The translations under genes were made by a program, and so were the position numbers. The notes beneath the pieces were generated by a model. That model was given only the letters and a program-made list of their open reading frames with translations. It did not search any database and had not been told where the DNA came from. A stretch of 32,768 bases of DNA. Origin: Pelotomaculum sp. PtaU1.Bin035 (GTDB lineage Bacteria > Bacillota > Desulfotomaculia > Desulfotomaculales > Pelotomaculaceae). Shown here piece by piece: positions 1-32,768 of the stretch; positions within the stretch are counted from its first letter, which is position 1; the number at the start of each line of letters is the position of its first letter. The stretch covers positions 1 through 32,768 of the forward strand of contig MVRN01000082.1 in NCBI GenBank assembly GCA_002067965.1. The letters run 5' to 3'.

Positions 1-2247
<2,247 letters not shown>

Positions 2248-2316
2248 GAAAAAACTTGTTCAACTACACTGTACAGTTTTGAGAGAACGGTATTATTTTC
2301 AAAAATAATATAAAGT

Positions 2317-2433
2317 TTCTGGTGACAATATCGGAGGGGGCACACCCGTTCCCATCCCGAACACGGCAGTTAAGCCCTCCTGAGCCGATGGTACTTGGGG
2401 TCTGGCCCCTGGGAGAGTAGGACGTTGCCAGAA
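2317..2433 (+). rRNA. 5S ribosomal RNA
   Basis: This is a 117-nt 5S rRNA about 70 nt downstream of the 23S gene. The ends pair to form helix I (TTCTGGTG with the distal GTTGCCAGAA), and the conserved internal segment CCCATCCCGAACACGG and the GGGAGAGTAGG segment of the 3' half are both visible. The order 23S-5S with a short spacer and no tRNA between them is the normal bacterial arrangement. Confidence 0.96.
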
Positions 2434-2442
2434 AATTTTTTA

Positions 2443-2479
2443 GGACATTCTCCAATTGGGGACATTCCCCAATTGGAGA
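2443..2479. repeat. 17-bp tandem repeat forming a perfect inverted repeat
   Basis: Two adjacent copies of a 17-bp unit, GGACATTCTCCAATTGG at 2443-2459 and the same with one change at 2460-2476, sit just behind the 5S gene. Because each unit contains the self-complementary CCAATTGG, the pair also forms a perfect 13-bp stem (2449-2461 with 2467-2479) around a 5-nt loop. A decayed third start of the unit may follow (GATATTCC near 2478-2485). It resembles REP-like intergenic elements rather than a terminator, since no T-run follows. Confidence 0.7.
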
Positions 2480-2534
2480 TATTCCTTTGAAGAAGGTCCC
2501 TTAGCTCTGTTAGGAGCATTCCCTTTATTTAATC

Positions 2535-2570
2535 GCTTCATGATGAAAAAATCATGAGGCTTTGTATTTT
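2535..2570 (+). terminator. Rho-independent terminator of the rRNA operon
   Basis: A 10-bp stem (2535-2544 with 2551-2560, one G-T wobble) closes a GAAAAA loop and is followed by TTTGTATTTT. It lies 100 bp after 5S and before the icd gene, so it most likely ends the rRNA transcript. Confidence 0.75.
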
Positions 2571-2675
2571 ATATAGGAGTATTTTTGTTGTATTTGGGGG
2601 AGAAGTTTCTTTGCAAATTAAGTTGTTGTATAATGTCTAATATGGAATTAGATCCAAAAGGGGAGACGGATTTAG

Positions 2676-3887
2676 ATGGCAGAAAGAATTCAAATGAAAG
2701 TTCCTTTGGTAGAGATGGACGGCGACGAAATGACCAGGGTTATCTGGCAGTATGTCAAAGAGATTTTATTGACTCCATACATAGACTTAAAAACGGTGTA
2801 TTATGACTTGGGGCTTAAGAAAAGGGATGAAACAGACGACCAGATTACAGTGGAAGCTGCGGAAGCCACAAAAAGATACGGTGTGGCGGTAAAATGCGCC
2901 ACCATTACGCCCAATGCCCAGCGGGTCGAGGAATATAACTTAAAGCGGATGTGGAAAAGCCCTAACGGTACTATCCGGGCAATTTTGGACGGGACGGTTT
3001 TTCGCACTCCAATAATTGTAAAGAATATTAAGCCCTTTGCAAAGACATGGGAAAAGCCCATCACCATCGCTAGGCACGCTTATGGTGATGTTTACAAAGG
3101 GGTAGAAATAAAGATTGAAACAAAAGGAAAGGCAGAGATTGTTTTTACGGGTGAAGACGGAGTTGTATCGAAGGAGGTTATCCATGATTTTGCCGGCCCC
3201 GGCATTGTCATGGCCATGCACAACCTGGATGAGTCAATAGAAAGTTTTACCAGGGCTTGCTTCAACTACGCGCTGGACCAAAAGCAAGATTTGTGGTTTG
3301 CCACAAAGGATACCATTTCCAAAAAATACGACCACAATTTTAAAGACATTTTTCATGACATCTTTGAAAGAGAATATCACCAGAAGTTTTCGGAGGCGGG
3401 AATTAAATACTTTTACACGTTGATTGACGACGCCGTGGCCAGGGTGGTTCGAAGCTCCGGCGGCTTTATCTGGGCTTGTAAAAATTATGACGGCGATGTC
3501 ATGTCAGACATGGTGGCCACCGCCTTCGGCAGCCTGGCGATGATGACATCGGTTTTGGTTTCGCCCGGCGGTTGTTATGAGTTCGAGGCTGCCCACGGGA
3601 CGGTGACGAGGCACTATTATCAGTACCTTAAAGGTGAAGAGACGTCTACCAACCCGGTGGCCACTTTATTTGCCTGGACGGGTGCGCTGAAAAAAAGAGG
3701 CGAGCTGGACGGCACCAGAAGTTTAGTGCGATTTGCCGGTGAGCTGGAACAAGCAGCCGTTAGCGCCATAGAAGGAGGGACGTTGACCAAAGATTTGGCT
3801 TTGCTGGCGGAAGGGGAAAAGAAAATAGTCAATACCCGGGAATTCCTTGAGGAAGTCAATGCCCGTTTGGGGCAAGGATCCTGGTAA
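2676..3887 (+). CDS. icd: NADP-dependent isocitrate dehydrogenase (homodimeric, eukaryote-like type)
   Basis: This 403-residue protein oxidatively decarboxylates isocitrate to 2-oxoglutarate in the cytoplasm, normally with NADP+. The sequence belongs to the type II, eukaryote-like family: the N-terminal VEMDGDEMTRVIW block, the substrate-binding SPNGTIRAILDGTVFR segment near residue 95-110, the RHAYGDVY segment with the catalytic Tyr near residue 135, and the metal-ligand region LIDDAVARVVRSSGGF followed by YDGDVMSDM near 250-280. Length matches the family (about 400-410). The ATG at 2676 has GGGGAG 13-18 nt upstream. A TATAAT at 2629-2634 could be the -10, but its -35 is poor. The gene stands alone between two terminators. 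In anaerobes such an enzyme mainly feeds glutamate synthesis, which is an inference here. Confidence 0.95.
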   Translation: MAERIQMKVPLVEMDGDEMTRVIWQYVKEILLTPYIDLKTVYYDLGLKKRDETDDQITVEAAEATKRYGVAVKCATITPNAQRVEEYNLKRMWKSPNGTIRAILDGTVFRTPIIVKNIKPFAKTWEKPITIARHAYGDVYKGVEIKIETKGKAEIVFTGEDGVVSKEVIHDFAGPGIVMAMHNLDESIESFTRACFNYALDQKQDLWFATKDTISKKYDHNFKDIFHDIFEREYHQKFSEAGIKYFYTLIDDAVARVVRSSGGFIWACKNYDGDVMSDMVATAFGSLAMMTSVLVSPGGCYEFEAAHGTVTRHYYQYLKGEETSTNPVATLFAWTGALKKRGELDGTRSLVRFAGELEQAAVSAIEGGTLTKDLALLAEGEKKIVNTREFLEEVNARLGQGSW

Positions 3888-4295
3888 CTTGTTGGATGCC
3901 GTTAACATGAGGTATTCTCCAGTAGATATTTGGAAGAAGCATTGAAAGTTGGGTCCGATAAAATTCAGTCAATTTAAAGCGATTATTGGCGAGGGGTTGT
4001 CTCAAAAGTTGAATTCATGAAAAGCAACTCCGCGGGACATGCTAAAATAGCTATAGATTCAAATGCCTTGCTCCACTTGCGTTGTGGAACGAGGCATTTT
4101 TGTGCTCATTTTAACCCACTAAAGTTACTTATGACAAAGCCCCTTCCTTTATAAATTCCTAATATATCATAAAAAATTTCTTAAATGTGCCAAATTGATC
4201 CATGTTGTCATAAAAATAGTGTAGAAACCTTTCTGGACATGAGGGGAGCCTGTCTGATTAATGCCAAGATTTTCATTACTTTACGGGGAGAGTTA
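3888..4295. other. Intergenic stretch between icd and the membrane-protein gene
   Basis: Apart from the terminator at 4061-4101, I see no gene in these 400 bases. A segment near 3993-4010 (GGGGTTGTCTCAAAAG) resembles the outer end of some insertion sequences, but no partner end or transposase frame is present, so at most it is a remnant. The last 100 bases are AT-rich and carry the leader of the next gene. Confidence 0.5.
4061..4101 (+). terminator. Rho-independent terminator after icd
   Basis: A 16-position stem (4061-4076 with 4084-4099, one C-A mismatch and one wobble) with a 7-nt loop runs into TTTTTG. The A-run on the left arm means that it could also work on the minus strand. Confidence 0.8.
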
Positions 4296-5030
4296 TTGGC
4301 TTTGAAATATTTGCGCCGGAACATAACACTAAGTCTATTTTTAATCCTGTTGTCCCTGCTTTTATACCTGACCCATTTTTTGTTATTCGGGGACATCCAT
4401 CACATCTTAATTTATTTTATAGGGGATCTAGCTTTCTTGCCAATAGAAGTATTGTTAGTCACCCTAATTTTTCACAGGTTGCTGAACGAGAGAGAAAAAA
4501 GAGTTATGTTGAAAAAACTATATATGGTCATCGGAGCTTTTTACAGTGAAGTAGGGACCTGGCTATTGAAATTTTTTGCAAGCGCCGGTTCACATTCCGA
4601 AAACCTTATCATAAAAGATCATTGGTCTGAGCAAGATTTTAACAATGCGGACATATTTATCAAAAATTATTGCAGTAAAATAGATAGCGCAAATTGCGAT
4701 CTGGTGGTTTTACGCGGTTACCTGATTGAAAAAAGGGACTTCCTGCTGCGCCTATTGGAAAACCCCAATTTGCTTGAAAACGAGTCCTTTACAGAACTGT
4801 TATGGGCTGTATTCCACTTGACCGAGGAACTTGTGGTCAGGCAAAATATAAAGCAGCTTTCGCACACTGATTCCGAACATCTCTCTATTGATATAAATCG
4901 GGCATATATTTCCCTGATCCTGGAATGGTTGCAGTATATGAAACATCTGAAAGAGAATTATCCTTACCTGTTTTCCCTTGCTTTGAGAACGAATCCTTAC
5001 GACCCGGACGCGTCACCGGTCTTCAAATAA
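4296..5030 (+). CDS. Uncharacterised membrane protein with two N-terminal transmembrane segments
   Basis: I do not recognise this protein. As called it has 244 residues: a short basic start (LKYLRRN), two hydrophobic stretches at about residues 8-30 and 38-58 (the second reads IYFIGDLAFLPIEVLLVTLI), then a soluble, mixed-charge, mostly helical C-terminal part of about 180 residues. There are no cysteine motifs or nucleotide-binding motifs. The frame is open back to an ATG at 4185, but GGGGAG at 4285-4290 sits 5 nt before a TTG at 4296 (and 11 nt before a TTG at 4302), and the hydrophobic segments begin right after it, so I prefer the TTG. It appears monocistronic, with over 150 AT-rich bases on its 3' side. 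A sensory or signalling role is possible but not shown. Confidence 0.7.
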   Translation: MALKYLRRNITLSLFLILLSLLLYLTHFLLFGDIHHILIYFIGDLAFLPIEVLLVTLIFHRLLNEREKRVMLKKLYMVIGAFYSEVGTWLLKFFASAGSHSENLIIKDHWSEQDFNNADIFIKNYCSKIDSANCDLVVLRGYLIEKRDFLLRLLENPNLLENESFTELLWAVFHLTEELVVRQNIKQLSHTDSEHLSIDINRAYISLILEWLQYMKHLKENYPYLFSLALRTNPYDPDASPVFK

Positions 5031-5201
5031 AATAAAGGATGGACGGAAGATAACCACTCAATATGATATGAAAGTAATTTTTTTATGTAAAAATTTAGCT
5101 TTAGATAATATGGCTGTAATCAAAAGATCATTGGACTAATATTAGGTCTTATTTATACTAAAATATTAAAAATAATAACTTAAGAACATTAGATATAATT
5201 A

Positions 5202-5231
5202 TTGATTATCTATGCAGGCGGGGTCTATAAT
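5202..5231 (+). promoter_or_regulatory. Sigma-A type promoter of the NifU-like gene
   Basis: TTGATT at 5202-5207, an 18-bp spacer and a perfect TATAAT at 5226-5231, about 40 nt before the chosen start codon. Confidence 0.6.
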
Positions 5232-5273
5232 ATTTATGAGCTAATGACCACAACCAAGGGGGAATACAATATT

Positions 5274-5720
5274 ATGGAAATCAGTATCTATAATAACGAG
5301 GTATTAATAAATCATTTTATGAATCCGAGTAACGTTGGAAAAATTGAGAATGCTGACGGAATTGGAACGGCAGGCAATCCCTCATGTAGCGATTATGTAA
5401 AGATATACATTAAAGTCGACGGGAACCAATTAAAAGACATAAAATATGAAGTGCATGGCTGCCCTGCAGCTATTGCCACGTCCAGCGTTTTTAGCGAACT
5501 GGTTAAAGGTAAGCCGATTATGGAAGCCTTAGATGTAAATGATCGAGACGTTGTAAAGGCTTTAAACGGCCTACCTGAACAAAAATTACATTGTTCTTGT
5601 ATGGCTGTGGAGGCTTTCGATAAAGCTGTTATAGACTGGGTTATGCGAATCCTTCCAGGTTCGAAGGGTGAGATTGAATCAATGGTTAAATCCATCCAAA
5701 AGGATAAATTGGATGGATAA
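5274..5720 (+). CDS. NifU/IscU-like iron-sulfur cluster scaffold protein
   Basis: This 148-residue cytoplasmic protein matches the IscU/NifU N-terminal scaffold, on which Fe-S clusters are built before transfer. The three scaffold cysteines are all present in the expected settings: C38 in GNPSCSDY (with the adjacent conserved Asp at 40), C63 in HGCPAAIATSS, and C107 in KLHCSCMAVEA. An extra C109 two residues after C107 is not usual in IscU. The LPPVK chaperone-binding motif of IscU is replaced by GLPEQK. An in-frame upstream extension exists to 5202, but AGGGGG at 5257-5262 precedes the ATG at 5274 and family length fits. No cysteine desulfurase is adjacent. It is the first gene of the metal-cofactor block, with its own promoter and a separate promoter behind it. 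Confidence 0.88.
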   Translation: MEISIYNNEVLINHFMNPSNVGKIENADGIGTAGNPSCSDYVKIYIKVDGNQLKDIKYEVHGCPAAIATSSVFSELVKGKPIMEALDVNDRDVVKALNGLPEQKLHCSCMAVEAFDKAVIDWVMRILPGSKGEIESMVKSIQKDKLDG

Positions 5721-5824
5721 ACTAATAGTTCATCTTGTGTTGATGTCTCTAAATATTTAAAAAAATATATTGAAGTAATTTAGGTTAATCAATTTATAAT
5801 ACTTAAAATCCTGCTATAATATAA

Positions 5825-5854
5825 TTGACATATTGAAATATATTCGGGTATAAT
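5825..5854 (+). promoter_or_regulatory. Consensus sigma-A promoter of the NifX-DUF5320-MinD operon
   Basis: A perfect TTGACA at 5825-5830 and a perfect TATAAT at 5849-5854 are separated by 18 bp. The TTG start of the first gene is about 60 nt downstream. It suggests strong, housekeeping-type transcription of the operon beginning at 5917. Confidence 0.8.
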
Positions 5855-5916
5855 AATAATGAAATAGTGGCCATAACTTATTTGGTTGTTAGAGAATCGA
5901 GAGAAGGTGCTTAAAG

Positions 5917-6279
5917 TTGAAAATAGCAATTTCCGCTCAGGGACAAACACTTGAAAGCAAGGTAGATCTTAGATTTGGCCGGTGCAACTGGTTTATCGTG
6001 GTAGATACGGATACGGGTGATTACCGGGCTGTAAGTAATGATCAAAATTTGAACGCTGCTCAAGGTGCCGGTATTCAATCAGCGGAAATAGTCAGCCGCC
6101 AGGGAGTAGAAGCTGTAATCTCGGGGCACTGCGGGCCAAAAGCTTTTCGGACATTAAGTGTTGCGGGTATTAAGATATTTACCGGCGCCGAAGGCACGGT
6201 AGCAGATACCCTGGAAAGATTTAAAAAAGGTATGCTAACAGAAGCGGAAGAGGCAGATGTGGAAGGTCACTGGGTTTAA
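5917..6279 (+). CDS. NifX/NifB-C-terminal-fold (dinitrogenase FeMo-cofactor biosynthesis family) protein
   Basis: This is a 120-residue single-domain protein of the NifX/NafY/NifB-C-terminal fold, a family that binds metal-sulfur cofactors; Desulfovibrio ORP with its Mo-Cu-S cluster is a member. Visible hallmarks are the MKIAISAQG start strand, LRFGRCNWF near residues 18-26 with C23, and the glycine loop SGHCGPKAF with a second cysteine near residue 69. It begins with TTG at 5917, supported by GAGAAGGTG at 5901-5909. No nitrogenase genes are nearby, so a nif role is unlikely. It leads an apparent operon with two DUF5320-like proteins and two MinD-type ATPases. The bound cofactor cannot be read from sequence. 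Confidence 0.87.
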   Translation: MKIAISAQGQTLESKVDLRFGRCNWFIVVDTDTGDYRAVSNDQNLNAAQGAGIQSAEIVSRQGVEAVISGHCGPKAFRTLSVAGIKIFTGAEGTVADTLERFKKGMLTEAEEADVEGHWV

Positions 6280-6313
6280 ATTTTATCAAAATTTTTTGGG
6301 AGGTGTGTAAAAA

Positions 6314-6526
6314 GTGCCGAGGGGAGATGGAACAGGGCCGCAAGGCCGGGGTCCGGGATCAGGCAGGCGTTTGGGTCCGTGTGGTACTGGCGCTGGTCAG
6401 AGCCAGGGCCAGGGACAAGGACAAGGACAGGGTCAGGGTCAGGGTAAAGGACGCTGTGGCCGTGGTGGCGGCCGGGGAGCCGGGCAGGGCCAAGGACGTG
6501 GAGGACAGGGTAGAGGCTACTGTTAG
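6314..6526 (+). CDS. DUF5320-like Gly/Gln-rich small protein with GQ repeats
   Basis: This 70-residue protein starts with GTG at 6314, 8 nt after GGGAGGTG. Its N-terminus (DGTGPQGRGPGSGRR, C23) carries the pattern typical of DUF5320 proteins found beside NifX and MinD-type genes in anaerobes. The middle is a low-complexity run of Gly-Gln dipeptides encoded by tandem CAGGGN hexamers at about 6397-6446, and the tail is Gly/Arg-rich, ending in a C-terminal cysteine (GRGYC). It has three cysteines in all (C23, C48, C70). An overlapping frame at 6303-6542 encodes an Ala/Val/Asp/Arg-rich product without family features and is rejected. The function is unknown; the protein could be a flexible metal-binding or partner protein. 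Confidence 0.8.
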   Translation: MPRGDGTGPQGRGPGSGRRLGPCGTGAGQSQGQGQGQGQGQGQGKGRCGRGGGRGAGQGQGRGGQGRGYC

Positions 6527-6562
6527 CTTTACGAAATACTAAGGCAGGGGAGGTAATGTATT

Positions 6563-6892
6563 ATGCCGGGATTTGATGGTACCGGTCCATTGGGTATGGG
6601 TATAATGACAGGACGCGGACGCGGTTTTTGTATAAGTAATATTCTGCCTGGTACCGGTTTAGCTCCAAGGCTTGGCCGTGGTGGCCGGCGCGGCTGGTGG
6701 CAATCCGACTTTGCCAACGGAATGCTTGTCGGACTGGGCGGGTACTTTGCCCATTCCTTATTGGCAAAGCATTTTGCGCCTCATGTAAGCGGCGAAGATG
6801 AGCTTAACCTTCTCAAGGAAGAAGCAGTTTACCTGGAAAGCGCTCTTGAACAAGCTAGAAAACGGATTAAAGAACTGGAATATAAAGAGTAG
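6563..6892 (+). CDS. DUF5320 family protein with C-terminal coiled coil
   Basis: This 109-residue protein opens with the DUF5320 signature DGTGPLGMGIMTGRGRGF followed by C23, the same position as in the preceding protein. A central Arg/Gly/Trp stretch and a hydrophobic segment (about residues 50-68, with GMLVGLGGYFAHSLL) lead to an acidic/basic heptad-like helix (about 78-108, ending in KRIKELEYK), so it may oligomerise or associate with a membrane or partner. GGGGAGG lies 8-14 nt before the ATG. It sits between the other DUF5320-like gene and the first MinD-type ATPase, with gaps of 36 and 24 nt, in the same operon. Role unknown. Confidence 0.82.
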   Translation: MPGFDGTGPLGMGIMTGRGRGFCISNILPGTGLAPRLGRGGRRGWWQSDFANGMLVGLGGYFAHSLLAKHFAPHVSGEDELNLLKEEAVYLESALEQARKRIKELEYKE

Positions 6893-6916
6893 AAACACCC
6901 TTCGGGGGGAAATTAA

Positions 6917-7780
6917 ATGACAATAAATTTGACTGTTGCCGTGGCAAGCGGCAAGGGAGGGACAGGCAAGACTACTGTTTCTGTAAATCTTGCCTGTGTT
7001 GCGGCAGCAACAGGATATAAGGCAGCTTATCTGGATTGTGACGTGGAAGAGCCAAACGGGCACCTCTTCCTAAAACCCCGCATTGCGCGCCGCTACCCGG
7101 TCAGCGTACCGGTGCCGGCGATTGATACCGATAAGTGTATCGCCTGCGGCGCCTGCGGGGAGATTTGTCAATACAGCGCTATCCTGTGCATTAACAAAAA
7201 TGTTCTCACTTTCGAAAAAATGTGCCACGGGTGCGGAGGTTGTCAGCTGGCCTGTCCCACCGCGGCAATTACCGAAAAAGGCAGGGCAATTGGATTCGTA
7301 GAAGAAGGAGAAGCTGGCGGGGAAATTGCTTTCTACCATGGCAAACTTAACATAGGCGAGTCCATGAGCCCGCCGCTAATCAGGGCGGTTCGTTCGGCAG
7401 GCCAAAATAATCCATTAAACATTATTGACGCGCCCCCAGGCACCTCCTGCCCGGTAATCGCAGCGATTAAAGGCGTGGATTTCGTAATTCTAATCACCGA
7501 ACCGACCCCCTTCGGACTGAACGACTTGGGACTTGCCTTAGACATGATCAAAGAACTGGGTATCCCCCACGCGGTAGTTGTAAACAGGTCCGATCCGGAT
7601 AACAACCTGGCTCGTGATTTCTGCAAGGAAAGAGAAGTCAAGCTGCTGGCGGAAATCCCGGACGACCGCAGGATAGCCGAGGCTTATTCCAGAGGCGAAT
7701 TAACATTTTCCGCCGCCCCCGGCTACCGGGGAGTTTTCGAAGATCTCCTGATTTCTATTGTGAAAGAGGCGAGACGGTGA
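6917..7780 (+). CDS. MinD-superfamily P-loop ATPase with inserted ferredoxin domain (first copy)
   Basis: This 287-residue protein is a deviant-Walker (MinD/NifH/Mrp class) ATPase interrupted by a bacterial ferredoxin domain. The P-loop is SGKGGTGKTT at residues 11-20, the switch-I-like DCDVEEPN at 40-47, and the Walker B-like IIDAPPGT near 172-179. The insert carries two [4Fe-4S] ligand sets: C74/C77/C80/C84 and C103/C106/C109/C113, each final Cys in the ferredoxin context. Such pairs are known in the Desulfovibrio ORP complex and in many anaerobes and archaea. The gene overlaps the next by 4 nt (GTGA), so the two are probably translated together and may form a heterodimer. It is presumably an ATP-driven Fe-S or metal-cluster transfer protein; its substrate is unknown. 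Confidence 0.9.
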   Translation: MTINLTVAVASGKGGTGKTTVSVNLACVAAATGYKAAYLDCDVEEPNGHLFLKPRIARRYPVSVPVPAIDTDKCIACGACGEICQYSAILCINKNVLTFEKMCHGCGGCQLACPTAAITEKGRAIGFVEEGEAGGEIAFYHGKLNIGESMSPPLIRAVRSAGQNNPLNIIDAPPGTSCPVIAAIKGVDFVILITEPTPFGLNDLGLALDMIKELGIPHAVVVNRSDPDNNLARDFCKEREVKLLAEIPDDRRIAEAYSRGELTFSAAPGYRGVFEDLLISIVKEARR

Positions 7781-8655
7781 AAGAAATAGTAATTGTCAGC
7801 GGCAAAGGGGGTACCGGTAAGACAAGCGTGGCGGCTTCCCTGGTTGCCTTAGCTGAAAGGTTAGTGGTGGCAGACTGTGATGTGGATGCGGCGGACCTGC
7901 ACCTGGTGCTTGAGCCCCATATAAAAAAAACAGAGGACTTCACCGGTGGAAAGAGCGCCGGAATTGTTCCCGGCAGATGCAGCAATTGTGGAAAGTGCCA
8001 TGAAATATGCAGGTTCAATGCTGTAATAAAAGATGAGAGCAAACAACCGGCTTATTTCATTGATCATGTAGCCTGTGAAGGGTGTGGAGTTTGCAGTTAC
8101 TTTTGCCCGGGGAAAGCCATCGATTTCAAGCCGTCCGTCAACGGCCAGTGGTTTATTTCCGATACCCGCTACGGCCCGATGGTTCATGCCAGGCTCGGCA
8201 TCGCAGCAGAAAATTCCGGCAAGCTGGTTTCTCTGGTGCGCGATCAGGCAAAAATCATCGCTGAAAAAGACAATCTGCCATACATCATTGTTGACGGCCC
8301 ACCGGGGATCGGCTGCCCGGTTATTTCTTCGGTCACCGGCGCCGACGCCGTGCTGATCGTTACTGAACCCACTGTGTCAGGTGGACACGACCTGGAGCGG
8401 GTGGCCGAACTGGCCAAACATTTTAAAATCCCTACTTTCCTCTGCATTAACAAGTATGATATCAATCCTGAAATAGCTAAAAACATAGAGGAAAAAACAG
8501 AGGCGAATGGAATTGCCGTTATAGGAAGGATCCACTATGACAAGGCTGTCACCGAAGCCCAGATCAAAGGGCTCCCGGTGGTGGCATTCCAGGATTCCGC
8601 CGCGGCAAGAGATATGAGAACTATATGGGAAAACTTAGAAAGCGTATTAGGTTAA
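7777..8655 (+). CDS. MinD-superfamily P-loop ATPase with inserted ferredoxin domain (second copy)
   Basis: This 292-residue paralogue of the preceding protein has the same plan: P-loop SGKGGTGKTS at residues 8-17, DCDVDAADLH at 33-42, ferredoxin cysteines C68/C71/C74/C78 and C100/C103/C106/C110, and Walker B-like IVDGPPGIGCP near 172-182. The GTG start at 7777 overlaps the stop of the first copy. The Cys beside the Walker B segment (PPGxxCPV) is shared with the first copy and could contribute to cluster handling at the dimer interface; this is an inference from MinD/NifH geometry. The next gene follows after a 100-nt gap and may still be on the same transcript. Confidence 0.9.
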   Translation: MKEIVIVSGKGGTGKTSVAASLVALAERLVVADCDVDAADLHLVLEPHIKKTEDFTGGKSAGIVPGRCSNCGKCHEICRFNAVIKDESKQPAYFIDHVACEGCGVCSYFCPGKAIDFKPSVNGQWFISDTRYGPMVHARLGIAAENSGKLVSLVRDQAKIIAEKDNLPYIIVDGPPGIGCPVISSVTGADAVLIVTEPTVSGGHDLERVAELAKHFKIPTFLCINKYDINPEIAKNIEEKTEANGIAVIGRIHYDKAVTEAQIKGLPVVAFQDSAAARDMRTIWENLESVLG

Positions 8656-8755
8656 AATCTCAGTTTATAAAATGAAGTTTCATTAAAACGCTTTTAGCCT
8701 GTGAAAGCCAGGAATGAAGTTAATCAAAAATAAAACAGTGAAAGGAAGTAAATAA

Positions 8756-9100
8756 ATGAAAATTGTCTTACCTATCGCAGGAGACCAGTTATGTATGCAT
8801 TTTGGGCATTGTGAAAGATTTGATTTTTTTGACGTCAATCCTCAAACTAAAGAAATCCTTAACAAAGAATCATTTACTCCTCCACCTCATGAGCCTGGTT
8901 TGTACCCCAGATTACTGGGTGAAAAAGGAGCTGACATTATCATTGCCGGCGGTATGGGCCCGCGGGCGCAGGAATTGTTCAACCAGAATGGCGTAGATGT
9001 AGTAGTCGGCGTCAATTCAGCCTCAGGCAGTCCGGAAGATATCGTCAGGCTGTTTTTGGCCGGCAATCTGGAAACAGGGGATAATGCCTGCGATCATTAA
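8756..9100 (+). CDS. Second NifX/NifB-C-terminal-fold protein
   Basis: This 114-residue member of the dinitrogenase iron-molybdenum cofactor biosynthesis family has the family's MKIVLPIAG opening, HFGHCERFDFF near residues 16-26 (C13 and C19 close together), and the glycine-rich loop GGMGPRAQELF. It ends in an acidic tail with a final Cys-Asp-His, a potential metal ligand cluster. It differs clearly from the first NifX-fold protein in its cysteine pattern, so the two are not simple duplicates. GGAAG lies 9-13 nt before the ATG. The placement between the MinD-type ATPases and an Mrp ATPase matches the ORP gene neighbourhood of Desulfovibrio. Confidence 0.88.
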   Translation: MKIVLPIAGDQLCMHFGHCERFDFFDVNPQTKEILNKESFTPPPHEPGLYPRLLGEKGADIIIAGGMGPRAQELFNQNGVDVVVGVNSASGSPEDIVRLFLAGNLETGDNACDH

Positions 9101-9134
9101 TTGTATACTGCAAAAATAAGGAGGAATTAAAACA

Positions 9135-9965
9135 ATGCAACAAAATTCAAATTCTACATGTGACAATGAAAAAAACAGCGGATGTGGTCATGAAGGTAAT
9201 ACCGGCATTGAGAAATTGACCGGAAACGAATTTAGCAATATCAGGATTGTTATTGCTGTCATGAGTGGAAAAGGCGGTGTGGGGAAATCTTCAATAACAT
9301 CTATACTTGCTTGTGAATATAGAAAAAAAGGCTATTTAGTGGGAGTGCTGGACGCGGACATAACCGGCCCGAGCCTGCCAAAGATGTTTGGTATAAAGAG
9401 TGGGGTGAAAAGCAACGGCTCTGCGTTGTTGCCTTCAATTAGCGATAATGGGATAAGAGTTATGTCTCTAAACTTGTTGACCAGCAATGAAGATGACCCG
9501 GTTATCTGGCGCGGGCCGGTTATTTCCGGTACAGTCAAGCAGTTTTGGACTGATGTGGCCTGGGGTGACCTAGATTACCTTTTTGTTGATTTGCCGCCCG
9601 GCACTGGTGACGTTCCTTTGACTGTAATGCAATCCCTGCCTCTCAACGGGCTAATCGTTGTATCTTCACCGCAAGATCTTGCCGTTATGATTGTAAGCAA
9701 GGCAATAAAGATGGCCCAATATATGAATATTCCCATACTTGGTCTGGTTGAAAATATGAGTGGCGCTGTTTGCCCGCATTGTGGCGAGGCATTTCAATTG
9801 TTTGGACCTAGCCGGGGTGAAGAAATTGCCCGGAAATTTCAGATCCCGTATATTGGCGGCTTGCCGGTAGACCCCATTTTTTCAAAGCTCTGCGATCAAG
9901 GTAAGATTGAGGAGTATGATAGTAACCTTTTTGCCAATTTTATTCCTAAAAATATGGGAGTTTAA
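9135..9965 (+). CDS. Mrp/NBP35-family iron-sulfur cluster carrier ATPase
   Basis: This 276-residue ATPase of the Mrp/ApbC/NBP35 family is a dimeric cytoplasmic carrier of [4Fe-4S] clusters. The deviant Walker A is SGKGGVGKSS at residues 44-53, followed by LDADITGPSLPKMFG. The family's bridging-cluster motif CPHC is at C213/C216. The short N-terminal extension has two cysteines, C9 and C17 (GCGHEG), which recalls the N-terminal Fe-S site of NBP35 but with fewer ligands. A GGAGG lies about 10 nt before the ATG. The stop codon directly abuts the start of the ferredoxin gene, so the two are translationally coupled; the ferredoxin may supply electrons or be a client. Confidence 0.92.
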   Translation: MQQNSNSTCDNEKNSGCGHEGNTGIEKLTGNEFSNIRIVIAVMSGKGGVGKSSITSILACEYRKKGYLVGVLDADITGPSLPKMFGIKSGVKSNGSALLPSISDNGIRVMSLNLLTSNEDDPVIWRGPVISGTVKQFWTDVAWGDLDYLFVDLPPGTGDVPLTVMQSLPLNGLIVVSSPQDLAVMIVSKAIKMAQYMNIPILGLVENMSGAVCPHCGEAFQLFGPSRGEEIARKFQIPYIGGLPVDPIFSKLCDQGKIEEYDSNLFANFIPKNMGV

Positions 9966-10148
9966 GTGAAACCAATAATAGATAGTGAAACATGCGTAGC
10001 TTGTGCCATGTGTTATGATGTGTGTCCTGCGGATCCAAAGGTATTTGAAATAAGCGATATTGCCAAAGTCGTTCACCCGGAAGCATGTATGGGATGCATG
10101 ACTTGCGAGGAAAATTGCCCTACAGACTCAATAACAATAACTGAATAA
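9966..10148 (+). CDS. 2[4Fe-4S] ferredoxin
   Basis: This 60-residue bacterial-type ferredoxin starts with GTG immediately after the TAA of the Mrp gene. Two complete ligand sets are present: C10/C13/C16/C20 with the following Pro, and C41/C44/C47/C51 with the following Pro, so it should carry two low-potential clusters. The loop between them (about residues 21-40) is slightly longer than in clostridial ferredoxin. It is the last gene of the block and is followed by a terminator at 10210. Confidence 0.93.
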   Translation: MKPIIDSETCVACAMCYDVCPADPKVFEISDIAKVVHPEACMGCMTCEENCPTDSITITE

Positions 10149-10209
10149 TATATAAAATAGGGTTTGAGCGAAGGTATGTAAGGACTCTGGGTAAGAGTGA
10201 GGTCTACTA

Positions 10210-10236
10210 AGCTGGTTTATCCAGCTATTTTTTTTA
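10210..10236 (+). terminator. Rho-independent terminator of the Fe-S/metal-cofactor block
   Basis: A 6-bp stem AGCTGG/CCAGCT (10210-10215 with 10221-10226) and a TTTAT loop are followed by ATTTTTTTTAT. Confidence 0.75.
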
Positions 10237-10371
10237 TGAATTTAGCTTTTCATAAAGCTAAACATTAACACTTTGAAACATCTATCTTCAGGATCCAAGG
10301 CGCAACCGCAAACCAGCATTATTGAAGCCGAAGGTGAAGCAGAGAACCTACAATTTTACAGGATTAAAAAC

Positions 10372-10421
10372 ATTACATGAGGCTAATAGTAAATAATTAT
10401 TTACTATTAGCCTCATGTAAT
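10372..10421. promoter_or_regulatory. Perfect 50-bp palindrome, probable MarR operator
   Basis: Bases 10372-10396 are the exact reverse complement of 10397-10421, with no spacer. The right arm includes the -35 of the marR promoter at 10400. Inner half-sites such as TAGTAAAT/ATTTACTA have the size and symmetry of MarR-family operators, but the dyad is far longer than the usual 16-20 bp. A T-rich stretch after it could also let it act as a terminator. The rest of the 322-base gap 10149-10470 holds only the upstream terminator, this element and the marR leader. Confidence 0.75.
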
Positions 10422-10428
10422 ATATACT
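10400..10428 (+). promoter_or_regulatory. Promoter of the marR efflux operon
   Basis: TTTACT at 10400-10405, a 17-bp spacer and TATACT at 10423-10428. The -35 lies inside the right arm of the palindrome, so a protein bound there would block RNA polymerase. Confidence 0.6.
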
Positions 10429-10470
10429 ATTTTTATTATTAACCAAATTGTTTATACGGGAGGTGTTAGA

Positions 10471-10908
10471 ATTAACAACCTGGAAAATGTGGCCGGTGAC
10501 TTCCTTGCTGTATTAGCCTTCATGCGCGATAAATTTTTCGCGACGCTTGAACAGATAACGCGCCCCCAAATGAGCCACGTTCAATACCGCGCGGTATCGC
10601 TGTTGTACCGGAAGGGTTCTCTGTCTATGTCGGAACTGGCTAAAGAGATGCATATATCCAAACAGCAGCTTACACCCCTGGTATACAAACTGATTAATAA
10701 TGGTCTTGTAATTAGAAAAACAGATGAAGACGACCGGCGCATTGTGCTAATAGAAATAACTGAAACAGGGAGAAGAAAGGTAGAAGAAATGCTGCCCGAA
10801 ATAAAACTCGTACTCATGGAAAAGCTCGAAACGCTTCCCGTGGCGGAGTTGGACGAACTTATGCAAATGTTGAAAAGGATTCACGAAATCATTAAAAACG
10901 TTGAATAA
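10471..10908 (+). CDS. MarR-family transcriptional regulator, probable ATT start
   Basis: This winged-helix MarR-type regulator has about 145 residues. The DNA-binding core is visible: SMSELAKEMHISKQQLTPLVYKL is split across helix 3 and the recognition helix, then the wing RKTDEDDRR followed by the strand IVLIEITETG. The C-terminus forms a long dimerisation helix. The GTG at 10489 is 25 nt from the nearest Shine-Dalgarno (GGGAGG at 10458-10463), while ATT at 10471 is 7 nt from it and yields the common leader NNLENVAGDFL; I therefore take ATT as the start. The gene heads an efflux operon and likely represses it through the palindrome upstream. Its inducing ligand is unknown. Confidence 0.85.
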   Translation: MNNLENVAGDFLAVLAFMRDKFFATLEQITRPQMSHVQYRAVSLLYRKGSLSMSELAKEMHISKQQLTPLVYKLINNGLVIRKTDEDDRRIVLIEITETGRRKVEEMLPEIKLVLMEKLETLPVAELDELMQMLKRIHEIIKNVE

Positions 10909-10944
10909 AGCCGTACACCAAAATTCTTGAAGGTGGTTATATGG

Positions 10945-11646
10945 ATGAAGAAAATAAAAAAGGTATTGCTGATCCTGGCGGTGCTGATCCTTGCCGGTGG
11001 GGCGGCCGGGCTCTCCTACTATATTTACGAGAGTGTCAACTGCTTCTCTACGGAAAACGCCCAGATAACCTCCGATATGATTACCCTGACGCCGGAGGTT
11101 ACCGGCAAAGTGAAAAGCTGGGACGTCAGGGAAGGGGATTATGTAAAAGCGGGACAGGTGCTTGGCAAACAGGATGTCAGTGCGCTTGTGACCAATACCG
11201 CGATGAATCCACAAACGCTGGCCTATTCAGCGGATACCATTATCTCAAAAGCGGATATCAAATCTCCGATTGACGGCAAGGTGGTGCAGTCGAATGTGAT
11301 CAAAGGCCAGGTTGTGTCGCCCGGCATGGAGATTGCGGCGATTGCCGATACTTCACACATCTACATCAAGGCCAATATTGAAGAAACGGATATTATTAAG
11401 ATCAAACCAGGTCAAAAAGTAGAGATCAAGATCGACGCCTACCCCCGTCAAACCTTTTACGGCTACGTTGAGAGCATAGGCCAGGCTACGCAGTCGGCGT
11501 TCAGTCAGTTCCCGTCACTTAATACAAGCGGGACTTTCTCAAAAGTGACCCAGTTGATCCCGGTGAAGATTGCCATAACGAACGTTGATAACCTTACACT
11601 CATGCTAGGGATGAATGCCACAGTGAAAATCCAGATCAAACAGTGA
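10945..11646 (+). CDS. HlyD/EmrA-like membrane-fusion (efflux adaptor) protein, compact form
   Basis: This 233-residue protein has an N-terminal anchor (about residues 7-27) after a lysine-rich start, then a split biotinyl-lipoyl domain (TPEVTGKVKSWDVREGDYV near 50-68 and KSPIDGKVVQSNVIKGQ near 108-124) and a beta-barrel. The long alpha-hairpin that normally separates the lipoyl halves is nearly absent, so it is a short adaptor. ATG 10945 is preceded by AGGTGG at a spacing of 8; an upstream in-frame extension to 10927 lacks a better signal. It follows marR by 36 nt and precedes a second adaptor by 14 nt. It should link an exporter to the cell envelope; the substrate is unknown. Confidence 0.85.
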   Translation: MKKIKKVLLILAVLILAGGAAGLSYYIYESVNCFSTENAQITSDMITLTPEVTGKVKSWDVREGDYVKAGQVLGKQDVSALVTNTAMNPQTLAYSADTIISKADIKSPIDGKVVQSNVIKGQVVSPGMEIAAIADTSHIYIKANIEETDIIKIKPGQKVEIKIDAYPRQTFYGYVESIGQATQSAFSQFPSLNTSGTFSKVTQLIPVKIAITNVDNLTLMLGMNATVKIQIKQ

Positions 11647-11660
11647 AAGGATGTTAAGGT

Positions 11661-12806
11661 ATGCTAAGACGGATAAAAAGGCCCCTGGCCATTGTCGCGG
11701 CTCTGATACTGGCGTTTGCCGCCTACGGCTGTGCCGGACGGAATGCGGACAAGGCAGTGTCGGTGATGACGGCGGCAGCTGATAATCAGGAATTGGAAAC
11801 AACGCTGGAACTGAGCGGCGTCCTGGTGCAGGCGCAGAAGGTTGACATATCCAGTAAAATTTCGGGGAAGGTAATCAGCCTGGGTTACAACACCGGCAGC
11901 GCCGTCAAGGCGGGGGACGTCCTAATTCAGTTGGATACGGAAGTATTGAGCGCCCAGCTTATGCAGGCCCAGGCCGGACTGCAATCTGCGGAAGCTGCCG
12001 CGGATGCTGCGCGGAATCAGGCTTCTATAACAAAAATAAACCTGGACGCGGCCCAAAAACTATATGACAGGACCAAGGCTCTTAATGAATCGGGCGCAGT
12101 ATCTCAAAGCCAGATGGACGAGGTTGCAGATAAGCTTAATACGGCGGAAAAACAGTTTGAGAATGCTGCCGGACCCGCTCAGGACCAGGCGCAGGCCGCG
12201 GTCAACACAGCCCGCGCCAATATAAAAAATCTCCAGGCGCAAATTGATAATGCTACCATCAGAAGTCCCATTGACGGATTATTGGTTGGCCAGAATGTCA
12301 ACGTTGGAGAAGTGCTCTCGCCGGGCGTGGCGGTAATATCAATCGTGGACACTTCAACCCTTAAACTGAAAAGCACTGTAACCCAGGATTTATTGCCGCT
12401 TTTATCAGCCGGACAGGAAATGGACATAACAGTTGACATCTACCCGGACAGTAAATTTATTGGGACTGTTTCCAGCGTCGGGCCTATCGCGGTGAACACG
12501 GGTGAACTATTCCCAGTGGAAATCGCCATTAACAACAACGGAAGCCTGACGGCAGGGTTGACTGCCCATGCCTCGGTGACCGCTAAAACACAAGGAATTG
12601 TGGTCCCATCGTCGTCTGTGATCCAAAACGGCGGGGAAAGCTATATATTTGTAATCAAGGACAATATCGCTTCGAAACGTGTTGTTAAAATAGGGCTTAA
12701 AAATGATAAAGGCACCCAGATTTTGAAAGGGCTTAACGCAGGTGAACTGGTTGCCGTTACCAATGCCGGCAGTCTTACCGACAGTATGCCGGTAATAACC
12801 AATTAA
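11661..12806 (+). CDS. RND/MacA-type efflux adaptor lipoprotein
   Basis: This 381-residue protein begins with a lipoprotein signal peptide: basic MLRRIKRP, a hydrophobic core and the lipobox AAYGC with Cys at residue 24. After that come a lipoyl half (SGKVISLGYNTGSAVKAGD), a full alpha-helical hairpin rich in Ala/Gln (about residues 95-195), the second lipoyl half (IRSPIDGLLVGQNVNVGE), a beta-barrel and a membrane-proximal domain (VVPSSSVIQNGGESYIFV). It is thus a complete adaptor, unlike the compact one just upstream. It lies in the marR operon, followed 39 nt later by the ABC exporter genes. In MacA/YknX systems such proteins assist an ABC exporter. Confidence 0.88.
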   Translation: MLRRIKRPLAIVAALILAFAAYGCAGRNADKAVSVMTAAADNQELETTLELSGVLVQAQKVDISSKISGKVISLGYNTGSAVKAGDVLIQLDTEVLSAQLMQAQAGLQSAEAAADAARNQASITKINLDAAQKLYDRTKALNESGAVSQSQMDEVADKLNTAEKQFENAAGPAQDQAQAAVNTARANIKNLQAQIDNATIRSPIDGLLVGQNVNVGEVLSPGVAVISIVDTSTLKLKSTVTQDLLPLLSAGQEMDITVDIYPDSKFIGTVSSVGPIAVNTGELFPVEIAINNNGSLTAGLTAHASVTAKTQGIVVPSSSVIQNGGESYIFVIKDNIASKRVVKIGLKNDKGTQILKGLNAGELVAVTNAGSLTDSMPVITN

Positions 12807-12845
12807 TCGGCCAATTATTTTATCCGAAGTGGAGATAGTAAATTT

Positions 12846-14573
12846 ATGTATAGATTATTCCGATTCTTCAGGCCATACACCCTGAATTTATCCTGGGTAA
12901 TAGTGTTTCTTTTCGCTCAATCTATTGCGGAACTGTATCTCCCGACGCTCATGGCGGACGTGGTTAATAACGGCATGATGAAGGGCGATACCGGCTACAT
13001 TTGGAAATACGGGAGTTACATGCTGTTGGTGGCGCTGGGGAGCAGCTTTTGCTCCATAGTGGGCAGTTACCTGTCTTCAATAGTCGGGATGGGCTTCGGC
13101 AAGGACGTCCGCGACAAGGTTTTTTCGCGGGTGGAGAGCTATTCCCTGCAGGAGTTCGATAAAATCGGGACCGCTTCCCTTATTACCAGGACCACCAACG
13201 ATATTACCCAGGTGCAGACCCTTGTTGTAATGGGTCTGCGCTTTATGGTCTACGCTCCGATCATGTGCGTCGGGGGTATCATCATGGCCTTTTCCAAGGA
13301 TAAGCGGCTTACTCTGATCCTGGCTGTGGTCCTGCCTGTTATGCTGATCCTGATCGGGAGCCTCGCCGGCGTGATCGTGCCCCTGTTCAAAGCAATGCAA
13401 GTCAAGCTCGACAAGGTAAACCTGGTTCTACGCGAGAATCTGACCGGGATCAGGGTGATCAGGGCTTTTAACAGACTTAGGAGCGAGAATGAACGTTTTA
13501 GGAAAGCAAACCGCGATCTGACCGATAACTCAATTAAAGTCAATAAAATAATGGCTTCGATCCAGCCGGCCATGATCATCATTATGAATTTAACCTCTAT
13601 TTCAATCATATGGTTCGGCGGCCACCGCATCAGTCAGAACGTAATGCAGGTGGGCGACATGATGGCGTTTCTCCAATACGCCATGCAGGTCATGTTTTCA
13701 ATCATCATGGTGACTATAATGTTTGTCATGGTCCCGAGAGCCCAGGCATCCGCCACCCGGATTAATGAAGTGCTGGATGTGGAACCCGTGATCTGCGACC
13801 CGCCGCGAGGAAGAGAATCCGGCGGCCGGGTAGGTCATGTGGAATTCCGGGACGTTACTTTCAGCTATCCCGGAGCCGAACTGCCGGCTGTCAGGAATAT
13901 ATCTTTCGCAGCCCATCCAGGCGAGGTGACTGCTATTATAGGTGGTACGGGTTCGGGTAAATCCACCCTGATCAACCTGATCCCGCGGTTTTACGATGTT
14001 GAAAGCGGCTGTGTCCTGGTTGACGGAGTGGATGTCCGGCAGATGGCTCAGAAAGAACTCAGGGCGAAGATCGGTTTTGTGCCCCAGACCCCAATCCTTT
14101 TCAGCGGGACGGTTGCGGAAAATATACGGTATGGTAAGGATGACGCGACCGATGAAGAGATATCTCACGCGGCGGAGATTGCTCAGGCGAGTGAATTCAT
14201 TGCCGCGATGAAAAATGGATATGAATCTCTGATTTCCCAGGGAGGCACTAACCTTTCCGGTGGACAGAAACAAAGACTTTCCATTGCCCGTGCTCTGGTC
14301 AGGAGACCCGGGATTTATATTCTGGACGACAGTTTTTCAGCCCTTGACTTTAAGACTGACGCCCGGTTGCGGGCGGCGCTTAAGAAAGAGACCACTGCTT
14401 CCACCTTGATCATTGTGGCTCAGAGGGTGGGAACGGTTATGGACGCTGACAGGATTATCGTTCTGGATGAGGGGCGGATTGTTGGCATCGGCAAGCATAA
14501 AGAACTTATGGGTACTTGTGTGGTATACCGTGAGATTGTATCCTCCCAATTGTCGGAAGAGGAGATTGCGTGA
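12846..14573 (+). CDS. ABC multidrug exporter half-transporter with degenerate ATPase site
   Basis: This 575-residue protein has six transmembrane helices (about residues 15-305) fused to an ATP-binding domain. The Walker A is GGTGSGKST near 366-374 and the signature motif is canonical LSGGQ near 470. However, the Walker B run ends ILDDS, with Asp where the catalytic Glu is expected, and the switch loop reads VAQRVG with Gln instead of His. These two changes together mark the degenerate partner of heterodimeric exporters such as TM287/288, LmrCD and BmrCD. The next gene supplies the partner and starts 4 nt downstream. Located in the membrane, it probably exports drugs or lipid-like compounds under MarR control. 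Confidence 0.93.
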   Translation: MYRLFRFFRPYTLNLSWVIVFLFAQSIAELYLPTLMADVVNNGMMKGDTGYIWKYGSYMLLVALGSSFCSIVGSYLSSIVGMGFGKDVRDKVFSRVESYSLQEFDKIGTASLITRTTNDITQVQTLVVMGLRFMVYAPIMCVGGIIMAFSKDKRLTLILAVVLPVMLILIGSLAGVIVPLFKAMQVKLDKVNLVLRENLTGIRVIRAFNRLRSENERFRKANRDLTDNSIKVNKIMASIQPAMIIIMNLTSISIIWFGGHRISQNVMQVGDMMAFLQYAMQVMFSIIMVTIMFVMVPRAQASATRINEVLDVEPVICDPPRGRESGGRVGHVEFRDVTFSYPGAELPAVRNISFAAHPGEVTAIIGGTGSGKSTLINLIPRFYDVESGCVLVDGVDVRQMAQKELRAKIGFVPQTPILFSGTVAENIRYGKDDATDEEISHAAEIAQASEFIAAMKNGYESLISQGGTNLSGGQKQRLSIARALVRRPGIYILDDSFSALDFKTDARLRAALKKETTASTLIIVAQRVGTVMDADRIIVLDEGRIVGIGKHKELMGTCVVYREIVSSQLSEEEIA

Positions 14574-14577
14574 CAAT

Positions 14578-16536
14578 ATGAGTAGTCGAAATTCTCAAAG
14601 GCCCGCCGGCCCGGCGCGCAGGGGCCCCATGGGTCCTGGCCATATGATGGGGCCGCCTGTTGAAAAAGCAAAAGATTTTCGGGGGACTCTGGCTAGGCTG
14701 ACCGTGTATCTGAGGCCGGAGAGACACCGTTTCATCGTGGTATTTTTCTTGGCTGTTGCCAGTACGATTTTCTCGATTATCGGCCCCAAAATCATGGGGA
14801 AAGCAACGACCAAGCTGGCTGAAGGGGTCCTGGCCAAATATGCCTATTATATGCAGCTTGCAACGGCGATCCAGGAAAAAATGCCGGCTGCAGTTATTGA
14901 CAAACTGGAGAAACAGCCGGTTCCGGGCTTTGATTTTGGCTATATCGGGAAAATTCTACTATTGCTGGTTGTATTTTATCTGATCAGTGCTCTATGCAGC
15001 TATGCGATGGGATACATCATGTCCGGCGTGTCCCAGAACACTGTTTACAGGATGCGTAACGACGTTAAGGACAAACTTGACCGCCTGCCGCTTAAATATT
15101 TTGACCAGCGCACATATGGCGAGATTCTGAGCAGGGTCACGAATGACATGGACAATATTGCCACAACGCTACAGCAGAGTATGATCCAACTGATCACGTC
15201 TTTAGTGACTGTGATAGGGATATTAATCATGATGCTGAGCATCAGCCCTGTTATGACTCTAATCGCGTTGGTGACGCTTCCTGCCAGTATGCTTATCACT
15301 TTGTTGATCACTAAAAATTCTCAGAATTTTTTTGCCGGCCAGCAGAAATGCATCGGGGAATTAAACGGTCATGTTGAGGAAATGTACTCGGGGCATAAAA
15401 TCGTTAAAGTGTTTGGACATGAGGAAGATTCAATAGCGAAATTCAAGGGAATTAACGCCAGATTGTACGGAGTCGGCTGGAAAGCGCAGTTTATATCCGG
15501 CATTATCTTCCCGGCCTTAAACTTTGTCAATAACATAGGGTATGTGTTTATCTGCGTCGTTGGAGGCTTGCTGGTGGCTCATAAAAAAATCGAGGTGGGT
15601 GATATACAGGCGTTCATCCAATATACGAGGCAGTTCACCCAGCCGATCATCCAGGTTGCCAATATAGCCAACGTGTTGCAGTCCACAGTAGCCTCCGCGG
15701 AACGGGTTTTTGAGATCCTGGATGAGGAAGAGCAAATCCCCGATCGGGAAGACGCCAAGGTGATCATGTTCCCGGAAGGCAGGGTCAAATTTGAACATGT
15801 GAAATTTGGCTACAAGGAAGAAGCCCCGCTAATGGAAGACCTGAGCATAGATGTTAAGGAAGGAAACACCGTCGCCATCGTCGGGCCGACGGGAGCGGGC
15901 AAAACAACTCTGGTTAATCTGATTATGCGCTTTTATGAGGTCCAAGGTGGCCGGATCACTGTCGACGGCGTGGATATCAAGGACATGAAGCGGGGGGATC
16001 TGCGCGCGATGTTCGGCATGGTGCTGCAAGATACCTGGTTGTTTAACGGAACCATATGGGACAATATAGCTTATGGACGTGAGGGAGCCACGGAGGAAGA
16101 AATCATCAACGCGGCCAAAGCCGCCAATGCCGATCACTTCATCAAGACCCTCCCGGACGGCTATGGCACCATCTTAAACGAGGAGGCCTCCAATATTTCG
16201 CAAGGCCAGAAACAGCTTCTGACAATCGCCCGCGCGATTTTAGCCGACCCGGCCATCCTCATCCTCGATGAAGCCACCAGCAACATCGATACGAGGACCG
16301 AGGTGCTGGTCCAGAAGGCGATGGCAAACCTAATGAAGGGAAAAACCAGTTTTGTGATCGCGCACAGGCTTTCAACTATCCGTGACGCTGACCTGATCCT
16401 GGTGATGAACAACGGGGCCATCATCGAGCAGGGCAGTCACACCGAACTACTGGCCAGGGGCGGCTTCTACGCTGGACTGTATAACAGCCAGTTTACGGGC
16501 GGCAACCTTGGTGACAAGGCTTACCCGGACGGCTAA
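14578..16536 (+). CDS. ABC multidrug exporter half-transporter, catalytic partner
   Basis: This 652-residue ABC half-transporter has a Gly/Pro/Met-rich cytoplasmic N-tail (GPMGPGHMMGPP near residues 18-29), six transmembrane helices and an ATP-binding domain. Walker A GPTGAGKTT (about 436-444), Walker B ILILDEATS with catalytic Glu, and the H-loop IAHRLSTI are canonical, while the signature reads ISQGQ instead of LSGGQ. That is the exact complement of the preceding protein: combined, they give one working and one degenerate nucleotide site. A longer frame back to 14413 overlaps the previous gene; the ATG at 14578 with GAGGAG 14 nt upstream fits better. The extra loop after TM1 (about residues 75-115) is typical of the YheH/BmrD side. 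It ends 5 nt before the convergent ligase gene with no terminator visible. Confidence 0.93.
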   Translation: MSSRNSQRPAGPARRGPMGPGHMMGPPVEKAKDFRGTLARLTVYLRPERHRFIVVFFLAVASTIFSIIGPKIMGKATTKLAEGVLAKYAYYMQLATAIQEKMPAAVIDKLEKQPVPGFDFGYIGKILLLLVVFYLISALCSYAMGYIMSGVSQNTVYRMRNDVKDKLDRLPLKYFDQRTYGEILSRVTNDMDNIATTLQQSMIQLITSLVTVIGILIMMLSISPVMTLIALVTLPASMLITLLITKNSQNFFAGQQKCIGELNGHVEEMYSGHKIVKVFGHEEDSIAKFKGINARLYGVGWKAQFISGIIFPALNFVNNIGYVFICVVGGLLVAHKKIEVGDIQAFIQYTRQFTQPIIQVANIANVLQSTVASAERVFEILDEEEQIPDREDAKVIMFPEGRVKFEHVKFGYKEEAPLMEDLSIDVKEGNTVAIVGPTGAGKTTLVNLIMRFYEVQGGRITVDGVDIKDMKRGDLRAMFGMVLQDTWLFNGTIWDNIAYGREGATEEEIINAAKAANADHFIKTLPDGYGTILNEEASNISQGQKQLLTIARAILADPAILILDEATSNIDTRTEVLVQKAMANLMKGKTSFVIAHRLSTIRDADLILVMNNGAIIEQGSHTELLARGGFYAGLYNSQFTGGNLGDKAYPDG

Positions 16537-16541
16537 CAAGA

Positions 16542-18203
16542 TCAGGCCCTTTCCAGCAGCCCCTTTTCCTTGTCTTCCAGGGCCATCTCCCTGACCTTGT
16601 AGTGGATCTTTTTTCCGGTAGCCGTGTAGGGAAGTGCTTCAACAAACCGGTAGAACCTGGGCCTTTTAAAGTTTGCCAACATGAAATGGTTGCGGCAGTG
16701 CTCGACAAGTTCCTTGACGGTTAGCGAGGGGTCATCCTTGATAACATAGGCTGCCACCGCTTCGCCACGTGTCTTGTCGGGCACACCGACGACGGCCGAC
16801 TCTTTCACCTTGGGGTGCTCGTTTAGTATTTCCTCAACTTGTACCGGGTGGATATTTTCTCCCGCGCAAATGATCATGTCGTCCTTCCTTCCCACCACGG
16901 TGATATAGTTCTCCTCGTTCCAGACACCAAGGTCGCCGATGTATATCCATCCTTTGTAAAAAACCCTTTCCTCCTCGGCCGGGCTATTGAAATAGCTGTA
17001 GGAGCACTTGGCAGGTGACTTGATGATTATTTCGCCGACTTCCTGATTGTCCCTGGCCGCGTAGTCATCCGGTTCAGCCTTTCGGTCCGGGTAAACCTTA
17101 ACCACCGCCGCTTCGTCATCGGTACAGGGTCTTCCCGCGGAACCCGCCATCCGGGGGAGGTCAAACGGCCGCAGGAAGGTGTTCCAGAAACCTTCCGTGG
17201 TCCCATAACCGTTGTATATGTTAGGAGTAAGCACCTTTTGGAAGCTGATGCAGGCTTCCCTTTCCAGGGGGGCTCCCATTGTGATAATTCCTTTGATCGT
17301 TTTCAGATCCCTGGGCTCCTTGGCCTGCTGGTCGTGGAGCATCTTCAGCATGGGCGGCGCGCCGATCAGGTAGGTAAGGCCGTAATCTTCCACGTGGGCG
17401 AGGCACACCCTGGGGTTGAACTGCCTCAGCGCAACTATCTCGCCCCCTGCGTAGAGGGTGGGGCAGGGTCCGCCGGAGTGCAAGCCGCCCCGGTGGAACC
17501 ATGGGCTCATGTTCATGGTCTTGTCGGTTTGGTTTAGCGGGAAGTGCATGATTACATCATGCGCTGTAAATATCTCATTAAGGTTGTTTAAAGGCACGCC
17601 CTTGGGCATGCCTGTGGTGCCCGAAGTGTAAAGGCGGGTGGTTTCGTCGTATATGCTGGTGGGCCGCTTGATGCCGGGGTCACTTTCCGGGCGGCCTGTT
17701 ACATATCCATCGTATGTTATAGAACCGGCAAATGGTTTTTCATTGCCGCGGAATTCCGCCATAACAACCCGGCGTGGACTGTGCCGGGCTATATTTAGCG
17801 CCTTTTCGGCCATATCCTTGATTTCTTCGTCAAAGATATAAACGGCTGGCTTGCTTTCATCAAGAATATAGGCGGTCTCACCGGGAGAAAGCCGGAAATT
17901 GACAGGACAGTTGATTGCCCCTATTTTCTGCGGTGCCAGGTAGCAGAAAACGAATTTCGCTGAATTTAAAAGCTGGTAAACCACCACATCGCCCTTTTTT
18001 ATCTCATCAGCTAGAAGAGCGTGAGCCAACCTGTTGCATTCACCGTCAAGCTGCCGGTAAGTCCAATTTTCTTTCCTTATCGGGCAAGTCAGGGCAGTTT
18101 TTTGAGGAAAACGGCTTACGTTCCGTAAAAAGCCGTTGAGATAGGTGAAATCGTTCTCGAAGAGCTCCCTGAAAGTATTAGTGTTGTAAGTAAAACTGTT
18201 CAT
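16542..18203 (-). CDS. AMP-forming acyl-CoA synthetase/ligase (ANL superfamily)
   Basis: This 553-residue cytoplasmic enzyme activates a carboxylic acid as acyl-AMP and transfers it to CoA. The P-loop-like LYTSGTTGMPKG lies near residues 190-202, the adenine-binding NGYGTTEG motif near 325-332, the hinge/A8 region GRKDDMIICAGENIHP near 438-455, and the catalytic Lys near the C-terminus is in YTATGKKIHYK. GGAGGG lies 7-12 nt before the ATG. The chain length of the acid cannot be read from sequence; closest-looking relatives are medium/long-chain fatty acyl-CoA ligases. It is divergent from a FabF-type gene, which suggests a shared fatty-acid or secondary product context, and it has its own likely promoter. 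Confidence 0.9.
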   Translation of the reverse strand: MNSFTYNTNTFRELFENDFTYLNGFLRNVSRFPQKTALTCPIRKENWTYRQLDGECNRLAHALLADEIKKGDVVVYQLLNSAKFVFCYLAPQKIGAINCPVNFRLSPGETAYILDESKPAVYIFDEEIKDMAEKALNIARHSPRRVVMAEFRGNEKPFAGSITYDGYVTGRPESDPGIKRPTSIYDETTRLYTSGTTGMPKGVPLNNLNEIFTAHDVIMHFPLNQTDKTMNMSPWFHRGGLHSGGPCPTLYAGGEIVALRQFNPRVCLAHVEDYGLTYLIGAPPMLKMLHDQQAKEPRDLKTIKGIITMGAPLEREACISFQKVLTPNIYNGYGTTEGFWNTFLRPFDLPRMAGSAGRPCTDDEAAVVKVYPDRKAEPDDYAARDNQEVGEIIIKSPAKCSYSYFNSPAEEERVFYKGWIYIGDLGVWNEENYITVVGRKDDMIICAGENIHPVQVEEILNEHPKVKESAVVGVPDKTRGEAVAAYVIKDDPSLTVKELVEHCRNHFMLANFKRPRFYRFVEALPYTATGKKIHYKVREMALEDKEKGLLERA

Positions 18204-18255
18204 TATTTTTCCCTCCGATTCGCTTTACACGTCCTATTGTTTGTTGGTAATATAA

Positions 18256-18283
18256 AGTATATATAGATTATATTAGATTTCAA
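18256..18283 (-). promoter_or_regulatory. Promoter of the acyl-CoA ligase gene
   Basis: Read on the minus strand: TTGAAA (18278-18283), a 16-bp spacer, TATACT (18256-18261), about 53 nt before the ligase start codon. Confidence 0.6.
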
Positions 18284-18340
18284 TTTGGAAAGCAAAAAAT
18301 TTATAAGACAAAAATTTCCTCTTGTTTTGGGGTATATTGT

Positions 18341-18357
18341 ATATAGTAAATCTATAT
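18341..18357. promoter_or_regulatory. Short dyad between the divergent ligase and fabF-like genes
   Basis: ATATAG and CTATAT flank 5 nt. A near copy of one half (ATATAG) recurs at 18261-18266 in the ligase promoter. It may be an operator for a lipid regulator or just AT-rich chance; no regulator gene is adjacent. Confidence 0.3.
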
Positions 18358-18405
18358 TTTATGAGGAAAGCGATTCAGTGCAGTGAAATTCGGGAGGGGA
18401 TCCGG

Positions 18406-19638
18406 TTGCCTGGCGAGATAGTTATTACCGGAATGGGGGCGGTAACCCCCCTAGGTATAGGAGTTGAAGCATACTGGAAGGGATTGATCAAAGGGGAGTG
18501 CGGTGTTGACCGGATTAACCTGTTTGACGCTTCGCCGATGCAGTCACGGATTGGAGCGGAGGTCAAGGACTTTGTACCCGGCGACTTTATGACGGCTAAA
18601 CAAGCCCGCGAAAACGACCGCTTTATCCAGTTTGCCCTGGCAGCTGCCCAAATGGCGGTGGAGGACAGCCGGATCGACTTTTTACGGGAGGATTCCTTTC
18701 GGATCGGGGTGGTTTTCGGGACGGCGATAGGCGGGATCATTACTGTCACTGGGGAACAGACCCGGCTTTTAAGCGGCTCTCGCATCAGCCCGCATTTTGT
18801 GCCTAAGTTTCTTACAAACATGGCTTCCGGCCAGATCTCCATCCGTTATGGGTTCAGAGGCCCCAACCTTACTATAACCACCGCGTGCGCCTCGGGGGCA
18901 GACGCGGTGGGGACTGCCATGCACATGCTGAAGAGGGGTGAGGCGGATGTTGTGATAGCCGGTGGGGCTGAGTCGATATTCTGCCTGTTAATGTCCGCCG
19001 GGCTTTGCTCGGCAAAGGCGTTGTCATACCGCAATGAGGAGCCCGGGAAGGCATCCCGCCCGTTTGACAGGAACCGTGACGGCTTTGTTTTAGGGGAGGG
19101 TGCGGGAGCGCTGGTAATTGAGACACTTGAGCACGCACAGCGGCGCGAAGCACACGTACTGGCCGAACTGGCAGGTTACGGCTGTTGCGGGGATGGCTAC
19201 CACCCTGTCATGCCGGCGCCAGATGCTGCCGGAGAAATATATTGCATGCGGAAGGCTCTGGATAGCGCTGGCATTTCAACGGAAGCGGTAGATTACATTA
19301 ACGCGCACGGTACATCAACTATCTTGGGTGACCAGGTGGAGACAAAGGCCATCAAAGAGGTTTTCGGGCCGGGGGCTTACCGGATACCGGTCAGTTCCAC
19401 CAAAGGAGCCACCGGACACATGATGGGCGCCTCCGGGGCAACCGAGCTTATCGCATGTGTGAAAGCCATCCGGGAAAACCGGATACCTCCAACCATTAAC
19501 TATTCCGATCCCGATCCGAAATGTGACCTGGACTATGTGCCCAACACCGCCCGCCAGGCAAAAGTGCGAGTGGCAATGTCCAATTCATTCGGCTTTGGAG
19601 GACAAAACGCATGCCTGCTGGTTAAGAAATATTCTTAA
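18406..19638 (+). CDS. Beta-ketoacyl-ACP synthase II-type enzyme (FabF-like)
   Basis: This 410-residue condensing enzyme extends acyl-ACP with malonyl-ACP. The Cys-His-His triad is complete: C161 in TTACASGAD, H301 in NAHGTST, H338 in KGATGHMMGASG, each exactly two less than in E. coli FabF (163/303/340), which supports the TTG at 18406 as the start. That TTG is preceded by GGGAGGGG with a 6-nt gap; an in-frame ATG at 18361 gives an unusual extension and lacks a good signal. The C-terminal SNSFGFGGQNA motif is present. No other fatty-acid synthesis gene (acpP, fabD, fabG) is next to it, so it may be an accessory synthase rather than the housekeeping enzyme. Confidence 0.92.
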   Translation: MPGEIVITGMGAVTPLGIGVEAYWKGLIKGECGVDRINLFDASPMQSRIGAEVKDFVPGDFMTAKQARENDRFIQFALAAAQMAVEDSRIDFLREDSFRIGVVFGTAIGGIITVTGEQTRLLSGSRISPHFVPKFLTNMASGQISIRYGFRGPNLTITTACASGADAVGTAMHMLKRGEADVVIAGGAESIFCLLMSAGLCSAKALSYRNEEPGKASRPFDRNRDGFVLGEGAGALVIETLEHAQRREAHVLAELAGYGCCGDGYHPVMPAPDAAGEIYCMRKALDSAGISTEAVDYINAHGTSTILGDQVETKAIKEVFGPGAYRIPVSSTKGATGHMMGASGATELIACVKAIRENRIPPTINYSDPDPKCDLDYVPNTARQAKVRVAMSNSFGFGGQNACLLVKKYS

Positions 19639-19667
19639 TATCCCAACATTGATCTGGTGTATCCGCT

Positions 19668-20423
19668 CTACATAAAAATTAAGTCCTTCACAACCTCACC
19701 CGCCATCAACAGGCCTGCCACTGAAGGTACAAATGATATGCTGCCCGGGATCTGGCGGCGAACGGTACATGTCCTGGCCGAAACTTTGGGGCAAATACAG
19801 TTGAACCGGCAGCTGGAATCTTCAGATTCCATGGGTTTGAGCGGCTCTTCCTTCGAATAAACGACTTTGAGACTGTTTACGCCCCTTTTTCTCAATTCCT
19901 TCCGCATCACCTTGGCCAAGGGGCAAACCGAGGTATCGTATATATCAGCAATTTCAAATTTAGCCGGGTCGAGTTTGTTGCCGGCCCCCATGCAACTTAT
20001 TATTGGAATGCCCTGCTGTTTGGCATTTAGGATCAAGTCGATCTTGGCTGTTACCGTGTCGATTGCATCAATGATGTAGTCGTACTCGGGTTTTATTAGC
20101 TCCGAAGCACATTCAGGCATATAGAATGTCTGGCAAGCAACAACTTCCGCCTTCGGATTAATATCGAGGATTCTAGCCCTTGTAACTTCAACCTTGGGCT
20201 TGCCAACCGTCTTTCTTATAGCATGAAGTTGCCTATTTATGTTGGTAAGGCATATACAGTCGTCGTCCACCAGCACGAACTTGCCGACACCGGCCCTCGC
20301 GAGCCCCTCAACCGCATAGGTCCCCACTCCGCCGATTCCAAAAACTGCGACCTTGCTCTGAGCCAACTTCTCAACTGCCTCTTTCCCAATCAGCAATTCT
20401 GTTCTCGAAAATTCGTGAAGCAT
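19668..20423 (-). CDS. tcdA: tRNA threonylcarbamoyladenosine dehydratase
   Basis: This 251-residue member of the ThiF/MoeB/E1 superfamily cyclises t6A37 to ct6A37 in ANN-decoding tRNAs using ATP. Features are the opening FSRTELLIGKEAVEKL, the nucleotide-binding GIGGVGTYAVEGLARAG, DDDCICLTNINRQLHA, DAIDTVTAKIDLI, and the TcdA-type C-terminal region SFVPSVAGLLMAGEVV. The frame extends to a TTG at 20435, but the ATG at 20423 follows GGGGG closely and keeps the family start. It converges with the FabF-like gene with a 29-nt gap and no clear terminator. In several anaerobes the same fold appears in HesA/MoeB-like roles, but TcdA is the best match. Confidence 0.9.
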   Translation of the reverse strand: MLHEFSRTELLIGKEAVEKLAQSKVAVFGIGGVGTYAVEGLARAGVGKFVLVDDDCICLTNINRQLHAIRKTVGKPKVEVTRARILDINPKAEVVACQTFYMPECASELIKPEYDYIIDAIDTVTAKIDLILNAKQQGIPIISCMGAGNKLDPAKFEIADIYDTSVCPLAKVMRKELRKRGVNSLKVVYSKEEPLKPMESEDSSCRFNCICPKVSARTCTVRRQIPGSISFVPSVAGLLMAGEVVKDLIFM

Positions 20424-20571
20424 TTTCCCCCACAACTTGCTATGTTTTCTTGGTTTATTCCACCGGTATGATAAAGATTATAACATATGATAGTTATTCT
20501 GAGTCAAATTAGTCATCCGGCAACCGGCATTTCCAAATCGAAATTGCTTATATAAATTTCAGTGTATATGG

Positions 20572-20600
20572 TTGACGGACTGTAATTATTAATTTATAAT
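20572..20600 (+). promoter_or_regulatory. Sigma-A promoter of perR
   Basis: TTGACG at 20572-20577, a 17-bp spacer and a perfect TATAAT at 20595-20600. Confidence 0.8.
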
Positions 20601-20608
20601 AATTATAA
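20594..20608. promoter_or_regulatory. PerR box (perfect 7-1-7 operator)
   Basis: TTATAATAATTATAA is an exact match to the 7-1-7 PerR consensus known from Bacillus subtilis. It covers the -10 of the perR promoter, so bound PerR would repress its own gene. The symmetry extends two further bases on each side. Confidence 0.85.
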
Positions 20609-20635
20609 ATTGATAGGAGATATAAATTTAAAATA

Positions 20636-21052
20636 ATGATAAAAAAGTTAAAAAAGCTAGGTTTGAAATTAACTCCTCAAAGACTGGCAATTTTAAATCT
20701 GCTTGAAGGTAATACAAAACACCCGTCGGCGGAGGAAATATACAAACAATTAAAACCCCAGTACCCCTCGTTGTCTCTCGCCACGGTATACAATACCCTT
20801 GAAGTGTTGGCCAGAGCGGGGGAACTGCAAGAGATAAGGATCAATGCGGACAAAAGGCATTTTGATCCAAACCCGGCCCCCCACACCCATTTTTTATGCC
20901 GGATTTGCGAATCGGTGCATGACCTGGACGCCGGTCCTATTGAAATACAAGCGCCTTATAATATTAACGGCTATCTGGTGGAAGAATTCACGCTTTATTT
21001 TTATGGGATTTGCCCGGGATGTCTGGAAAGGGAAAGAAGCAAAAACCAATAA
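20636..21052 (+). CDS. perR: Fur-family peroxide-sensing repressor PerR
   Basis: This 138-residue regulator has a winged-helix DNA-binding half (LTPQRLAILNLLEG, then LSLATVYNTLEVLARAG with the recognition helix) and a metal-binding dimer half. The structural zinc cysteines are present as two CxxC pairs (FLCRIC and GICPGC). Regulatory-site residues fit PerR: the His of KHPSAEEIY, Asp of RHFDPN, the His pair in PHTHF, and Asp rather than Glu in VHDLD, the residue that distinguishes PerR from Fur in B. subtilis. The perfect PerR box on its promoter supports this. Iron-bound PerR is inactivated by peroxide through His oxidation, which would release this gene and likely the rubrerythrin downstream. 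Confidence 0.9.
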   Translation: MIKKLKKLGLKLTPQRLAILNLLEGNTKHPSAEEIYKQLKPQYPSLSLATVYNTLEVLARAGELQEIRINADKRHFDPNPAPHTHFLCRICESVHDLDAGPIEIQAPYNINGYLVEEFTLYFYGICPGCLERERSKNQ

Positions 21053-21072
21053 GAATTGTTTTATTGCGCTTT

Positions 21073-21087
21073 AACTCACAGTGAGTT
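21073..21087. promoter_or_regulatory. 7-1-7 dyad in the perR-rubrerythrin gap
   Basis: AACTCAC-A-GTGAGTT is a perfect 7-1-7 inverted repeat 21 nt after perR. It has the geometry of Fur-family sites but not their sequence, and no T-run follows, so it is neither a clear PerR box nor a clear terminator. Confidence 0.35.
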
Positions 21088-21249
21088 GTTACATAGCTGG
21101 TGCGATTGCCAGGGGGTGGCTAATATGTAGAGTCTAAAAAGAGGAATAAAATTAAAACTTGCTTTCGAGGATATTCCAGAACTTTCGATGGATATTTAGA
21201 ACGTCAGGAAAATCAATTTAACAATAAATTGCCAAGGAGGCCAAATAAT

Positions 21250-21795
21250 ATGAAAAAATGGCGTTGTACAGTTTGCGGTTATGTTCGCGAAGGGGAATCA
21301 CCACCGGAAAAATGTCCTAATTGTGGGGCCGTGAAGGAAAAATTCGGGCTGCTGATCTCATCCGGCCCGGATCTTGTGGACTGGAATAAGCTTGGCGTGG
21401 CAAAAGGCTCCGGTTTTGAAGAAGATTTGGAGATGCAATTCAGGGGAGAGTGCATGGAGGTGGGAATATATATCGCCATGGCCCGCCAGGCCGAGCGTGA
21501 GGGCTATGCGGAGATAGCCGAAACAATGAAACGTATAGCCTGGGAGGAAGCTCACCACGCGGCTCGATTCGCCGAACTCCTGGGAGAAGTATTAAGTGAA
21601 AGCACGGAGGAAAACCTGAAAAAACTGGTGGATGGCGAGGCTGGCGCTAACCGCGGAAAGAAAGAAATCGCCACCCGCTCCAAAAAGGAAGGACAGGACG
21701 CTATCCATGATGCCATTCATGAAGCTTGCAAGGACGAAGCAAGACATTGCATGGCGTTCTACGGTCTCTTAAGAAGGTACTTCACAAAAATTTAG
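21250..21795 (+). CDS. Reverse rubrerythrin (rubredoxin domain first)
   Basis: This 181-residue peroxide reductase has the rubredoxin-like Fe(Cys)4 site at the N-terminus (C6/C9 and C22/C25 in CTVCGY and CPNCGA) and a four-helix ferritin-like diiron domain after it. Diiron ligands are visible in [19 protein letters not shown] and [11 protein letters not shown]. This reversed order is known from clostridial reverse rubrerythrins, highly induced by oxygen and peroxide under PerR control. The ATG at 21250 follows AAGGAGG; a TTG at 21229 in frame would include the Shine-Dalgarno. It lies 197 nt after perR and is followed by a good terminator. Electrons would come from NAD(P)H through a rubredoxin-type partner encoded elsewhere. 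Confidence 0.93.
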
Positions 21796-21803
21796 ATGTT
21801 AAC

Positions 21804-21838
21804 AAAACCGGGGTGTTGAAGGGCCCCGGTTTTACTTT
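21804..21838 (+). terminator. Rho-independent terminator after rubrerythrin
   Basis: A 10-bp stem AAAACCGGGG/CCCCGGTTTT (21804-21813 with 21824-21833) has a 10-nt loop and a short T-rich tail. Confidence 0.8.
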
Positions 21839-22031
21839 AATTTGTCCCGTAAAACCTTCCCAATCGGCCCATGGACCGGGCTAATAACACAGTGCTGTGG
21901 CTCGTGAGAGAGTGGTAAGACCTTGCCTTGGCAGGGCAGAATTCACTTAATTTAATTGCAGCTCATAAAATAAATATTGACTATAAAGTTTTTGCACAGG
22001 TTGTTCTATATAAAGGGGGAAAGGATCTATT

Positions 22032-22877
22032 ATTCAACAGGCTGAAAAAAAGGAAAACAGAACAATTTTAATAATCAGGCCCAGGAAAGGCTGGCAGTTG
22101 ATAGACTTGAAAGAATTAACCAACTATAAGCAGTTATTATATTTCCTGGTCGCCAAGGAGATAAAAGTACGTTATAGGCAAACCGTTTTAGGTGGACTAT
22201 GGGTAGTTATTCAGCCATTTTTTTTAATGGCCGTTTTTACTGTTTTTTTAGGTAATCTAGCAAAACTCCCGTCTGATGGAATCCCCTATCCGGTTTTTTA
22301 TTTTTCCGCAATGCTTGCCTGGCAATATTTTGCCGGCACTATAACACGCTCCGGTAATAGCCTTATTATTAATATGAAATTAATATCCAGGGTTTATTTT
22401 CCCCGCCTGCTCATACCACTGACACCTTCACTGGCAGGTTTACCGGACTTTTCCATTTCCTTTATGGTTCTGATCGGCATAATGCTTTATTATCATATTT
22501 ACCCCACTGTTATGATATTATTTCTTCCATTTTTGGTTCTTTTATTGGTCCTGTCCGCAAGCGGAGCTGGATTGTTCCTGGCGGCATTGAGCGTAAAATA
22601 CCGGGATATCCCGATGACAATTCCATTTATACTACAGATGTGGATGTTTGCCTCGCCTGTTGTTTACCCGGCATCTATGGTACCGGTAAAATACCGGCTT
22701 GTTTACGCGTTAAACCCGGTGGCCGGAGTAATTGAGGGGTTTCGGGCCGCCCTATTAGGGACTATACCCTTTCCCTGGCACATTATCCTGGTTTCTGCTA
22801 TTGCCAGCATAATTCTATTGATCTCCGGGTTAATCTATTTTCAACAGGTGGAACGTTTTTTTGCTGATATTATTTAA
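22032..22877 (+). CDS. ABC-2 type permease of a polysaccharide/teichoic-acid exporter (Wzm/TagG-like), probable ATT start
   Basis: This is an integral membrane permease with about six transmembrane segments. The conserved opening LLYFLVAKEIKVRYRQTVLGG and the WVVIQPF segment identify the Wzm/TagG family, and the C-terminal LNPVAGVIEGFRAALLG motif is also typical. The conserved region starts upstream of the first TTG (22098), because the residues RPRKGWQLIDLKEL just before it belong to the family N-terminus. An in-frame TAA lies at 22011, and AAGGA at 22021-22025 is 6 nt before an ATT at 22032 (another ATT at 22029). An ATT start is therefore likely. The ATPase gene follows after 15 nt. The glycan or polymer exported is unknown. 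Confidence 0.87.
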   Translation: MQQAEKKENRTILIIRPRKGWQLIDLKELTNYKQLLYFLVAKEIKVRYRQTVLGGLWVVIQPFFLMAVFTVFLGNLAKLPSDGIPYPVFYFSAMLAWQYFAGTITRSGNSLIINMKLISRVYFPRLLIPLTPSLAGLPDFSISFMVLIGIMLYYHIYPTVMILFLPFLVLLLVLSASGAGLFLAALSVKYRDIPMTIPFILQMWMFASPVVYPASMVPVKYRLVYALNPVAGVIEGFRAALLGTIPFPWHIILVSAIASIILLISGLIYFQQVERFFADII

Positions 22878-22892
22878 GGTTTAAGGGGAATT

Positions 22893-23693
22893 ATGATGGC
22901 TAACCCCGTTATTAAGGCACATGAGGTGTCTAAATGTTACCGTATCGGGATTACCAATAATAGACCAACAACACTCCGTGAGACTATCATGCATGGAATT
23001 AGCACGCCGGTCAGGAATCTAAACAGGCTGCGAAGGCTAACAAAATTCACTGGTGAAGAATTGTTAAGCGGCGGAGAAGATATAATCTGGTCCCTGAGAA
23101 ATGTATCCTTTGAGGTAAACGAAGGTGATGTGCTGGGCATTGTCGGCAGCAACGGGGCCGGTAAAAGTACTCTTTTTAAAATACTTTCAAGGGTTACTGA
23201 ACCTACCAGCGGCTATGCTGAAATTAATGGCAGGCTTTCCTGCCTGCTGGAAGCTGGCGTAGGATTTCATCCGGAACTTACGGGAAGAGAGAATATTTAT
23301 CTCAGCGGCGCTGTACTAGGCATGACCAAACAAGAAATAAAAACTAAATTTGATGAGATTGTTGGTTTTGCAGAAATTGAAAAGTTCGTAAATACTCCGG
23401 TTAAGAGATTTTCCAGCGGGATGTATATTAGGCTTGCTTTTGCCGTGGCCATGCATCTAGAGCCGGATATATTGCTCATTGATGAGATACTGGCTGTCGG
23501 GGATACGGCATTTCAGAAAAAATGTCTCAGGCAAATAGAATCCTTAGCCAGAGAGGGGCGAACAATAATATTTGTCAGCCATAACAATGATGTAATTAAA
23601 AAAATATGTAAGAGCGCACTTTGGTTAAAAAATGGCCGGTTAGTGAAAACCGGTGCTGCGGATGAAGTTATTAAAGATTATGAAAACATGTGA
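22893..23693 (+). CDS. ABC transporter ATP-binding subunit of a polysaccharide exporter (Wzt/TagH-like)
   Basis: This 266-residue ATPase pairs with the permease just upstream. Walker A is GSNGAGKST near residue 88, the signature reads RFSSGMYIRLAFA near 171-183, Walker B ILLIDEILAVGD near 191-202, and the switch His lies in FVSHNND. The signature's FSSGM form and the YRIG insertion before the Walker A are typical of Wzt/TagH-type exporters. It ends soon after the nucleotide-binding domain and lacks the extra C-terminal carbohydrate-binding domain of O9a-type Wzt, so termination by cap recognition is unlikely here. No glycosyltransferases flank it. Confidence 0.9.
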   Translation: MMANPVIKAHEVSKCYRIGITNNRPTTLRETIMHGISTPVRNLNRLRRLTKFTGEELLSGGEDIIWSLRNVSFEVNEGDVLGIVGSNGAGKSTLFKILSRVTEPTSGYAEINGRLSCLLEAGVGFHPELTGRENIYLSGAVLGMTKQEIKTKFDEIVGFAEIEKFVNTPVKRFSSGMYIRLAFAVAMHLEPDILLIDEILAVGDTAFQKKCLRQIESLAREGRTIIFVSHNNDVIKKICKSALWLKNGRLVKTGAADEVIKDYENM

Positions 23694-23820
23694 GGAATGC
23701 CTGGACTATTGACAGCAGCGCTGCTTAGCTGGTAGAATTCTTTTAATTAATTGGGCTTATTGTCCCCTTTTGAGGAAACGGTGTTTTGGTTCTGTTAATT
23801 TGAGTTGTGCCACGATGATG

Positions 23821-23852
23821 GGCCCTTCGGTTTAATAAAGAGGCGAAGGGTC
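23821..23852 (+). terminator. Hairpin after the exporter pair, weak terminator
   Basis: Stem GGCCCTTCG/CGAAGGGTC with one wobble and a 14-nt loop, followed by TATATTAT rather than a true T-run. The rest of the 23694-23982 gap shows nothing else that I can name. Confidence 0.45.
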
Positions 23853-23982
23853 TATATTATGATCACCATAAAAAAATAGCTTGCCTGCGTAACTTATTTC
23901 CAAGATGTTTCCTAATGGCTGTCGGGAGAATCTACTTAATGGACATATAAAAATCCTTATAGAAAAGAGGTGTCATGAAACC

Positions 23983-24480
23983 GTGACCCCTGCTTTAATA
24001 AACTGGTTTGCCTCTCTAGCGTTTTTGCTGGGGGCGATAGCATTTTTACTGGAAATTTTCGTTTTCCCCGGTTTCGGAGTGGCCGGTGTTATTGGGATCA
24101 TCCTGGTGGGCTGGGGGGTACTGATGATAGCGGTAGATGTCACCCAGGCAACGGCGGCCATTGTTTTGGCTATTATTGGTTCTATTGTTATTTTTATTAT
24201 TGGCCTGCGGGTAATGTCCCGCTACAACGTGTGGTATAAGTTAACATTACAAAACAAACAAGATAAAAATGTAGGATATGTTGCTCCAGCACCGGAATTG
24301 AGCCATTACGCCGGCAAAGAAGGTTTTGCCCTGACCCCTCTCAGGCCGGCCGGTTTGGCGGAAATAGACGGCGAGCGCCTGGATGTGGTGACCGAAGGGG
24401 AGTTTATCCGCGCAGGCATACGGGTCAAGGTGATTAAAGTAGAAGGCACGCGAGTTGTAGTGAAAGAGATAGCCGGCTAA
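23983..24480 (+). CDS. NfeD-family membrane protein
   Basis: This protein of about 165 residues has three or so hydrophobic segments (residues 5-28, 30-48 and 52-76) followed by a soluble beta-rich OB-fold domain (about 105-163; YAGKEGFALTPLRPAG, then ERLDVVTEGEFI and VKVIKVEGTRVVV). This is the short NfeD form usually encoded with a flotillin/stomatin partner, as in B. subtilis yqeZ-yqfA. GTG 23983 has AGAGG 12 nt upstream; earlier in-frame codons to 23905 give an atypical hydrophilic extension. FloA follows 98 nt later. It is thought to help organise membrane microdomains, but its molecular role is unclear. Confidence 0.85.
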   Translation: MTPALINWFASLAFLLGAIAFLLEIFVFPGFGVAGVIGIILVGWGVLMIAVDVTQATAAIVLAIIGSIVIFIIGLRVMSRYNVWYKLTLQNKQDKNVGYVAPAPELSHYAGKEGFALTPLRPAGLAEIDGERLDVVTEGEFIRAGIRVKVIKVEGTRVVVKEIAG

Positions 24481-24505
24481 GGCCTGGAAAGAATTGCCGA
24501 AAGAG

Positions 24506-24533
24506 ATTCAGGTGATAATTACCCCACCTGAAT
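24506..24533 (+). other. Intercistronic hairpin between nfeD and floA
   Basis: A perfect 9-bp stem ATTCAGGTG/CACCTGAAT with a 10-nt loop and no T-run. It could stabilise or process the mRNA rather than end it. Confidence 0.5.
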
Positions 24534-24578
24534 TAAGGCAACATGAAATCAAAGTAAATTTTTAAAGGAGTGATGAAA

Positions 24579-25583
24579 ATGGGTCCCGGATTTATTGCAT
24601 CCCTGCTACTCGTTTTTTTAGTCCTGATCGGTGTGGTTGTGATTTTTAGCTTTATTCCTGTGGGACTGTGGATTTCAGCCCTGGCGGCGGGGGTTAGGGT
24701 GGGCATAATTACCCTGATTGGCATGCGCCTGCGGAGGGTGCCCCCGGCCAAGATCGTCAACCCGCTGATTAAATCCGGCAAAGCCGGGCTTAACATCACT
24801 GTAAACCAGCTTGAAGCGCACTATCTAGCCGGAGGCAATGTGGACAAGGTGGTTAACGCGCTAATTGCCGCGGAGCGGGCGGCCATACCGCTGCCTTTCG
24901 AGCGGGCCGCGGCTATCGACTTGGCCGGCAGGGACGTTTTTCAGGCTGTGCAGATGAGTGTAAATCCCAAGGTGCTTGAAACTCCCCTGGTATCAGCGGT
25001 GGCTAAAGACGGTATAGAGGTCAAGGTTATCGCCAGGGTAACCGTTCGGGCCAATATCGACCGCCTGGTAGGCGGCGCCGGCGAAGAAACCATTCTTGCC
25101 AGGGTCGGTGAGGGCGTGGTCACGACCGTGGGCAGCGCGGAAAGCCATAAGCACGTACTGGAGAACCCGGACATGATTTCCCAAACTGTCCTGAGCAAGG
25201 GGCTTGACGCCGGAACGGCGTTTGAAATTCTGTCAATTGACATTGCAGACGTGGATGTCGGGCGTAATATCGGGGCGCAGCTTCAGACCGACCAGGCTGA
25301 GGCGGATAAACGGATTGCCCAGGCCAAGGCGGAGGAGCGAAGGGCCATGGCGGTGGCCAGGGAGCAGGAGATGAAGGCGTCTGTTCAGGAGATGCGCGCC
25401 AAGGTTGTTGAAGCTGAGGCCCAGGTGCCCCTGGCGATGTCCGATGCCCTGCGCCAGGGCAAGATCGGAGTGATGGACTATTACAACCTGCAAAATCTCT
25501 TGGCGGACACCCAGATGCGCGACTCACTCTCGAAGATGGGTCAAGGCAGGGAAGGCAGTGGACCGGACCTGCCTACCGGATAA
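24579..25583 (+). CDS. floA: Flotillin-like protein FloA
   Basis: This 334-residue SPFH-type scaffold of membrane microdomains has an N-terminal hydrophobic hairpin (about residues 5-48), then the FloA-specific [16 protein letters not shown] and [16 protein letters not shown] segments, an SPFH-like beta domain ([20 protein letters not shown]) and a long Ala/Glu/Lys/Gln-rich coiled coil (about 230-300), ending with [20 protein letters not shown] 24579 lies 8 nt after AAAGGAG; an upstream ATG at 24573 is too close. It is encoded with NfeD, its usual partner, and a small anchored protein. Confidence 0.93.
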
Positions 25584-25608
25584 AAAGAAACTTTAAGGGC
25601 GTGTTGCT

Positions 25609-25992
25609 GTGGAATATATTTGGCTCTTACTTATAATGTTTATTATCTTCAGGAGTATCAAGATCCTGGCGAAGCGTTCAAGAATATGGGCCAAACCAGG
25701 TGGGCCACGGGACGGCCCGCCTTTCAAGCGGGAAGAGCAGTTTACCGAGAGATCTCCTTATGGAGAGCCATGTGAAAACGAGTTAGTGCTAAACATACCG
25801 GGATATCTGGCCGGAAGCGCCGGTCCAACAGCGGCCGGGGACAATAATGTTAACACCTGTCAGGACCTCCACGGGCGCCATGGCGGCTCGGAACTGTTTG
25901 ACGGCATAGTCTGTCCCGGGCAATTTTTTAAAGGGATGGTTTGGTCTCAAATACTTGGTGCCCGCGGCGGGCTACAGGCGAAAAAACGATAA
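25609..25992 (+). CDS. Uncharacterised small membrane-anchored protein downstream of floA
   Basis: I do not recognise this 127-residue protein. It has one N-terminal hydrophobic segment (about residues 2-20), then a polar, Gly/Pro-rich region with no clear domain and three scattered cysteines. It begins with GTG at 25609, 25 nt after floA, with only a modest Shine-Dalgarno-like AAGGG, and is followed by a strong terminator. Composition in the second half is Gly/Asp/Asn-rich and may be disordered. Its position matches a third gene (yqfB-like slot) in nfeD-floA operons, but no sequence likeness to YqfB is claimed. Confidence 0.6.
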   Translation: MEYIWLLLIMFIIFRSIKILAKRSRIWAKPGGPRDGPPFKREEQFTERSPYGEPCENELVLNIPGYLAGSAGPTAAGDNNVNTCQDLHGRHGGSELFDGIVCPGQFFKGMVWSQILGARGGLQAKKR

Positions 25993-25993
25993 A

Positions 25994-26036
25994 GGCGGGC
26001 CTTTCGGAATTATGAAAGGCCCGCCCTGATATTTTT
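25994..26036 (+). terminator. Strong Rho-independent terminator of the nfeD-floA operon
   Basis: Perfect 12-bp GC-rich stem GGCGGGCCTTTC/GAAAGGCCCGCC (25994-26005 with 26014-26025), 8-nt loop, TATTTTT shortly after. Confidence 0.88.
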
Positions 26037-26236
26037 AAGTTTATAATCTCTGGGAAGCCAATTTTACCTCGAAAGCATATTTTATAAGCCATGTTTATTT
26101 TGTAATAAGTAAAGAGGGTTTCTGGAAGAATAATAGCAGTGGTCGGTTTTATTCCCGCTGAAGTGGTTGTTTTAGAGATGAAGGATTTTTTGAGCGTTTT
26201 CAGTTGTATAAAAAGCAGAAAGGAGCTCTCGGTATC

Positions 26237-26452
26237 ATGAGTGTAGCTATTAACGCGCAGGTGGCGGGTAAACTGGTTTCCGTCGAGGTCAAGGTCGGCG
26301 ATGTGGTTAAAAAAAACGATCCCGTTGCTGCCCTGGAGGCTATGAAAATGCTTATTCAAGTATTTGCCCCGGCTGACGGAACTGTCGCTTCGATTGACGC
26401 TGAAGTCGGTTCCAACATTGATCCGGGCAAAGTGATTATGACACTGGAATAA
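26237..26452 (+). CDS. Biotin carrier protein of a Na+-translocating decarboxylase
   Basis: This 71-residue protein is a bare biotinyl domain. The acceptor Lys is K37 in the canonical EAMKM motif, and the mirror-half glycine turns (VAGKLVSVEVKVGD and PADGTVASIDAEVGS) are intact. AAAGGAGC precedes the ATG at 26237; the in-frame leader back to 26204 overlaps this signal and is rejected. Carboxy-biotin made by a carboxyltransferase would be presented to the membrane beta subunit encoded at 26856, so the two belong to one complex. It resembles the gamma/MmdC-type subunit but has no Pro/Ala linker. Confidence 0.9.
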   Translation: MSVAINAQVAGKLVSVEVKVGDVVKKNDPVAALEAMKMLIQVFAPADGTVASIDAEVGSNIDPGKVIMTLE

Positions 26453-26589
26453 TTCTCATTCGTTTTTGTTTGGACAAGCGGTCGCCAGCATTTTCACTTG
26501 TTAATTGTACACTGTATTAATAACAGGGGATTCGCTTATAAAGATGTAGGCGGGAAAATAGACAAAATTATGAAAGGGGTCAAATCAAG

Positions 26590-26703
26590 ATGTTGGTTAA
26601 AGCCGTTAACGTTGCCCTGACGGTTTACGGTATTGGGTTTATCATTGGTTTTTTTATAGCTTTTCTCATGAAGGGAATGTCTGTGGTATTGAAAACAAAA
26701 TAA
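26590..26703 (+). CDS. OadG-related small membrane subunit (37 residues)
   Basis: This 37-residue frame has an ATG preceded by GAAAGGGG about 10 nt upstream. The product has a single hydrophobic helix (about residues 7-28; VYGIGFIIGFFIAFLMKG) flanked by lysines. Its position between the biotin carrier and the beta subunit fits the tiny OadG-related subunits that anchor Na+-translocating decarboxylases. It is short enough that automatic annotation would commonly miss it. Assignment rests on context and topology, not on a sequence match. Confidence 0.7.
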   Translation: MLVKAVNVALTVYGIGFIIGFFIAFLMKGMSVVLKTK

Positions 26704-26855
26704 TCCAACGGAGGAGGGCTGGCGCTTGCTTCAAGGCGGCAGACGCGCGTTTCAGGACGGAAGGGTGCCGCAGCCGCATCCCGTAAGTTGGTGGTGATCG
26801 GCCTTAGCGGTACCCCCCGGGAGTGTGAAGGCATCTTGAATGCAGGCTAACCGAA
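26704..26855 (+). other. GC-rich spacer between small subunit and beta subunit genes
   Basis: A strong GGAGGAGGG at 26711-26719 is followed 6 nt later by a TTG at 26726 that opens a frame of only 23 codons (to 26797); another frame continues unbroken from the previous stop to a TAA at 26848. Neither product looks like a known subunit. I cannot say whether it is coding. Confidence 0.3.
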
Positions 26856-28076
26856 ATGGGCGGACTTAATGTACTAGACTTATTCCAGGGTGTAGCGACG
26901 CTTTTCGCCGCGGAACCCAAAATTGCCATAGCCAGATTAGTACTTATAGCCTTAGGTTTTATATTGGTATACATGGGTTTCAAAGAATATCTCGAACCGC
27001 TGATCATGATCCCGATGGGTATCGGCATGGTCTCTGTCAACGCCGGGGTGCTCTTTTTGGGGGCCAAGGCCCTGGGGACAATATTTGTAGACCCGATGTT
27101 GTCCGACCCGGCGGATATAGTAAATATCATGCAGGTCGATTTTTTGCAGCCGATTTATACGTTAACGTTCAGCAACGGCTTGATCGCCTGCTTTGTCTTT
27201 ATGGGCATCGGCGTCATCACGGACGTGGGGTATGTCCTGGCCAGGCCTTTCACCAGCATGTTCATCGCCCTCTGCGCCGAATTTGGCAGCGTTGCTACGC
27301 TGCCGCTCGCTGTGGTCATGGGGCTTAACTTGCACGAGGCAGCCGCGATTTCGATCATTGGCGGGGCGGACGGCCCGATGGTGCTGTATACTTCACTAAT
27401 ACTGGCAAGACACCTCTTTGTTCCGATTACCATCGTGGCTTACCTTTACTTGAGCCTGACCTATGGTGGATATCCCTATTTAATTAGAGCACTTGTTCCG
27501 AAGAAATTGCGTGAAGTAAGAATGGATTTAACTTCGCTGCCCACAGTATCACGCGGTCAGAAATTTGCGTTTGCCGTTATGGGATGTACGGTGTTAAGTC
27601 TTCTTTTTCCCGTGGCTGCTCCTTTGTTCATGTCCTTCTTCGTGGGCGTGGCAATCCGTGAGTCCGGGGTTGCGCACTTTGTGGAATTATTGGAAGGTCC
27701 CCTGCTCTATGGCTCAACTTTTTTCCTTGGTTTGCTTTTAGGTGTGCTGTGTGAAGCGAGGACGATTCTTGACCCGAAAGTGCTTACCCTGCTCGTACTC
27801 GGGATGCTGGCCCTTCTGCTCTCCGGCATCGGGGGCATTATCGGCGGCATCATCATGTACTACATCAGCGGTAAGAAGTTTAACCCGGTAATCGGCATCT
27901 CCGGTGTTTCCTGCGTGCCCACGACAGCCAAAGTGGCCCAGAAAGAGGTTGGTAGGATTGACCCGAATAACATTATTTTGCCGTTTGCAGTCGGGGCGAA
28001 CGTCTGCGGCGTGATTACCACGGCCATCCTGACAGGTATTTACGTCACGATCGTCCCGCTGGTGGAAAAGCTATAG
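26856..28076 (+). CDS. Na+-translocating decarboxylase beta subunit (OadB/MmdB/GcdB family)
   Basis: This 406-residue membrane protein decarboxylates carboxy-biotin and pumps Na+ outward. It has about ten hydrophobic segments, and the hallmark IIGGADGPM motif includes the essential Asp at residue 172 (equivalent to Asp203 of Klebsiella OadB). The C-terminal half contains the second repeat with GVSCVPTTAKVAQ and GANVCGVI. No alpha (carboxyltransferase) gene is adjacent, so the acid decarboxylated (methylmalonyl-CoA, oxaloacetate or glutaconyl-CoA) is undecided; methylmalonyl-CoA would suit a propionate-metabolising anaerobe. The Shine-Dalgarno for ATG 26856 is weak (GCAGG), which hints at coupling to translation upstream. 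Confidence 0.92.
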   Translation: MGGLNVLDLFQGVATLFAAEPKIAIARLVLIALGFILVYMGFKEYLEPLIMIPMGIGMVSVNAGVLFLGAKALGTIFVDPMLSDPADIVNIMQVDFLQPIYTLTFSNGLIACFVFMGIGVITDVGYVLARPFTSMFIALCAEFGSVATLPLAVVMGLNLHEAAAISIIGGADGPMVLYTSLILARHLFVPITIVAYLYLSLTYGGYPYLIRALVPKKLREVRMDLTSLPTVSRGQKFAFAVMGCTVLSLLFPVAAPLFMSFFVGVAIRESGVAHFVELLEGPLLYGSTFFLGLLLGVLCEARTILDPKVLTLLVLGMLALLLSGIGGIIGGIIMYYISGKKFNPVIGISGVSCVPTTAKVAQKEVGRIDPNNIILPFAVGANVCGVITTAILTGIYVTIVPLVEKL

Positions 28077-28077
28077 A

Positions 28078-28284
28078 ATGAGCAGCGGGAGCATGAAATT
28101 TTGGCTGGCCGGAGTTCTAATCTCGCTGACCGGGGTAGCGATGGCAAGGATTGTGGCGCGCGTTGCGGACGGCAATACAGTGTTGATGGCCGTAATTTAT
28201 ATTCTGGGAGTAGCTTTAGCCCTTGCCGGGCTTTTCATTGTCACTTTCGGGATGGAAAAAGAGACTGCCGGGAGGAAGAAGTAG
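28078..28284 (+). CDS. Small two-helix membrane protein after the decarboxylase beta subunit
   Basis: This 68-residue protein starts one base after the beta-subunit stop codon, so it is almost certainly co-translated. It has two hydrophobic helices (about residues 7-25 and 35-58) and a charged Lys/Arg-rich tail (GMEKETAGRKK). I do not recognise a family. It may be an extra structural subunit of the decarboxylase or simply a co-expressed membrane protein. An internal ATG at 28093 sits only 2 nt after AGCGGGAG and is less likely. Confidence 0.7.
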   Translation: MSSGSMKFWLAGVLISLTGVAMARIVARVADGNTVLMAVIYILGVALALAGLFIVTFGMEKETAGRKK

Positions 28285-28431
28285 TACTGGAGGCGGGTAT
28301 ATAAAGAAATTTTGGATAGTTAAGGTGTGTCGCTACAAGTCCCGTCCATGTCGGCGGGGCAATATATTATAATCTGAATGAGGGTACAATTTGTCAAAGT
28401 TGGTAAATTGGACTTTTAAAACAGCTCCTGT

Positions 28432-29121
28432 TTATATGAAAAATTCAATAATGCCGATTATTATCAACATTAAACCGGCAATGTAAGCCGCTTTCTTACC
28501 GGTCCACCTGGAGAGGCAACCGCGTCCGAGACGGTTTCCTCCCAAAAAGAATATGATGCTTATTAGTGCGGATAAAAAGGCCGTTAATTCCGGTTCTAAG
28601 CCTGCCATACCTCCTGCCACGCCTCCGGCCAGGTTATTTAATGATAAGGCGGTGCCTAGAAGACATGCTTCCTTAAAGTCAATGGTACCTGAACAATCCT
28701 GGTCAACAGAGGCCGGTTCTTTAAGGATTTGGATAAGAAGTCCCAAACTTTTTATTCGTAAAGTGAAAAAGGTTTTTAAAGCTTCGCCGTTATTGATTTC
28801 TTTTTTTATAATTTCCTTTTCCGTTTTTATACTGTTGTTCTCGCTTGGCTCCGCCCAGGATTGAAGCATAGTCCAAACTCCAGCGGCGATTAGCGCCGCT
28901 GAGCTGATAAAATCAGCCCGGGTCGGGGGTAACAGGGTAAAAAAATACAAGCCTGTTTTCATGGCCCAAAATGTGCTTAGGCCGGTCAATAAGGCTATCA
29001 ATAAATTTGAAAGAATGGGGAGCTTGATGTTTTTTATTCCGTAGACAATTCCTATGCCGAAGCTATCCATGCTGATAGAAATTATCAGCATAACTATTAA
29101 GAACACGGTCAAAGCTTTCAC
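28432..29121 (-). CDS. ytaF: Sporulation membrane protein YtaF
   Basis: This 229-residue protein is related to MntP/YtaF-type exporters. It has about six hydrophobic segments, the first including SMDSFGIGIVYGIKN (conserved Asp) and a repeat in the second half (LGTALSLNNLAGGVAGG). An EF-hand-like stretch DQDCSGTIDFKEA lies in the loop between the halves, typical of YtaF. The GTG start at 29121 has AAGTAAGG just upstream. YtaF is a sporulation protein by homology and supports a spore-forming host; its relation to MntP suggests transport of Mn2+ or a similar ion. It lies next to a Mn2+ riboswitch and a TerC-family gene on the other strand. Confidence 0.88.
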   Translation of the reverse strand: MKALTVFLIVMLIISISMDSFGIGIVYGIKNIKLPILSNLLIALLTGLSTFWAMKTGLYFFTLLPPTRADFISSAALIAAGVWTMLQSWAEPSENNSIKTEKEIIKKEINNGEALKTFFTLRIKSLGLLIQILKEPASVDQDCSGTIDFKEACLLGTALSLNNLAGGVAGGMAGLEPELTAFLSALISIIFFLGGNRLGRGCLSRWTGKKAAYIAGLMLIIIGIIEFFI

Positions 29122-29286
29122 CTTACTTGATGTAAATAATTTTTATAAGATTTGTATATGCGCCTAGCTGGGGATTAGTGTCTGTCTTGATTGCAGGCTA
29201 ATTAAGTTGGGGAATTTAATTTTAACAGAAAGGATTTAATTGCAGGGTGGAGAATTGCTTATTATTATATTCAGGGGGGTGTGCAT

Positions 29287-29407
29287 ATGACAGAAACGAG
29301 GATAAAGCCGTTAATTGACGAGAAACTTTGAAAAAGAAAAAGAAGTAGTATTTTATTCTGAAGGTGTTGACAAGGAAATAGTTAATCTATATAGTCCAAG
29401 ATGTTAA
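29287..29407 (+). pseudogene. Possible short frameshifted ORF leading into the riboswitch
   Basis: GGGGGGTG at 29274-29281 precedes ATG 29287, which opens a 14-codon frame ending CTT TGA at 29326-29331. Shifting +1 at CTT continues with GAA AAA GAA and a reasonable acidic/basic peptide (VVFYSEGVDKEIVNLY) to a TAA at 29405, inside the riboswitch P1. It is either a decayed gene, a sequence indel or an unusual leader peptide. The 165 bases before it (29122-29286), between it and ytaF, show no clear gene. Confidence 0.35.
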
Positions 29408-29503
29408 AGGGGAGTAGCAAGCAACATAACGCTGGTAAAATCAACAGCCGGTTTATTTGATTTTACAGTTGGGGAAGCGCCAGCTTGCGAGACTTTCAAC
29501 ATG
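29400..29503 (+). ncRNA. yybP-ykoY manganese riboswitch aptamer
   Basis: The conserved 5' element AAAGGGGAGTAGC (29406-29418) and 3' element CTTGCGAGAC (29484-29493) of the yybP-ykoY class are both present, and the ends pair as P1 (ATGTTAAAG at 29401-29409 with CTTTCAACAT at 29493-29502, one bulge). The family senses Mn2+ and normally controls TerC, MntP or P-type exporters; here it precedes a TerC-family gene. Confidence 0.88.
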
Positions 29504-29540
29504 CTCATTTTTTGGTGGCCATGTTAAAAGCCTTATTTTT
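29493..29540 (+). terminator. Riboswitch expression platform (alternative terminator)
   Basis: The 3' strand of P1, CTTTCAACATG (29493-29503), can instead pair with CATGTTAAAAG (29520-29530) with one mismatch, followed by CCTTATTTTTTT. This terminator and P1 exclude each other, so Mn2+ binding should favour read-through (an ON switch). Confidence 0.75.
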
Positions 29541-29640
29541 TTATTCAGGTTATGAGGCGGAATATTGATTATTACGCAAATTTACCTTTAGTGTCTCATT
29601 TTGGTTCTTCTTTTTAAGAAAAGGAAGGAGTGGCTAAGAA

Positions 29641-30327
29641 TTGTTTGGTTCAGAGGTTGTAATCTCCATACTGAGCATTATTGTCATTGATATTGTTTTA
29701 GGCGGCGATAATGCCGTTATGATCGCCATGGCTTGTAAAGCCCTTCCGGCGGAGCAAAGAAAAAAAGCAATTATATTGGGCACCGCCGGTGCTGTCATTG
29801 TACGTGTAGCTTTGACTGCTATTGCCCTGTATCTATTAAAAATTCCTTTGTTACAGTTCGCTGGAGGCGTTTTGCTGGTCTGGATTGCCCTGAAGCTTTT
29901 GCTGGAGGAAAAGGATATAGAATGCAAAGTTGGAAAGAGCTTGATCAATGCGATAAAAATTATCATTATGGCAGATGTCGTGATGGGTATTGATAATGTC
30001 TTAGGTATCGCCGGCGCCGCTCAGGGGAGCCTGGAGAGAGTCATCTTCGGCTTGCTTTTCAGTGTTCCCATCATCGTATGGGGCAGCACAATTATCCTGA
30101 AATGGCTGGATCGATACCCGGGCATAGTCTATGTCGGGGCTGGTGTCCTGGCCTTTACAGCGGGGAAGATGATTGTTAAGGATATTATCATATATAGAAA
30201 TATCGGGCAGTACGTCCCTTACTTTGATTTTGCGCTTCCCGTAGCTGTTTTAATTTTCGTGCTCGTGACCGGGCTCTATATAAATAGAATAGTTAAATGC
30301 AAAGAAGTCGGCAAAGATAATGTTTAG
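29641..30327 (+). CDS. TerC-family (YjbE/Alx-like) integral membrane metal exporter
   Basis: This 228-residue membrane protein has about seven hydrophobic helices. Two repeated acidic signatures typical of TerC proteins, DIVLGGDNAV near residue 17-26 and ADVVMGIDNVLGIAGAA near 112-128, place conserved Asp residues in the membrane core. The start is TTG at 29641, about 10 nt after GGAAGGAGTGG. The family is linked to Mn2+ efflux, including metalation of exported enzymes, and the upstream yybP-ykoY riboswitch supports regulation by Mn2+. The tail is basic and short. Confidence 0.9.
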   Translation: MFGSEVVISILSIIVIDIVLGGDNAVMIAMACKALPAEQRKKAIILGTAGAVIVRVALTAIALYLLKIPLLQFAGGVLLVWIALKLLLEEKDIECKVGKSLINAIKIIIMADVVMGIDNVLGIAGAAQGSLERVIFGLLFSVPIIVWGSTIILKWLDRYPGIVYVGAGVLAFTAGKMIVKDIIIYRNIGQYVPYFDFALPVAVLIFVLVTGLYINRIVKCKEVGKDNV

Positions 30328-30348
30328 TATATTTCAACTGTTCATTTC

Positions 30349-30377
30349 TTGACTTTTGGGTGGGAAACCGTTAAAAT
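30349..30377 (+). promoter_or_regulatory. Promoter of the tRNA-Pro unit
   Basis: TTGACT at 30349-30354, a 17-bp spacer, TAAAAT at 30372-30377, 25 nt before the tRNA. Confidence 0.65.
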
Positions 30378-30402
30378 AATTGTTGTATGTATCAGGTTTT
30401 GT

Positions 30403-30480
30403 CGGGGCGTAGCTCAGTTTGGCTAGAGCGCTACCTTGGGGTGGTAGAGGCCGCACGTTCAAGTCGTGTCGCTCCGACCA
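30403..30480 (+). tRNA. tRNA-Pro, anticodon GGG
   Basis: This is a full cloverleaf with the acceptor stem CGGGGCG/CGCTCCG (one wobble, C1-G72 pair typical of tRNA-Pro), D arm with GCTCAG, anticodon stem CTACC/GGTAG around the loop TTGGGGT (anticodon GGG), T loop TTCAAGT, and encoded A-CCA at the 3' end. Confidence 0.95.
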
Positions 30481-30508
30481 TTTAAATTTAAATTATGGGG
30501 TTGCGAAA

Positions 30509-30589
30509 ATGCATCCTGTGAATAATGAAAGTTGTAATGCCGTGGAAATTCTTGAGAGTTTTATACGCTGGTTGTTACGCCGCAAGTAA
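30509..30589 (+). CDS. Possible 26-residue peptide after tRNA-Pro
   Basis: This short frame starts with ATG at 30509, 8 nt after TGGGG, and ends with TAA. The product is amphipathic with a basic tail (ESFIRWLLRRK). It lies between the tRNA and its terminator, so it would be on the tRNA transcript. Coding is unproven. Confidence 0.3.
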   Translation: MHPVNNESCNAVEILESFIRWLLRRK

Positions 30590-30609
30590 ATTAATATGTA
30601 CACTTATAC

Positions 30610-30638
30610 GCGCCGACACCAAAAGCTGGCGCTTTTTT
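30610..30638 (+). terminator. Rho-independent terminator of the tRNA-Pro unit
   Basis: Stem GCGCC/GGCGC (30610-30614 with 30628-30632) with a 13-nt loop, then TTTTTT. Confidence 0.7.
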
Positions 30639-30693
30639 GTTTCCAATGATGTTAATGCAGAAGAATAATGTTGTCAATTCCGGAGGTGCACAA

Positions 30694-32768
30694 TTGTTTT
30701 CGAACCCTTCTGATATCAAAGAGGCGTTCAGGTGTCTCAAACCCCACGATCATTTTTGCCTGCTCTACGAAGCGCCGGAAGAGTGGCGGGTTGCTGTTAT
30801 CTCATTTCTTATCGCAGGCCTTGAGCAAGGCGGCAAATGCATCTATATCGCGGATACCTATACAGCCGGTCAAATTCGCAATTATCTTTATGAAGAAGGA
30901 GTTGATGCCGCTGCTGCTGAGGCGTCCGGTCAACTCTTAATTTTTCAAGAAGCCGGGGTTTACACGAAAGAAGGCACCTTCGATCCTGACCGTATGAGCG
31001 CATTTCTGGCCGGTGAAACCCGGAAAGCTATTGCCGGTGGTTGCCCGGCTTTATACATAACCAGTGAGATGACTTGGGCGCGAAAGGGCTGCCCGGGTGC
31101 TGAAAAGTTGTTAGAATATGAGGCCAAGCTAAACCGGGACTTCTTCCCAAAGTACCCCTGTATCGCACTCTGTCAGTACGGTATGAACAACTTTGACCCT
31201 GATATTATCAAAGGGGTGCTAATGACCCACCCGGTACTGATACGTGGTGGCCGTGTTTACCAAAACTTCTACTATGTCCTCCCTGAAGAGTACCTGAGTC
31301 CAAACCGGAGCGGGAAAGAAGTGTGGCGCTGGCTTGACAATCTGGAACGCGAGCGGATAAATAAACACGAAACCACAGAGCGCAAACAGATAGAGGGGGC
31401 GCTACGGGAGAGCGAGAACAGGTACAAGGTTTTATTTGAACAAGCCAACGACGCCATCTTATTAATGCAGGAAGATACTATTGTGGATTGTAATATGAAA
31501 GCTCAAACTATGTTTGGCTGCAAGCGGGATGAAATCATTGGCAAGACACATTACCATTACTCTCCTTCTGTTCAGCCGTGCGGGACAGAGTCAAGGAAAA
31601 AAGCAATAGAAAAAATTAAAGCCGTTCTTAACGGCGAGCAGCAGTATTTCGAGTGGCAATATAGTCGCCTGGACGGTACTGCCTTCATGGCGGAAGTCAG
31701 TCTGAGCAGGTTTAAGCTTCGAGGCAAGGTAATGATCCAGGCAATCATTCGAGACGTCACCGAGCGCAAACGGGCGGAGGAGGCAATTATAGAAAGTGGG
31801 GAGCAATACCGCCGGATAGTTGAAACCGCCAATGAGGGTATCTGGATTATTGATGCTGGAAACAGGACAATTTTTGCCAATAAAAAACTGGCCGAAATGT
31901 TTGGCTATACAGTGGAAGAGATGATGGGCAAGTCAATGTTCTCGTTTCTTTATGAGGAGCACGGGAATGTCGCCCTGGCCAAAATAAATCGCCGCCGGAA
32001 GGGTATCCTTGAGCAGCTCGAATCCAAGTTTCGCCGTACAGACGGTTCGGAATTATGGGCAATTGTATCCGTAACGCCATTCTTCGATAAATATAACAAT
32101 TACACTGGAGCGTTGGGGATGATTACCGATATCACCGGGCGTAGGCGGGCCGAGAAGGCACTGCAAAAAAGCAATGAAGAGCTGATGGCAGCCAACGAAG
32201 AACTGTTAGCCATTAATGGAGAGCTGCTGTCAACCGAAGAAGAGCTAAAGCAACAGTTTGAGAAGCTGCAGGAAAGCCAGGCGGCTCTGGCGTCAGCCAA
32301 CCAGCAGCTTCAGGATATAATCGAATTTCTTCCCGATGCAACCTTTGTTATTGACAGCGACAAAAAAATAATTGCCTGGAACAGGGCAATTGAAAAAATG
32401 ACCGGGGTACCTAAAGAAGAAGTGCTGGGCAAGGGCGATTACGCCTATTCAAAAGTATTTTACGAAACATCACGTCTATGTCTGATCGATTATGCTTTTA
32501 GTAAAGATGAAAATGCAAGGCCGATGTACGACGTTTTTAAAAGGGAAGGTTTATTGGTGCATGGATCGTCATTTGTGCCCACAATGTGCGGGGGAAGGGG
32601 CGCCTATGTCTGGGGTATTGCTGCTCCCCTTTTTGATAGAGAAGGGAACATGGTGGGAGCAATTGAGACCATCAGAGATATAACCGAACAAAAGCAACTG
32701 GAGGAGCGGCTAAAATACCTGAGCCTGCACGATCCTCTCACCGGCCTGCTAAACCGCGCCTATTTTGA
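30694..32768 (+). CDS. MEDS-PAS-PAS-PAS-GGDEF signalling protein, truncated by window end
   Basis: At least 691 residues are present, open to the window edge. The order is an N-terminal MEDS domain (about residues 10-175, starting with the family-type HDHFCLLYE), PAS 1 (about 239-352, ENRYKVLFEQANDAILLM to IRDVTERKRAEEA), PAS 2 (about 368-480), an acidic coiled coil of NEELLAINGELL type (about 485-540), PAS 3 (about 540-665) and the start of a GGDEF domain (LHDPLTGLLNRAYF). The start is TTG at 30694, 5 nt after GGAGGTG. It is probably a diguanylate cyclase that responds to a small molecule or redox signal through MEDS/PAS; whether an EAL domain follows cannot be seen. Confidence 0.9.
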   Translation, partial: MFSNPSDIKEAFRCLKPHDHFCLLYEAPEEWRVAVISFLIAGLEQGGKCIYIADTYTAGQIRNYLYEEGVDAAAAEASGQLLIFQEAGVYTKEGTFDPDRMSAFLAGETRKAIAGGCPALYITSEMTWARKGCPGAEKLLEYEAKLNRDFFPKYPCIALCQYGMNNFDPDIIKGVLMTHPVLIRGGRVYQNFYYVLPEEYLSPNRSGKEVWRWLDNLERERINKHETTERKQIEGALRESENRYKVLFEQANDAILLMQEDTIVDCNMKAQTMFGCKRDEIIGKTHYHYSPSVQPCGTESRKKAIEKIKAVLNGEQQYFEWQYSRLDGTAFMAEVSLSRFKLRGKVMIQAIIRDVTERKRAEEAIIESGEQYRRIVETANEGIWIIDAGNRTIFANKKLAEMFGYTVEEMMGKSMFSFLYEEHGNVALAKINRRRKGILEQLESKFRRTDGSELWAIVSVTPFFDKYNNYTGALGMITDITGRRRAEKALQKSNEELMAANEELLAINGELLSTEEELKQQFEKLQESQAALASANQQLQDIIEFLPDATFVIDSDKKIIAWNRAIEKMTGVPKEEVLGKGDYAYSKVFYETSRLCLIDYAFSKDENARPMYDVFKREGLLVHGSSFVPTMCGGRGAYVWGIAAPLFDREGNMVGAIETIRDITEQKQLEERLKYLSLHDPLTGLLNRAYF

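Follow-up and report, generated by a model that had tools for sequence, protein, structure and literature searches.

A conserved NifX, DUF5320 and MinD-type ATPase cassette of anaerobic microbes and its possible role in holding iron sulfide

Nine genes of Pelotomaculum sp. PtaU1.Bin035 form a cassette that is no chance assembly and is common to many anaerobic microbes. We tentatively read it as a module that stores and dispenses metal sulfide, most likely iron sulfide, in anaerobes, a reading that we favor but hold well short of assured. Our observations concern gene content, conserved linkage, gene fusions, and conserved ligands; from these we infer iron sulfide as the bound species, its storage, the direction in which it flows, and the step that uses electrons and ATP. 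The natural gene fusions are the new result of this analysis. Storage of iron and sulfur and the loading of Fe-S proteins in strict anaerobes are largely an open question, and ferritin mineralization uses oxygen.

ORF and Pfam inspection of the window, by which we mean the whole 32,768-nucleotide stretch analyzed, places all nine predicted genes on the + strand at 5274-10148, with one predicted signal among them and another just downstream:

5274..5720, + strand: NifU/IscU-type scaffold, 148 aa, ATG at 5274; Pfam NifU_N, E 4e-35 (scan done on the longer ORF from 5202)
5825..5854, + strand: predicted promoter-like TTGACA-18-TATAAT upstream of NifX1; 12/12 match to the sigma-70-type consensus
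5917..6279, + strand: NifX1, NifX-fold protein of the ORP/MTH1175 type, TTG start; Nitro_FeMo-Co PF02579, 89 bits, E 3e-25
6314..6526, + strand: GQ protein, 70 aa, 44% Gly, pI 11.7; no Pfam match, no coiled coil
6563..6892, + strand: DUF5320 protein; PF17253, 75.2 bits (cut-off 27), E 1e-20
6917..7780, + strand: MinD1, MinD/ParA-type ATPase with a 2[4Fe-4S] insert; CbiA/ParA P-loop and Fer4 matches
7777..8655, + strand: MinD2, MinD/ParA-type ATPase with a 2[4Fe-4S] insert, GTG start; CbiA/ParA P-loop and Fer4 matches
8756..9100, + strand: NifX2; PF02579, 66.5 bits, E 3e-18
9135..9965, + strand: Mrp/NBP35 ATPase; ParA/NUBPL PF10609, 298 bits, E 6e-89; CPHC motif
9966..10148, + strand: 2[4Fe-4S] ferredoxin, 60 aa; Fer4; GTG start immediately following the Mrp stop codon
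10210..10226, + strand: predicted terminator-like hairpin downstream of the gene string, 6-pair stem followed by a T-run

The gene set that a preliminary description had claimed for this interval (NifU, two NifX-fold proteins, two DUF5320-type proteins, the MinD-type pair, Mrp, and ferredoxin) is present in full. The predicted promoter and hairpin suggest that NifU may be transcribed apart from the string that runs from NifX1 to ferredoxin, within which the start of MinD2 overlaps the end of MinD1 by 4 bases. The cassette is flanked by a gene without a Pfam match (4185-5030) and a MarR regulator (10489), and the nearest Fur-like gene of the window lies outside it at 20636. Pfam recognized no cysteine desulfurase among the nine genes, and there is no radical SAM gene in the cassette. 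The same description had stated that nitrogenase genes are lacking, which is true only locally: nifH matches on C118 and C57 and a nifB match on C118, all above curated cut-offs, occur elsewhere in the same genome.

The ORP-like core proposed earlier is borne out by the comparisons. The solved structures nearest NifX1 are the ORP of D. gigas (2wfb; E 2e-19, 73 bits) and MTH1175 (1eo1; 68 bits). NifX2 corresponds to positions 265-365 (112 bits) and Mrp to positions 2-232 (323 bits) of the NCBIfam MrpORP model NF041136, whose cut-off of 450 applies to the whole protein; judged from these C-terminal and N-terminal domain matches, NifX2 and Mrp are a split MrpORP. Two CxxCxxCxxxC motifs occur in each of MinD1 and MinD2, and an alignment of 13 sequences, the window included, with identity down to 44%, shows no change at any of the eight MinD1 cysteines. 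The window NifU is the second IscU paralog of the genome, the other copy being on C52. It scores 153 bits against TIGR03419, under the 187.9 cut-off, and falls outside the housekeeping IscU clade in a tree whose deep nodes have low support. It retains the cluster ligands C, D, C, H, and C (three Cys plus Asp and His), and these five positions show 0 substitutions in 72 aligned NifU proteins, with gaps in at most 2 rows per position.

The DUF5320 protein pairs a cationic Gly/Arg-rich N-terminal half with a C-terminal coiled-coil-like segment. Its first 52 aa have a pI of 11.7, and the protein as a whole is close to neutral (pI 7.9, net +1). The GQ protein has in common with DUF5320 proteins the N-terminal motif MPRGDGTGPxG...C, which its counterparts in relatives carry too. 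Pfam gives no function for DUF5320, and the literature mentions that we found are only in papers titled on other topics.

To follow linkage beyond the window, we surveyed 55 regions around MinD1 from 54 relatives, along with named bacterial and archaeal loci, namely the best 80 of 328 confirmed from 592 pattern matches, which are not a random sample; 37 of these 80 have 5 kb on both sides. A gene was counted as linked when it lay within 5 kb of MinD1 on the same strand. NifX is linked in 54/55 relatives' regions and 77 of the best 80 named loci. A second MinD-type ATPase is linked in 52/55 and 77/80, the latter count including loci in which an over-long ORF hides the second gene. Mrp follows in 40/55 and 37/80. 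The preliminary description had called for such a survey of linkage to NifU, DUF5320, and ferredoxin, and its expectation holds for DUF5320 (31/55 and 40/80) and for NifU in a minority (17/55 and 21/80), indicating that the scaffold gene is optional, in contrast to the almost invariable presence of NifX and the MinD pair. The DUF5320 counts come from clean profiles, because a looser iterated profile (32/55 and 41/80) also took out-of-frame readings of repeats, such as 6303-6542 of the window. By neighborhood the ferredoxin link is weak, with a ferredoxin-like gene within 5 kb in only 6/55 regions and 13 of the best 80 named loci by a profile that was built from few sequences and also matches larger ferredoxin-like proteins; fusions of Gly/Arg-rich tails to ferredoxin nevertheless tie ferredoxin to the system.

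Natural fusions join several of the parts. Proteins combining NifX with a DUF5320 match above the Pfam cut-off occur in seven loci (L129, L133, L136, L150, L182, L200, and L203), and the L129 protein carries NifX1, a Gly/Arg-rich tail, the DUF5320 coil, and ferredoxin in one chain. Among the first ten proteins examined in Pfam, six pass the DUF5320 cut-off, L137 and L149 fall below it, L127 has no match, and one is a cation-efflux fusion; L183 likewise lacks a DUF5320 match in Pfam. A coil-only profile built from 33 stand-alone DUF5320 proteins matched 11 non-DUF5320 proteins at E<=0.1 among 2291 genes, and 9 of the 11 are NifX (Fisher P about 3e-7, relatedness ignored). A Gly/Arg stretch follows the NifX domain in 27/263 NifX proteins, a few of which are over-long or of a His/Gly type (L107, L113, and L191), versus 23/1195 other genes (Fisher P 5e-9, relatedness ignored). 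The low complexity of Gly-rich sequence lowers the strength of profile scores. Such a stretch is also present in 5/23 ferredoxin-class proteins shorter than 200 aa; of the four tail-ferredoxin proteins run through Pfam, a set that leaves aside L151, three have no DUF5320 match (L127, L177, and L185) and L140 passes. MinD1 and MinD2 are truly fused in L180 and L196, two of the 8 loci flagged for any ORF longer than 400 aa. Mrp is fused to NifX2 in L129, L133 (confirmed by Pfam too), L156, and L166, and NifU is fused to Mrp in L140 (also by Pfam).

The fusions of NifX1, tail, and coil, set beside the tail architecture of IssA, lead us to view NifX1 together with the DUF5320 proteins as an IssA-like holder in split form. 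According to PMC5524996, IssA combines a NifX-type domain with a cationic Gly/aromatic tail and stores anionic thioferrate, its disassembly is proposed under reducing conditions, some members of its clade have little or no tail, and MTH1175 is called IssA-type. Our analysis suggests that DUF5320, which the preliminary description left unexplained, provides an IssA-type tail in trans, and that NifX1 and the DUF5320 proteins form a metal-sulfide holder served by the ATPases, ferredoxin, and scaffold. NifX1 would nucleate or hold anionic iron sulfide, and the two DUF5320-type proteins would act as the detached tail, their cationic Gly/Arg-rich segments wrapping the anion through electrostatic attraction, and the larger of the two may oligomerize through its coiled coil. 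Electrons from ferredoxin and the eight-cysteine pair MinD1 and MinD2, gated by ATP, could then split the polymer into transferable [2Fe-2S] or [4Fe-4S] pieces, which NifU and Mrp with NifX2 would take and pass to apo-proteins.

A strict split-tail model, with DUF5320 taking the place of the tail, is unsupported because many loci carry both stand-alone DUF5320 and a tailed NifX. By the looser count, the best 80 of 328 named loci include 41 with DUF5320, 23 with tailed NifX, and 51 with either. Among the 37 of these with full flanks, 12 lack stand-alone DUF5320 by the clean count, and 10 have neither DUF5320 nor tailed NifX by the looser one. Loci with both and loci with neither count against an iron-sulfide store, as do the near neutrality of the whole DUF5320 protein, the window NifX1, which stops at 120 aa without a tail, and its being as near to ORP as to MTH1175.

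Hints about the metal come from neighboring genes. Fur is present anywhere in the locus in 10 of the best 80 of 328 named loci and adjoins DUF5320 in 3 of 20 additional regions (L205, L206, and L208). A DtxR-family repressor is found in L206 (the same place as L006), and cation efflux is fused to NifX in L082. These associations, seen in some loci, favor iron over molybdenum; set against the store are the occurrence of Fur in only 1/55 relatives' regions (L091), the position of the window's nearest Fur-like gene beyond the cassette, and the single locus (L162) in which a motif revealed FeoB. We surveyed neighbor families in the 148 nearest of 273 neighbors of the best 80 named loci. Recurrent ones are mainly regulators (DUF134, sigma-54, and Fur), radical SAM proteins, methyltransferases, metallo-beta-lactamase-fold proteins, ARMT1-like phosphatases, and DUF364; DUF364 (putative heavy-metal chelation) and Fur, with 6 members each, are among the commonest. 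One radical SAM representative matched generic PF04055 only, and NifB-like chemistry was set aside. A nitrogenase-specific role is likewise rejected because nifH gives no match at E<=1e-30 in 26/54 cassette-bearing relatives, several with incomplete genomes.

The cassette might instead be an Fe-S assembly and delivery line and nothing else, in which NifU builds clusters, the MinD pair and Mrp transfer them, the NifX proteins act as small carriers of clusters to one or more client enzymes, and the Gly-rich proteins only tether or localize, without storage. We consider this possible, if doubtful. It accords with the complete ligand set of NifU, the NifU-Mrp and Mrp-NifX2 fusions, and the in vitro cluster transfer from MrpORP to aconitase and apo-Orp3-Orp4-Orp8 given in PMC6345978. 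The minority linkage of NifU argues against it, as does the lack of any prominent or obvious client enzyme family among the recurrent nearest neighbors, and it leaves the Gly/Arg-rich tails unexplained. A strict ORP complex, in which NifX1 bears a Mo-Cu sulfide cluster as part of a system for molybdenum or copper thiometallates, seems unlikely. ORP itself binds a Mo-Cu-S cluster and is the best solved relative of NifX1; the orp operons have a sigma-54-dependent promoter (PMC6345978), and sigma-54 activators make up 10 of the 148 nearest of 273 neighbors. Among the same 148, nevertheless, no family for molybdate or copper transport reaches 3 members, the links to Fur, DtxR, and cation efflux point another way, and neither gene flanking the window cassette is recognizable as a sigma-54 activator. 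Very improbable is a role of the MinD-type pair in placing the complex at the cell pole or division site, with structural or sensory metal clusters: PMC6345978 reports polar localization and describes the ORP complex as having a putative part in cell division, but the insert cysteines of MinD1 are invariant, and the commonest families among the 148 nearest neighbors include none for cell division.

If the cassette does hold and dispense iron sulfide, the function-less family DUF5320 would gain a role open to testing, and one system would take in the ORP complex, IssA, and the conserved MinD-pair cassette; the natural fusions permit a single-chain test of the idea. A broader and rather speculative extension is that DUF5320 proteins are detached cationic tails that, with NifX-fold proteins, make up a widespread anaerobic iron-sulfide store comparable to ferritin, unloaded by an ATP- and ferredoxin-dependent machine (MinD1-MinD2, Mrp, and NifU), with IssA as one fused special case across bacteria and archaea. 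The available account describes IssA itself from one archaeon.

Conserved ligands and P-loop family matches relate the cassette to the NifU/IscU and Mrp/NBP35 (ApbC) machinery, although its NifU is the paralog outside the housekeeping IscU clade and comes without a recognized desulfurase gene among the nine. The 6563-6892 protein is a member of the Pfam DUF5320 family, and the GQ protein has only the N-terminal motif. With the Desulfovibrio ORP complex (Orp3/Orp4/Orp5/Orp8/MrpORP), as described in PMC6345978 and with the ORP structure and the MrpORP model serving as the Desulfovibrio orp sequences, it shares a MinD-type pair with two [4Fe-4S] motifs each, an ORP-related NifX-fold protein, Mrp, and a Di-Nase (NifX) domain. 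It differs in having Mrp and NifX2 as separate genes rather than a one-chain MrpORP, in its additional NifU, DUF5320-type proteins, and ferredoxin, and in lying on a single strand with a sigma-70-type promoter match instead of in two divergent operons under sigma-54 control. IssA of Pyrococcus furiosus and the uncharacterized IssX clade were compared by description, the sole IssA-type sequence aligned being MTH1175. The tail of IssA is on the same chain, whereas in the window two proteins apart from NifX1, one of which has a coiled coil, carry the tail-like segments, and ATPases, ferredoxin, and scaffold are added around a putative mineral content. Shared with IssA are the NifX-type domain (IPR003731; PF02579 in the window) and a cationic Gly-rich segment, and the natural NifX-tail fusions of relatives resemble its architecture.

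The cassette occupies positions 5274-10148 of the window, which is the entire contig C82 (32,768 bases) of a 2.54-Mb genome in 128 contigs. Its nine genes run in one direction in the order NifU, NifX1, a 70-aa Gly/Gln-rich (GQ) protein, DUF5320, MinD1, MinD2, NifX2, Mrp, and a 60-aa ferredoxin. Two transcription signals are recognizable:

5825-5854, before NifX1: TTGACA-18-TATAAT, a perfect match and putative promoter
10210-10226, after the ferredoxin gene: terminator-like hairpin

Together, these elements suggest that the eight genes from NifX1 to the ferredoxin form one transcription unit, with NifU apart in front. A strong inverted repeat of 20 pairs (10373-10420) separates the cassette from an ordinary efflux string at 10489-16536, comprising a MarR regulator, two HlyD-like ORFs (one Pfam-checked), and two ABC transporters.

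To assess conserved linkage, we examined 60 genomes, including the window's own, and named loci found by scanning the genomes of bacteria and archaea. MinD1 regions numbered 55, from 54 of the other 59 genomes; G009, G017, G022, G030, and G059 lack a strong MinD1 match. From 328 confirmed named loci we used the best 80, whose record titles include Planctomycetes, Desulfobacterales, Chloroflexota, Spirochaetes, Methanohalophilus, Thorarchaeota, and Altiarchaeota. On the same strand as MinD1 and within 5 kb, a second MinD is present in 52/55 relatives' regions and 77/80 best named loci (over-long ORFs counted in), NifX in 54/55 and 77/80, at least two NifX in 39/55 and 58/80, Mrp in 40/55 and 37/80, DUF134 in 23/55 and 18/80, and NifU in 17/55 and 21/80. 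Clean DUF5320 profiles match in 31/55 and 40/80, or in 19/38 and 25/37 where 5 kb of room exists on each side. The ferredoxin named as a partner in the preliminary description is indeed present in the window, but its linkage is weak, a ferredoxin-like gene occurring in 6/55 relatives' regions and 13/80 best named loci. Region L117 (G049:C13, about 200800-212200) holds two cassette copies whose scores are the same or almost the same, at a distance of ~7.0 kb.

The linkage was also viewed from DUF5320, in 30 loci of ~3.3 kb that include the window. NifX, MinD, Mrp, or NifU lies on the same strand in 19 of the 30, and five more hold DUF134, one of which (L027) also has NifU on the opposite strand. 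None of these five families was found within ~3.3 kb in the remaining six loci, one of which (L022) has NifX adjoining DUF5320 in the wider region L209.

The absence of nitrogenase genes, also reported in that description, holds for the cassette but not for the genome, in which C118 holds both nifH and nifB and C57 holds another nifH. By hand count, and with several genomes incomplete, 26 of the 54 cassette-bearing relatives lack a nifH match (E ≤ 1e-30). C50 of the window's genome has a NifB-like gene with a NifX-fold gene after it.

The window NifU belongs to a group of seven (0.998 support), and the cassette NifU of Pelotomaculum-like relatives form a separate group of ten (0.999). Both groups lie outside the clade holding 23 of 25 non-cassette NifU (0.716). 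As deep-node support is low, the tree only suggests that cassette NifU was recruited twice. The five NifU ligand positions show zero substitutions across an alignment of 72 sequences, and gaps affect two rows at most. Two relatives retain remnants of another NifU, interrupted by an internal stop and abutting a partial Mrp (G011:C3:119594-120242 and G016:C45:5475-6123).

Circumstantial evidence from the neighborhoods favors iron as the metal. Fur genes are present in 10/80 best named loci versus 1/55 relatives' regions (L091), and beside DUF5320 in three of 20 further regions, all outside the MinD cassette: L205 (around 7-9 kb; Fur, DUF5320, and a small ferredoxin), L206 (around 1.5-4 kb; Fur, a DtxR-type iron repressor, DUF5320 proteins, and a ferredoxin), and L208 (NifX, two DUF5320, and Fur). 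A motif search placed FeoB in one locus, L162. In L082, a cation-diffusion transporter with a Pfam-confirmed C-terminal NifX-fold domain lies in the cassette's neighborhood, and similar proteins of L070, L078, and L117 group with it in sequence clustering. Among the nearest 148 of 273 neighbors in the best 80 named loci, the families seen most often are radical SAM (12), sigma-54 activators (10), methyltransferases (10), and metallo-beta-lactamase fold (8), followed by ARMT1-like (7) and then by DUF364 (putative heavy-metal chelation) and Fur with six each; every family for molybdate or copper transport stays below three members in this sample. Two observations count against iron: NifX1 scores slightly higher against the Mo-Cu ORP than against MTH1175, and the window cassette has no Fur.

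Most pieces of the window cassette occur somewhere within a longer protein. NifX1 is followed by a Gly/Arg/Met-rich tail and the DUF5320 coiled coil in a single chain, with PF17253 above cut-off in L129, L133, L136, L150, L182, L200, and L203 and below it in L137 and L149; the NifX1-tail protein of L127 has no PF17253 match in Pfam. A coil-only profile, trained solely on 33 stand-alone DUF5320 proteins of relatives, matched 11 non-DUF5320 proteins among 2291 genes (E ≤ 0.1), nine of which are NifX. With kinship ignored, a Gly/Arg-rich stretch is present after the NifX domain in 27/263 NifX proteins versus 23/1195 other genes coding for 100 aa or more (Fisher P 5e-9), and in 21/125 NifX1 versus 6/138 NifX2 (Fisher P 1e-3). 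The NifX of L183 bears a GQ-rich tail resembling the window's 70-aa protein and has no DUF5320 match in Pfam. A 2[4Fe-4S] ferredoxin is fused with a Gly/Arg-rich stretch in L127, L140, L151, L177, and L185 (of four sent to Pfam, only L140 exceeds the DUF5320 cut-off), and one L129 chain joins NifX1, tail, coil, and ferredoxin. Further single chains are MinD1-MinD2 (L180, L196), Mrp-NifX2 (L129, L133, L156, L166), NifX1-NifX2 (L133, L149), and a 460-aa NifU-Mrp protein in a Planctomycete (L140:9715-11097). In L167, L156, L160, L006, and L096, a further variant links NifX or the DUF5320 motif with a Gly/Arg-rich stretch and a zinc-ribbon-like CPxCG segment, which in L096 matches Zn_ribbon_8 below cut-off.

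In the portions consulted of the open-licence literature, including PMC5524996, PMC6345978, and PMC8351635, we found nothing that identifies DUF5320 as an IssA-type tail or ties the MinD pair to DUF5320, which does not in itself prove novelty; the name DUF5320 appeared there only under titles on other topics. IssA of Pyrococcus furiosus combines a NifX-type domain with a cationic tail of 70 residues, rich in Gly and aromatics, for which wrapping around the anionic thioferrate chain has been proposed (PMC5524996). IssA can reconstitute ferredoxin in vitro, and reducing conditions are the proposed setting for disassembly (PMC5524996). In vitro, both aconitase and Orp proteins accept the cluster of MrpORP (PMC6345978). 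By family, NifU and Mrp are a cluster scaffold and a cluster carrier, and the MinD pair and ferredoxin contribute 2[4Fe-4S] motifs and P-loops. In a store-and-dispense module of this composition, stored metal-sulfide would be unloaded reductively, gated by ATP. Computed pI is 11.7 for the GQ protein and for the first 52 residues of the window DUF5320 protein (7.9 for the whole); the DUF5320 class, in sets that include some genes counted twice and some readings in the wrong frame, has a median pI of 9.5 at full length (n = 101; 75 above 9) and 11.1 among short proteins (n = 65). Whereas IssA carries domain and tail on one chain, the window encodes a tailless NifX1 and, after it, two small proteins containing cationic segments, which may represent an IssA-like tail in detached form.

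Follow-up and report, generated by a model that had tools for sequence, protein, structure and literature searches.

The window, by which we mean the whole stretch of 32,768 nucleotides analysed here, contains a perfect 50-bp palindrome at positions 10372-10421, upstream of a marR repressor gene. Its 25-bp arms are 100% complementary and meet with a spacer of 0 (ATTACATGAGGCTAATAGTAAATAA followed by TTATTTACTATTAGCCTCATGTAAT), exactly as an earlier note on this DNA had described it. To the left of the palindrome lie the gene for an Mrp-type iron-sulfur carrier ATPase and a small ferredoxin-like ORF, separated from it by a terminator-like hairpin. To the right, marR is followed by genes for two membrane-fusion proteins (MFPs) and two ABC exporter halves, and judged by sequence this operon is of the efflux type (drug-export type). 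MarR-family PDB structures matched the profile of the repressor with a best E value of 8.7e-18. Among orthologous loci on sufficiently long contigs the order MarR-(MFP-MFP)-ABC-ABC was kept, some of them being without MFPs. Operons that had neither MFP gene and kept MarR-ABC-ABC were seen at L045, L046, L048, L051, L041, L054 and L055. The features of the locus are as follows.

9135-9965: Mrp-type iron-sulfur carrier ATPase gene, left of the palindrome
9966-10148: small ferredoxin-like ORF, left of the palindrome, ending before the terminator-like hairpin
10210-10226, plus strand: intrinsic-terminator-like hairpin of the upstream genes, between them and the palindrome (promoter/terminator inspection)
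10372-10421, no strand: perfect 50-bp palindrome, 25-bp arms, no spacer (sequence and chance expectation)
10372-10383, no strand: outer left arm, ATTACATGAGGC, found in this genome only (offsets 14-25, no conservation that the window shares)
10384-10409, no strand: conserved core, the putative operator, TAATAGTAAATAATTATTTACTATTA, 13-bp arms (position and sequence kept in 21 orthologs; conservation stops at about offset 13)
10387-10406, no strand: inverted half-sites TAGTAAA-N6-TTTACTA, predicted MarR dimer site (half-sites near-invariant in orthologs)
10400-10405, plus strand: predicted -35 element TTTACT, within the right half-site and right arm (promoter prediction, ortholog comparison)
10410-10421, no strand: outer right arm GCCTCATGTAAT, in the -35/-10 spacer (offsets 14-25, no conservation that the window shares)
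10423-10428, plus strand: predicted -10 element TATACT, just outside the right arm (promoter prediction, ortholog comparison)
10458-10465, plus strand: Shine-Dalgarno sequence GGGAGGTG of marR (sequence; conserved in orthologs)
10471-10908, plus strand: marR repressor gene, proposed start ATT (AUU) at 10471-10473 (Pfam MarR, 1.5e-14; frame and start conserved)
10945-11646, plus strand: membrane-fusion protein 1 (HlyD_D23), operon member
11661-12806, plus strand: membrane-fusion protein 2 (RND_mfp-type adaptor), operon member
12846-14573, plus strand: ABC exporter half 1 (MsbA/SmdA type), operon member
14575-16536, plus strand: ABC exporter half 2 (MsbA/SmdB type), operon member

The palindrome is real and clearly non-random. 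Base composition predicts about 3e-11 such palindrome centres per window and about 2.5e-9 per 2.54-Mb genome. In the 787 kb sampled of this genome it was by far the longest zero-spacer perfect palindrome, the runners-up having arms of 14, 10 and 9 bp. A search for further copies across the genome, which the earlier note had proposed, returned none, and the palindrome is single-copy.

The conserved core and the marR promoter

We compared the region with the upstream regions of 21 orthologous marR genes (40-72% protein identity) from Pelotomaculum, Desulfotomaculaceae, Syntrophomonas and relatives, the sources including Pelotomaculum propionicicum, P. terephthalicicum, several Desulfotomaculaceae and Syntrophomonas MAGs. 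These regions were aligned by anchoring on the half-sites. The sole conserved element upstream of the 21 genes was the central 26 bp of the palindrome (TAATAGTAAATAA followed by TTATTTACTATTA), which appeared in the anchored alignment as TAATAGTAAATA..TATTTACTATTA. It was found upstream of marR in 21 of 21 orthologs, where 65-80 bp separate its centre from the start region. At offsets 3-10, counted from the centre, most positions of either half showed no or almost no variation; information content reached background at offset 14 towards the right and at offset 15 towards the left, and conservation ended sharply at +/-13 bp from the palindrome centre. The core is old.

The predicted marR promoter, TTTACT-17-TATACT, is the only one seen for marR and the efflux-type operon, and its -35 element sits in the right arm where the earlier note had placed it. 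In nearly all orthologs the -35 likewise falls in the right half-site and is followed by a 17-bp spacer to TATACT or TATAAT. Because the motif is conserved, holds a fixed place over the -35 and recurs among the orthologs, we read the core as the autoregulatory operator of this MarR lineage. The central 26 bp would thus very probably be bound by the adjacent MarR, which bears out the earlier proposal of a MarR operator over the -35. The conservation of site, position and operon is established, and we infer binding and induction from the MarR family. A MarR dimer would bind TAGTAAA-N6-TTTACTA and mask the -35 of the marR/efflux-type operon promoter, and a ligand would free MarR from the operator and so induce the pump. 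This arrangement shares with the autoregulatory operators of MarR, MepR, TcaR and SlyA/EmrR-type systems a winged-helix MarR protein, an inverted repeat over the -35 and a repressor gene that comes first in an efflux-type operon. It differs from them in that perfect symmetry here runs 12 bp per side past the conserved site. Literature searches found no description of TAGTAAA-N6-TTTACTA for this group.

Within the genome itself, the sole exact occurrence of TAGTAAA-N6-TTTACTA was the marR site. A search for a wider operator regulon gave 19 places with <=2 mismatches, and the reversed control gave 28; looser matches were no commoner than in the control, and the marR site alone stood out. One of the looser matches, the site G000:C36:12210 with a single mismatch, lay upstream of a gene. 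Beyond the orthologs, the motif with 0-3 mismatches was present upstream of most, but not all, of 19 distant MarR homologues, those that carry it (at ~30% identity) including proteins of Paenibacillus, Cohnella, Anoxybacillus, Clostridium puniceum and others. In C. puniceum (L072, 7829-7884) a tandem pair of perfect palindromes, each with TAGTAAATAATTATTTACTA, lies upstream of the distant marR homologue. In Syntrophomonas-type relatives (L049, L050, L052, L053 and L054) the core is preceded, at a distance of about 17 bp, by one more (TA)GTAAAC-like half-site in direct orientation, which suggests a second weak site there.

The outer arms of the palindrome

The earlier note had considered the palindrome as an operator, perhaps for two MarR dimers, and on that view the whole 50 bp would be a sequence-specific site. 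The outer arms, unlike the core, are not conserved. A comparison of the outer 12 bp with the 21 orthologs gave no match, and on each side just 3 of the 12 outer bases of the window coincided with the ortholog consensus. Symmetry past the 13-bp arm amounted to 12 bp in the window, 8 bp in Desulfotomaculaceae STF2_125 (L046) and 0-2 bp in the other 20 orthologs, and when left and right flanks of different genomes were paired the extension was <=4 in 462 combinations. The extension of L046 (AACGCCC/GGGCGTT) matches to 21 bp with a mismatch at 22, and its outer sequences differ wholly from those of the window, with nothing common to both. Since the two genomes are not sisters in the tree of the linked ABC protein and MarR, their extensions are most simply independent. 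No TAGTAAA or TTTACTA occurs outside the core within 10372-10421. Doubled MarR operators do exist, as in the two adjacent perfect core palindromes of C. puniceum, and the Syntrophomonas relatives carry their additional TAGTAAA half-site. In the window, however, the outer sequence is unconserved and differs from that of L046, so a second specific protein site does not account for the length, and we regard the two-dimer operator as quite unlikely. The conserved site being only 26 bp, the earlier remark that the palindrome is much longer than a MarR operator needs was correct. That note had also taken unrelated sequence in related strains, with unchanged regulation, as evidence against an operator; unrelated sequence was found at the outer arms and not at the core.

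Template switching that perfects quasipalindromes is a well-established type of mutation in E. coli (PMC7202029). The outcome there, in lacZ reporters and at a thyA hotspot, is that a shorter or imperfect palindrome is made longer and perfect, and in both cases the new part is without sequence conservation; the difference is that the present case is drawn from a between-species comparison at an operator, with no event observed. Replicative template switching should leave, at inverted repeats that already exist, long extensions that are confined to a lineage and unrelated in sequence, and the outer arms fit this prediction: they are more perfect than in relatives and their new symmetry comes without sequence conservation. 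We therefore attribute the outer 12 bp per side, with moderate confidence, to template-switch extension of a quasipalindrome. At the operator, which is by nature a quasipalindrome, DNA polymerase would change templates and copy one flank into the other, lengthening the arms from roughly 13 bp to 25 bp. The arm was slightly closer to the right (promoter-side) than to the left flanks of the orthologs, at p 0.09 for the window and 0.05 for L046, neither of which is decisive. Around the position of the outer right arm the 17-bp spacer length was kept in most orthologs, and because the right flank lies within this spacer of conserved length, the extension could persist and be tolerated with the regulated promoter unchanged. 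Jointly with the operator core and the template-switch reading, we consider it likely that the outer 12 bp per side lie outside the recognition site and that the palindrome is two overlaid things, a conserved 26-bp MarR operator core and a 12-bp outer extension per side. The very recent origin suggested in the earlier note is plausible for the outer arms and not for the core.

The long symmetry might instead have been selected as structure, a cruciform or DNA hairpin that modulates the promoter whatever the outer sequence. Such a role would agree with two genomes having extended independently with different sequences, and with the fold itself: the centre is AT-rich and a single strand of the palindrome is predicted to form a perfect hairpin (-21.6 kcal/mol, z = -12). 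The genome also gave no SbcD match over the curated cut-off, only one weak SbcD-like match below it. Against this, 20 of the 22 loci with the same operon manage without long symmetry, and the mutational mechanism gives the same pattern without selection, which makes selection for structure unlikely. The instability stressed in the earlier note was overstated: the severe cases documented in E. coli concern palindromes that are hundreds of bp long (246 and 460 bp), while the in-vitro lower limit of SbcCD hairpin cleavage is given as palindromes of 20-36 bp (PMC4245961). A 50-bp palindrome need not imply strong maintaining selection.

An action as RNA, whether as hairpin, terminator or attenuator, could draw on the RNA hairpin, which is predicted to be strong (-36 kcal/mol, z = -6.4), and on the short T run that follows the palindrome when it is read on the minus strand. 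The palindrome nevertheless precedes the -10 of the single marR promoter that was found, which puts it upstream of the inferred transcription start, and the terminator-like hairpin at 10210-10226 precedes it. No minus-strand gene is directed through it, and an Rfam search returned rRNA matches only and none at the palindrome. The RNA hairpin that the earlier note had entertained is for these reasons unlikely. The genome assembly is in 128 contigs, which might raise the question of an artefact, but the palindrome abuts a conserved promoter at the exact spacing, its core is common to independent assemblies, and a chimera formed during amplification would as a rule carry an inversion much longer than 12 bp. 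Together with the expectation per genome given above, this leaves chance or misassembly as a very improbable source.

The template-switch reading, with the ortholog comparison behind it, tells the functional part of a striking palindrome (26 bp) apart from a probable mutational by-product (24 bp). It cautions that palindrome length is not the same as binding-site size, and, as an example obtained by comparing genomes, it illustrates the extension of a quasipalindrome at a transcription-factor site.

The start codon of marR

The Shine-Dalgarno sequence of marR points to ATT at 10471-10473, not to the GTG at 10489 (codon 6 after the ATT), and the repressor apparently starts at AUU. An ATT, ATA or ATC at this codon after a GGAGGTG-type Shine-Dalgarno sequence was found in the window and in 13 orthologs of the clade (L036, L037, L038, L039, L040, L042, L043, L013, L044, L045, L046, L047 and L048), which makes this MarR repressor a candidate, across the clade, for initiation at a non-canonical codon. 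The homologous codon is ATG in six outgroup loci (within L049-L055) and in a long-branch ingroup member (L051). In P. terephthalicicum (L041) the leader is shortened and no ATN stands at the start position; a TTG three codons on is probably used as the start. On the tree the ancestral codon is reconstructed as ATG; 7 or more changes are required if every start codon is counted separately, and 3 or more if ATT, ATA and ATC are treated as one state. Alternative downstream starts differ in place and codon, the first one lying 14 codons in for L043 and L013.

Initiation at an isoleucine codon is of a known kind, and the marR case is new as far as literature searches show. The conserved AUU/AUA starts of infC, ccpN and cvfC1 (PMC13009471) resemble it in that the isoleucine codon follows an extended GGAGGTG-type Shine-Dalgarno sequence, and ccpN encodes, like marR, a transcriptional repressor, CcpN, whose conserved AUA start was demonstrated in S. 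aureus (PMC13009471). The present case differs from these in its gene and its clade, and in that the third base of the marR codon varies among T, A and C while the outgroups keep ATG. Combining start codon and operator, it is possible, and we propose it only tentatively, that operators act as hotspots where template switches recur, their outer symmetry being gained again and again and tolerated because it falls in the promoter spacer, and that at this locus marR translation is throttled by its conserved AUU/AUA/AUC start, so that autorepression and an IF3-sensitive start would both limit the one efflux regulator. In the infC gene of the same genome (L145, about 1460-1520) an ATC is in frame and a nearby ATG is out of frame; this infC, too, seems to begin with an isoleucine codon, as is known for infC elsewhere.
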